Source: Planctomycetaceae bacterium (GTDB lineage: Bacteria > Planctomycetota > Planctomycetia > Planctomycetales > Planctomycetaceae). From it: 49,685 bases of DNA. Below, piece by piece: positions 1 through 49,685 of this stretch. The stretch is from NCBI GenBank assembly GCA_015485495.1, contig WFTL01000059.1, positions 1 to 49,685 of the forward strand, read 5' to 3'. Numbering within the stretch: position 1 is the stretch's first letter; each line of letters opens with the position of its first letter. A program made the position numbers and the translations under genes. The notes beneath the pieces were generated by a model that saw nothing but the letters and a program-made list of their open reading frames with translations, did not search any database and had not been told where the DNA came from.

Positions 1-2464
1 CAGACGCATCCTGTTTCTGCCCCTCGGTCGAAGGCTGCTCGGGAGCATGCTGCAAAGCGTGCTTTTTCCACTCACGATCGTAAACCCCTGTCACCTTCAT
101 CACGGACCAGCCCATCTGTTCCGGCGTCAGAGGTTTCAGGCCGGCCAGGGCCGCTGTCGATGCCAGTCCGTCCGTGATCTGCGCCATCGCTGCTGCGACC
201 GCCTGGGATGCTTCGTACGCTGACTGCCGCGCCTGTTCCAGGTCTTTCAGAAGCTGCTGCAGGGCCTGCTGATGCCTGTTCTGTTCGGCAAGAGCCTGCT
301 GCAGCGCCGCAGCAGCCTGCTGCTGTTCAGATTTCCGCGCCGCCAGCAGCGCTTCGGCTTCGCGAACGGCTGAAGCCGCCTGTTCGTGTGCCTGCTGCAG
401 CGGAGCCATGCGTTCGGTCAGCCGGTCGCCCACGCTCGTCAGAATCGGGTCATCGGGAATCACGGCAGCCGCATCCCCGGTGGCCTCGATGGCCCGGCGC
501 AGCGCGGCAACCGGCTTCTGACGTTCTTCCAGAATCCGGCGCGCCTGTTCCACAGCAGCCGCAGCTTCCGCAATCGGCTGCGCCCCGTTCGTCACGGCCA
601 TCCGGCGGTCGGCCACCAGGATCTCCTGTTCCTGCATCTGCTGCCGCAGTTCGGCCAGCCGGGATTCCATGTCTTCCACAACGGCCACCGTCCGGACAGC
701 TTCGCTCTGAAGCTTCGGAAACTGCGCGATTTCCTGCAGCCGGTCCAGATGTCGGCGCTGAGCGGTCAGGGTGGTTCGCAGATGCTGCAGCGTTCTGCGC
801 CGCGTCGCCAGTTCCGTCTCCGCCGCCCGCAGGGCGGTTTCCGGACCGGCCCGTTCCTCCCGGACAGCATCCAGCTTCTCTGTCTGCTCCGACAGTTGTG
901 TCTGAGCCGAATCGGCGGCCACCTGCAGATCCGACAGTTCCTTCTGCAGTGCGGGAATACGGCTGCTGAGTTCCTTTTTCCGTTTTTCGAACACGGCTGC
1001 AGACGCCTGCAGACCAGCGTCGTCCGGCAGATGAGACAATGCCGTTTCCGTGGCCGTTAGAGCGGCTGACAAAGCCGACAGGGCCTTTTCCTGTGCCGCC
1101 AGCTCTGTCCGTTTCTTTTCCGCAGCAGCAGCAGCTTCGGCCGCCGTTTTTCGGGCTGCTGCGTACGTTTTCTTCGCTTCATCATGTTTTGCCGCCACAG
1201 GAAGGAGGGTTTCCTGAGCGGCTTCCCAGGCTTCCAGCGCCGTGCTGAAGGAATCTTCAGCCGCATCGACAGCCGCCTGCTGCTGCGCAGTCTGTTCGGC
1301 CAGAATCACCGCGGCATCCGTGACAGCCGACGCAGCAGCAAACAGATCTTCCGGCCGGTCGTACGGCCGCTGATAGGCCTGCGACAGCGCGATTTCCGAC
1401 AGGAAGGCACGCAGATCGAACTGCATGGCCGCAATGCGCTGCCCCAGTTTCTCCAGAAGTTCCGGATGGACCGGCGGATTGTCGAAGTGATGCCGGTCGA
1501 GTGGATGGACGAGTCCGCGGCCGAACATCATGGCCCACAGTCTGTTGGCGATGTTCTCTCGAAACATGCGGTTGTCCGGTGACGTGATCAGTTCCGCCAT
1601 CAGACGGCGGCGACTGTGTCTGGGAACAGACAGAACGCCTTCACCCGGCGCCACGCTGTATTCGTCGCCGGGATAGTGAAACGGTTCCGGAACCGACACG
1701 CCGTCCGGAAGACGCGGGCCGGTGCGCCGCGTGGTGCCTTTGAAGAACACCGATTCGAATGTCAGATCGCTTCCGGCATGTTCGGCGTAAACCGTTCGAT
1801 CGATCGTTTTTTCCGTGTCCCCTTCCTTCTGCTTCACTTTCGTGACAACGGCGTAGCCGGGAGCGACGAAGGCATGCAGTCCGTGGTAATCGATCTGACG
1901 GTAATCGTCGATGTTCGGATGATCGTGGCACTGAGCGCACTGATAGTCGCGTCCCAGAAAGATGCGCCCGATGTCACGGGTGATCAGGTGCGGTTCGGAT
2001 TCCCGGTCAAGATAAAACCGCGCGGCCGGACGATCCGGTCCTTCGGCTCCGTCCGCTGTCAGAATGTCCCGCACGATTTCGTTCCAGGGACGCCGGCTGC
2101 GGACCTGGTCGTGCAGCCAGGCATGCCACTGAGCCTGGGGCACATGCTGATTCCGACGGCGCTCCATGAGCATCAGGTCGAGCGTCGTGGTCAGGTGACG
2201 GTCGAACTGAGGCGAAGCAGCCAGCCGCTGCACGAGACGACGGCGTTTGTCAGCCGCCTCTTCATTCACGAAGGCCCGTACCTGATCGGCTGACGGCGGC
2301 ATTCCCGTCAGGTCCAGAAAGACGCGGCGCACGAACTCCTGATCGGAACACACCGACTGCACGGGCAGAACGGGCTGAACCATCCGATCGATCAGTTCGT
2401 GCAGCGGTTCCTCGGCACCGGCTTCGACAGCGATCAGCAGCAGAAACAGAACCGCACGTTTCAT
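1..2464 (-). CDS. DUF1549/DUF1553 planctomycete cytochrome-like secreted protein with inserted coiled coil (3' end outside window)
   Basis: Reading from an ATG at 2464, the frame stays open to the window edge (about 821 codons), so the C-terminus is missing. Residues 1-18 form a signal peptide (MKRAVLFLLLIAVEAGA), so the product is probably exported. Residues about 20-210 match DUF1549, with a CAQCHDHP motif at 176-183. This is a CxxCH haem-type motif, but haem binding is not proven. Residues about 285-370 match the first part of DUF1553. From about 375 to 760 comes a very long Ala/Glu/Gln/Lys/Arg-rich heptad-like stretch, almost certainly coiled coil. DUF1553-like sequence (LTPEQMGWSVMKVTG) then resumes. 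The insertion is much longer than the usual linker. Members of this family are hugely amplified in planctomycetes and often sit beside DUF1501 or sulfatase genes; their role is unknown. No strong ribosome binding site precedes the ATG. Confidence 0.88.
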   Translation of the reverse strand, partial: MKRAVLFLLLIAVEAGAEEPLHELIDRMVQPVLPVQSVCSDQEFVRRVFLDLTGMPPSADQVRAFVNEEAADKRRRLVQRLAASPQFDRHLTTTLDLMLMERRRNQHVPQAQWHAWLHDQVRSRRPWNEIVRDILTADGAEGPDRPAARFYLDRESEPHLITRDIGRIFLGRDYQCAQCHDHPNIDDYRQIDYHGLHAFVAPGYAVVTKVKQKEGDTEKTIDRTVYAEHAGSDLTFESVFFKGTTRRTGPRLPDGVSVPEPFHYPGDEYSVAPGEGVLSVPRHSRRRLMAELITSPDNRMFRENIANRLWAMMFGRGLVHPLDRHHFDNPPVHPELLEKLGQRIAAMQFDLRAFLSEIALSQAYQRPYDRPEDLFAAASAVTDAAVILAEQTAQQQAAVDAAEDSFSTALEAWEAAQETLLPVAAKHDEAKKTYAAARKTAAEAAAAAEKKRTELAAQEKALSALSAALTATETALSHLPDDAGLQASAAVFEKRKKELSSRIPALQKELSDLQVAADSAQTQLSEQTEKLDAVREERAGPETALRAAETELATRRRTLQHLRTTLTAQRRHLDRLQEIAQFPKLQSEAVRTVAVVEDMESRLAELRQQMQEQEILVADRRMAVTNGAQPIAEAAAAVEQARRILEERQKPVAALRRAIEATGDAAAVIPDDPILTSVGDRLTERMAPLQQAHEQAASAVREAEALLAARKSEQQQAAAALQQALAEQNRHQQALQQLLKDLEQARQSAYEASQAVAAAMAQITDGLASTAALAGLKPLTPEQMGWSVMKVTGVYDREWKKHALQHAPEQPSTEGQKQDAS

Positions 2465-2887
2465 AAAACCGGTTCCGGGCAGGAGGGGAAATTGCGGCAG
2501 GAAGCGGCTCGGCCGAACAGCGGACGGAGGAAGGACGAACAGCCCGCTGCTCGCAAAAACTGGCGAAACCGCTGAATAAAAGATACAACCGCATCCCGGG
2601 GTGCGTCAATCAATCCCCGGATGTCGCGCTGTCGGACACGCTTTTTCGCACGGTTGTATCGGCAAAACCGGTGACGGCAGGCGGCCCGATTCCCTGGCCG
2701 TCCCGGTGTCGCCTGACGGTCCGAAACTGTCATCAGAAACATGTCATCCGGCTGAAGAAGTTCCACAGTCCGCAGCACACCACGGACAGCACAGATCCCC
2801 GCCGACCGGCAGCCGGGTGGCCATGTTTTCCTGGCAGTCACCGTCCTGGGATGTTCCGGTCCGGTCTGTTACACGAGAAAGGTGCTG
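2465..2887. other. Divergent intergenic region, nothing identified
   Basis: This 423-base gap lies between the divergent starts of the DUF1549/DUF1553 gene and the YjbQ-family gene. It must hold both promoters. I found no convincing -35/-10 pair, RNA gene or small gene with a ribosome binding site. The open frames here lack any recognisable protein feature. Confidence 0.5.
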
Positions 2888-3310
2888 ATGAAAACGCTGA
2901 CCGAAGAACTCTGGATGGACATCCCGCAGCGGCGTCAGATCGTGTCCATCCACGAAGACGTCGAACGCCTGGTTCGTCAAAGCGGTGTGCAGGACGGGCT
3001 CGTTCTGGTCAACGCCATGCACATCACGGCCAGCGTGTTCATCAACGACAATGAACCCGGCCTGCATGCCGACTATGAACGCTGGCTGGAAGAACTGGCA
3101 CCGTTCGATCCGTCTCCGGAACGGTACCACCATAACCGGACGGGCGAAGACAACGCGGACGCTCACCACAAACGCCAGATCATGGGGAGGGAAGTGGTGG
3201 TGGCCATCACCGATGGCCGGCTGCATCTGGGCCCCTGGGAACACATTTTCTACTACGAATTCGACGGCCGGCGTCGCAAACGCGTCCTGGTGAAAATCAT
3301 CGGCGAATGA
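2888..3310 (+). CDS. YjbQ / UPF0047 family protein (secondary thiamine-phosphate synthase-like)
   Basis: The product is 140 residues and spans the whole YjbQ (UPF0047) fold. Visible family features are the [18 protein letters not shown] segment near the N-terminus, the central [17 protein letters not shown] stretch with paired histidines, and the closing [27 protein letters not shown]. coli YjbQ has weak thiamine-phosphate synthase activity in vitro, but its physiological role is unsettled, so only the family is safe. I chose ATG 2888 over GTG 2882 because GAGAAAGG lies just upstream at good spacing. The gene is single and convergent with the next one; a strong hairpin lies between them. Confidence 0.9.
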
Positions 3311-3352
3311 ACTGCCCCGACCGAAGCGGCCTGCTGCCGATTCCGGCAGCCA

Positions 3353-3411
3353 TCTCTGCCGGACGTCCCGCACGGGTGTCGTGTCCGCAGGTCGGGACGT
3401 GCCGGCAGAGA
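3353..3411. terminator. GC-rich hairpin between convergent genes
   Basis: TCTCTGCCGGACGTCCCG (3353-3370) pairs with CGGGACGTGCCGGCAGAGA (3393-3411) with a single bulged base, around a 22-base loop. It lies between the convergent stops at 3310 and 3437, so it could end transcription from either side. There is no T-tract on either strand, so it may act as a 3'-end-stabilising hairpin or a Rho-dependent block instead. Confidence 0.6.
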
Positions 3412-3436
3412 CGCACAGCAGAGGCAGGCGGTGCCC

Positions 3437-3976
3437 TTACTGAGGATCGAAGGTGCCGCGAGGCTTTCCTGTGAGCGGATGGAGGCGGGTGGCGTCTGTC
3501 AGTTTCCAGCCGTCCGTTTCACGCACCCAGGTGGTTTCCCAGAATTCCGGGACATGCTGGCGCACCGACTGCCCCCGGGTGGTCACCGTGCCGTTCGCCC
3601 GGATGCGGGCCACGATGCGATCATCGGATTCGGACAGAATGTCCACGGACCGAATGTGGAAGTCGCTGCCGATCGTCACCAGATCCAGACCGCGGGAAGC
3701 AGTGGACAGCAGTTCCGGACTGTCTGCTGACACGACCTGAGCGATCGCATCCAGATCACCGGCCTGGAACCCCTGCAGAATGCGATCGGCAGCCTGTTCG
3801 ATCTGTTCCGCGGGCGACACAACGAATTCCGAAACCGCGAAGACAGCCGCCGCCACGACGGCCGGCACAGCCGCCATCCGCCTCAGTCCCGGAGACCCGC
3901 TGATCAGAAACACCACCATCAGACCGCCGAACAGCACCATCAGAGGCCACGGATTGTCTGTCAGGTAGTAGTCCAT
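3437..3976 (-). CDS. Small membrane protein with NTF2/SnoaL-like C-terminal domain
   Basis: The product is 179 residues. The N-terminus holds two hydrophobic segments (about 10-27 and 35-50) separated by a short charged loop. The rest (about 55-178) is soluble and looks like a cystatin/NTF2-like fold: AADRILQGFQAGDLDAIAQVVS, then alternating strands ending in WETTWVRETDGWKLTDA. That pattern is typical of SnoaL-like polyketide-cyclase or Calx-beta domains. ATG 3976 is preferred over the longer frame (4042) because AAAGGA sits just upstream and the extension has no protein-like character. No function can be given. It is transcribed divergently from the purA side. Confidence 0.75.
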   Translation of the reverse strand: MDYYLTDNPWPLMVLFGGLMVVFLISGSPGLRRMAAVPAVVAAAVFAVSEFVVSPAEQIEQAADRILQGFQAGDLDAIAQVVSADSPELLSTASRGLDLVTIGSDFHIRSVDILSESDDRIVARIRANGTVTTRGQSVRQHVPEFWETTWVRETDGWKLTDATRLHPLTGKPRGTFDPQ

Positions 3977-4254
3977 CGCGCAGTATCCTTTCGGCCCGCC
4001 CCGGGGCATTCCCGTCTGCCGGATCGCAAAGAAGCGAAACACGTGCCCTGACAGCTTTCATTGTTCGCTGCCTGACGAGAATTCACGTGACGATTTTCAC
4101 ACAACAGTCTGACAGGATAAGACCACCGGAATCGCCCGATATGTCTGTCTGATCGTCAAAAAACGGACTGGTCGACCTGATTTCCGCCCTTTTGTCGGCA
4201 GTCAGACCGGCCATTTTTCTCAGGATCGGCGGAATGCGGCTGCACCGACTGGAT

Positions 4255-4367
4255 GAATCCCCGGTCAAAATCCGGTGGCAGACTTCGGATTCCCGTGCGT
4301 GACAGTACAATCTGTCCGCTCGTCCCGACCGGACGTCCGTTTGATGCGTGACGTCCGGTTTTCTTTT
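4255..4367 (+). ncRNA. Candidate structured leader or small RNA upstream of purA
   Basis: Three hairpins follow one another. The first has an outer stem GAATCC (4255-4260)/GGATTC (4287-4292) enclosing CCGG-TCAAAAT-CCGG. The second is GACAG-TACAAT-CTGTC (4301-4316). The third is a perfect 10-bp stem, ACCGGACGTC/GACGTCCGGT (4328-4359), followed by TTTCTTTT. There is no plus-strand gene upstream that would need this terminator, so the element either ends a small RNA or attenuates purA 125 bases downstream. It does not match a riboswitch class I can recognise. The loop of hairpin two, TACAAT, could instead be a -10 box, which makes the start of any transcript uncertain. Confidence 0.4.
4328..4367 (+). 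terminator. Rho-independent terminator or attenuator ahead of purA
   Basis: A perfect 10-bp stem, ACCGGACGTC (4328-4337) and GACGTCCGGT (4350-4359), with a 12-base loop, runs directly into TTTCTTTT (4360-4367). It is the only hairpin plus T-tract of this quality in the window. It lies 125 bases before the purA start and points toward purA. Confidence 0.72.
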
Positions 4368-4491
4368 GGGGCCCTCCGTCGCCCCTCCCTGCGGACCGGG
4401 CAGGACGGTCTGTTCCGGACCGCACTGTATTCTGAATGTTCTGATTGTGAATTTTCTGAAACTGTCTTCCTGATTCCGACGAGTCATCACC

Positions 4492-5820
4492 GTGCCGGCA
4501 ACTTCTGTCATCGGACTGCAGTGGGGCGACGAGGCCAAGGGCAAAGTCGTGGACCTGCTTACCGAAAACCACGACGTCGTCATCCGTTACCAGGGCGGCA
4601 ACAATGCCGGCCATACGGTGCGCTTCGACGGCCAGACCTATAAACTGAGCCTCCTGCCGACCGGCATTCTGCACAGCCATGTGCAGTCCGTCATCGGTCC
4701 GGGTGTGGTCGTCGACCCACGCGCCCTGCTCAGAGAACTGGACAGTCTGGAAGCCGGCGGCATCGACTGGACCGGACGACTGATGATCAGCGACCGGGCC
4801 CACGTCATCTGTCCCTGGCACCTGCTGGAAGAAGCCGCATTCGAAGCTCACCGCGGCAGCCGGGCCATCGGCACAACCATGCGCGGCATCGGAACGTGCT
4901 ACCGGGAAAAAGTCGGACGATTCCACGCGATTCGAATGGGAGACCTGGTCAATCGAGACCGCTTTGCGGCCCGCGTGCGGGAAATCGTCCCGTTCAAACA
5001 GATCATCCTGGATGCTCTGATTCCGGACGGAGAAAAACTGAACGCCGAACAGATCATCGAAGAATATTCCGCGTGTGCTGACCGCCTTCGTCCTCTGGTC
5101 GCCGACACGACCGCCTGGCTGCTGAATGCTCTGGAACAGGACCGGCGTCTGCTGTTCGAAGGTGCCCAGGGCAGCCTGCTCGACGTCGATCACGGCACTT
5201 TCCCCTATGTGACATCGTCCAACAGTTCCGGATGCGGGATCCACAGCGGCAGCGGGATCCCGGAACGAGCCATCGACTCGATGATCGGTGTGGCCAAGGC
5301 CTACACGACCCGTGTGGGAGGCGGACCGTTTCCGACGGAACAGGACAATGACATCGGCCAGCGCATTCGCGATGCCGGCAATGAATACGGGACGGTCACC
5401 GGACGCCCCCGGCGATGCGGCTGGTTCGATGCCGTGGCCACGCGTTACAGCGCCCGCATCAGCGGCGTGGACACGATCGCCATTGCCCTCCTGGATGTCC
5501 TCAGCGGACTGGGGGATCTGCAGATCTGCGAAGCCTACGACATCGGCGGAACCGTGACACGGGATCTGCCGGCCTGTCCCGACGCGCTCCGCGCCGCCCG
5601 TCCCGTTTTCCGAACCGTCCCGGGCTGGAACGAAGAAATCACGGGAGCCCGCACATTCGAAGACCTGCCCCAAAACGCTCAGCAGTATGTTCAGACACTC
5701 AGCGAACTCGTCGAGCGTCCTGTTCAGATCGTGTCCGTCGGCCCGGATCGGGATCAGACGATTCTGCTGTCCCCGCTGCCGGGCACAGAAACCGGGCCGG
5801 AATGCCGAAGAGATTCCTGA
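4492..5820 (+). CDS. purA: Adenylosuccinate synthetase
   Basis: The 442-residue product catalyses the GTP-dependent joining of IMP and aspartate, the first committed step from IMP to AMP, in the cytoplasm. The family is clear along its length: QWGDEAKGK at 10-18 (the GTP/IMP loop with catalytic Asp13), NNAGHT with the catalytic His, [51 protein letters not shown] and [14 protein letters not shown]. Two usually invariant glycines differ. GDEGKGK is GDEAKGK (Gly15 to Ala in E. coli numbering), and IGTTGRGIG is IGTTMRGIG. The start is GTG, chosen because the family N-terminus aligns there; no Shine-Dalgarno is visible. A terminator-like palindrome follows the stop. Confidence 0.97.
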
Positions 5821-6635
5821 CGGATCTGTGAATCGTGACCGGCCGCATGCGGCCGGCCCGCATCGGATGTCAATGCCAGGTGAGGCCCAGGCACCGCCGG
5901 AGCATGTCCCGGTCGATGCGCGGCTCCCCCTGCGGATCGGTCCGCTTCCGCCAGGACCGCCAGACGCACCATTTCGGGTGTGCTTTGCACCCCCAGCTTC
6001 CGAACCGCGTTGGCCCGATGCTTTTCCACCGTTTTGACACTGATTTCCAGCTCCCGGGCAATGCTCTTGTTGGGAAGACCGGCCGCAACACGGGCCACGA
6101 CTTCCACTTCCCGGGGAGACAGTCGCTGCATGCGGGCCCGTGCTTCATCACGGCGACGCACCCAGTTTCGGAACTGAGTGTCGGCATCTTCTGCCTGATT
6201 TGTTCGGCCCTGTCCATCTGTCGACAGAGCGACTTCAGCCAGGTACACCGCAGCTCCATACACGGTTCCAGTCGGCTGGCGCAGCAGACTGCCCAGAATC
6301 ACGAACGACTTTCGGTGAACAGGAATCACGACGGCAATCGGCTGCCGCGACGCGATGGCATCGGGCACGATGCGGCAGGCCGCAGAGTAGGCAACGGACC
6401 AGGTCCGTTCGGACAGAGACAACTGGGCTTCTGACGTGAGGCGGGCGGCCAGAGCCGCATTGCGAAAAACGGGCTGTCCGTCCACGTCGAACACAGCCAG
6501 CGGATGCTCTCCATCTGCAGCGGTCGCCCGAATGTCTTTCAGATAGTCCGCCACCGCCGCGGAAAGACTGTCTCCTGTGCGGGGGGGCGGCGACATACTG
6601 AGTCGTTCCGGAGAGTCCACTCGCCTGGTCACCAT
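5754..6635 (-). CDS. LuxR-type transcriptional regulator with PAS-like sensor domain; C-terminus probably frameshifted
   Basis: The open frame gives 293 residues. Residues about 43-135 look like a PAS-type sensing domain ([14 protein letters not shown], ending [12 protein letters not shown]). Residues 171-231 are a complete LuxR/GerE helix-turn-helix: [36 protein letters not shown]. There is no receiver domain, so it probably senses a ligand or partner rather than a phosphate. After residue 232 (near 5940) this frame loses GC-rich third positions and runs on into purA. A +1 shift gives a GC3-rich tail, [22 protein letters not shown], ending at 5870, clear of purA. I therefore suspect a single-base insertion (sequence error or true mutation). 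ATG 6635 has a purine-rich GGAAGAAAGAG upstream; ATG 6596 is an alternative. Confidence 0.8.
5839..5856. terminator. Perfect palindrome downstream of purA
   Basis: CCGGCCGCATGCGGCCGG is an exact 18-base palindrome (7-bp stem, 4-base loop) 19 bases after the purA stop. It lacks a T-tract. Its position between the purA stop (5820) and an alternative stop of the opposing LuxR gene (5870) suggests it marks the natural end of both genes. Confidence 0.5.
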
Positions 6636-7264
6636 GGTTCTCTTTCTTCCTGCAGCCCAGGAAACTTCTCCGACAGCAAACCGGCTACGGGCATCCGCAA
6701 CGTGTGGATCACACCCGCGACAGCACGCGGCCAGATGTTCGCCACCAGTTCTCTGCCAGCACGTCCAGTTTTTTTCTTCGGGATTTCCCGCAGAACCCGA
6801 TTACTCGACGTCACACATTCTCAACCGAAACTGTCCATTTCGGGGGGAATCCCCCACGGGTTTTCCGCTTCGGTGCATGAAATCATGCAGCACAGTCGAT
6901 CACGGGACGGCACAGCCACTGATCTCCGGCGAGGCGTGCCATGACCGGTTCTTCGCTGATAAGGCCTCGGTCCTTCCAGCACTCCCTGGCTCTCCGGTTC
7001 TCAGATGTTCGGTTCCGCAAGCAGACCATGGTCACTGCCTTTCGATGTCGATCGCAGCCTGCATGGCAGCCGTTACTCTCCGTGAGACCGCAGGCGATCC
7101 ATACAGATCGTGGAAGAAAAAACGCAAAATGAAAATGCCGGCTGAGTATCTGGCCGGACACGTTGTTTCCGGAAGCAGTCGCAGGCCGGGCGAGGTTTCC
7201 GATGACCGTGGAGATATCCGCACCGGTGGTGCGGAATGGCGGCACAGCGGTCTGCCGGTCGGGG
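6636..7264. other. Long intergenic region, no gene recognised
   Basis: This 629-base gap lies upstream of the LuxR-type regulator and downstream of the phosphohexomutase-like gene, both on the minus strand. It includes patches of lower GC (about 6740-6860 and 7080-7140). A perfect hairpin at 7217-7235 probably belongs to the 3' end of the upstream gene, and a small GGGGG/CCCCC hairpin lies at 6843-6855. Open frames here have no recognisable protein features. Confidence 0.5.
7217..7235 (-). terminator. Hairpin downstream of the phosphohexomutase-like gene
   Basis: TCCGCACC-GGT-GGTGCGGA is a perfect 8-bp stem with a 3-base loop, 29 bases past the stop at 7265 on the minus strand. It has no T-tract, so this is a probable 3'-end structure rather than a classical terminator. 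Confidence 0.4.
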
Positions 7265-8707
7265 TTATGTCGGGCGGATGGTCGGGGAGGGCGGGCCGGA
7301 TGAGACACTGCTGTCGTGCGGCAGCGGGATTCCGGCATCGACCAGGCGGCAGATGCATCCGAGAAGAGCGAACCCGTCGGAAATCGATTCATGAGCACCG
7401 GGATGCCCCGGACGCGCGGCATCCAGAAGCACCACACGGTCCTCATCGCCCGGAACATGCGCGGTGACATGCGGCAGAATGTCGCCCGCGCGGTCGTTGA
7501 TCCAGCGAACGAGGGTCTCTGATGGAACCGGCCGGCCGTATCGATTGACGACACGAGCGAAACGATCGTCTTCTTCCAGAGCGATCCCCCAGGCGGATCC
7601 CGCTGCCAGTGTGCGCTGCTGCAGGTTCTGCGTGAGCTGCGTCGACGGTTCCTGAAGAACGACGTCCGCGACGAGCCCCTGTTCCGCGGCAATCCATTCA
7701 GCGCGATCTCTGGTCAGCGAATCCACGCACAGACAGGTGAACAGACCGGAAGATGCTTCCGGAATCCAGCGCTGCAGGTGGCGGCGGTAGATGCTTTCTC
7801 CCTGGATGCATTCCGCCTTCCCGCTGCGGCGCGACGAACGGCCGAATGATCCGGTCAGCCGGAACGCTGATCGGTGCCGCCGGAACCGTGCCGCGGTCGG
7901 TGGATCGCCCGGACACAACGGCCCGCTGACATCCGACAGGCTGTCAGGCAGCTCCTCCAGTGATGTGACAGCGGCGGAAATCCGATCGACGGCGGCCGCC
8001 ACCGCAGCCTTTCTGTCCGCCGGCCGCGGTTCGAAGCGACGGCGGGATCCGCCAGCCGGCGGGACAGCGAGGTTTTCGTCTGTCCACGGAACGGAAACAG
8101 GAGCACCACTGCAGTCGAACAGGTCGAAACCGACAGCTGCGGAATGCCACCCGGCTCCCGTGACAATGAGGCCCGCTGCGACTCCGGCCGTACTGCGGCA
8201 GATTTCCTGGATGGCAGCAGCCGTTGTCCGGCCGGCATCCATCACGTCGGCTCCGTTCCGGCGTGCCCCGTCGACAATTCCGCAGAAAATGTCGGGAGAC
8301 GCCGGGCGGCCGTCGAATCCGACCACCAGCCGCAGGTGGCCTGCCGACCGCAGAGGCAGGTCTGAACCGTCCGGGGCCTGCCGGTCTTCCGGTCTGTTCC
8401 GTTCCGCCTGATCCCTCAGGTGGGCCACCACGGCCGCGGCGAGCCGGGCTGCGACGGTGCGAGTCATGGCATTGTGCCAGGTTCCCCGGACTCCCCAGGG
8501 CGTTCGATGAATCGCCGTATCGGGAGCGGAAAGAGAACCGGGGCGCGATCCGTTTTCACGATGTCGGCACGTGTCGCATCCGACCCATCCGGCGGCAAGA
8601 CGCGCTCGATGCACACTTTCGCTGATCGGATGCTTTTCGCCGGGACACTGGTACCAGGAACGGTGTCCCGTTTCTTCCGTTCGCTGCGCGGTCTGAACTT
8701 CGGTCAT
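7265..8707 (-). CDS. Degenerate phosphohexomutase-like protein with N-terminal zinc-binding motif
   Basis: The product is 480 residues. The N-terminus carries C21-P-x3-H26 and C44-x2-C47, a likely zinc ribbon. The rest resembles alpha-D-phosphohexomutases. GVRGTW (72-77) and VVGFDGRPAS (128-137) match domain 1. VTGAGWHSAAVGFDLF (182-197) sits where the phosphoserine loop (TASHNP) should be. GIALEEDDRFARVV (374-387) sits at the metal-binding DGDGDR loop. RPGHPGAHESISDGFALL (432-449) resembles the sugar-binding GEESGH loop. The catalytic serine is lost and the metal loop is altered, and domain 4 appears to be missing, so mutase activity is unlikely. A binding or regulatory pseudoenzyme is my inference. 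There is no clear ribosome binding site at ATG 8707. Confidence 0.7.
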   Translation of the reverse strand: MTEVQTAQRTEETGHRSWYQCPGEKHPISESVHRARLAAGWVGCDTCRHRENGSRPGSLSAPDTAIHRTPWGVRGTWHNAMTRTVAARLAAAVVAHLRDQAERNRPEDRQAPDGSDLPLRSAGHLRLVVGFDGRPASPDIFCGIVDGARRNGADVMDAGRTTAAAIQEICRSTAGVAAGLIVTGAGWHSAAVGFDLFDCSGAPVSVPWTDENLAVPPAGGSRRRFEPRPADRKAAVAAAVDRISAAVTSLEELPDSLSDVSGPLCPGDPPTAARFRRHRSAFRLTGSFGRSSRRSGKAECIQGESIYRRHLQRWIPEASSGLFTCLCVDSLTRDRAEWIAAEQGLVADVVLQEPSTQLTQNLQQRTLAAGSAWGIALEEDDRFARVVNRYGRPVPSETLVRWINDRAGDILPHVTAHVPGDEDRVVLLDAARPGHPGAHESISDGFALLGCICRLVDAGIPLPHDSSVSSGPPSPTIRPT

Positions 8708-8742
8708 GACCGCCGCAGTGTGCAGAAATCGACCGCCGGTGC

Positions 8743-8785
8743 CCAGACCAGTCTGGCGGCTCCGGGCCGCCGGACGGCGGGAGCC
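8743..8785 (-). terminator. Tandem hairpins downstream of the LRR lipoprotein gene
   Basis: Read on the minus strand, GGCTCC/GGAGCC (8758-8763 with 8780-8785) encloses a smaller GCCG/CGGC stem. It is followed by CCAGAC-CA-GTCTGG (8743-8756). They lie 64-106 bases past the stop at 8849. They lack a T-run and overlap the promoter side of the next minus-strand gene. Confidence 0.3.
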
Positions 8786-8848
8786 GGGGCACTGCCAAAC
8801 CTGTCCGTCGTGTCCTGCTGATCCGGATGCGTCCGGTCGGCGGGACGT

Positions 8849-9919
8849 TCAGTACACCTGATCGCGCAGGTAGACCTGACAGTCGGGGTGGCGTTTTTTG
8901 AACTTTTCGACTGCTTCGATCGAGCAGGCGCTGTCGTTGATCCGCAGTTCTTTCAGGTGTTTCAGCCGGCCGAACACCTTGAAACTCACATCGGATATCC
9001 GTGTGACACCGTTCAGATTCAGGATTTCCAGTTCCGGGCAGCGTCTGAGCAGTTTGATTCCCTGGTCGGTGATGAGATTGTTGCCGGCCAGTTCCAGGCG
9101 GCGAATGTGATTGTTTTTCCGAAGCCCTTTCAGGGAGGCATCGGTGACGGATGCGTTGCCGACGTGCAGTTCTTCCAGATCTTCGAAATCGGCGATGTGG
9201 ACGAATCCCAGGGCACCGAAAACGGTTGCAGACGCCCGAATCACCTTCAGCGGGGCCCGGGCCCCCTTGTCTCCAAGATGTTCCAGGCCGGATCCTTCCA
9301 GAGCTCCCAGACGATTGATCTCCAGACGTTCGAGCTGCGAAAGCCGGGCCAGGTGAACGAAGCCGGGATCTGTCACGCGGGTGTCGGACAGGTCCAGAAA
9401 CTTCAACCGGGTCATATCGGAAAGAGCGGCCAGACTGTTGTTGTTGATGGACGATTTGTACAGGTTGAGCCATTCCAGGCCGGTGGCGCCGGACAGTGCG
9501 GACCAGTCGTCATCCGGAATGCGGGCTCCTTCCAGATCCAGCCGCTTCAGGGCCGGCAGCTTCGCCAGCACTTCCAGTCCCGCCCGCGTCAGGCGGGCTC
9601 CTTTCAGTTCCAGTTCCGTCACGGCTTCCAGCCCCGATTCCACGAGCAGGAACTGCCGGAGATCCGCATCGGTGACTTCGAACGTTCTTTTCGCGGCGAT
9701 CTTTGCCAGAACCGATTCGGCGGTCGGAGCGGCAGGTGGGGGCGGGGGCGGAGGCACGTCGGATTCGGATTCCGGAACGGCTGCCTCCGCCCTGTCGGCT
9801 GTCGGCGCAGGCCCCTGAGAATCGTCGGATCCGAATGGCAGTTCGACGTTTTCGCATCCGGTCAGAAAACATGCGGCCAGGACGGACAGGATGCCGCAGG
9901 ACAGAACGGTTCGGCACAT
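8849..9919 (-). CDS. Leucine-rich-repeat lipoprotein
   Basis: The 356-residue product starts with MCRTVLSCGILSVLAACFLTGC, a lipoprotein signal peptide with an LTGC lipobox, so it should be lipid-anchored. A low-complexity linker follows, acidic and then a run of prolines (PPPPPPPAAP). From about residue 75 there are roughly ten LRRs of the bacterial/RNI-like type: LKRLDLEGARI, LKFLDLSDTRVTD, LEELHVGNASVTD, LEILNLNGVTRISD, LKELRINDS. Such repeats form a curved binding surface; the partner is unknown. Similar LRR proteins are abundant in planctomycetes. ATG 9919 was chosen over upstream starts because GGAGG lies 6 bases before it and the signal peptide begins there. Confidence 0.88.
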   Translation of the reverse strand: MCRTVLSCGILSVLAACFLTGCENVELPFGSDDSQGPAPTADRAEAAVPESESDVPPPPPPPAAPTAESVLAKIAAKRTFEVTDADLRQFLLVESGLEAVTELELKGARLTRAGLEVLAKLPALKRLDLEGARIPDDDWSALSGATGLEWLNLYKSSINNNSLAALSDMTRLKFLDLSDTRVTDPGFVHLARLSQLERLEINRLGALEGSGLEHLGDKGARAPLKVIRASATVFGALGFVHIADFEDLEELHVGNASVTDASLKGLRKNNHIRRLELAGNNLITDQGIKLLRRCPELEILNLNGVTRISDVSFKVFGRLKHLKELRINDSACSIEAVEKFKKRHPDCQVYLRDQVY

Positions 9920-9970
9920 AACGGCCTCCACAAAACAAACGGAAACGCACAGGAATGAATACGCCCGTTC

Positions 9971-9999
9971 GTTGTACCGATCCGCTTCCGGACGTTCAA
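9971..9999 (-). promoter_or_regulatory. Candidate sigma-70-type promoter of the LRR lipoprotein gene
   Basis: On the minus strand, TTGAAC (9999-9994) and TACAAC (9976-9971) are separated by 17 bases. This would start transcription near 9964, about 45 bases before ATG 9919. Confidence 0.4.
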
Positions 10000-10046
10000 A
10001 CATTCCGGCGGCAGACACCATCCCGACTGACGGCCCCCCAACAGAA

Positions 10047-10076
10047 CAGGGGGACTCACTCACGCAAGTCCCCCTG
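10047..10076 (-). terminator. Terminator hairpin of the YTV-repeat gene
   Basis: CAGGGGGACT (10047-10056) and AGTCCCCCTG (10067-10076) form a perfect 10-bp stem with a 10-base loop. On the minus strand it is followed by TTCTGTT. It lies 41-70 bases after the stop of the YTV-repeat gene. Confidence 0.65.
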
Positions 10077-10116
10077 GTCAGATGACAAGGTCTTCAGGCA
10101 TGCCGGACGAATCCGG

Positions 10117-11406
10117 TCAGAGGCATCCGTCCTCACAGGGATTGCTGCACACCGGGACTTTGCGACAGACCAGACGCGGAACGCAGCGGGTCATGGTGAC
10201 CGCCACCCGTTTCGGCACGCATCGCGTCCGGGTCACCATGCGGGTTTCGCACACCTGCCGACAGACCGTATACGGCACTTTGCGGGTGCATGTCTGAGTG
10301 ACCATCCGGCACACGGTGTAGGGAATCCGCTTCGTCACGCTGCAGCGGACCATGCGGCATTTCGTGTAGGGAATCTGTCTGGTGATGCACTGAGTCGTCC
10401 ACGTGCATACCGTATAGGGAATCCGCTTCGTACGCGTTTCCTTCACCATCGTGCACACCGTGTAGGGCACCTGTTTCGTTCGGCGTTCGCGTGTCCAGGT
10501 ACACACCGTGTAGGGGACGCGGCGGGTGCAGGTCTGAGGAACCCGACGGCACACGGTGTAGGGAATCCGTTTGCGGCAGACTTCCGGAACCATGCGGGTG
10601 CAGTGAATCTGCTTTTTGATGATCTTCGGGCACCAGATCCGGCAGGTCACGGTTCGCCCCGGACACTGCACGCACTGTTCCGCACAGCCTCCGGGATTGC
10701 AGGCATCCGGAACGCACTTTTTCACGACCGGGCCGGGAATGTGCCGGGTGACCGTTTTCCATTCTCCGGAACACACATCGATGCACCGCGTTTCCGTGAC
10801 AGGACGCCACACGGTGTAGCACACGTCGCGGTAGCACGTCTGCGTTTCCGTGCGCCAGGTTGTGTAGCATTCATCGCGGTAGCAGGTCCGGTAGCAGGGC
10901 CGGCACACGTCGTAGCAGACCGTCCGATAGCACGTTTTGTAGCAGGGACGGCAGACCGTGTAGCAGACATCACGGTAGCACGTTCTGTAGCAGGGCCGGC
11001 GCACGTTGCATGTCACCGTGCGGTAGCACGTTTCATAGACCGGCCGACAGATCGTCTGCCGGACGCAGCGGTACCGGGTTTCGTACACCGGGCGGCAGAC
11101 CGTGTAGCACTGGTCTCGATAGCAGGTCTGGTAGACATTGCGCACGCACTGCACGGGCACGGTTTCGGTGCACTGTTCGTACACCGTCTTGTAACACGTG
11201 TACGGCTGCTGCTCCCACACAACTTCCGTCACCGTTCGATACTGCGGACAGCAGCCCGTTTTGGCGGCCGCGAATTCACCGCAGTCATCGCACGCAGAGC
11301 TGGGACAGCTGGCGAAGCTGCCGGCGCCGCACAGGCCGGCCTCAGCCAGACCGCTGTTCAGCAACACGGCAACTGCGGCAGCGGCTCCAGTGATGAGCCT
11401 GTTCAT
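10117..11406 (-). CDS. Secreted cysteine-rich YTV-repeat protein (planctomycete surface protein family)
   Basis: The 429-residue product has a signal peptide (MNRLITGAAAAVAVLLNSGLAEA). The rest is almost entirely short repeats rich in Cys, Tyr, Arg, Thr and Val. Residues about 55-235 carry CYRTCYRDVCYTVCRP-type units. A spacer follows with PGPVVKKCVP, GGCAEQC and CPGRTVTC. The last third carries RIPYTVCRR, RVPYTVCTW and QVPYTVCTM units spaced about 16 residues apart. This is the planctomycete YTV repeat, described in cell-wall-associated proteins of Rhodopirellula. The dense, regular cysteines suggest an extensively disulfide-bonded envelope protein; that is inference. ATG 11406 is preferred because the signal peptide starts there and GAGG lies about 9 bases upstream. 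Confidence 0.88.
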   Translation of the reverse strand: MNRLITGAAAAVAVLLNSGLAEAGLCGAGSFASCPSSACDDCGEFAAAKTGCCPQYRTVTEVVWEQQPYTCYKTVYEQCTETVPVQCVRNVYQTCYRDQCYTVCRPVYETRYRCVRQTICRPVYETCYRTVTCNVRRPCYRTCYRDVCYTVCRPCYKTCYRTVCYDVCRPCYRTCYRDECYTTWRTETQTCYRDVCYTVWRPVTETRCIDVCSGEWKTVTRHIPGPVVKKCVPDACNPGGCAEQCVQCPGRTVTCRIWCPKIIKKQIHCTRMVPEVCRKRIPYTVCRRVPQTCTRRVPYTVCTWTRERRTKQVPYTVCTMVKETRTKRIPYTVCTWTTQCITRQIPYTKCRMVRCSVTKRIPYTVCRMVTQTCTRKVPYTVCRQVCETRMVTRTRCVPKRVAVTMTRCVPRLVCRKVPVCSNPCEDGCL

Positions 11407-11980
11407 TGCCTGGTACCTCGTCATAATCAATGTCGATGGGAAAGGGGGATGGTCTTTGCATTCATCTTCGTCGCCCGACATCTCCCATCTTTACAGGTCA
11501 CCGCAAAGCGCAGGGATTGCCGATGGAGCTCGGACGTGGTGAGCCAGACAACCGTTATCGTCGGAAAGACCGGCAGCCGCACATCACCGGACTCCTGAAG
11601 TCCCGATCGGGATGTGTCGATTCGCCGGCGTCGACGGGGGGAGATTCGGCGAGGATCGACAGGTCCCTGTTATTCGCGCAGCGTTGGTGCAACTCCCTCC
11701 CTCTGTTCGAGCGCATCGGCCGGTTCTGTTCACCGGCTCGGCAGGTCGTGGGAGACGTTTCCGCGTGGGACACTGGTTTCTGGATATCCGGCTGAGTCCG
11801 TTCGGTTCCCGATGCGGCTTCCCTCCGCCTCTGGACAGGGCACTGCAGCCCGGTATGATTGGGTGGTGTGAGCGGTTCACGGTGGATAGGTGATTCGTGC
11901 AGGTTGTGTCGTCGCATGGAATCGGTGACGAACGGCCGTCTGAGTTACTGTTTTTCGCTTTTTCAACAGGAGTCCCAGCG
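11407..11980. other. Divergent intergenic region with a promoter for the small secreted protein
   Basis: This 574-base gap separates the divergent YTV-repeat and small secreted protein genes. It contains one good plus-strand promoter (11832-11859). I could not identify a convincing minus-strand promoter for the YTV gene. No RNA or small gene is recognised. Confidence 0.5.
11832..11859 (+). promoter_or_regulatory. Sigma-70-type promoter of the small secreted protein gene
   Basis: TGGACA (11832-11837), a 16-base spacer and TATGAT (11854-11859) match the consensus at five of six positions each. Transcription would start near 11866, giving a 5' leader of about 115 bases before ATG 11981. Confidence 0.55.
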
Positions 11981-12316
11981 ATGATCACGCGACTGTTTGC
12001 TGTGGCGGTGCTGAGTTTCGCCGTGTCCTCCCCGGCAGTGGCCGGTCATCACCATGTCTTTCCGTTCTGGCCGTCGCATCACCACACTCATGTGTACGTG
12101 GCGCCGGTGTACCCGGCACCTGTGTACGTGGCTCCGGCAGCTCCGGTGGTGGTGTACCGTCCGGCCTATGTCGTCCCGGCACCCGTTGTGTACGGCCCGC
12201 CTGTTCCGGTGTACGGATACAGCTACCACGCGCTGCATCCGTGGTACGGACACGCGGAAGTGGACATCGACTGGGACGACGACGGTTACGAAATCGAAGT
12301 GGATTTCGACGACTGA
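11981..12316 (+). CDS. Small secreted Val/Tyr/Pro-rich protein with acidic tail
   Basis: The 111-residue product has a signal peptide (MITRLFAVAVLSFAVSSPAVA). A His-rich patch follows (GHHHVFPFWPSHHHTH), then repeated VYVAP/VYPAPVYVAP/VVVYRPAYVVPAPVVYGPPVPVYGY units, and an acidic end (DIDWDDDGYEIEVDFDD). There is no enzyme signature. The His cluster and acidic tail could bind metal ions, and the VYxAP repeats resemble structural, envelope-associated segments; both are inferences. AGGAG lies 8 bases before ATG 11981, which decides the start over longer upstream frames. A good promoter lies upstream and a hairpin just past the stop, so it is probably its own transcription unit. Confidence 0.82.
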   Translation: MITRLFAVAVLSFAVSSPAVAGHHHVFPFWPSHHHTHVYVAPVYPAPVYVAPAAPVVVYRPAYVVPAPVVYGPPVPVYGYSYHALHPWYGHAEVDIDWDDDGYEIEVDFDD

Positions 12317-12320
12317 TTCG

Positions 12321-12350
12321 TCCGCTGTCCGGACAGACTTCCGCAGCGGA
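12321..12350. terminator. Hairpin between convergent genes
   Basis: TCCGCTG (12321-12327) and CAGCGGA (12344-12350) form a 7-bp stem that begins 5 bases after the small secreted protein stop. There is no T-tract. It lies in the 122-base gap before the convergent aldolase gene. Confidence 0.35.
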
Positions 12351-12438
12351 GTTCTGCGGCACTGACGCAGCCGGGCTGCCGGGAATTCAGTGTCTGCTGC
12401 CGCAGGGCGGCTGTCCGTCAGAGTTCGGCATCGGCAGG

Positions 12439-13386
12439 TCAGCGTGATGCCACGTCCTGCAGCCGCGTGAGGATTTTCTGGAGCACTTCCAGATCACTGT
12501 CGGGGCGTCGGGGAGCACCGGCCGGTGGCGTGCTGTCACGGATGTGTCCCTGCAGGTGCAGGAACTGAGCGCATGAGTGCCGGTAGGCAGGAACCGGCCG
12601 CCGAAATGTGAATTCTCCCAGGTACTGGAGCACATCGTTGAGTTCCCGGAACCGCGGGTCCTGGTCGGCCCACCACTGATCGCGCTGAGCGAACAGGTCC
12701 GGTGCAAAACTGCTCAGTCCCAGCAGATAATCGCTGCCGTAGCAGATCATGTCGATGGCCAGGTCGTTTCCGGTGTACAGATGGAAGTCGGGACGCAGCC
12801 GGGATTTCAGAATGAGACGTTCCCATTCGGGAATGCGCTGCAGGGACGAATGTTTGGATCCGACGCACTGCGGAATCTTCAGCATCTGTTCAAATACGTC
12901 CAGCGGCCAGATTCTGCCGAATGGTGCGAACTGCGGACTCAGTTCAAACGCGATGAACGCGTCGCAGTTCTGAGCGATTTCGTGATGGGCAGACACGATG
13001 CCGTCATCGGACAGTTGTGCCAGGCCCCAGGAAGGAAACACCACGGGGGTGCCTCCATGAGACTGCACGAGATCGACCTGCCGGATGCAGGCATCGATTT
13101 CGAAGGGGACATCCGGGGCATCGTGCACACATGCGCCCGCTGCAAACGGGCCTCCGCCGGTGAGCGTCCGGGTTCGTTTCAGGATTTCCTGCTGCGTGGT
13201 CTGGTCGATGCTGTGAATGTAACCGGTGTCCATATTCACCGCCGGAATGAGGCCGGCGTCCAGTGTGCGGCGGACATGGGCTTCCCAGGAATCCCAGTCG
13301 ATTTCGCTGCCTCCCAGAAACGGCAGCAGCACGGCGGACAGGCCGGTGACCTGGCGGCCCGGGATGACGGGAGGGGTTCGTTGCAT
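12439..13386 (-). CDS. DapA-like class I aldolase (dihydrodipicolinate synthase family), atypical active site
   Basis: The 315-residue product has the DHDPS/N-acetylneuraminate lyase barrel. Lys178 in VGSKHSS is the expected Schiff-base lysine, and GNDLAIDMICYGSDYLLGLSSFAPDL matches the region after it. Two usual features are changed. The GTTGE-type loop reads NMDTGYIHSID, and the tyrosine motif (YNxP) that donates a proton in true DapA is replaced by FELSPQFAPFG. It is therefore probably not lysine-pathway DapA but another 2-oxoacid aldolase or lyase; the substrate is unknown. It lies 65 bases downstream of pyrD on the same strand, so co-transcription is likely, though no metabolic link is obvious. 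Confidence 0.78.
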   Translation of the reverse strand: MQRTPPVIPGRQVTGLSAVLLPFLGGSEIDWDSWEAHVRRTLDAGLIPAVNMDTGYIHSIDQTTQQEILKRTRTLTGGGPFAAGACVHDAPDVPFEIDACIRQVDLVQSHGGTPVVFPSWGLAQLSDDGIVSAHHEIAQNCDAFIAFELSPQFAPFGRIWPLDVFEQMLKIPQCVGSKHSSLQRIPEWERLILKSRLRPDFHLYTGNDLAIDMICYGSDYLLGLSSFAPDLFAQRDQWWADQDPRFRELNDVLQYLGEFTFRRPVPAYRHSCAQFLHLQGHIRDSTPPAGAPRRPDSDLEVLQKILTRLQDVASR

Positions 13387-13451
13387 TGTTGCGGTGAAAA
13401 AAGGGAATGGAAAAGAGGGCCGGCAGGCGACGTCCGGCCGGGGGCCGTCGG

Positions 13452-14357
13452 TCAGGTCAGAGTCCCCGTGATGTCTCGAATGCTGCGAAGGCCTTCCTGG
13501 TCCACCAGATCGCGCAGCTCACGGACCAGACGGGCGGACACGCCGGGATCATAAAAACTGGCCGTGCCGATCTGCACGGCGGATGCACCGGTGACCAGAA
13601 ACTCCATCACATCGTCCAGACACTGGATGCCGCCGATTCCGATGATGGGAACATCCACTTCCTGAGCGACTTCCCAGACGATGCGCAGCGCCAGCGGCTT
13701 GATGGCCGGCCCGCTGAGGCCTCCCAGACGGTTTCCCAGCACCGGGCGCCGCTGCTTCCAGTCGACCGCCATGCCCTGAAACGTGTTGACCAGAGACACG
13801 GCATCGCAGCCGGCATCCGCGACGGCCTGGGCCACCGGAACCACGCTGGTGACGTTCGGGGTCAGTTTGGCGATGACCGGCAGATCTCCGGCCGCGCGCA
13901 CGGCTGCAACGACTTCGGCAGCGCGTTCCGGAGACGTTCCGAAATCCACACCGCCGGACACATTGGGGCAGGAAATGTTCAGTTCCACCGCGGCGATGTC
14001 CGGCTGGCTGTTCAGGACATCCGCCATGCGGCGGAATTCATCGGTCGTTCTGGCAGCGATGTTGACGATCACCGGAGCTCCCAGCGACAGCAGATACGGC
14101 AGTTTCTCGGCCATGAACTGATCGAAACCGTCGTTGTCCAGTCCGATGGAATTCAGCAGTCCGCCCGATGTTTCCACGGTGCGGGGGGGCGGATTTCCAG
14201 GACGCGGCTGCGGAGTCACCGTCTTGGGAATGATGCCGCCCAGAACGGACACATCCACAAACGGAGTCATTTCCCGGGCATAACCGAACGTTCCCGACGC
14301 AGCCAGCACGGGGTTCGGCAGTTCCAGTCGGTTCAGGCGGACGGCAAGCGGATTCAT
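13452..14357 (-). CDS. pyrD: Dihydroorotate dehydrogenase, class 1 (probably 1B catalytic subunit)
   Basis: The 301-residue protein oxidises dihydroorotate to orotate in pyrimidine synthesis, using FMN. Family marks are [13 protein letters not shown] (substrate entry), [30 protein letters not shown] with the class 1 catalytic cysteine, [33 protein letters not shown] and [13 protein letters not shown]. The protein lacks the N-terminal membrane extension of class 2 enzymes. Class 1B enzymes normally work with the iron-sulfur/FAD subunit PyrK; no pyrK is next to it here. It is followed 65 bases later by the DapA-like gene. Confidence 0.95.
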
Positions 14358-14714
14358 GTCAGCATCTGGTCAGCAGGCAGAGAACCGGATCTCCGGGCCG
14401 GATGGAGTGTCGAGTGAGCCATCCTGGATGAACGCCAGGACACGGAATGACCGGCAGCATAGCAGGCGATGACGGTCTGGCTATCCGGACGTGCATCAGA
14501 TCGGCGGTTCCGGGAAAGCCGCGTCCGCCGAAGGGCCCCCGTCTTTGCAGGACCCGGCGGGCGGTGTGAGGGCGGCGGCAGGGGGCCGCGGGCGTATCAT
14601 GTTCTTCGTCTGCTTTCGTTCGGGTGAGGGGCGTCCGGCATGGCATGAAGTGCTCCGGCAGCTAGACTGTGGAATGCGGGGCCGAGGCTTTCCTGTTACC
14701 GGGAGCATGTTCAC
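14358..14714. other. Divergent intergenic region
   Basis: This 357-base gap lies between pyrD (minus) and the SPFH gene (plus). A possible -10 box TAGACT (14663-14668) lies about 47 bases before the SPFH start with only a weak -35. I see no gene or structured RNA. Confidence 0.45.
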
Positions 14715-15839
14715 ATGGGACTGTTCGACAAGCTGCGTGCGGAACTGATCGACATCATCGAGTGGCTGGATGACTCACGTCATACGCTCGTCTGGCGTTT
14801 CCCGCGGTATCAGAACGAAATCAAAAATGGTGCTCAACTGATTGTTCGTCCCGGGCAGATCGCGGTGTTCGTCCATCGCGGCCAGATCGCCGACGTGTTC
14901 GAACCAGGGCACTACGAACTGAAAACGGACAACCTGCCGATTTTGAGCACTCTGGCGGGCTGGAAGTACGGGTTTGACAGCCCGTTTCGGGCTGAAGTGT
15001 ACTTTGTCAGCACGCGGCAGATCACGGATCTGAAGTGGGGCACTCCCAATCCCATCATGCTGCGGGATCCGGAATTCGGCCCGATTCGTCTCCGAGCCTT
15101 CGGCACGTATGCCGTGAAAGCCGCCGACCCGCGTGCTTTGCTGAGGGAGCTGGTGGGCACGGACAGCGCCGTGGACACCGATGAGATCACCGAGCTGCTG
15201 CGATCGATCATCGTCAGCACTTTCGCTGATGTGATCGGGTCATCTGATGTCGCGGCCCTCGATCTGGCGAGCCGTTACCAGGAGTTCGGAGAAACCCTGC
15301 GTCGGGCCGTTCAGGAACGTATCGACGACGAATACGGGCTGGAAATCCCGCAGTTGATGATCGTCAACATCTCTCTGCCGGAAGCCGTGGAAAAGGCTCT
15401 GGACACGCGCACCAGCATGGGCGTGATCGGCGACCTGAACCGATTCCAGCAGTATCAGATGGGCCAGGCGATGACCGCGGCGGCCGAAAATCCATCCGGC
15501 GGCGGAGCGGCCGAGGGCATGGGACTGGGACTGGGATTCGCCATGGCCGGTCGCATGATGCAGCCCGGCGGTCCCGGACAGATGCCGGGAACGGTTCCCC
15601 CGCCGGCACCTCCCGCGCCGCCTCCGGCTGCCGCATGGCACATCGCCGTGAATGGTCAGACACGGGGGCCTTTCACGGGGCAGCAGATCGCAGCCGGGAT
15701 CGCTTCCGGTGAGGTGACTCCGGAAACGATGGTGTGGACCGGCGGCATGGCGGCCTGGCAGCCGGCCGGCCAGGTGCCTCAACTGGCCCCGTCCTTTTCC
15801 GCCCCGCCGCCTCCGCCGCCTCCGCCGGCAGCTTCGTGA
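14715..15839 (+). CDS. SPFH-domain protein (YdjI-like) with C-terminal GYF_2 domain
   Basis: The 374-residue product begins MGLFDKLRAELIDIIEWLDDS, as in YdjI-type 'virion core protein'-like SPFH proteins. Residues about 45-240 form the SPFH/band-7-like domain (QLIVRPGQIAVFVHRGQIADVFEPGHYEL, then VSTRQITDLKWGTPNPIMLRD). A Gly/Ala/Met-rich linker (245-290) and proline runs follow. Residues about 307-357 are a GYF_2-type domain (WHIAVNGQTRGPFTGQQIAAGIASGEV). The tail is poly-proline. B. subtilis YdjI acts with PspA-like proteins at the stressed membrane, so membrane scaffolding is plausible. No PspA or TM protein is adjacent. It is convergent with parA. Confidence 0.87.
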   Translation: MGLFDKLRAELIDIIEWLDDSRHTLVWRFPRYQNEIKNGAQLIVRPGQIAVFVHRGQIADVFEPGHYELKTDNLPILSTLAGWKYGFDSPFRAEVYFVSTRQITDLKWGTPNPIMLRDPEFGPIRLRAFGTYAVKAADPRALLRELVGTDSAVDTDEITELLRSIIVSTFADVIGSSDVAALDLASRYQEFGETLRRAVQERIDDEYGLEIPQLMIVNISLPEAVEKALDTRTSMGVIGDLNRFQQYQMGQAMTAAAENPSGGGAAEGMGLGLGFAMAGRMMQPGGPGQMPGTVPPPAPPAPPPAAAWHIAVNGQTRGPFTGQQIAAGIASGEVTPETMVWTGGMAAWQPAGQVPQLAPSFSAPPPPPPPPAAS

Positions 15840-15970
15840 ACGGCAGGCCGGATGCCGGCGGATTCGGTCTGCGTCTGCCCGCGACCGGATCGCGATCGGG
15901 GCACAGATTTCTGCAGCCGGCCGGTGTATCCGGTCGGGCGGCCTGTCCGTAGTGTGTGCGGTTCCGGCTT

Positions 15971-16843
15971 TTATGCCGCGGCAGCCGAACCGTTTTCGGC
16001 GGGTCCTGCCTGAGGAGAACCGGCGGCGTCAGGACGATCGGGATTCGCATCGGCCGTCATAGCCAGGACTTCTTCGGCCAGTGCGGCGTAGTCCTGGGCG
16101 CCGGGGCAGTGAGGAGCGTACTCGAAAATGCTCTGCCCGTAACTGGGTGATTCGGCGAGTTTGATGTTGCGGCGGATGCGTGTGCGGAAGATCCGGGCGT
16201 CTGCCCAGGGCGCATCGCTGTCGCTTTCCGCCAGGAAGTACTTCAGGTCTTCGGTCACATCGGCGGCCAGGCGGGTTCCGGTTTCGTACAGGCACAGGAC
16301 CACACCCGTGACATGCAGTTCGCGGTTGAGCCGCCGATTGACCAGGGCCGTGGTTTCGAACAGCCGGGACAGGCCCTGCAGAGCGAAAAAGTGGGGCTGC
16401 AGCGGAATGAACACTTCCTGAACGGCCGACAGCGCGTTGATGGTGAGAATTCCCAGAGATGGCGGGCAGTCCATCAGAACATAGTCGAACCGATTCTGTT
16501 CGCGCCAGGGCTGCAGGGCGTGCCGCAGGAGAAATTCCCGCCGTGTCACGTCAGCCAGTTCCACTTCCACGGCCGCCAGATCGATATTCGACGGGACGAC
16601 TGACAGATTGTCCGCCACCAGCTGCCGCACATCATCGATCGTCGCTTCGTCGGAAAACACGCTGTACAGCGTGGGGCATTCGGGCCCGGCTTCGATACCC
16701 AGATGGAAGGACGCGTGGCCCTGAGGGTCCAGATCGAGAACGCAGACGCGTTTTCCGGATCGGGCCAGAGCGGCGGCCAGATTCACGCTGGTGGTCGTCT
16801 TGCCGACGCCACCTTTCTGATTCATCACGGCGATGGTACGCAT
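15971..16843 (-). CDS. ParA/Soj-family ATPase (orphan)
   Basis: The 290-residue product is a MinD/ParA deviant-Walker ATPase. It has [18 protein letters not shown] (Walker A with the signature lysine), [11 protein letters not shown] (A'), [18 protein letters not shown] (Walker B) and [17 protein letters not shown]. This matches ATPases that partition chromosomes, plasmids or protein clusters by oscillating on the nucleoid or membrane. The C-terminus is a disordered Ala/Pro-rich tail (from about residue 265). No ParB or parS-like site lies nearby, so the cargo is unknown and it may not be the chromosomal Soj. ATG 16843 ([12 protein letters not shown]) was chosen over GTG 16861; neither has a good ribosome binding site. 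Confidence 0.88.
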
Positions 16844-17179
16844 ACAGAATACCGCACACACAGGAAGCAGCGGACGAAGGAACAGAGCGGCACTGTAAGG
16901 CGGCGGCTGCCGGGACGTAAGATGAGTCCTGCGGGGTCCGGGATCCGGGCGGCCGATTGCGGCGGGCTTTCGTCTGAGGGGGTTCTGCGGGACGCAGAAA
17001 CGGCCATCCGCTGTCGCCGTTCGGCGGCTTCTGCCGACCTGCGGGCCGTCCGCGGCAGACTGCCGTGCCCGGCGTGCTGATCTCCGCCGGCTGTGGTCCG
17101 GGAATGTGAGAAGGGGACTTCACACGGCCGCATCCGGGTGCTAGAATGGGAGCACAGGCGAGAGAACAGAGCCTGTTCT
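16844..17179. other. Divergent intergenic region between parA-like gene and tRNA-Gln
   Basis: This 336-base gap holds the tRNA promoter at 17119-17147. No gene is recognised; the open frames here look like shadows. Confidence 0.5.
17119..17147 (+). promoter_or_regulatory. Sigma-70-type promoter of tRNA-Gln
   Basis: TTCACA (17119-17124), a 17-base spacer and TAGAAT (17142-17147) each match consensus at five of six positions. Transcription would begin near 17154, leaving a leader of about 26 bases before the mature tRNA. Confidence 0.65.
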
Positions 17180-17251
17180 TACCCTGTGGTGTAATTGGTA
17201 GCACAACAGATTCTGGTTCTGTTAGTTGGGGTTCGAGTCCCTACGGGGTAA
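17180..17251 (+). tRNA. tRNA-Gln (anticodon CTG)
   Basis: The 72-base gene folds completely. The acceptor stem is TACCCTG/CGGGGTA with discriminator A. The D-arm is GTGTAATTGGTAGCAC. The anticodon stem is ACAGA/TCTGT with loop TTCTGGT, giving anticodon CTG, which reads CAG. The T-arm is TGGGG-TTCGAGT-CCCTA. The 3' CCA is not encoded. It has its own promoter and a hairpin right after it. Confidence 0.96.
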
Positions 17252-17252
17252 C

Positions 17253-17287
17253 TGGCCGCCGTGTTCCTGAAAGGAACCCGGCGGCCA
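17253..17287 (+). terminator. Hairpin terminator of tRNA-Gln
   Basis: TGGCCGCCG (17253-17261) pairs with CGGCGGCCA (17279-17287). A further stem of about 6 bp (GTTCCT/AGGAAC) with loop GAA lies inside, with one mismatch between. The next bases are TTCGCATT, so the T-tract is poor. It starts two bases after the tRNA. Confidence 0.6.
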
Positions 17288-17711
17288 TTCGCATTGGGGC
17301 CGATTTTCGTTTCCCGCAGCGGGTCGCTTGCGTTCTTCCGGGGGCGGGAAATAATGCGGTCCGTGACGTCGGCGTTCGTCAGGGAACGGGACGTTGCCTC
17401 CAAGTGTGGTGAGACCAGCCAAACCGGGTCAGGTCAGAAATGAAGCAGCCCTGCGGCCACCGGTTCTCAGGTGCATGCGGAGGCAACGTTTCGTTCCCTT
17501 TTTGCGTCCGCTTCTGATTCACGCCCTTCCGGGGTACCATCCGGCTGAACGCCCGACGATGGCTCCCTCTCTTCCCGGATCGTTCAGTCTCAATGTGCGG
17601 AATCTGCGTTTCGAACGCTCTGCAGGCGCCGGTGTCTGTTTCGGCTGACCGGCTGTTTCCGCCAGACTTCCGACGATTGCGGCCCGTTCGGATACCGGAA
17701 ACAGGAAAACG
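17288..17711. other. Intergenic region upstream of ftsH
   Basis: This 424-base stretch separates the tRNA terminator from ftsH. A candidate promoter (17328-17355) lies in it and would give ftsH a leader of roughly 350 bases. No protein-coding gene or known structured RNA is recognised. Confidence 0.45.
17328..17355 (+). promoter_or_regulatory. Candidate promoter upstream of ftsH
   Basis: TTGCGT (17328-17333), a 16-base spacer and AATAAT (17350-17355) resemble a sigma-70-type promoter. It would produce a long untranslated leader before ATG 17712, so a closer promoter may exist. Confidence 0.3.
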
Positions 17712-19832
17712 ATGATCCGCGACGATCAGGAACACGCTGCGGCTCCCGAAGAACGCCGCCAGTCCGACCGCTCTGACGGGAACGGCCGGACATCCCGTTC
17801 AGACGGGTCTTCGAAGAATTCCGGAACGCCGGACGGCGGACCGCCGATGCGGCCGTTCGGCATCACGCCGCTGTTCGTGATTGCCGCGATTCTGCTGATG
17901 GGATGGTTCCTGTTCCGTTCGGAACTCACCCGCGGCACGACCGTTCCCTGGAACTTTCTGCGAAAGCAGATTCTCGCCGGAAACGTGAAGTCGATGGTGG
18001 TTTTCACCACGGACAGCGGAGAAGTGATCACCGGAGAATGGAAGACGGTTCCTTCGGAACAGCCGGCCGGCGTGACGACGTCCCTGCAGCCGGAATTCAA
18101 CTGCGTGCCGCTGCCGTCCTGGGACGACGATCCGGAACTGCGGGAACGCATCCATCAGATCGATCCGCTGCGGGTGAAGCATGCCACCATGTCTCCCGGA
18201 ACGCAGATCATCATCTGGATCGGCTTCATGCTGCTCATGGTGGCCGTGATGTGGCTGGTGTTCCGCCGGTCGGGCGATCCGTTCAGCGGCGGGATGATGG
18301 GGTCCTTCATTCGCAGTCCGGCCCGGCGGTTCGAAAAGGACGAAAAGTCCGCCACGTTCGACGATGTGGCGGGTCTCAAAACGGCCAAGCAGGATCTCCA
18401 GGAAGTTGTTCAGTTTCTGAAGGAACCGGAGCACTTCACGCGCCTGGGAGCCCGCATTCCCCGCGGTGTTCTGCTGGTCGGTCCGCCGGGCACCGGGAAG
18501 ACGCTGCTGGCGCGGGCCACGGCCGGAGAAGCGGGAGTTCCCTTCTTTTCCGTAAACGGTTCGGAATTCATTCAGATGTTCGTCGGTGTGGGAGCCACCC
18601 GCGTTCGTGATCTGTTCAAGACAGCGAGAGCGGCGGCTCCGTGCATCATCTTCATCGACGAAATCGATGCGGTGGGACGCGTGCGGGGAGCCGGCGTGGG
18701 AGGCGGCCATGACGAACGGGAACAGACACTCAACCAGATCCTGAGCGAAATGGACGGATTCAGTCAGACGGAATCCATCATCGTTCTGGCCGCCACCAAC
18801 CGACACGACGTTCTCGACCCGGCCCTGCTGCGGCCCGGAAGGTTCGATCGTCATGTGACGGTCGATCTGCCCGTGAAGGAAGGACGTCTGGGCATCCTGA
18901 AGGTCCATACCCGCCGTGTGCCTCTGGCCGATGATGTCCAGCTGGAGGCTCTGGCCCAGTCGACGATCGGCTATTCCGGTGCCGAACTGGAAAAGCTGGT
19001 CAACGAAGCGGCCCTCAAGGCCGCCCGCGAAGGAAAACGGCGCGTGTCGATGGATGAGTTTCTTTATGCGCAGGATCTCGTCCAGATGGGGGCGATTCGC
19101 GAAGAACAGCTCGATGAAAGCGAAAAACGGCTCACCGCCTGGCATGAAGCCGGTCATGCCATTCTGGCCTGGTTCCAGGAAGGCATGGATCCGGTTCACA
19201 AAGTGACCATCATTCCCCGCGGCCGCGCTCTGGGGGTCACTCAACTGATGCCGGAAAGCGAAACCTTCAATGTCCGGGAAGCGATTCTGAGAAAACGTCT
19301 GGTGATGATGCTGGGCGGTCGAGCCGCGGAAATGCTGGTGTTCAACGAAGTGTCCGCCGGTGCCGAAAACGACATCGAACGCGCCACCAGCGTGGCACGC
19401 CGCATGGTGTCGCGCTGGGGCATGTCGGAAACCATCGGACCGGTGTCCTTCAAACAGTCCGAAGAACATCCGTTTCTCGGAAAGGAAATGCACACTTACC
19501 GCGAATTCAGCGAAGAAACGGCCCGCATCATCGACCGGGAAGTGCAGCGGATCATGCAGGAATCGCAGGACCGGGCTCTGGAACTGCTCAGAGAATACCG
19601 CACTCAGCTCGACGCCCTGGCCGAAGCCCTTCTGGAACACGAAATCCTCGAACGTCGCCAGCTGCGGGAACTGCTGGGGCCGCGTCCCGGCGATCGGGAA
19701 GACGGTGATCAGAAGGACGAAGCCACCGATGCATCGGCGGACCGGATGGATGCTGACGAATCGCCTGCATCCACTGATCCGCCGTCCGGTTCAGCGGACG
19801 ATTCGGCCGGTTCAGCGGAATCATCCGACTGA
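17712..19832 (+). CDS. ftsH: ATP-dependent zinc metalloprotease FtsH
   Basis: The 706-residue protein is a membrane-anchored AAA+ protease for quality control of membrane and short-lived proteins. A disordered hydrophilic N-terminus (1-48) precedes TM1 (about 50-68), the exported domain, and TM2 (about 163-183). The AAA module has GPPGTGKT (about 256-263), the pore loop [12 protein letters not shown], Walker [13 protein letters not shown] and the second region of homology with [11 protein letters not shown]. The zinc site is HEAGH at about 478-482, with the third ligand in [11 protein letters not shown]. The C-terminus (about 655-706) is an Asp/Ser-rich disordered tail. The extra N-terminal disordered segment is longer than in E. 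coli FtsH. The next gene follows after 94 bases on the same strand. Confidence 0.97.
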
Positions 19833-19926
19833 CAGCCGCTTCGACGGCGTATCTTCGTGGCAGAGGCAGGTGATCCGGACCATCGGCACCGACCACTCCA
19901 GTGGCTCCTTGAACGGAAAGGGATGT

Positions 19927-21189
19927 ATGCTGTCTTCCGCGAATCGTTTCTCATGCATCCGGCGGCATCCTTTGCACGGTCTCCTGCGGAAATCTGTTTC
20001 GGCCGCTGTGCGGCTGATGACCGGGATCATGGCTGTAGCCACGGTCTGCGCGGCTGAACCGAACAGCGCCGGCTGGACGCCTCCTGACTCACTGGATGCT
20101 CTGCCGGCCACGTCGGGCCTGCCGCCGCTGCTCACAACCGCCGCCGGACGCCCCGTCGCGTCGGGCGCAGAATGGAATGAGCGTCGTCGGGAACTGCAGG
20201 CCATGATGCAGTACTACGTGTATGGGCATCTGCCCGGGCGGCCGGACCGTGTTGAAGGACGACTCGAGTCGCAGCGAACGCTGCCGCAGGTCGGCGGAAC
20301 CGAAGAACGGCTGACGCTGCACATCGCCGCTCCGCGTCCTTTGTCGATGCGGATCGCCGTGTACCGTCCTTCCGGTACGCAGCGCCGGCCTGTCATCATT
20401 CGTGAGGAGCATGCTCTGGGGCACCTGGAAGAAGTGCCCGCCATCCTGAAACGCGGTTATATGCATGTGGAATTCGCCCGAGAAGATCTCGATCCGGATG
20501 AAGCGAACATCGTCGGTCCGGCTCAGCAGGCCTATCCGGAACACGACTGGGCGACGCTGGCCGTGTGGGCCTGGGGAGCCATGAGGGTGGTGGACTATCT
20601 GGAAACGCGGTCGGATGTCGATCCGGACCGCATGGCGCTGGTGGGTCATTCCCGAGGCGGCAAGATGGCTCTGCTGGCCGCTGCAATGGACGAACGCATC
20701 CGCCTGGTGGCGCCGAACGGATCGGGCTGCGGGGGAGCCGGCAGCTTTCGCGTGCAGCAGAAGGGTGCCGAAACTCTGGAACTGATCACGCGTCCGGAGC
20801 GTTTCGGATACTGGTTTCATCCGCGTCTGCGGTGGTTTTCGGGCCGGGAGAACCGACTGCCGGTCGACCAGCATTTTCTGAAGGCTCTGGTCGCACCGCG
20901 GGCTGTGCTGTGCACCGAAGCGCGGGGCGATGTGTGGGCGAATCCCGAAGGCAGCCAGGTGACCAGTCGGGCAGCCCAGGAAGTCTTCGATCTGCTGGGA
21001 GTTCCCGATCACAATGCCCTGCACCTGCGGGACGGACAACATGATCTGACTCCGGTCGACTGGAAAGCGATTCTGGACTTTGCCGACTGGGTGTTTCATG
21101 ACCGGCGCCCGGAACATCCGGAGCGTTTTTTTCAGCATCGAAGGGCATCCGCAGCACCTGTCCGGCCCCCGGATCGGGCGACCGACTGA
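19927..21189 (+). CDS. CE15-like alpha/beta-hydrolase (glucuronoyl esterase family), secreted
   Basis: The 420-residue product has a positively charged N-terminus, a hydrophobic stretch (about 26-40) and a likely cleavage site at VCAAE, so it is probably exported. The nucleophile elbow GHSRGGK puts the serine at about 242. NGSGCGGAGSFR follows, as in CE15 glucuronoyl methylesterases, but the canonical Glu of SESGSGG is replaced. The likely catalytic His lies in HLRDGQHDLTPVDW (about 371). CE15 enzymes cut ester links between lignin and glucuronoxylan, and related bacterial enzymes act on other uronate esters. The substrate here is open. ATG 19927 has GGAAAGGGA upstream; ATG 20017 is an alternative that shortens the signal peptide. 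Confidence 0.82.
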   Translation: MLSSANRFSCIRRHPLHGLLRKSVSAAVRLMTGIMAVATVCAAEPNSAGWTPPDSLDALPATSGLPPLLTTAAGRPVASGAEWNERRRELQAMMQYYVYGHLPGRPDRVEGRLESQRTLPQVGGTEERLTLHIAAPRPLSMRIAVYRPSGTQRRPVIIREEHALGHLEEVPAILKRGYMHVEFAREDLDPDEANIVGPAQQAYPEHDWATLAVWAWGAMRVVDYLETRSDVDPDRMALVGHSRGGKMALLAAAMDERIRLVAPNGSGCGGAGSFRVQQKGAETLELITRPERFGYWFHPRLRWFSGRENRLPVDQHFLKALVAPRAVLCTEARGDVWANPEGSQVTSRAAQEVFDLLGVPDHNALHLRDGQHDLTPVDWKAILDFADWVFHDRRPEHPERFFQHRRASAAPVRPPDRATD

Positions 21190-21433
21190 CGGCACCGCAG
21201 CACACGGTCTGATCGGCCGCATGCCGGTTTTCACATTCTTTGGGGAAAATGGCGTTTTTTTTCGGCAGCGGCAGAAAAGGCTTCCGGAACCCGCCCCTGC
21301 GTGCACTGTTCGCGTATACTCAGCATGTGCCGTCTGGCACAGATTCCGAACCGGTCGCTGGTCGGCGCACCTGTCGCATGGATGGAAGGTGCTGTCTGTC
21401 ACCGGGCCCCGTCACCGTCAACAGGATGCACCC

Positions 21434-23092
21434 ATGTCAGCCGTGGTGGAATCTCAGACAGACGCAGCTTTCAAAAGTCTGGAAGAACTGGCTTCGCAGC
21501 CGTCTTCACAGGTGCCCATCGAACAGCGTATCGAACTGTGTGAACAGTGTGCTGAACGTGTGGTCCGGTGTGCTCCGGAATGGGTGCGGCTGGAAGCGGA
21601 CGTCAAGCAGCTGAAGGAAGGGGATCGGGCCGAATGTGTTCTGAGCGGACCGTCGGTCGTCCTTCGGCAGCTGAGACTGACTGTGCGGACGCTGCAGGAT
21701 GTTCTGCGGACAGGCCGGCCCGTGCTGCCGGGGCGGGTCCGTCGTACGGTCACCGGGCAGCTGGCCGTGCCCGTTTTCCCGACGTCCGGTCTGTTCGATT
21801 CGGTCACGTTCGCCGGTCTGTCGGCCGAAGTCCACATGCAGCCGGGAGTGGAAGAGCATCAGATCCATGGCGATCTGCCGGAACACCTGGCCGGCGGGAC
21901 GGTGGAAGGCACGGCTCTGGTTCTGGGAGCCGGAAACGTGTCGGCGATTCCCGCCACAGACACCCTGAATCGACTCATCTTCGAAGGCCGCCGTGTTCTG
22001 CTGAAGCTCAACCCGGTCAACGAATATCTTGATGAAGTCTTTTCGGACGTGATGGGGCCGCTGATCGAAGCGAACCTGCTGCGCATCGTGACCGGAGGCG
22101 GCGATGTGGGAGCGGCCCTGGTTCGGGATGACCGGGTGGACGAGATTCACGTCACCGGATCGGTTATGACGCACGATGCCATCGTGTGGGGAACCGGTCC
22201 CGGCGAACCGCGTCCTGAAAAACCCATCACCAGCAAATGCGTCACCAGTGAACTGGGAAACGTGACGCCGTGGATCATTGTTCCGGGGCGGTATTCACAG
22301 AAACAACTGGCTTCTCAGGCGAAGCATGTGGCTGCGTCCATCACGAACAACGTGTCGTTCAACTGTCTGGCCACCAAGATGGTGATCACGTCCCGCCGCT
22401 GGGATCAGCGGGAGCAATTTCTGCGGCTGCTGCGCCAGGCACTGGACAGGACGCCCGTACGTCGGGCGTATTATCCCGGAGCCGCCGAACGTTATGCGCG
22501 GTTTGCCGGCCTGAGCAGTCCGCCAGAAGACAGGGATCACCTGCCGTGGGTTCTGCTGACCGATCAGTCGCCTGATGAGCGGCCGGAACTGTTCCTCGAA
22601 GAATCGTTCGTCTGTGTGTGCGGAGAAACCGCGCTGGAAGAAGACGATCCGGTCCGGTTCCTGGAGGCGGCGGTGGAGTTCGTCAACGATCGGATGTACG
22701 GCACGCTCAGTGCGAACATCACGGTGCCCCGCGAATTCGAGAAATCTCAGGCTGATGTTCTGGAACGCAGCATCGGAGCGCTGCGTTACGGATCGGTGTG
22801 TGTGAATCAGTGGTCCGCTCTGGCCTACGGAATGATCAGCACGCCGTGGGGCGCCTGGCCGGGAAGCACGTACGATGATGTCCAGAGCGGAATTGGCAGT
22901 GTCCACAACACGTACCTTCTGGACAACTTCGAGAAATCCGTGCTGAAAGGGCCTTTGGTGAATGTTCCGAAGCCCATTCTGTTTTCTGATCACCGGCGGG
23001 CGGAAACCGTGGCCTGGCATCTGCTGGCCCTGTACGACCGTCCGGGCATCATGCGGCTGCCGGGACTCATCTGGGCCGCCTTCACCGGGTGA
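21434..23092 (+). CDS. Aldehyde dehydrogenase family protein
   Basis: The 552-residue protein has the NAD(P)-dependent aldehyde dehydrogenase fold. HVTGSVMTHD matches the cofactor-binding region, SELGNVTPWIIVPG the ELGGKxP region, and NNVSFNCLATKMVI contains the catalytic cysteine (about residue 310). The C-terminal half carries FLEESFVCVCGE and FVNDRMYGTLSANITV, as in ALDH. The N-terminal ~150 residues are longer and differ from classic ALDHs. The family member and substrate cannot be told. ATG 21434 was chosen because AGGA lies 8 bases upstream. The same-strand neighbour begins 106 bases after the stop. Confidence 0.85.
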   Translation: MSAVVESQTDAAFKSLEELASQPSSQVPIEQRIELCEQCAERVVRCAPEWVRLEADVKQLKEGDRAECVLSGPSVVLRQLRLTVRTLQDVLRTGRPVLPGRVRRTVTGQLAVPVFPTSGLFDSVTFAGLSAEVHMQPGVEEHQIHGDLPEHLAGGTVEGTALVLGAGNVSAIPATDTLNRLIFEGRRVLLKLNPVNEYLDEVFSDVMGPLIEANLLRIVTGGGDVGAALVRDDRVDEIHVTGSVMTHDAIVWGTGPGEPRPEKPITSKCVTSELGNVTPWIIVPGRYSQKQLASQAKHVAASITNNVSFNCLATKMVITSRRWDQREQFLRLLRQALDRTPVRRAYYPGAAERYARFAGLSSPPEDRDHLPWVLLTDQSPDERPELFLEESFVCVCGETALEEDDPVRFLEAAVEFVNDRMYGTLSANITVPREFEKSQADVLERSIGALRYGSVCVNQWSALAYGMISTPWGAWPGSTYDDVQSGIGSVHNTYLLDNFEKSVLKGPLVNVPKPILFSDHRRAETVAWHLLALYDRPGIMRLPGLIWAAFTG

Positions 23093-23198
23093 TCCGGTGC
23101 GGTGTCCGGATGGCAGCCGCTGCGAACCGGTGGCGGGAACGGATCGGCAGGTCGATCGAGTCCGGGCGCCAACACTGTGATTTCTGCGGGAGTCTGAA

Positions 23199-23714
23199 AT
23201 GAGTGAATCTGCTTCGTCCACCGAACATCCGGCAGACACCTCTGGCCGCTCTCTGCAGGACTGGCTGGATGAATACTCCCGCTACCACGTGAATCCGGTC
23301 AACAAGAAGATCCACTGGGTGTGCGTGCCCATCATCATGATGACTCTGCTGGGCATGCTGTGGTCGCTGCCGGTTCCGGAATTCATCGGACCGCGCAGTA
23401 TGGCGGTCAGCTGGGCCAGTGTGCTGATCGTCGTGTCGCTTCTGTTTTATCTGCGTCTTTCCATCACGCTCACGATCGGCATGGCACTGATCACAGCCGC
23501 CATGCTGGCCGTCTTTCCTCTGGTGGAATCCGTTCGTCCCGGGCTGGTCTGGCAGTCGTCCCTGGTGGTTTTCGTTCTGGCCTGGATCGGCCAGTTCATC
23601 GGTCACCGGATCGAAGGCCGCAAACCTGCGTTTTTCCAGGACCTGCAGTTTCTTCTGGTCGGTCCCATCTGGATTCTGGCCGACATCTTCCGTCGGCTGA
23701 AGATCCCTGTGTGA
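23199..23714 (+). CDS. Mpo1-like (DUF962) membrane protein
   Basis: The 171-residue product has the signatures of the Mpo1/YGL010w (DUF962) family. YSRYHVNPVNKKIHW lies near the N-terminus and GHRIEGRKPAFFQDLQFLLVGPIWIL near the C-terminus. Four hydrophobic segments lie at about 42-58, 67-85, 88-108 and 120-137. Yeast Mpo1 is an iron-dependent dioxygenase that converts 2-hydroxy fatty acids in alpha-oxidation, and the conserved histidines here fit that. An aldehyde dehydrogenase gene lies just upstream, and alpha-oxidation produces fatty aldehydes. A functional link is attractive but is inference only. Confidence 0.88.
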   Translation: MSESASSTEHPADTSGRSLQDWLDEYSRYHVNPVNKKIHWVCVPIIMMTLLGMLWSLPVPEFIGPRSMAVSWASVLIVVSLLFYLRLSITLTIGMALITAAMLAVFPLVESVRPGLVWQSSLVVFVLAWIGQFIGHRIEGRKPAFFQDLQFLLVGPIWILADIFRRLKIPV

Positions 23715-23928
23715 ATCGCTGTCTCCATTCGACGCGTTCCAAAGAGCCGAACTTCTGTTTCATTCCGGCGTTCCGGACGGCTGATGTCGGGGACCGCGTT
23801 TTTCGTCCCGGACACGGTGTCGCTGTTCACACTTCCTGCGACCGAAGATCTTCAACGGACCATCCTGCTGCGATCCCGACGATTCTGTTCGGAGCGTTTC
23901 CGGCAGTGCTGCCGGTTCAGATGCGGTG

Positions 23929-24678
23929 TCAGTTGCGGGCCATGCGGCCCGGCAGCAGGATTTCACGCAGGCGCGCGGCCAGCTCTTCAGTCGGCTTGTG
24001 AGAATAACCGGCGTCGAACCACAGCTCTTCGTCGCCAAAAGCCCACAGGAACAGAGCACTGTAGGCTTCTCCCACGCGGTCCCAGTAGCGGGTGGATCCA
24101 AGCCAGCCATGCTCGTCGGATGTTCCAGGGTGCCACAGCCGCAGAACTTCTGATCGCATCTGCGGCGTCATATAGAAGAAGTCGACGATGTGCCCCAGTT
24201 CCAGAATGATCGTCCGGTGGGCTTCCGTTCCGCTGATGGCACTGCTGATCCCGATTTCACCGGCTGTGGACGCCCAGCCCAGGGTGCCTTCTCCGGTCGG
24301 CAGCCAGGAAATGCGAATGGCGCTGATCCCCTGACGCTGCATTCCCGGCCGCAGCCGTTCGAACGGGAAGTCGCAGCGTGCCAGGGCATCACGAAACGTC
24401 TTTTGCTGTTCCGGCGTACCCGAAACAAGAAACACATCGCCGATCGGCTGACTGACCGGCTGCCCGATGGGCTTTCCAACCGGCTGGGGAGGCCAGCCGG
24501 GCTGACTGATCGGCTGCCCCACCGGCTGTCCGATGGGCTGCCCGACCGGCTGACCAATCGGATAGGGTGGCGGGTAGGGCGGTCGTGGCGGATAGGGCAT
24601 CCCGCAGCCGCAGCACATCGCCAGAACGCCGGCAGACAACAGCAGATTCGTCCCGATACTCGTCCTGCGAACTGTCAT
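23929..24678 (-). CDS. Secreted QP-repeat protein with a degenerate zincin-like domain
   Basis: The 249-residue product begins with a signal/lipoprotein-like peptide (MTVRRTSIGTNLLLSAGVLAMCCGCG). A proline-rich segment and tandem IGQPVGQP-like repeats follow (about 30-80). Residues about 85-249 form a folded domain with RTIILELGHIVDFF, then HGWLGSTRYWDRVGEAYSALFLWAF. This resembles the HExxH...E arrangement of zinc peptidases with the first histidine replaced by leucine (LELGH), so catalysis is doubtful. The domain assignment is my inference. ATG 24678 is preferred because AAAGGA lies about 10 bases upstream. Confidence 0.7.
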   Translation of the reverse strand: MTVRRTSIGTNLLLSAGVLAMCCGCGMPYPPRPPYPPPYPIGQPVGQPIGQPVGQPISQPGWPPQPVGKPIGQPVSQPIGDVFLVSGTPEQQKTFRDALARCDFPFERLRPGMQRQGISAIRISWLPTGEGTLGWASTAGEIGISSAISGTEAHRTIILELGHIVDFFYMTPQMRSEVLRLWHPGTSDEHGWLGSTRYWDRVGEAYSALFLWAFGDEELWFDAGYSHKPTEELAARLREILLPGRMARN

Positions 24679-25377
24679 GAAACGCCATTCCTTTGGCATC
24701 AAAGTGTTTGGTTCTGTCGCGGCAGAATGCGCCGACACCAGGTCTGTCCTGCTGCAAAACACGCCGTCCGACTGAAAGGAGTCGTTCCGGATGAATGTTC
24801 CGGCACGCCTTTCGAAAATCCATCCGATGCCGGTCCAGACGCATCTTTCGGCAGCGTCTTTCCACCAGGAAGCTTCTCCAGGCAATCGCTCTCGCCAACC
24901 GTCCCGCTTCGGCCGATTCTGCCCGATTGCCTGGCTGCAATCGGCGGTTCCTGCCGAACGGGTGTTCGGGAAGTGTAGAAGAGCGGATGCAGACAGGTCC
25001 AGACCACTCTGAACCGCCACGTTCCGTCACTCCCTGTTCCTTCCCACCCCCACTCCTCCCGCGGCCAGACCGCTTTCAGTTCCGGTCGGGAATCCGTTCC
25101 GGATACACCCTCCCTCCGATGCCACCCTGCGGAATCGCTTACTCAACCCGCACTCTCATAACGCCTGGTACGGAACATAGGGATATCCCGATCTGCCGTC
25201 CAACCGACTCCCCCTGTCATCACACTGATGTCACGGCCAGGAACTCCAGATCGAGCGTCGTATCTATCATAACCTCAGTGCACCAATGATGTTAGAGGAT
25301 TCATTCATCAGTCGGCGCGGCGATTGCGACGGCCATTCTGCCGTAAAGGCACGATTCACCAGAAAAGGAGACATTCG
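24679..25377. other. Long divergent intergenic region
   Basis: This 699-base gap lies between two divergent secreted-protein genes. A possible -10 box, TATCAT (25265-25270), precedes the small basic protein gene by about 105 bases; its -35 is not clear. No RNA gene or small gene with a ribosome binding site is recognised. The rightmost third is A/T-richer than the surroundings. Confidence 0.45.
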
Positions 25378-25749
25378 ATGAAACGCACCGCCCTGTCGCT
25401 CATTGCCGTTCTCATGGTTTCCGGGATGGCCGCCCGGCCGCTTTCCGCTTCCGATCGTTTCCTCGGGCCCACAGACGACTGGCAGCACCGACGCAGTTCT
25501 CCGCAGACGATCCGGAATCTGCACCACTTCGACCGTGCTCAGCCCGGCTGGACGAGCAGGCCTGTCTACGATCGATCCCGGTCGATCCATCCGGAACGTC
25601 GCATCCCCCACCGGAAATCAGGCCGCCGTCGTCACACGAACGGCTTGCCGCACATCAACCGGCTTCCTCGCACGTTCGACCGGCAGCACGGTGGATACGA
25701 TTCCTATTTCCCGGCAGTCGGAGTGCCGCATCACGGATGGTCGCACTGA
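25378..25749 (+). CDS. Small secreted basic protein, function unknown
   Basis: The 123-residue product has a clear signal peptide (MKRTALSLIAVLMVSGMAARPLSA). The mature part is rich in Arg, His, Pro and aromatic residues (FDRAQPGWTSRPVYDRSRS, HRKSGRRRHTNG, DRQHGGYDSYFPAVGVPHHGWSH). No family is recognised. AAAGGAGA lies at ideal spacing before ATG 25378 and is one of the best ribosome binding sites in the window, so translation is likely efficient. A perfect hairpin follows 37 bases after the stop. The basic, disordered character suggests a periplasmic or surface-binding role; this is inference. Confidence 0.75.
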   Translation: MKRTALSLIAVLMVSGMAARPLSASDRFLGPTDDWQHRRSSPQTIRNLHHFDRAQPGWTSRPVYDRSRSIHPERRIPHRKSGRRRHTNGLPHINRLPRTFDRQHGGYDSYFPAVGVPHHGWSH

Positions 25750-25785
25750 TGTCGATCTGAACCAGGTCACGCAAAATTCTGTCCG

Positions 25786-25818
25786 CAGCGGCGGCAGGCT
25801 ATGAGCCTGCCGCCGCTG
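25786..25818. terminator. Perfect 15-bp hairpin between convergent genes
   Basis: CAGCGGCGGCAGGCT (25786-25800) and AGCCTGCCGCCGCTG (25804-25818) pair perfectly around the loop ATG. It lies between the convergent stops at 25749 and 25916. It has no T-tract, but its stability makes it a strong block or RNA 3'-end protector in both directions. Confidence 0.65.
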
Positions 25819-25915
25819 TCGCAGACCGGACACAGCCCTGGATCGGACCGCATCGCAGGCACTGGTTGCAGACCTGCCGCCCCTGACCGGCAGAAATCGG
25901 ACCGCAGCAGGATCG

Positions 25916-26848
25916 TCAGGTCAGTGCGCTGACCTCGCCGCGCTGAGCAACCGAACTGAGATACAACGGCTGAGCGGCTCGTTCGGGATCCGGAGGAGGC
26001 GGAAAGAACCGTTCAATCGCTCTCAGCAGGTCACTGCGGCTGATCTGTCCGAGCAGCTTCATGTTGTCGACGACAGGGATCTGCCGCGCCGCGGAGTGCA
26101 TGAACAGGTGAGCAATGGTGAGCACATCCGAGTGCGGGCTGATCGTGGGAATTTCCCGGTCCATCCACGCTCCCACCGTCATCACCTGATTCGGGCCCTC
26201 CTGTTCAACGCGGACTCCCGACAATCCCGGGTCGATGCGGTCCGCGGCAGCCTTCAGAGCATCCCGCCGATTGACCTGTCCCACCAGATACCCGTCCCGC
26301 ACGACCATCAGGCGCCGAAATTCCGAGTTATGAAACCGGTCGATGATTTCATCCAGCCGGGTGTTCTCGCTGATGCGTCTTTGATCGTCCCGGTCCAGCC
26401 AGGCAGTGACACGGGCTGAAGGGAACTGTTCCCAGCAGAGCCCCACAAACACGCGCATGGCCGACTTTTCGGAAAACACGCCCATGAGCTTTCCCTGGTC
26501 GTCGACGACAGGAGCTCCCGACACGCGATTCTCCAGAAGGACAGAGGCGGCGGTGAACGTATCGACGGACGACCGCAGCACCACGTTGTCCTGCATGAGT
26601 TCCGATGCGCGGACCGAATGCAGAGGCGACGCATTCTGCGTGAATTCCATGTCGGCCAGTTCCAGAGCGGCGATGGCCGTCCGTTCAGAAAAACGGCCTG
26701 CGAACTGCCGGCCGCCGTCCAGCACCGGAAGCCCCGACACGCCGTGGCTGATCAGAGCGCTGGTGGCATCGCGGACATGCGTGGATGGCGTCGTCGTCCG
26801 CAGCCGGGTTGTCATGATGTCGGCCGCACAGATCGTCGATGTGTCCAT
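25916..26848 (-). CDS. CBS-domain protein (four CBS motifs)
   Basis: The 310-residue product is made of four CBS motifs in two Bateman pairs: DIMTTRLRTTTPSTHVRDATSALISHGVSGLPVL; ELMQDNVVLRSSVDTFTAASVLLENRVSGAPVV; a third with NSEFRRLMVVRDGYLVGQVNR; and a fourth with PTISPHSDVLTIAHLFMHSAARQIPVV. Bateman domains bind adenosine nucleotides and regulate attached or partner proteins. No effector domain is attached, so it is probably a stand-alone regulator. ATG 26848 is preferred over a longer frame because GAGGG lies 5 bases upstream and the extension lacks protein-like features. A candidate promoter lies about 110 bases upstream. Confidence 0.85.
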   Translation of the reverse strand: MDTSTICAADIMTTRLRTTTPSTHVRDATSALISHGVSGLPVLDGGRQFAGRFSERTAIAALELADMEFTQNASPLHSVRASELMQDNVVLRSSVDTFTAASVLLENRVSGAPVVDDQGKLMGVFSEKSAMRVFVGLCWEQFPSARVTAWLDRDDQRRISENTRLDEIIDRFHNSEFRRLMVVRDGYLVGQVNRRDALKAAADRIDPGLSGVRVEQEGPNQVMTVGAWMDREIPTISPHSDVLTIAHLFMHSAARQIPVVDNMKLLGQISRSDLLRAIERFFPPPPDPERAAQPLYLSSVAQRGEVSALT

Positions 26849-26959
26849 AAAACCCTCTTGTGCCGTCTGCACAACTGCGCCACGCGAAAACTCATCAAAC
26901 GCCGAAACACGTTCCCGGCGACTGACCGACCGGTCGATCATTCCCCCTGAGGGAACTTC

Positions 26960-26987
26960 ATTGTCGGTGTCCCGAGACGCCCCGCAA
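26960..26987 (-). promoter_or_regulatory. Candidate promoter of the CBS-domain gene
   Basis: On the minus strand, TTGCGG (26987-26982), a 16-base spacer and GACAAT (26965-26960). Transcription would start near 26953, about 105 bases before ATG 26848. Confidence 0.35.
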
Positions 26988-27192
26988 GCCCGATTTTCTC
27001 ATTTCAGCACAAATTGCACCTGATTGCGAGAAAAATCAGGGCATCCTCTTGACCAGACACGCAGAGCGGTTCTCTCCCGGTCGGAAGGTTTCGGAACCGC
27101 GCGGTCCGTCCCGGATCGGGAAATCCGACCGTGGGTAAGGAAATCCGATCATGCAGGGGATCGGGCATGGTGAGTCGGGTGCCCCGGGGCGC

Positions 27193-27198
27193 TACAAT
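27193..27198 (+). promoter_or_regulatory. Candidate -10 box of the RND permease gene
   Basis: TACAAT lies in the context GCTACAATGG, very like the tRNA promoter context CTAGAATGG. The -35 is weak (TGAGTC at 27171-27176). It would give a leader of about 65 bases to ATG 27270. Confidence 0.4.
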
Positions 27199-27269
27199 GG
27201 CGTCCCTGGAATGTCGTTCTTTGGTCGCAGCGTTGCGTATCTGCTGCTGTTTTTCGGGCCGTGCGATTC

Positions 27270-30200
27270 ATGTCTCTGCCGTCGTTCAGTGTTCGCAATT
27301 CCGTTCTGGTGAACATGCTCATGCTGGTCCTGCTGGCAGCCGGCCTCATGTTCGCTCTGACGCTTCAGCGGGAAATGTTTCCGGAATCGCGTCCCGATCG
27401 GCTGCTCATTTCGGTTCTGTATCCGGGCGTGCAGCCGGAGGACGTGGAGAAGGCGGTGGCGGTGCGCATCGAGGAGGCGGTGCGGGGACTGGAAGGCATC
27501 GAAAAGGTGGAAAGTCAGATTGGCGAAGGCGTGTGCTTCGTCACCCTGACAGTCGACCAGGCGGTCGATGATGTGGATGTCCTGCTGCAGGAAGTCCGCA
27601 ACGAAGTGGATGCGATTCAGGACATGCCGGACGATGTGGAACAGATCAGCCTGCGCAAGGTGGTGCCTCAGCTTCCCACCATTGCGATTTCCGTGTCCGG
27701 TGACGGCGGCGAGCGGCGGCTGAAGCATGCCGGTCAGGAACTGCGGGACGACCTGCTGCGGCTGCCCGGAGTCAGCCGCGTTCAGGTCAACGGAATTCGC
27801 GCCGACGAAATCTACGTGGACGTGATTCCGGACCGGCTGCTGAAGTACGACGTGACATTCGAGGAAATCGCGGCGGCTGTCCGATCATCGAACCTGGACA
27901 TCAGCGGCGGCCGGCTGAAGGGCCGGCGGAACACGATTGCCGTGCGGACTCTGGGAGAACGTCAGCAGGCGGACGCTCTGGAAAACATCGTGGTGCGGGC
28001 GGAACCGGACGGCCGTCGGGTGCTGCTGAAGGACGTGGCCCGGCTGACGGACGGATTCGTCGACAGCGACCTGCGGTCCGAATACAACGGCCGGCCGGCC
28101 GTGGATGTTGTGATTTTCGCCGGAGAGACCGAAGACGTCGTCCAGATCGCCGATGTCGTCAAGACATGGTTTGCGGCCCGCAGCGGAGAACCGTACACCG
28201 GCCCGTCGCCGTTCTTATCCCGCCTGATGGCTCTGATCGGCCGAGTGGACCTGGCGGCTTTGTACGAAACGGCCCGCCGCGATCCGTTCGACACGGAATT
28301 CCGGTACGAACTGCATTCCGACATCGCCCGATTCGTGAAGGACCGCCTGGATCTCATGCTGCGAAACGGCCGCGCCGGCCTCATTCTCGTCCTCATCTCC
28401 CTGAACATTTTTCTCAACTGGCGCGTCGCCTGGTGGGCGGCGGTGGGGCTGGTCGTGTCGTTCATGGGCACCTTCGTCACGATGTGGGCTCTGGGCGCGT
28501 CCATCAACCTGCTGTCGATGTTCGGTCTGATCATCGTGCTGGGCATCATTGTCGATGATGCAATCGTCATCGGCGAGAACATCTGTCGTCATGTGGAAAA
28601 CGGCGTGCCTCCGGTGCAGGCCGCGGTTGCCGGTGCGGAAGAAGTGATGTGGCCGGTGATCGTGGCTGTGTCCACCACGATCGGAGCCTTCGTGCCGCTG
28701 CTGTTCATCCGCGGCCAGATCGGCGACTTCATGGCCGAACTGCCGCTGGTGGTCATCGCGGCCTTATCCGTATCGCTTCTGGAGGCTCTGGTGATTCTGC
28801 CGGCGCATCTGAAGCACCTGCCTGCCGGTCTGAGTCAGCGGTCGCCGTCAGGTGGTGCGGATCGAATGACTCTGAAGAATCGGTTCATGGAACAGTGGCT
28901 GCTGCGGCCCTACGAACGGGTTCTGCGAAGCTGTCTGCGGTGGAGATACATCACGACCGCAGCGATGGCCGGTGCCTGCGTGCTGGCCGGCGGACTGCTG
29001 GCCGGCGGCATCGTCCGGTGGGCCTTCATCCAGGATATGGACAGCGAGGTGCTGGTGTGCAGTCTGGAAATGCCCATCGGAACGAGCACGGATCGTCTGC
29101 AGGAACAGCTCGACCGGCTGTCGGAATTCGTCACCGATGAGACACAGTTTCCGCCGGGCGAAGTGCTCAGCATTCAGACGTTCGCCGGCCGGCAGTTCGA
29201 TATCAGCGGAGCCGGTTCTGTCGGATTCGAAGACCAGAGCCATCTGGGACAGCTTGTGATCGAGCTGTGTCCGGCGGATGAACGGTCGCGGTCCAGTTCA
29301 GACATTCTTCGGGTGCTGCGGACGTTCAGCGATGAGAATCTGCGGGGCTTCAATTCGGTCCGCTGGGAAGCGATGAGCGGCGGGCCGACCGGACCGGATG
29401 TTCAGGTGAGTCTGTCGGGACTGAGCAACGAGGAACTGCCGCGGGCCACCTGGGAACTGAAATCTCTCATCGGCGACATTCAGGGAATCTTCGACCTGGA
29501 CGACAATCTGGACGTGGGACGCCGGGAACTGCGGCTGCGGCTGCGCGATTCTGCCGCCCCCACCGGCATGACCGTGGGCACTCTGGGAATGCATGTTCGC
29601 GGTGCGCTGTTTGGTCAGGAAGCCCGGCGGATCAGCCGCAATCGGGAAGACGTGAAGATCATGGTGCGGTATCCGGAAGAATTTCGCCGCAGTACCTGGA
29701 ACGTGGAATCGATGTGGATCCCGGGAGCCGGCCCGCCTGGTCGGCGGAAATGGATCCCCATGAATGAAATCGCCGAAGCCCGGCTGGGCGTCGGCTATTC
29801 CACGATCAACCGGTATCAGCAGACCCGGTCGGCCATGATCACCGCATCCGTCGACGACACCGTGGTCACCGACACGAGCATCGTGCACGATGCGATCCGC
29901 CGGATCGTGCAGGAAAAACTTCTGCCCGTGTATCCGGATCTGCATGTGGAATTCCTGGGAGAAGCCGAAGAGATCCGCAAATCCTTTTCGTCCCTGCGCA
30001 CGGCGTTTCCGGTGGCTCTGCTGATCATCTACGGCATGCTGGCCGGACTGTTTCGATCGTACACGCAGCCGCTGGTGGTCATGTCGGCCATTCCCTTCGG
30101 CGTTCTGGGAGCCATTGTCGGGCACTGGCTGACCGGCGAGGTATTCACCATCATGAGTTCGATCGGCCTGGTGGCTCTGACGGGAATTCTCGTCAACGAT

Positions 30201-30572
30201 TCTCTGGTTCTGGTCGATTTCATCAACAAACGGCAGGACGCCGGTCTGTCCCCGCTGGCAGCCAGCATCGACGGATCGATGAAACGGCTGCGCCCGATTC
30301 TGCTGACCACGCTGACCACGGCATCGGGACTGATTCCTCTGATGTTCGAAACCAGTTTTCAGGCCCGTCTGCTGATTCCCATGGCTGTCACCCTCACGTT
30401 CGGACTCATTTTCGCCACCGGGCTGACCCTGGTACTCGTGCCCTGTCTCAATATGATTCGCCACGACATTCTGACGAACATTCTGCGGCGGTCGTCCGCT
30501 GCAGACCGCGATTCTGTGTCTGCAGATGCTGCCTTGTCGCCGGACGATCCGGCGGCTGCGACTCCGGCCTGA
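27270..30572 (+). CDS. RND-family efflux permease (AcrB/HAE1-like)
   Basis: The 1100-residue protein is a typical RND transporter: [25 protein letters not shown] (TM1), a large periplasmic loop, [21 protein letters not shown] with the paired TM4 aspartates of the proton relay, a second periplasmic loop, and TM8-12 ending [17 protein letters not shown]10 reads [16 protein letters not shown], the form without the AcrB lysine, as in many HAE1/NodT-type or metabolite exporters. It should pump substrates out of the inner membrane by proton antiport. The usual membrane-fusion adaptor and outer-membrane channel genes are not adjacent, so they must be encoded elsewhere or it works alone. Substrate unknown. 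Confidence 0.92.
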
Positions 30573-30681
30573 CGAATGTCCGGAGGGAGGCGGGGGGCCC
30601 GTGCCTGTTCGGAATGCACCTGGCCCGAATGCCCGCCTTCCTGCCGCTGCCTGTTTCTTTTTCCGTTGCCGCCCAAGACGT

Positions 30682-32700
30682 ATGCCCATGCCCGACCTGT
30701 CCGGCCTCAATGCGCCCCAGCGCGAAGCGGTCTGCACGTCATCCGGTCCTCTGCTGGTTCTGGCGGGAGCCGGTACCGGAAAGACACGTGTGATCACGTA
30801 TCGGATGGCCCGGCTGATTGCCGAAGGCGTTCGTCCGGATCGCATTCTGTCGGTGACATTCACGAACAAAGCCGCCCGGGAAATGCGGGAGCGGACCATG
30901 CAGCTTCTGGGCGGCCGCCGCGGCCCGCGGCCTCTGGTCACCACGTTCCATTCCTGGTGCGTGCGCGTGCTGCGGGAAGACATCGAAGTGCTCGGCTGGC
31001 CGAAACAGTTCACGATTTACGACCGAGGTGACCAGGAAGCGACCGCCCGGCGGGCTCTGCGCGACATCCGCGTGGCCGAACAGTCGATGCGGCCGGCCGA
31101 CCTGATCGGCCGCATCAGCCGCTGGAAGATGGCCGGCATTACGGAAGACCGCGCAGCCGACGCGGTCGAATCGGATTTCGATTCTCTGGCGGCCATGGCC
31201 TATCGCCGCTATCAGCAGCAGCTCCGGGCGGCCGGAGCCGTCGATTTCGACGATCTGCTGCTGCTGACCGTTCGGCTGTTCCGAACCTGTCCGGATGTTC
31301 TGCAGAAACATCAGTCACGGTACGATCATGTTCAGATCGATGAATACCAGGACACGAATGCCGTGCAGTTCGAACTGATGGCGCGTCTGGTGGAACCGCA
31401 CGGCAACATCTGCGTCGTGGGAGACGACGATCAGTCCATCTACGGCTGGCGGGGTGCCGAAGTCGAACACATCCTGAATTTCGCGTCCCGGTTTCCCGGG
31501 ACCCGCACGGTGCGGCTGGAAAACAACTACCGCTGCACCGATACGATCATCCGGCACGCCAACTGTCTCGTGCGGCACAACCGTCATCGGCATGACAAAC
31601 GTCTGGTCGCTCACAAACACCAGGGCGCCCCGGTGCGGCATCTGGTGTTTCCCGATGAAACCAAAGAAGCCGAACATGTTGTCGGAGAAATCGCGTGGAT
31701 CCTTTCGGAACTGCGGGTGCATCCGGGCGACGTGGCCGTCCTGTTCCGCACCAATGAACAGCCCCGCCTGTTCGAAGCGGAAATGCGCCGACAGAAGGTG
31801 CCTTATCGCCTGGTCGGCGGACAGTCCTTTTTCGACCGCCGGGAAATCCGCGACGTGCTCGCCTACCTGAAGGTTCTGGCCAGTCCGTCCGACGAATCAT
31901 CTCTGCTGCGAATCATCAACACCCCGGCCCGGGGCATCGGCACATCCAGCACCGAAAAGCTGGTGGCTCTGGCCGTGCAGCGAGGCGTTTCTCTGTGGGA
32001 CGTGATTCCGGAAGCGGCCGCATCGGGAACTGTTCCGGATCGGGCGGTCGCTGCTCTGACGGAATTCCGCCGGCTGCTGAACCGGTATCGGACGGAGATG
32101 CAGGAGCAGCCGTCCCGGCTCCCGGAAATCACTCAGCGACTGCTGACTGAGATTCGTTACGAGACGGAAATCGAACGCCAGTACCGTGAAGAAACACAGC
32201 GGGAACAGCGGCGGGCCGTTGTGGAAGACCTGATCAATTCCATCGGGCAGTATGTGGAACGCGAAGCGTCTCCGTCGCTGCACGGCTTTCTGGAAACCGC
32301 CGCGCTGATGGATCGCGATGAAGATCCGGCCGACGAACCGAACACCGGCCAGGTTGCGCTGATGACGCTGCATTCGGCCAAAGGACTGGAATTTCCCCGC
32401 GTGTATCTGGTGGGCATGGAAGAAAATCTGCTGCCACATCGGCGCAGCGTCGAAAGCGGTCTGGAAAAGGACATCTGTGAAGAACGCCGCCTGTGTTACG
32501 TCGGCATCACGCGGGCCATGGACCACCTGACTCTGACACGGGCCGCAACCCGCATGAAATGGGGAAAGCGGCGGGAATCGATGCCGTCGCGGTTTCTGTT
32601 CGAAATGCAGGAATCTCCCGGTGACGACCTGAATGAAGAACGCGTGGGGTACGACGAAGCCGAACACGACATGGCAGCCGACTTCGATGCTCCGTTCTGA
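30682..32700 (+). CDS. UvrD/PcrA/Rep-type superfamily 1 DNA helicase
   Basis: The 672-residue protein carries all SF1A motifs: LNAPQREAV (Q), GAGTGKTRVI (I), FTNKAAREMRERT (Ia), DEYQDTN (II), GDDDQSIYGWRGA (III), ENNYRC (IV), LMTLHSAKGLEFPRVYLVGMEE (V) and EERRLCYVGITRAM (VI). It unwinds DNA 3' to 5' in repair and replication restart. It could be UvrD or PcrA-like, and sequence alone does not separate these. ATG 30682 lies where the family N-terminus begins; the ribosome binding site is weak. A terminator-like hairpin separates it from the convergent holB. Confidence 0.93.
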   Translation: MPMPDLSGLNAPQREAVCTSSGPLLVLAGAGTGKTRVITYRMARLIAEGVRPDRILSVTFTNKAAREMRERTMQLLGGRRGPRPLVTTFHSWCVRVLREDIEVLGWPKQFTIYDRGDQEATARRALRDIRVAEQSMRPADLIGRISRWKMAGITEDRAADAVESDFDSLAAMAYRRYQQQLRAAGAVDFDDLLLLTVRLFRTCPDVLQKHQSRYDHVQIDEYQDTNAVQFELMARLVEPHGNICVVGDDDQSIYGWRGAEVEHILNFASRFPGTRTVRLENNYRCTDTIIRHANCLVRHNRHRHDKRLVAHKHQGAPVRHLVFPDETKEAEHVVGEIAWILSELRVHPGDVAVLFRTNEQPRLFEAEMRRQKVPYRLVGGQSFFDRREIRDVLAYLKVLASPSDESSLLRIINTPARGIGTSSTEKLVALAVQRGVSLWDVIPEAAASGTVPDRAVAALTEFRRLLNRYRTEMQEQPSRLPEITQRLLTEIRYETEIERQYREETQREQRRAVVEDLINSIGQYVEREASPSLHGFLETAALMDRDEDPADEPNTGQVALMTLHSAKGLEFPRVYLVGMEENLLPHRRSVESGLEKDICEERRLCYVGITRAMDHLTLTRAATRMKWGKRRESMPSRFLFEMQESPGDDLNEERVGYDEAEHDMAADFDAPF

Positions 32701-32730
32701 CGGGCGCCGCCGATTCGGTCCGGCGGCCCG
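32701..32730. terminator. Hairpin in the uvrD-like/holB convergent gap
   Basis: CGGG (32701-32704) pairs with CCCG (32727-32730) and CCGCC (32707-32711) with GGCGG (32722-32726), with a 2-base bulge and a 10-base loop. It fills most of the 39-base gap between the two convergent stops. No T-tract. Confidence 0.45.
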
Positions 32731-32739
32731 CAGGATCTT

Positions 32740-33804
32740 TCAGGCGTCCCGGAAGGCCCGCCGCAGCATCTGGCCCAGTTCGTCGAACAGGGCGGCCACG
32801 GCCAGCGGCACCGGGACCATCCCGTCGATCTGCATGGACGCTTTGATGGTCCGGTCCAGCATCGGGCGAAGCAGATCGATGCCGCCGCGCAGTCCAAGCT
32901 GCCTGGTGAGGCGGTCTCCGGGATCGCCGGCCAGAAGAATCGTCAGACGACGGCGAACCGTTTCGGCAATGAACTTCAGCAGCCACTGAGCATTCTGACG
33001 CTGTTCGGCCGCACTGCCGGACATCTGCTCGATGCTTTCCAGGACGGTGCGGCAGACATTCAGAGTGTTCACGGCGTCGAGCTGATCGAGTTCCCGGGCG
33101 ACGGCCTGCTGCAGTTCCCGCAGATGCGGGTCGAGAAGCTGTTCGGCGGTTTCCACGCTGCCGGCACACACCGCCGCCACAGCCTCGGCCGTGTCTTCAG
33201 AATCCGTGTACCCTTCGTTCAGCAGAATCGTCTTCACTTCCTGAGACGTCAGAGCGAAAAAACGCAGCTCCTGGCACCGCGATCGTACCGTCGGCAAAAG
33301 CGAAGCCGCGTCGTCCGTGATGAGCAGAATGAGGGACCGGGCGGGCGGCTCTTCCAGAGTCTTCAGCAGCGCATTGGCTGCTTCCGTCGTCATGCAGTGG
33401 GCATCGTCGATGATGGCCACACGGCGGTCCGACGCCTGCGGCGTCATCGACAGTTCGCAGCACAGACCTTCGCGTCCGCGCCGATCTCCTTCACCGACAA
33501 GCTGTCCGATGCGGATTTCCTGTCGGCCTTCGGAGCGTTCCAGTTCGTGCAGATCGGGCCACGTTCCGGCAAGAACACCGCGGCAGCCGCGGCATGTTCC
33601 GCACGCGGCAAGCTCTTCCGCAGGATGCTGCTGACAGAAGACCGACATCGCCAGCAGCCGGGCGAACTGCCGTTTGCCGATTCCGGCCGGTCCGGAAAAC
33701 ACCCAGGCGTGTGCCAGACGTCCCTGCCGCATCGTGCGGCGCAGCAGCTCGCGCTGCTGATGGTGTCCCTGAAGCTGGTTCCACGACGTGATCATTTCCG
33801 GCAT
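32740..33804 (-). CDS. holB: DNA polymerase III subunit delta prime
   Basis: The 354-residue product is a clamp-loader subunit. It has GHHQQRELLRRTMRQGRLAHAWVFSGPAGIGKRQFA (degenerate Walker A, with Arg after the lysine), a zinc module CGTCRGC, VAIIDDAHCMTTEAANALLKTLEEPP (Walker-B-like) and LLPTVRSRCQELRF (SRC motif). Delta prime subunits typically do not hydrolyse ATP, which fits the altered Walker A. It helps the gamma complex load the sliding clamp. The start is ATG 33804 or ATG 33795 (MITSWNQLQG); I annotated the longer. It is divergent from the histidine kinase gene, whose start is only 97 bases away. Confidence 0.92.
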   Translation of the reverse strand: MPEMITSWNQLQGHHQQRELLRRTMRQGRLAHAWVFSGPAGIGKRQFARLLAMSVFCQQHPAEELAACGTCRGCRGVLAGTWPDLHELERSEGRQEIRIGQLVGEGDRRGREGLCCELSMTPQASDRRVAIIDDAHCMTTEAANALLKTLEEPPARSLILLITDDAASLLPTVRSRCQELRFFALTSQEVKTILLNEGYTDSEDTAEAVAAVCAGSVETAEQLLDPHLRELQQAVARELDQLDAVNTLNVCRTVLESIEQMSGSAAEQRQNAQWLLKFIAETVRRRLTILLAGDPGDRLTRQLGLRGGIDLLRPMLDRTIKASMQIDGMVPVPLAVAALFDELGQMLRRAFRDA

Positions 33805-33901
33805 GCCGATACGTTACGTGCTGACCGGGCGGGCGGCAAATCACGGCACGTGCGTTTCTCATTCGTGTCTTCCCCGGCCCGACTGCGGTACACTGAATCC
33901 T

Positions 33902-35665
33902 ATGAAACCGCGGTCTCTTGTCATCCTGCTGCTGCTGATCGGCCTGCCGACCGGACTGCTGATCGGTGCGGCGGTGCGGCTGGCGGAAAGCGAACAGAAC
34001 CGTGTTCAGCAGAAATTCGCCGATCTGGCCCGGCAGCAGCTTCTGGATATCGGCGACGTCGTGGCTGCCGGATTCACGCATCTGGAAGCCCGCCTTCAGG
34101 AACAGACCTCGCTGGACGATCCCGATGTGGTGAAGCTGCGGGCGATCACCCGGTCGGAACCGGCCATCATGCAGATGTTCCTGCTGGATGCTCACGGAAA
34201 TCTGATCTATCCGGATCCGCAGCAGAAGCTGAGCGGCCAGGAACGCCGCTTTCTGCTGCAGACATCCCGCATGTTCAGCGGCGGACACCTGTTTCATGCC
34301 GTCTCGGACGATCCCCCCGAATCGGTCCGGCAGCCGATCGATCCGCCGGATTCTGCCGCAGCACCCCGGTCGGATCATTCTTCCCCTGCCACCACAGACG
34401 CCCCCGTCCTGATCGGACCTTCGCCCCGACGGGAATCGGAGCAGACCGTCGCGGACACCGCAGGATCGACAGCTTCGCCAGGAACGGGCCTTCCCCCCGT
34501 TCCCCGATCCGGCTGGTTCGCCTGGTACTGGGACCGCGGTCTGAACCTCATCTACTGGAACCGCCGTCCCGATGGCCGCACCGTCGGAGCGGCTCTGGAA
34601 CGATCCCGCTGGCTGGCAGATGTCATTTCGTGGCTGCCGGACAGTCCCGTTTCGGTCCGGAGCGGATCGACGACGCGCATTCAGCTCGTCGATGCATCCG
34701 GCACGGTCATGTATCAGTGGGGCCGGACGGACAGCCTGCCGGCCGCGGCGGAATCTCTGGTCACCGTCAGCGAAATGCCCCTGGCTTCTCCGCTGACATC
34801 CTGGCGGCTGCGGTCTCTGCTGCCGGCGGATGACCTTCCGGGACCGTCACGGGGCAGCCAGGTCGGTTTCCTTGGCGGAGTCATCGCCGTCGTGGCCGCC
34901 GTCGGCGTGCTCAGTCTGGTGCTCATTCGCGACTACACCCGGGACCTGCGGGAAGCCCGGCAGCAGGTCAGTTTCGTCAGTCAGGTATCGCACGAACTGA
35001 AGACCCCGCTGACCAACATTCGCCTGTACGCCGAACTGCTGGATCGCGATCTGGATCGACTTCCCGAAGAGCAGACGCGGACACTGAAACAGCGGCTGAA
35101 TGTGATTCTCAGAGAAGGACATCGTCTCAGTCGACTCATCGGCAATGTTCTCAGCCTGTCCCGCCGGCATCAGGACATACGGCCTCTGAAACGGGAATCC
35201 CGTTCGGCCGACGAAGTGATTCGCAGAGTGCTGACGCACTTCGAGCCGTCACTGGCAGACCGAGGCATACAGACAGCCATCGACCTGAACGCCGAAAGCC
35301 CGGTGTGGATCAACCCCGACTGTCTGGAGCAGATTCTGGGCAATCTGATCAGCAACGTGGAAAAGTATGCGGCCGCCGGCGCCCGTCTGCAGATCCGCAG
35401 CCGGCTTCAGGACACCCGGCTGATTGTGGATGTCCAGGACCGGGGCCCGGGCATTCCGGAATCAGATCGGGAACGGATCTTCGAACCGTTCTGGCGCGGA
35501 AGCCGGGGAATCAGCGAAGCCACCGGAACCGGGATCGGCCTGACGATCGCCCGGCAGCTCGCCCGGCAGCACGGCGGCACCGTCCGGCTGGTTCCTTCGG
35601 CAGCAGGCTGCCATTTCGAAATCGTTCTGGACACACAGCCGGCCAGGCAGCTCCACGACGGATGA
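33902..35665 (+). CDS. Membrane-bound sensor histidine kinase
   Basis: The 587-residue protein has TM1 (about 6-25), an extracytoplasmic sensor region to about 318, TM2 (about 319-340), then a kinase core. The sensor region contains a Pro/Ser/Asp-rich low-complexity insert (about 137-200). The core has SHELKTPLTNIRLYAELL with phospho-acceptor His364, NLISNVEKYA (N box), VQDRGPGIPESD (G1) and GTGIGLTIARQLARQHGG (G2). No HAMP domain is obvious between TM2 and the H box. No response regulator is encoded next to it, so it is an orphan. A -10-like TACACT (33889-33894) ends only 7 bases before the ATG, hinting at a leaderless transcript. Confidence 0.92.
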   Translation: MKPRSLVILLLLIGLPTGLLIGAAVRLAESEQNRVQQKFADLARQQLLDIGDVVAAGFTHLEARLQEQTSLDDPDVVKLRAITRSEPAIMQMFLLDAHGNLIYPDPQQKLSGQERRFLLQTSRMFSGGHLFHAVSDDPPESVRQPIDPPDSAAAPRSDHSSPATTDAPVLIGPSPRRESEQTVADTAGSTASPGTGLPPVPRSGWFAWYWDRGLNLIYWNRRPDGRTVGAALERSRWLADVISWLPDSPVSVRSGSTTRIQLVDASGTVMYQWGRTDSLPAAAESLVTVSEMPLASPLTSWRLRSLLPADDLPGPSRGSQVGFLGGVIAVVAAVGVLSLVLIRDYTRDLREARQQVSFVSQVSHELKTPLTNIRLYAELLDRDLDRLPEEQTRTLKQRLNVILREGHRLSRLIGNVLSLSRRHQDIRPLKRESRSADEVIRRVLTHFEPSLADRGIQTAIDLNAESPVWINPDCLEQILGNLISNVEKYAAAGARLQIRSRLQDTRLIVDVQDRGPGIPESDRERIFEPFWRGSRGISEATGTGIGLTIARQLARQHGGTVRLVPSAAGCHFEIVLDTQPARQLHDG

Positions 35666-35717
35666 CGGCGTTTCATGCTGGTCGGCGGCCTGTTTCCACG
35701 GTAATCTCTGCGCCGCC

Positions 35718-37049
35718 ATGTTCGGTTCCCGATCAGCACGTCGCCGCGTCTTCCGCACTCAGCGTCCACCGTCCGTGGTCGTTACGGATTCGCCGTACAA
35801 ATTCATTCCTCCGCACCAGGGAGACCGCTGGCCCCGGGTGCTCAACGTGCTCACGCCGCACGTGCTGAGGACACGCTATGGGGTGACCCGGGTCGAAGTC
35901 CGCGGAGAGGACACGCTGTGCTCCCTGCAGCGGGCCGGCCACAGCATTCTGCTGGCACCGAACCACTGCCGGATGGCCGATCCGGTGGTGCTGCTGCAGA
36001 TGGGCCGCCGCATTCGGCAGCCTCTGTTCATCATGGCCAGTTCCCACCTGTTCCGTGGCAACCGGGTCATGTCGTTCACGATGCGCCGGGTGGGGGCCTT
36101 CAGCGTGTACCGCGAAGGTGTCGACCGTCAGGCGGTGCAGACAGCCATCGAAATCCTTTCCCGCGGTCGGCGGCCGCTGGTCATCTTTCCGGAAGGCATT
36201 CTCAGTCAGGCCAACGACCACCTGTGCGCTCTGATGGACGGCGTGGCATTCATCGCCCGTTCCGCTCAGCGGCGCATCGAAGCCGCACCGGATCCCGACC
36301 GTCCGGATCGCCGCACAATGATTGTGCCTGTGGGCATCAAGTATCTGTATCAGGGAGACGTCCACGCCACGGCCTGTCCCATTCTGGCCGATATCGAAGA
36401 ACGGCTGCTGTGGGGAGCACAGAAACAGCGGCCGCTGATGGAGCGGGTGGAACGCGTGGGCAGCGCTCTGCTGAGTCTGAAGGAAATCGAATATCTGGGC
36501 CGGCCGCAGACCGGATCGCTTCAGCAGCGTCAGGACCGCCTCATTGACGGCATCCTGCGGCCTCTGGAACGGGAATGGCTGACCGAACCGGCGGCGGACG
36601 ACATTTTCGGCCGCGTCCGGGCCCTGCGACGGGCCATCATTCCGGACATGATTGAAGGTTCTCTGCCGCCTGAAGAAATCAGCCGCCGCTGGAAACAGCT
36701 CAGCGACATCGAACTGGCGCAGGCGGTCAGCGCCTTTCCGCCGGATTACGTGAAGTCCCGGCCGTCCGTGGACCGCATTCTCGAAACGGTAGAGCGTTTC
36801 GCGGAAAACCTGACCGGCCGGGAACAGACGCATCGACCTCTGCACGCGATCGTCCGGATCGGAGAACCGATTCCCGTCGAAGCACGACGGCCGCGCCGGG
36901 CGGATTCCGATCCGCTGCTGACAGCGATTTCCGATCAGCTCCGAACGATGCTGCACGAACTGGCCCAGGAATCCCGCATTTACCAGCCGGCCGCGACCGC
37001 CGTTCCGTCCGACGGGCGTTCGCGGACACAGACTGTCGGCAGCCGCTGA
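35718..37049 (+). CDS. PlsC-like 1-acylglycerol-3-phosphate acyltransferase family protein
   Basis: The 443-residue protein has the acyltransferase HX4D motif NHCRMADP (82-89) and the lysophosphatidate-binding FPEGILSQ (157-164), with GAFSVYREGVDRQ between them. The rest of the N-terminal half matches the PlsC fold. The C-terminal 200 residues (from about 245) are an unusually long helical extension not found in E. coli PlsC (245 aa). It probably acylates a phospholipid precursor, but other glycerolipid acceptors are possible. The gene lies 52 bases after the kinase and 98 bases before the UvrA-like gene on the same strand, so weak co-transcription is possible. Confidence 0.85.
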   Translation: MFGSRSARRRVFRTQRPPSVVVTDSPYKFIPPHQGDRWPRVLNVLTPHVLRTRYGVTRVEVRGEDTLCSLQRAGHSILLAPNHCRMADPVVLLQMGRRIRQPLFIMASSHLFRGNRVMSFTMRRVGAFSVYREGVDRQAVQTAIEILSRGRRPLVIFPEGILSQANDHLCALMDGVAFIARSAQRRIEAAPDPDRPDRRTMIVPVGIKYLYQGDVHATACPILADIEERLLWGAQKQRPLMERVERVGSALLSLKEIEYLGRPQTGSLQQRQDRLIDGILRPLEREWLTEPAADDIFGRVRALRRAIIPDMIEGSLPPEEISRRWKQLSDIELAQAVSAFPPDYVKSRPSVDRILETVERFAENLTGREQTHRPLHAIVRIGEPIPVEARRPRRADSDPLLTAISDQLRTMLHELAQESRIYQPAATAVPSDGRSRTQTVGSR

Positions 37050-37147
37050 ACGAATGACGGGAGCACGGATCGGATGTCTTCGGATTCTGCTCCCCGCACA
37101 ACACACTCCACGAACCCATCAGGACGCATTCACGAAAATTCAGGGTC

Positions 37148-39694
37148 ATGCATCCCATTCGGCTGGAAGGCGTCCGCGTTCACAACCTGCAGGACATTCG
37201 GGTCACCATTCCTTCTCAGGCAGTGACCGTCATCTGCGGGGTGAGCGGATCCGGGAAAAGCAGTCTGGCGTTCGACACGCTGTTCGCTGAAGGGCAGCGG
37301 CGCTATGCAGAAACGTTCTCACCCCATGTGCGGCAGTTTCTGAGTCGGCTGGAACGGCCCGATGTCGACCGCATCACCGGTCTGCCTCCGGCTGTCGCCC
37401 TGAGGCAGCAGTACCGACTCACCGATCCTCTCGCCACGGTGGGATCGCGTACGGACATTCTGTGGTACCTGCAGCAGCTGTTCGCTCAGGAAGGCACCCT
37501 GTTCTGCCCGGAATGCGGAACGGAAGTCGTGTTCTGGGATGCCGAACGCGTCGCCGATGCCCTGCTGAACACATCATGCGGCTGCCCGGCTGTGATCACG
37601 TTTCCGGCGGTCGACCAGGCCGACACGGCCGTCTGGCGCCGTCTGGGATTCGTGAGGGCTGTGCGTGACGACACCGTGGTCCGCCTCGATGATCTTCCGG
37701 ACGGAACTTCATCCGCATCGCTGCAGATCGCCGTCGACCGCATCCGCCTTTCTCCGGACACGCGTTCCCGCCTGACGGAAGCCATCGATCAGGCCTTCGA
37801 TGCGGCCGGCTGCGTGAGCGTCCTGCTGGAACAGGAACACGACTCGGAAGGAGCCGGCGGATCCTTTAGGAAAAAGCACCGCTGGACGGCCGGACACAGT
37901 TGCCGGGAATGCGGTACGGAATTCCCCGAACCGAGTCCGGAACTGCTGAACGGCCGCACGGCCGCCGGAGCCTGTTCGGACTGCCAGGGACGCGGACTTT
38001 CGGGCGACAGCCACCAGCCGTGCCCGTCCTGCCAGGGAACCGGACTCAATCCGATCGGCCGCTCCGTGCGGCTTCGCGGTCAGACCCTTCCGGACGTTCT
38101 GATGACAGCATGCGACGATCTGCCGGCCTGGCTGGACCAGACGGAATCGGATCTGTCGGAGGCCCGCCGCCAGGCGCTGCAGACAGTCTTCGGTCGGCTG
38201 CGACATCGTCTGGAAATTCTGCAGCAGCTCCGCCTGGACGGCCTGGCTCCTGCCCGGCGCCTGCAGACGCTTTCCGGCGGAGAACTGCGGCGTGTCCTGC
38301 TGGCGGCGGTTCTGGGAAACGAACTGACCGGCACGCTGTACGTTCTGGACGAACCGGTCGCGGGCCTGCATCCGTCCGATGTCCGGTGCGTGATCGATGC
38401 CGTGCGACGGCTGCGGAATCAGGGCAACACGGTGGTGATGGTGGAACATCACCCGGATGTCATCCGGGCAGCGGACCATGTGGTGGAACTGGGACCCGGT
38501 GCCGGTCAGGACGGAGGACGCATTGTGTTCGAAGGGCGACCGTCCGATCTGACCGGAGAACACACGCCCACCGGACAGCTTCTGGCAGGACCGGACCAGA
38601 CCGGAGAACCTCTGCCGCTGCAGGACGCGCCGCCCGCTGCCTTCCCCTCCGGCGAACTGCACTGGCTGGAAGTTCGGAACGTGCACTGCCACAACATTCA
38701 GGATGCTTCGTTCGAAATCCCCCTGCAGTGCCTCACCGCCGTCACCGGCGTCAGCGGATCCGGCCGCAGTGCGCTCATCGTCGATGCCCTGCTGCCGGAA
38801 CTGCAGCGGGAACTGTCCGGCCGCGAACCGGCCGGCACGCCCCGCTGCCGGATTGCTTCCGGCAGCGACTGTCTGAAAGACGTTCATCTGCTCGACCAGC
38901 GTCCGCTGCCGCGATCGGCCCGCAGTGTTCCGGCAACGTGGCTGGGAATTTTCGACGACATCCGCAGGCTGCTGGCCGACACCCACCAGGCCCGGCAACG
39001 CGGCTACACAGCAGGAACCTTCAGCTTCAATGCGTCCCGCGGCGGCCGCTGCGACCACTGTCAGGGACGAGGACTGGTTTCCATCGACATGCAGTTTCTG
39101 GCGGATGTCCAGGCCCCCTGCGAAGTCTGCCGTGGACGCCGTTTCCGGACAGATGTTCTGGAAGTCCGTTATCGAGACCGGGCTGTTCACGAGATCCTGG
39201 ACATGACGGCCGACGAAGCGTTTTCGTTCTTCACGGGGCAGCCGCGCATCCAGAAACGTCTGAACAGTCTGCGGGCCACGGGTCTGGGATACCTGACACT
39301 GGGACAGTCGCTGTCCACCCTGTCAGGAGGCGAAGCCCAGCGGCTGCGGATCGCCGCTGTTCTGTCGGGTTCTCCGGATCGCGCCGAACGGCCGGCCTCC
39401 GACCCGGACCACCGGCCGGTTCCACTGCAGCAGCGGCACGGTTCTTTGTACGTACTTGACGAACCTTCCGCGGGGCTGCATGCCCGGGATACCGATCGTC
39501 TGCTGTCCTGCCTGAAACGACTCACGGAAGTCGGACACACGGTCATCATTCTGGAACAGTCACCCCGGGTCCTGAAACACTGCGACTATCTTCTGGAAAT
39601 GGGGCCGGGCGCCGGCCGACACGGTGGCCGCATCGTCCGTCGGGGTTTTCTGAGCCCCCCGTCATCGGCCGCCCGGAACGACGGCGAAGCGTGA
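37148..39694 (+). CDS. UvrA-like excinuclease ATPase paralogue with altered second Walker A
   Basis: The 848-residue protein has the UvrA layout. NBD1 carries Walker A GVSGSGKSSLAFDTLFAEG (about 31-49), the zinc modules CPECG, CRECGTEF and CSDCQGRGL...CPSCQGTGL, and the signature LSGGELRRVLLAA with LDEPVAGLHPSD. NBD2 has GVSGSGRSALIVD (about 533-545), CDHCQGRGL...CEVCRGRRF, LSTLSGGEAQRLRIAAVL and LDEPSAGLHARD. The NBD2 Walker A lysine is arginine, which should weaken or stop ATP hydrolysis there. The protein is about 90 residues shorter than standard UvrA. It is therefore probably a UvrA2-type paralogue rather than the main nucleotide-excision-repair UvrA. Its function is not certain; UvrA2-like proteins have roles in drug tolerance or alternative lesion sensing. 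Confidence 0.88.
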   Translation: MHPIRLEGVRVHNLQDIRVTIPSQAVTVICGVSGSGKSSLAFDTLFAEGQRRYAETFSPHVRQFLSRLERPDVDRITGLPPAVALRQQYRLTDPLATVGSRTDILWYLQQLFAQEGTLFCPECGTEVVFWDAERVADALLNTSCGCPAVITFPAVDQADTAVWRRLGFVRAVRDDTVVRLDDLPDGTSSASLQIAVDRIRLSPDTRSRLTEAIDQAFDAAGCVSVLLEQEHDSEGAGGSFRKKHRWTAGHSCRECGTEFPEPSPELLNGRTAAGACSDCQGRGLSGDSHQPCPSCQGTGLNPIGRSVRLRGQTLPDVLMTACDDLPAWLDQTESDLSEARRQALQTVFGRLRHRLEILQQLRLDGLAPARRLQTLSGGELRRVLLAAVLGNELTGTLYVLDEPVAGLHPSDVRCVIDAVRRLRNQGNTVVMVEHHPDVIRAADHVVELGPGAGQDGGRIVFEGRPSDLTGEHTPTGQLLAGPDQTGEPLPLQDAPPAAFPSGELHWLEVRNVHCHNIQDASFEIPLQCLTAVTGVSGSGRSALIVDALLPELQRELSGREPAGTPRCRIASGSDCLKDVHLLDQRPLPRSARSVPATWLGIFDDIRRLLADTHQARQRGYTAGTFSFNASRGGRCDHCQGRGLVSIDMQFLADVQAPCEVCRGRRFRTDVLEVRYRDRAVHEILDMTADEAFSFFTGQPRIQKRLNSLRATGLGYLTLGQSLSTLSGGEAQRLRIAAVLSGSPDRAERPASDPDHRPVPLQQRHGSLYVLDEPSAGLHARDTDRLLSCLKRLTEVGHTVIILEQSPRVLKHCDYLLEMGPGAGRHGGRIVRRGFLSPPSSAARNDGEA

Positions 39695-39771
39695 ACATCG
39701 CCCGAGCCGATCTTCCGAATATTCCCGGCATCCTGACAGATTCCGTTTCCGCGCGATCGGCAGCGGCCGAG

Positions 39772-40950
39772 TCAGAATTCATCTGCGGCAAGAGGTTCCT
39801 GGGACGTCACATCTCCGCCGATGCGTTCTCCTTCGGGTGTGATGAGGCGGGCGTAGATTCCCGAATCGATGCGTTCGGAAATCGACCGCGTGGACCCGTC
39901 GCAGAAGACCATGTTGACCAGTCCCGGATGGTTCGAATTCGGAAACGGACGGGCTCCGTCAGGCCCTTCGCGGGCTTTGTTGATTCCGGCCCACGGATGG
40001 TCCGGATCGGCAGGAGCCGTTCGAAAATACGTGGCAGCATCCAGGGGGGGCATGTTGTCGGACGGATCCCAGTCCAGCGGGTAAACGAACGTGCAGTTTC
40101 TGGGATCCGGATCGCCCCACAGATCCGTGTTGCCGGCATTGATGTTTTCTGTCAGCAGAATCGTCGTGCTCTGCCCGTCGTAAATGCTGTTCGGTCCGTA
40201 ACTGCGGTTGGGCAGCGGGCTGGCGGGGTTTCCGTCTCCGTTGCGGTCGAGCACCATGCGCCACATGACTCCGCTGCGGCGGTGATACTCCTGATCCACC
40301 GGTTCGTTGCGGATTCCGTTGACATCGAAGTCCAGGTCCGGATCGTCGTAGTTGTGGTAGTTGCTGCTGCCGCCCCATCCGGTATCGGAACTCAGCATTT
40401 CTTCCGGAGTTTTCGTACCGGTCGGTTCCAGACTGGCGTACCCCGCATTGACCACATAACTGAGTGATCCGGTGATGTTGACGGCCGAATCATCATCCGG
40501 ACACGTCAGAACGGCCATCTGGTATTCGTGAATGAGATCATAATTCGACCAGCCGTCGGGCCCCTTCGTCGTCGAATCATGAACGCGGTCATGGTCCCAG
40601 CGGTCATACAGGTCGGCACGATCCAGTTCCGACAGAATGTCGACCACCCAGCTTCGCAGATGACGGCCGGACGTGGTCGGCTGCCAGACGCCTCCGGCAC
40701 GCACATCTCCAACCGTTCCATAGGGGGGGAAACGCCGACCGGCATCCCGGGCCGCAAATGCGTGCAGAGCCACACCCAGCTGGCGCATTCGGTTCATGCA
40801 TTCCACTCGGCGCGACGATTCCCGCGCACTTTGAATGGCCGGCAGCAGCAGTGCCACCAGGACGGCGATGATGGAAATCACCACAAGCAGTTCGATGAGC
40901 GTGAATCCCGCCCGCCGCGCCCACAGAGGGTTCCTGATCATCGACCGCAT
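39772..40950 (-). CDS. DUF1559 protein with type IV prepilin-like N-terminus
   Basis: The 392-residue product begins with [29 protein letters not shown]. Pre-pilin peptidase would cleave before Phe16 (G15|FTLIE) and methylate the new N-terminus. An [29 protein letters not shown] motif follows, and near the C-terminus [18 protein letters not shown], which is diagnostic of DUF1559. Planctomycetes encode hundreds of these pseudopilin-like proteins; their assembly and function are unknown. GAGGAGA lies 5 bases before ATG 40950. It is convergent with the UvrA-like gene, whose stop is 77 bases away. Confidence 0.9.
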
Positions 40951-41264
40951 GATGATCTCCTCGTCCCGACCGGTCCGGACGGCGCCGAATTCGACGCAGC
41001 AGCAGACGCAGCTTCCGGATGCACGCAGCGAACCCCGGACGCGGTCAGCGATGAACATGTTCCCGAACAGCGGTTTCGGATTTCTTCCTTTGGAACCGGC
41101 GCTGTTCCGGAACGCCCTCCTGCTTCCCTGGAACGATCTCCCTTTCAGCATTCTGCCCATGACCAGAAAGAAGCTCAACCAACCCGGCCGGCTCTGAGCG
41201 GAATTCGGAAGCTGCCAGGTGAGCCGCGTCGTCGGCCTGGCGAACGGCACCAGCGGCCGCGATT
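40951..41264. other. Intergenic region upstream of the DUF1559 gene
   Basis: This 314-base stretch on the minus strand lies between the acyl-CoA dehydrogenase stop and the DUF1559 start. It contains a CAG-rich patch. I found no confident promoter, RNA gene or small gene. Confidence 0.4.
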
Positions 41265-42350
41265 TCACAGTTCCCCGGTCGCCCCGGAACACGCCAGTTC
41301 ACGCAGATTGGCTGTCAGCACCGGCTGAGGACAGCTCCATACAAGAAAGAACATGCTTTCCCGCACGGCCCGCTCCGCCGGATGGCCGCTCACATATCCG
41401 GCTCCCTTCGTCGCGGCCAGCCACGTCTGAGCGGTCCTCAGGACGAGCGAATTGGCCTGCTGACGAATGATTTCCGCCGCTTTGGCGCCTTCTGAGTGCT
41501 GTCCCGAGACCGCCTGGTGAATCTGGTCGGCGATCCGTTCGGCCGTCTGCTGCAGCGGAAGAACAAATTCGTTCAGATCAGGACGGGCCCGGGTTTCCGG
41601 TTCCAGCTGACGCAGCATGCCTTCCGCGGCTCCCACCGCCAGCACCGACGTGCCCAGCGAACCAGCGCCGCCTCCGGCCCCCTGCCGCATCACCGCTTCA
41701 ACCGGCCCGTGCAGCACATCATCCGGCCCGACGGGCACGTCCGTCAGTTCCACGGATCCCGTCTGAGACGCACTCAGGGCCATCAGCTCAACCGGATCCC
41801 GCACACGGACTCCGGGCTGATTCACCCGCACGGCCGCCAGAAGCTGACGCCCGTCAGTCAGCTCACCGCCGGTGATCAGAAGATCCGCCTGCGTGGCACC
41901 GGTGGTCCAGGGAATGGTGCCGTTCAGCCGAAATCCGTCCCCGTCGGCATCGACGCGTACAGGAGGCGACGCGAGGTGACGTCGGGATGTCGTCAGGTGA
42001 GAAATGCCGACCGTGGCGAACTGTTCCCCGCGAACCAGAGGCGGCAGCAGGGTCTGCTGAGCGGTCTGGTTGGGAGAACTGATGATCCGTGCACAGGCGC
42101 CGTTCCGCTGTGTCAGGATGAAGGTCGTTGTGAGGCATGAGGACGCCAGGAGCCGGTATCCCTCGAGCATCTCTGTTTCGCTCAGTCCCAGGCCGCCGAA
42201 TTCCTTCGGAACGTTCCAGCGCAGTACCCCGGCTTCCTGAAGCGCCGTCAGACGATCGCCCGGCCAGTCGGATACGGCTTCCGAACAGGGGGAACTTCTC
42301 AGAAAACGCAGCAGCGTCTGAACAGCAGCAGACTGGAACAGGTCATTCAT
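41265..42350 (-). CDS. Acyl-CoA dehydrogenase family protein
   Basis: The 361-residue product matches the acyl-CoA dehydrogenase fold: [31 protein letters not shown] (N-terminal helical domain), [16 protein letters not shown] and [23 protein letters not shown] (beta-domain, FAD/substrate contacts), and [25 protein letters not shown] near the C-terminus, where the flavin-binding segment lies. It is about 20 residues shorter than typical dehydrogenases. The glutamate base position was not confirmed. Relatives include monooxygenases and nitroalkane oxidases, so the reaction is open. ATG 42350 was chosen because the family sequence begins there; an upstream TTG (42380) is possible. Confidence 0.83.
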
Positions 42351-42811
42351 GGTGACAGGCGGTTCCCGATTTTCTGTCAACGTCTCCGGCAGAGAACCCG
42401 ATCATTCTGACAGGCGGCGTCCGTCGTTTCCACCGGCGCCAGACCCGTGCCGGATCTGCCGGCAGCCGGCCTGCTTCGCAGCAGGTGCCCCCTGCCGCGG
42501 GACGTTTCCCCGGGCAAAAAAAATCTGACGAACGCCGCTGATTCATACGGCTGCGGCCTTTTCCCGGGAATCCTCTTTTCCTTAGTATTTTGCGCAATTC
42601 GGAAGGCGAGGCCTGTGTGAAGTGCGTGACGGAGATTTCCGTTTCGGCATGAGTGGCTGCGTCGTCCGGGAATTCCGAAAGGCTGTTCCGTCGTCGGATC
42701 CTGGTCACGTTCGTTCAGACCGTACCGTGGCCGCCGGATTCCGCCGGCGCATCGGCTGCTGCCGAACTGCCGTTTTTCACATTCGATTTCGATTCGTCTG
42801 AGGAGGTCATC
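42351..42811. other. infC leader and divergent promoter region
   Basis: This 461-base gap lies between the acyl-CoA dehydrogenase and infC. A candidate plus-strand promoter lies at 42559-42588 and would give infC a leader of over 200 bases. The leader contains several short inverted repeats, for example CGGAA...TTCCG around 42600-42640. No riboswitch class or small gene is recognised. The reading frame of infC stays open upstream but has no family resemblance. Confidence 0.45.
42559..42588 (+). promoter_or_regulatory. Candidate promoter of infC
   Basis: TTTTCC (42559-42564), an 18-base spacer and TAGTAT (42583-42588). The -35 is weak. It lies in one of the more A/T-rich stretches before infC. 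Confidence 0.35.
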
Positions 42812-42814
42812 ATT
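42801..42814 (+). promoter_or_regulatory. Strong Shine-Dalgarno before a probable AUU start of infC
   Basis: AGGAGG (42801-42806), then TCATC (5 bases), then ATT (42812-42814) in frame with IF-3. No ATG, GTG or TTG lies at that spacing. The next in-frame ATG is at 42851, inside the conserved N-terminal region. Confidence 0.8.
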
Positions 42815-43357
42815 AAACGTTTTCGTCCGAGCCCGGTTCCGCAGCGTGACATGCCCCGTATGAATGATCGCATTCGCATTTCACCGATCCGGGTTGTGAA
42901 TGCCGACGGCGAGATGCTGGGAGAAATGGAAACCGAAGCAGCTCTGGCCCTGGCCCAGGAACAGGGACTGGATCTGGTCGAAGTCAGTCCGGACGCCCGC
43001 CCTCCTGTCTGCCGCATCATGAACTACGGCAAGGTTCTGTACGAACGGCAGAAGAAAAGCAGCGGCAGCCGCCAGCACAAAACGCAGCTCAAACAACTGC
43101 GTCTGCGGGCCAAAACCGGCCAGCACGACATCGATGTGAAAGTCGGCAAGGCCCGGCAGTTTCTCACCCGCGGCGACAAAGTGAAGATCAACGTGATGTT
43201 TCGCGGACGGGAGAACGCTCATCACGATCGAGGCCGCGAGATGCTGGACGACATCATTCAGTCTCTGGAAGACGTGGCCACCGTGGAACAGCCGCCGCGT
43301 ATGGAAAGCGGACGCATGATGTCGGTGCTGCTGTCTCCTGTTCGCAGCGGAAAGTAG
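42812..43357 (+). CDS. infC: Translation initiation factor IF-3
   Basis: The product is about 181 residues from an ATT start. The N-terminal domain is [57 protein letters not shown]. The linker runs [35 protein letters not shown]. The C-terminal domain is [21 protein letters not shown]...[30 protein letters not shown]-3 binds the 30S subunit, prevents 70S formation and discriminates against non-standard start codons. The ATT start, after a perfect AGGAGG, matches E. coli infC and its autoregulation logic. The usual rpmI-rplT partners do not follow; the next gene is an unrelated PLP enzyme 120 bases downstream. Confidence 0.95.
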
Positions 43358-43477
43358 AAGCAGCCGGCCCGCAGCCGCATCAGGATCTGCCGCTGGTGAT
43401 GATTTTTCCGAGTGCGCTTCGACCGGGATCGGGTCCGGCGGATCCGGCCCGCCGAATCACTGCCACAGGACCGTGCC

Positions 43478-44614
43478 GTGTCGTTCCATGTTCCGTCTCT
43501 GAATTCCGAAACAGCCGCCATGCTGGCCACTCCGGCGCTGCTCGTATGGCCCGACCGCATCGACGCCAACATCCGCCGGATGCTGCAGACAGCCGGCCGG
43601 CCGGATCGGCTGAGACCGCACTGCAAGACGCACAAGATGGCCGAAGTCGTCCGGAAACTCACGGCCGCCGGCATCACCTGTCACAAGGCAGCCACCATCG
43701 TGGAAGCCGACATGCTGTGCCGGGCCGGGGCGGAAGATGTCGTTCTGGCCGGGAATCCCGTGGGCCCGGCGCTGACCGAACTGGTGCGGCTGGCCGGCCG
43801 ATATCCCGACGTCCGGTTCTCCGTGACCGCGGACTCCGAAGTATGCGTCCGCATGCTGTCCGACGCCTGTCAGGCAGCCGGCAGGTGTGTCGGCGTTCTG
43901 CTCGATCTGGACGTCGGACTGCACCGCACGGGCATCGATCCATCGTCCGATGCCGCCGCCGCTTTGTACCGAACCATTGAGAAGCTGCCCGGAATCGAAC
44001 CGGCCGGTCTGCATGTGTACGACGGACACCAGCACCAGGAGTCGCTGGCAGAACGCACGAATGCCGTCCGGTCCGCCTGGGAACCCGTGCAGCGACTGAT
44101 CGAACGACTGGAAGCAGACGGTCACACCGTTCCCGAACTGCTGTGCGGAGGAACGCCGACGTTTCCTGTGTATGCAGAATTCTCCGATCCGCGGATTCGG
44201 CTGAGTCCCGGGACGTGCACGCTGCACGACGTCGGATACGGAAGCAAATGTCCCGATCTGGAATTCGAAGTGGCCGCCGCCGTGGCAACCCGCGTGATCA
44301 GCACGGCTGTCCCCGGCCAGTTGACGCTGGATGCCGGCCACAAGTCCGTCGCGGCCGATCCGCCCGCTTCCAGACGGGTGTTCTTTCCGGACCTGCCCGA
44401 TGCTCAGGCCATCATTCACAACGAAGAACACCTGACCGTGACCACCTCACAGGCCGCCCGTTTCACTCCGGGAGACCTGCTGATGGCTCTGCCGATTCAC
44501 ATCTGCCCCACGGTGGCCCTGCATCACTGCGCTCTGGTCGTACAGGACGGCCGCATCACCGATGAATGGTCCATTGCCCGCCACCGCCGGCTGCAGGACG
44601 GCCGGTGCCCGTAG
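43478..44614 (+). CDS. D-threonine aldolase / D-serine dehydratase-like PLP enzyme
   Basis: The 378-residue product has the alanine-racemase-type PLP barrel and the C-terminal D-ser dehydratase-like domain. LATPALLVWPDRIDANIRRM and RPHCKTHKM (PLP lysine) are family signatures, as are LLDLDVGLHRTGI, ELLCGGTPTFP and LSPGTCTLHDVGYG. The metal site near the C-terminus reads LPIHICPTVALHH. His-x-Cys is the arrangement of eukaryotic D-serine dehydratases, whereas D-threonine aldolases use His-x-Asp. It may therefore dehydrate D-serine or cleave a beta-hydroxy-D-amino acid. GTG 43478 is preferred because AGGA lies 8 bases upstream and the family N-terminus starts there. Its end overlaps the tail of the convergent transporter frame. 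Confidence 0.88.
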   Translation: MSFHVPSLNSETAAMLATPALLVWPDRIDANIRRMLQTAGRPDRLRPHCKTHKMAEVVRKLTAAGITCHKAATIVEADMLCRAGAEDVVLAGNPVGPALTELVRLAGRYPDVRFSVTADSEVCVRMLSDACQAAGRCVGVLLDLDVGLHRTGIDPSSDAAAALYRTIEKLPGIEPAGLHVYDGHQHQESLAERTNAVRSAWEPVQRLIERLEADGHTVPELLCGGTPTFPVYAEFSDPRIRLSPGTCTLHDVGYGSKCPDLEFEVAAAVATRVISTAVPGQLTLDAGHKSVAADPPASRRVFFPDLPDAQAIIHNEEHLTVTTSQAARFTPGDLLMALPIHICPTVALHHCALVVQDGRITDEWSIARHRRLQDGRCP

Positions 44615-46378
44615 TGCGTCCTGTTCCGCTCTTTCCTGAACGAACTGCCGAACCGCGGGAACCCCGGCACTACGGTCCGGGCCGCCCGGACCGGAAGCGG
44701 TCCCGTTCAGTCCCAGCAGCGGACCGATGTACCAGAAAGCGGCCGCCGTCAGCAGCGGCACACCGGCCAGATTCAGAAGGAAACCCGCACGAGCCATCTG
44801 CCCGGCCGTGACCCGTCCGGACGCGAAGACGATGGCATTGGGCGCGGTGGCAATGGGCAGCATGAAGGCACAACTGGTGGCCAGAGTGGCGGGGATCAGG
44901 ACAAGCCGCGGATCCATGCCCAGCTGAGTACTGACAATCAGCAGCGACGGGAGCACCGTACTGATGGTCGCCACGTTGCTGGTCACTTCGGTCAGAAACG
45001 TCATCGTCAGGCAGATGACGGCAATCACCAGCCAGCCGGGTTTTCCCATGAGCGGTTCCTGGAGAGCCTGTCCCAGCCACCCGGCCAGCCCGGTGACATC
45101 GTCGTCGAAGGCGCCGGCCAGCGCCAGTCCGCCGCCGAACAGCAGGATGATTTCCCAGGGCAGCTTCACGGCTGTGGACCAGTCCATCAAAGGCACACGG
45201 CGTCCGTCGTGGTCCCGGATTCCCGACGGAATGAAAAACAGCAGCACGGCCAGCGCCACCGCGACGGTGGAATCCGTCACGAAACGATCCGCGGGAATCG
45301 CCGAAGCCCCCCGATCGGACTGCCCCAGAAGACGAAACCACCAGGCCAGGCCGTCCGACCACCCGGGAATCCGCACGGGAACCGCCATGCCGCCCGGCAG
45401 ATGCCAGGTCCCCAGATCCACAGGACGTCTGAACACCCACAGCACAGCGACCATCCCGAAAATGCTCAGCATGCGGACTTCGGCCGGAGCAATCGGCCCC
45501 AGCGCCTTCAGACGCTCCGTCAGCGTACGCCGCAGGTCGTCTTCGCCGGCCGCCTGACTGTGCCGCAGCGGCCAGGTGAGCAGCAGCCAGACCATCCCGA
45601 TGTACAGCAGCCCCACGGGAAACGTGACGATCAGCCAGTGAGCGATCGTCAGTTCCGGTGCGTCGGGAAGCTGGCGCTGATAGATCGCCACCGCGGCCGT
45701 GTTCGTGGGCGTGCCGATGATGGTCGTCATTCCGCCGAGGCTGGCCGACCAGGCGATTCCCAGCAGCAGCGGGACAGCCAGCAGGTCTGCAGGATTCCGG
45801 CCGGACGCATCCGTCGCCGTGTCCGAAGAATCCCCGATGGTCTGCAGCAGCGCCAGAGCGATCGGAGTCATCATCAGTGTCGTGGCCGTGTTGCTGATCC
45901 ACATCGACAGCCCGCCGGTGGCCAGCATCATTCCCAGAACCAGACGACGCGGCCGAACCCCCACGCAGCGCACCACGTGCAGAGCGACGCGGCGATGGAC
46001 ATTCCATCGCTCCAGTCCCAGAGCAATCGTGAATCCGCCGATGAACAGGAACTGCATGTCACTGATGAATGCCCGGCTGACATCGCGTGCCGACTGGATT
46101 CCCAGCAGAGGAAACAGGGCCAGAGGCAGCAGACTGGTGGCTGCCAGAGGGACGATCTGCGTCAGCCACAGGCCGGCCATGAGGAACGTGACGGCCGCCA
46201 GTCGCTGGGCTTCCGGAGCCATGGGCAGCACCTGGCCGTCGCTCAGTGCGATGGACGGAGTCGGCAGCAGAAAAATCGCACCGGTCCCCGCCAGCAGGAC
46301 CAGCAGAATCACGCCGCTGCTCCGGGGAAAACGCCGTCGGGACGGCCGGGAAGGATCGGAAGAGCCGGAATGGGACAA
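44447..46378 (-). CDS. DASS/SLC13-family sodium:anion symporter
   Basis: The 643-residue frame has about 12-14 hydrophobic segments and both DASS hallmarks: WISNTATTLMMTPIALALL (first SNT motif) and TFLTEVTSNVATISTVLPSL (second SNT motif), plus GIAWSASLGGMTTIIGTPTNTAA. It should import di- or tricarboxylates or sulfate with sodium. An extra soluble insert lies at about 330-400. The 5' end is uncertain. No ATG fits before TM1; TTG 46378 or GTG 46312 (preceded by GGAG) are candidates. The last ~90 residues run antisense through the D-threonine aldolase-like gene (168-base overlap) and look non-coding, so the true stop may be near 44670 after a frameshift. It lies 38 bases downstream of the M13 peptidase. 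Confidence 0.82.
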   Translation of the reverse strand: MSHSGSSDPSRPSRRRFPRSSGVILLVLLAGTGAIFLLPTPSIALSDGQVLPMAPEAQRLAAVTFLMAGLWLTQIVPLAATSLLPLALFPLLGIQSARDVSRAFISDMQFLFIGGFTIALGLERWNVHRRVALHVVRCVGVRPRRLVLGMMLATGGLSMWISNTATTLMMTPIALALLQTIGDSSDTATDASGRNPADLLAVPLLLGIAWSASLGGMTTIIGTPTNTAAVAIYQRQLPDAPELTIAHWLIVTFPVGLLYIGMVWLLLTWPLRHSQAAGEDDLRRTLTERLKALGPIAPAEVRMLSIFGMVAVLWVFRRPVDLGTWHLPGGMAVPVRIPGWSDGLAWWFRLLGQSDRGASAIPADRFVTDSTVAVALAVLLFFIPSGIRDHDGRRVPLMDWSTAVKLPWEIILLFGGGLALAGAFDDDVTGLAGWLGQALQEPLMGKPGWLVIAVICLTMTFLTEVTSNVATISTVLPSLLIVSTQLGMDPRLVLIPATLATSCAFMLPIATAPNAIVFASGRVTAGQMARAGFLLNLAGVPLLTAAAFWYIGPLLGLNGTASGPGGPDRSAGVPAVRQFVQERAEQDALRAPAVLQPAVAGNGPFIGDAAVLYDQSAVMQGHRGADVNRQSHQQVSRSETGGL

Positions 46379-46416
46379 GAGAAGCCCGCCTGATGCCGGA
46401 ACAAACGGGAAATCGT

Positions 46417-48456
46417 TTACCAGATCTGAATTCTGTCTTCCGGAGCACGATACATCCCGTCGCCCGGTTTCACATGGAATGCTTCGTAGAACGCGTCCAG
46501 ATTGGTCACCGGGCCGTTGGCACGAAACTGCGACGGAGAATGCGGGTCGGTCACCAGCCTCCGGATGAGTTCCGATTCGCGGTATTTGCGTCTCCAGATC
46601 TGCGCCCACCCCAGAAAGAAACGCTGTTCGGCCGTGTAGCCGTCCAGGGCATCTCCAGGCCGCCCACCCAGCGACAGTTTCCAGGCCTTCCAGGCAATGG
46701 CCAGTCCGCTCAGATCGGCGATGTTCTCTCCCAGCGTGAGTCGCCCGTTCAGATGCCGTCCCGGAAGCGCTTCGTACTGTTCGTACTGATCGGCCAGCCG
46801 GGAGGTGAGCTGTTCGAAGGCGGTCCGATCCTCTTCGGTCCACCAGTTCTGCAGGTTGCCGTGTCCGTCGTACCGGCTGCCCTGATCATCGAACCCGTGG
46901 CTGATTTCGTGTCCGATGACCGCTCCGATGGCTCCGTAATTGACCGCATCATCGGCAGCCGCATCGAAAAACGGCGGCTGCAGGATGGCCGCCGGAAACA
47001 CGATTTCATTCCGGCCCGGATTGTAGTACGCGTTGACGGTCTGAGGTGTCATGCCCCATTCTTCCCGATCGACCGGACGGCCCAGTTTGCGGATCATCCG
47101 TCGATGTTCGAATCGGGCAGAACGTGTCACGTTCCCCAGCAGATCGTCCGGACGGATCTCCAGACCGGAATAGTCCCGCCACTTTCGAGGGTACCCGATT
47201 TTCGGCGTGATCAGGTGCAGCTTTTCCAGGGCACGCTGTCGAGTGGTTTCCGTCATCCAGGGAAGGCTGTGGATGCTGGATTCGTACGCTTTGAGCAGAT
47301 TGGCAACCAGCTCATCCATGCGGCGGCGCGCTTCCGGACGAAAATGGCGGGCCACATACAACTGCCCGACAACCTCCCCCAGCACTCCGAAATCACCCGC
47401 TCCGCGCCCCGACGTGAGAGCCACGCCGCGTTTCCAGCGGGGTTCCTGTTCGAGAACGCCGGCAAGCTGCTGCCGGTGCAGACGAAAATGGGCCGCGACA
47501 AAGGCTTTCGGCAGCAGCGGAGCGGCTGCATCGAGAACACGGAATACCATGTACTGCTTCAGCTCGCTGACAGACGTGTCCTGCACAAGCTGCTCCAGCC
47601 CCTGAAAGTAGTCCGGCGTCATCACATTGATGAAATCCAGGTCAGGGACTTCCGCCGCTTCCAGGAACGCCGACCACGGCAGCCAGGGCGTCAGCTCCGA
47701 AAGATCGGCGACAGCGAACCTGTTGTAACGTTTTTCCGCGTCCCGAAGCTGCGTGCGGGTCCACTGATGGCGGGCCAGTTCCGTTTCGAATTTCAGAACA
47801 GCCGCCGCCGCCGCAGAAGCTCCATCCTGTCGGCCGGCCAGCCGGAACAGCGTTTCGACGTATTCCGCCAGAGCGTCCCGGGCGGCCGCGTACTTGTCAT
47901 CGTCTTTCAGGTAGTAGTCGCGGTCGGGAAGTGTCGTCCCGTCCTGAACAGCCGCCGCCAGATAGTTCTGCGAATCCTTCGCATCGATGGTCACGAAAAA
48001 CCCGATCGGGCCGCTGACCCCGATCGTGACCAGATGCCCCAGATGAGCAACCCATTCGGATCGGTCCTTCAGCCCGGCAATGCGATCCAGTTCCGGCTGC
48101 AGAGGATCCGGACCGAGTCGTTCGATCGTCTGTTCGTCCATGAAACTTCGAAAAAAATCACCGACTTTGCGGCTGTTCTCATCGGTCGGATTCCTGGACG
48201 CCTCCTCAATGATGTCTCGAATGTGTTCCCGGGCGGCATCGTCCAGAGCCGTGAACGCTCCGTAATTCGATTTGTCTGCAGGAATTTCCGTCCGCAGCAG
48301 CCAGCGGCCGGCCGCATGGCGGTAAAGATCGTCCTGAGGACGGACGGACGGATCGAACCCGTCCAGATCCAGTCCGGAATGCGGCCCGTCGGCCGGAACC
48401 GCATGACACCAAAGGACGGTCAGGACGGCACAAAAGATCCATTTGAAGCGTTTCAT
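46417..48456 (-). CDS. M13-family (neprilysin-like) zinc metallopeptidase, secreted
   Basis: The 679-residue product begins with a signal peptide (MKRFKWIFCAVLTVLWCHAVPA). The peptidase family M13 is clear: FDPSVRPQDDLYRHAAGRWL near the start, NAYYNPGRNEIVFPAAILQPPFF, the zinc motif VIGHEISHGFDDQGSRYD (about 517-521 for HEISH), and GENIADLSG with the third zinc ligand. The C-terminus ends YRAPEDRIQIW, as in PepO/neprilysin. It should degrade peptides in the periplasm or outside the cell. ATG 48456 is preferred over 48462 on spacing to GGATG. The transporter frame begins 38 bases downstream on the same strand, suggesting a two-gene unit: peptide or protein turnover plus anion uptake. Confidence 0.94.
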   Translation of the reverse strand: MKRFKWIFCAVLTVLWCHAVPADGPHSGLDLDGFDPSVRPQDDLYRHAAGRWLLRTEIPADKSNYGAFTALDDAAREHIRDIIEEASRNPTDENSRKVGDFFRSFMDEQTIERLGPDPLQPELDRIAGLKDRSEWVAHLGHLVTIGVSGPIGFFVTIDAKDSQNYLAAAVQDGTTLPDRDYYLKDDDKYAAARDALAEYVETLFRLAGRQDGASAAAAAVLKFETELARHQWTRTQLRDAEKRYNRFAVADLSELTPWLPWSAFLEAAEVPDLDFINVMTPDYFQGLEQLVQDTSVSELKQYMVFRVLDAAAPLLPKAFVAAHFRLHRQQLAGVLEQEPRWKRGVALTSGRGAGDFGVLGEVVGQLYVARHFRPEARRRMDELVANLLKAYESSIHSLPWMTETTRQRALEKLHLITPKIGYPRKWRDYSGLEIRPDDLLGNVTRSARFEHRRMIRKLGRPVDREEWGMTPQTVNAYYNPGRNEIVFPAAILQPPFFDAAADDAVNYGAIGAVIGHEISHGFDDQGSRYDGHGNLQNWWTEEDRTAFEQLTSRLADQYEQYEALPGRHLNGRLTLGENIADLSGLAIAWKAWKLSLGGRPGDALDGYTAEQRFFLGWAQIWRRKYRESELIRRLVTDPHSPSQFRANGPVTNLDAFYEAFHVKPGDGMYRAPEDRIQIW

Positions 48457-48920
48457 CAGCATCCGATGTCAGAAGTCAGTGAGGGAACAGGAATCCGCCG
48501 GAACCAAACAGAACTGTCCGAATTGTGAGACAGACCCGGCGTGCAATACAAGTGCGCACGCTGCCGGAGGCCTGCTGCCTGTCACCGCCAACACCCCCAG
48601 TCCCGCCGAGTGCCCCCGGCCCGCGATGTTCCCGAAGCGCTCAGAACCCGATGCTGTCTTTGAATGTCCCGAAACAGCCCGGCCGGACACACCGCAGCCG
48701 GACACACCGACAGATCGGAACAGCCGGCGGCCCGTCTGGCGGTATCTGTTGGGAGGACACATTTTCAGGGGAACGGAGACGTTTTTTCAGAGCAGAGACG
48801 GCAGCGGACCGTTTTTGCATTTGCCCGGCGGAATCAGTAGGGTCCAGGCCGCTTCCGAAACATGTGCCGGTGGAAGGTCCGCCCGGCGCGTCTTTTCCCC
48901 CGCTGCTGGACGGACATTCC
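48457..48920. other. Divergent intergenic region
   Basis: This 464-base gap separates the M13 peptidase (minus) and the HisN-like gene (plus). No convincing promoter, RNA or gene is found. Confidence 0.45.
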
Positions 48921-49685
48921 ATGTCCCCGTTTTCTGCCCGGCTCGAATCGGCCCGGCAAATCAGTGAAGAAGCCGGGCGGCTGATTCTGCGCTACTTCCG
49001 ATCACAGGACCTCGGCGTGGAATCCAAATCCGATGCGTCTCCCGTGACCATCGCAGATCGTCAGGCCGAACAGATGATTCGGGACCATGTGGCCCGCGAA
49101 TTTCCTGACGACGGTGTTCTGGGGGAAGAGTTCGAGGAGACCGCAGGGTCCAGCGGGTTCCGCTGGATTCTGGATCCCATCGACGGCACCAAATCCTTCA
49201 TCCACGGTGTGCCCCTGTTTACCACGCTGATCGGAATCGAAGCGGACGGAATCATGGCGGCCGGCGTGTGCCGAATGCCGGCTCTTGATGAAGTCGTTTT
49301 CGCCGAACGCGGTCGCGGCGCCTGGTGGCAGGTTGGCAATCAGCCGCCGCAGCCGGCACAGGTGACGGATGTTTCGCAGCTGGATGAAGCCCGCCTGATG
49401 ATCACCGAACCGAGCTACACGGTGAAGTGCGGGCGTCAGGACGTCGTCGACACCTTCATCCGTTCGGTCCGTCTGGCACGCGGCTGGGGCGACAGCTACG
49501 GCCATGTGCTGGTGGCCACCGGGCGTGCGGAAATCGCTCTGGATCCGGCCATGTCCGCCTGGGACATCGCCGCGCTCATTCCCATCGTGACGGAAGCCGG
49601 AGGCAGCTGTACGGACTGGACGTTCACGGAAACCATCCACGGGGGAGACGGCGTGTCCTGCGTGCCGGGGCTGAAGGACCAGGTC
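48921..49685 (+). CDS. Inositol-monophosphatase family protein, probably histidinol-phosphatase (3' end outside window)
   Basis: From ATG 48921 the frame is open to the window edge (255 codons). It has the Mg-dependent FIG/IMPase superfamily motifs: SPVTIADRQAEQMIRDH, LGEEFEE (about 68-74, metal-binding Glu), WILDPIDGTKSFIHG (DPIDGT at about 85-90) and SAWDIAALIPIVTEAGG (WD at about 214-215). The IMPase-like HisN group converts histidinol phosphate to histidinol. RWILDPIDGTKSFIHGVPLFTTLIG fits it well, but inositol or 3'-phosphoadenosine phosphatases are not excluded. Only the last few residues should be missing. Confidence 0.88.
   Translation, partial: MSPFSARLESARQISEEAGRLILRYFRSQDLGVESKSDASPVTIADRQAEQMIRDHVAREFPDDGVLGEEFEETAGSSGFRWILDPIDGTKSFIHGVPLFTTLIGIEADGIMAAGVCRMPALDEVVFAERGRGAWWQVGNQPPQPAQVTDVSQLDEARLMITEPSYTVKCGRQDVVDTFIRSVRLARGWGDSYGHVLVATGRAEIALDPAMSAWDIAALIPIVTEAGGSCTDWTFTETIHGGDGVSCVPGLKDQV

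Follow-up and report, generated by a model that had tools for sequence, protein, structure and literature searches.

In this study we describe a short element in front of purA, a gene of adenine-nucleotide synthesis, in a planctomycete genome and its relatives. As judged from sequence comparison, a promoter, a hairpin and a T tract form one conserved unit that is tied to purA. We think it fairly probable that this unit acts as a leaky promoter-proximal attenuator of the gene and that its stem is recognised by a trans-acting factor. In the window, by which we mean the whole stretch of 49,685 nt that was analysed, the element is compact and takes up about 85 nt (4284-4367); its parts are listed in Table 1.

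Table 1. Parts of the purA leader region and their positions in the window.
Feature	Position	Strand	Remarks
Possible UP element, A tract upstream of the -35 box	4267..4270	+	putative role
-35 box TTCGGA, purA promoter	4284..4289	+	80% mean pairwise identity, 20 genomes
-10 box TACAAT, purA promoter	4306..4311	+	98% mean pairwise identity, 20 genomes
Predicted transcription start	4317..4318	+	6-7 nt past the -10 box; predicted from the promoter alone
Terminator hairpin	4328..4359	+	arms 4328-4337 and 4350-4359; folding, covariation, G-U cells
Interrupted T tract TTTTCTTTT	4359..4367	+	first T paired with A4328
Remaining 5' untranslated leader	4368..4491	+	second hairpin at about 4390-4424 in the window
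purA, adenylosuccinate synthetase, GTG start	4492..5820	+	Pfam PF00709, E 2.1e-165

The terminator hairpin is a real feature of this DNA. As the initial annotation had claimed, a perfect 10-bp stem, in which ACCGGACGTC (4328-4337) pairs with GACGTCCGGT (4350-4359), is followed by a T-rich tract that ends at 4367 and points toward purA; the distance to the gene, given there as 125 bases, comes to 124 nt when counted from the end of the tract to the GTG at 4492. The stretch 4240-4375 folds with -59.4 kcal/mol (z -3.83), and none of 200 shuffled sequences folded as well. According to a purpose-written scan, the purA-leader hairpin is the only strong intrinsic terminator of the window. A consensus scan of positions 1-10000 picked up neither this hairpin nor the purA promoter; the hairpin was missed because of the scan's loop limit of 8 nt, and the 8 terminator-like sites that it returned are at chance level (mean 7.7). 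An Rfam search of the element gave zero families at the curated threshold, and a relaxed search (E up to 10) gave chance-level matches only, the best overlap being sX9, whose 15.2 bits fall short of its gathering score of 44. Together with the missing space for an aptamer, this bears out the earlier impression that the element is not a known purine-responsive riboswitch. Likewise it was rightly noted that no plus-strand gene lies just upstream: the adjoining ORF (3437-4042, 201 aa), situated between a UPF0047 family gene (2882-3310, plus strand) and purA, is on the minus strand and had zero Pfam matches. Elsewhere the window contains a tRNA-Gln (CTG) at 17180-17252 and then a bacterial small SRP RNA at 17393-17490.

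When 40 related genomes were searched at the DNA level, the 3' half of the element turned up in both other members of the genus, again before purA and behind an upstream gene different from that of the window. For a wider comparison purA was located in 154 of 170 family genomes, 30 of which were used as loci, together with 80 named records that are the best 80 of at least 568 matches. Among these 80 records (the best of at least 568), the Fuerstiella metagenome-assembled genome L038 is the nearest relative with a name, at 84% purA identity. Clade leaders were defined by a purA identity above 70%, and 28 distinct ones were left after duplicates had been merged; L036, a purA fragment of genome G148, had no usable upstream sequence. 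The hairpin and T tract are recognisable in 21 of the 28, one of which (L033) is degenerate. The search of planctomycetes upstream of purA that had been proposed earlier recovers the unit of promoter, hairpin and T tract in 21 genomes, which belong to four genera around Fuerstiella and to one clade only.

Within this clade the arrangement of the unit is strikingly regular. From the beginning of the -10 box to the end of the T tract there are 54-63 nt in 20 of the 21 leaders, and exactly 59 in 12; the exception is L031, in which TACAAT, a doubtful promoter box there, lies 170 nt from the end of the T tract. Because of this distant box L031 was omitted from alignment A2, the promoter identities, the folding z values and the stem spacing, and was kept for dyad length. 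The parts of the unit fall into a conserved and a variable group. Mean pairwise identity is 0.98 for the -10 box, 0.80 for the -35 box, 0.82 and 0.80 for the stem arms and 0.89 for the T tract, as against 0.32 for the promoter spacer, 0.33 for the leader ahead of the stem and 0.35 for the loop. The stem starts 11-18 nt past the -10 box (20 leaders, without L031). If transcription starts about 7 nt past that box, the expected position is about +6 to +13 for the first base of the stem and about +41 to +50 for the end of the T tract, so that a hairpin with a U tract separates promoter and start codon, no more than about 50 nt from the predicted start. The T tract is followed by a G in 21 of 21 leaders; the extraction pattern demanded this G, and a pattern without that demand, run on the same 21 only, gave identical sites. 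A GTP-sensitive read-through via this G was considered as well and is weakened by the many terminators of genome G052 that also have a G after the T run.

The promoter takes the form of TTCGGA or a variant, 16 nt and then TACAAT or TAGAAT in 20 of the 21 leaders. Its -35 box fits TTGACA at 3 of 6 bases, which makes it a poor match to the sigma-70 consensus. A search of seven genomes for the pattern TTCGGAWT-N13..15-TACAAT gave 7 matches, of which 5 are at purA, and the reversed control gave 0. In the A-rich block upstream of the -35 box one A is nearly invariant (at least 90% of the 20 rows of alignment A2). It is this conserved promoter that underlies the two 5' hairpins of the earlier description, in which three successive stems had been proposed. 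The promoter stretch of the window does fold (z -3.59). Averaged over 20 genomes, however, the folding z of the DNA upstream of the promoter is 0.03 and that of the promoter itself -0.03, compared to -4.78 for the terminator. For the second 5' hairpin 48.8% of cells pair, a value reached by 20 of 500 shuffles, and 50.4% pair if the alignment is slid by one column. Hence the third stem, the terminator, stands as a conserved structure, whereas the first two are unstructured in relatives and overlie the promoter, and an RNA of three hairpins is out since across relatives the structure is confined to the terminator in both mean z and the pairing test. As the predicted start places the beginning of the terminator stem at roughly +6 to +13, the first two hairpins lie over the promoter and should be mostly absent from transcripts that it produces. 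The comparison thus describes the element as one conserved hairpin behind a promoter.

The covariance test that had been suggested for the stems backs an RNA hairpin in the case of the terminator, through the pairing of its cells and through compensatory and G-U changes. In the terminator stem 89.4% of cells pair, and 0 of 500 shuffles were as high. Pairs that changed on both sides number 5 of 13, which is not unusual (97 of 500 shuffles as high); cells that changed on both sides number 11 against a shuffled mean of 4.5, with 0 of 500 as high, and the covariation score is 0.237 (1 of 500 shuffles). The cells that are not Watson-Crick comprise 18 G-U, 1 A-C and 5 other, in related sequences that do not represent independent events; before the removal of rows (L033 and the two inner pairs of L008-L010) the counts were 19 G-U, 2 A-C and 12 other. 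Such an excess of G-U points to RNA pairing, since symmetry of a DNA dyad would not favour G-U.

Several observations link the unit to purA rather than to its surroundings. Across the 21 genomes the upstream neighbours are of about 12 different kinds and in both orientations; they were read from approximate ORFs, the calls being a greedy longest-ORF approximation that mis-called the strand of purA in the window. Because the unit has been kept through all these neighbours, it appears to belong to purA. The interval from the T tract with its G to the start codon ranges from 30 to 123 nt among the relatives, and in 15 of 21 leaders there is no -10-like hexamer between T tract and purA. In L024, L026, L027 and L031 only 30-36 nt are left, which is too short for another promoter unless it overlapped the hairpin. 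In these four genomes purA would, by this reasoning, most likely be transcribed through the hairpin and its T tract. A further hairpin near the start codon (4390-4424 in the window) is seen in L011, L013, L016, L018, L019 and L022 as well; it has apparent compensatory differences in genus g41, is missing where the interval is short and is not universal.

On the purA tree the presence of the hairpin needs 2 changes, which we read as one gain and one loss. The loss or decay concerns a subclade of eight whose support (92/95) is below the starred level. The hairpin is dispensable, because this subclade lives without it. TACAAT is retained in 6 of the 7 leaders that do not have the pattern of hairpin and T tract. 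A terminator within the last 200 nt of the purA leader was detected in 19 of 28 leaders inside the clade, by a scan that misses the hairpin carrier L016, vs 3 of 66 outside, the latter representing the nearer part of the phylum as drawn from the best 80 of at least 568 matches. In one planctomycete outside the clade (L101) a TACCAT box is closely followed by a hairpin and a T run before purA, perhaps by convergence.

Is the hairpin simply one of the terminators that these genomes use at gene ends? In 400 kb of genome G052 we counted 18 strong terminators, that of purA included, of which 7 sit 46-64 nt after a stop codon of an ORF called by the same greedy approximation. As controls we took two genes with a gene-end terminator in the same genome set, with 18 loci (of 22; L192-L195, at 41-43% identity, were left out) and 21 loci. 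Most of the control proteins show lower conservation than purA; terminators were detected in 10 of the 18 and 9 of the 21 loci. Identity of the 3' arm is 0.35 (10 terminators) and 0.32 (9 terminators) for the gene-end terminators, and 0.80 over 21 genomes for the purA hairpin, or 0.76 if restricted to the first control's ten genomes. Gene-end hairpins have mostly turned over, though one is still common to near relatives, for instance L174 and L175. All 21 purA leaders have a break among the first five bases of the T tract, compared with 2 of the 19 gene-end terminators from these genomes. Predicted strength is moderate, with d between 18 and 38 in 19 of 21 leaders (L030 has 5.3 and L033 -44.2), and seven gene-end controls range from 19 to 73. 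On these comparisons the purA hairpin differs from ordinary terminators. Gene-end terminators of the clade repeatedly use a near-identical hairpin, AAGCCCGGCT-loop-AGCCGGGCTT, found in the G052 stretches L160, L165 and L166-L167 and at loci L179, L183, L196 and L205; it is perhaps a dispersed or a preferred terminator sequence.

A covariance model (R1) run on the 170 family genomes gave 22 strong purA-type matches, 21 of which had been used to build the model and match by construction; the remaining one, in G148, sits on a different contig from the listed purA fragment, so that its link to purA is presumptive. At E up to 0.05 there were 55 genomes with matches, among them the 22 with the strong one. 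When seven genomes were searched to E 10, each had one strong copy and the next best match had an E value of 0.0024. Eight weaker loci that we read (L140-L147) lie behind an ORF or a tRNA, and two genomes of another genus (G172, G176) have matches at E about 1e-5 away from purA, just past an ORF. Exact tail patterns are rare. In a class-wide sample 19 of 297 genomes had matches at E 0.001; no new genus with a purA-linked match was seen in these 297, and two new weak matches (G269, G282) were left aside. Within the family and class-wide genomes searched, the element was detected in one clade and not beyond it. One of the weaker loci, L146 from another genus, carries at about 1501-1557 a stem close to that of purA, CCGGACGTCGG...CGACGTCCGG, with a T tract, flanked by ORFs for a Mur ligase and a beta-helix protein that are both on the plus strand. 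This hairpin is likely a gene-end terminator and less likely a leader element.

The initial annotation had left open whether the element is a small RNA or an attenuation leader of purA. The linkage to purA, the retained -10 box and the four short intervals favour the attenuation leader, and a stand-alone small RNA is unlikely. Such an RNA, of about 41-50 nt and acting in trans, would make purA a mere neighbour or by-product reader; we regard this as improbable, although the unit has a promoter and terminator of its own, coding potential is not needed, and 5'-leader small RNAs of 60-81 nt such as E. coli IspZ are a precedent (PMC7815308). It would hardly explain why the linkage to purA persists through about 12 upstream neighbours or why four genomes leave 30-36 nt before the start codon, and the unpaired parts in which a seed would be sought are not conserved (leader 33%, loop 35%). 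For a base-pairing small RNA we found neither a conserved unpaired seed nor independence from the downstream gene. The same hairpin might instead shield the 5' end of purA mRNA from decay, with termination being incidental. With a start at roughly +6 to +13, counted from the predicted 5' end, it has a 5'-proximal position known for hairpins that stabilise mRNA, but a stabiliser would not need the T tract, which is nevertheless 89% identical, and we think this very improbable. A slim chance is left to the idea that a repressor binds the inverted repeat as a DNA operator just past the promoter. The dyad is near-perfect, conserved in sequence and at a near-fixed distance from the promoter; however, the 18 G-U cells against 1 A-C and 5 other are explained by RNA pairing and not predicted by DNA symmetry, the length of the dyad (between outer arm ends) varies from 26 to 30 nt, and the T tract is conserved too. 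With the G-U excess and the varying dyad, neither symmetry as DNA nor a fixed spacing of half-sites was found.

Sensing in cis seems to be excluded by lack of room. With about 5-12 nt of unconserved RNA ahead of the hairpin, there is no place for an aptamer, an antiterminator or a leader peptide, and the alignments accordingly suggest no cis sensor at all. A metabolite riboswitch was rejected since these few nucleotides have no space for an aptamer, the upstream DNA is unstructured on average and Rfam was blank; a leader-peptide attenuator was rejected since the predicted start and the stem leave no room for a short ORF with regulatory codons. The position in the leader of a purine gene is what a riboswitch or a ribosome-mediated attenuator of known type would predict, but with the Rfam threshold unmet and relaxed matches at chance level, we give this explanation practically no weight. 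If there is no cis sensor, the hairpin would be either a fixed damping factor or the target of a trans-acting factor. The former, a constitutive and unregulated leaky terminator that cuts purA expression by a fixed factor, is unlikely but has to be taken seriously: predicted strength is moderate, the T tract is interrupted, no sensor in cis is seen, and a subclade has lost the hairpin without visible replacement. Against it stands the sequence, which has been kept (0.76-0.80) while that of gene-end terminators in the same genomes has not (0.32-0.35). Such retention of the stem sequence speaks for a stem-recognising factor, but the constraint on the stem could also have another cause.

Regulation by a terminator shortly after the promoter has been noted before. 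In the model for the E. coli ampC attenuator a ribosome binds in the leader before the terminator. The short and unconserved purA leader has no visible counterpart to this: by reading the 21 leaders (33% identity) we found no conserved Shine-Dalgarno-like sequence before the terminator. The ampC attenuator is described as the region +17 to +37, and mutations in it by which the stem-loop is destabilised are reported to increase expression (PMC9241650, where Jaurin et al. 1981 is cited). Like the purA unit, ampC has a terminator hairpin tens of nucleotides past the promoter, in the leader of its own gene; gene, sequence and phylum differ, and it is the purA stem whose sequence is conserved across genera. 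For the 5' UTR of E. coli ispU (uppS), another paper describes leader transcripts of 60 and 81 nt, an intrinsic terminator with a 6-bp stem and eight U, and IspZ as an sRNA sponge (PMC7815308). Both systems would have a short leader transcript ended by an intrinsic terminator before a housekeeping gene, but gene and sequence differ, and the sponge role is that of IspZ, none being known for the purA leader. We take the resemblances to ampC and ispU as a likeness in working and not as homology. As in the purine riboswitch RF00167 and other terminator riboswitches, an intrinsic terminator in the leader would control a purine gene; unlike RF00167 and other metabolite riboswitches, the purA leader has no room for an aptamer or antiterminator and no Rfam match. 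In phage antitermination (lambdoid Q; HK022 put RNA) a modified polymerase overcomes a terminator soon after the promoter. The purA terminator is likewise soon after its promoter, which makes this a possible mechanism only; unlike for lambdoid Q and HK022 put, no phage context and no put-like pair of hairpins was seen at purA. Among the matches listed from the open-licence literature there was neither a purA leader attenuator in planctomycetes nor work on the regulation of planctomycete purA.

Our preferred reading, a leaky attenuator with a stem recognised in trans, would work as follows. RNA polymerase would start at about 4317 and within about 50 nt would have made a GC-rich hairpin of 10-13 bp and an interrupted U tract. 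Many polymerases would halt at the U tract and release an RNA of about 41-50 nt, and the remaining ones would read through to give purA mRNA; both termination and partial read-through are predictions. A trans-acting factor that recognises the stem, either on the RNA or on the transcribing complex, might shift this balance, which would then follow purine supply or growth. A more specific version, which we put forward tentatively and hold to be doubtful, is that a protein recognising the sequence of the terminator stem sets AMP synthesis; candidates are adenylosuccinate synthetase itself and a factor that binds the polymerase and is loaded at the promoter.

As a rule, attenuators are identified by their aptamers or leader peptides. 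If the more specific version is true, these planctomycetes would attenuate purA in a way that makes the terminator, only about 6-13 nt into the transcript, the very element that is specifically recognised. A terminator that has neither aptamer nor leader peptide, and whose stem has been kept while gene-end terminators of the same genomes turned over, speaks for early termination being under a sequence-specific regulator. The order of promoter, 11-18 nt, terminator and gene might serve as a search rule for other attenuators that work without an aptamer.
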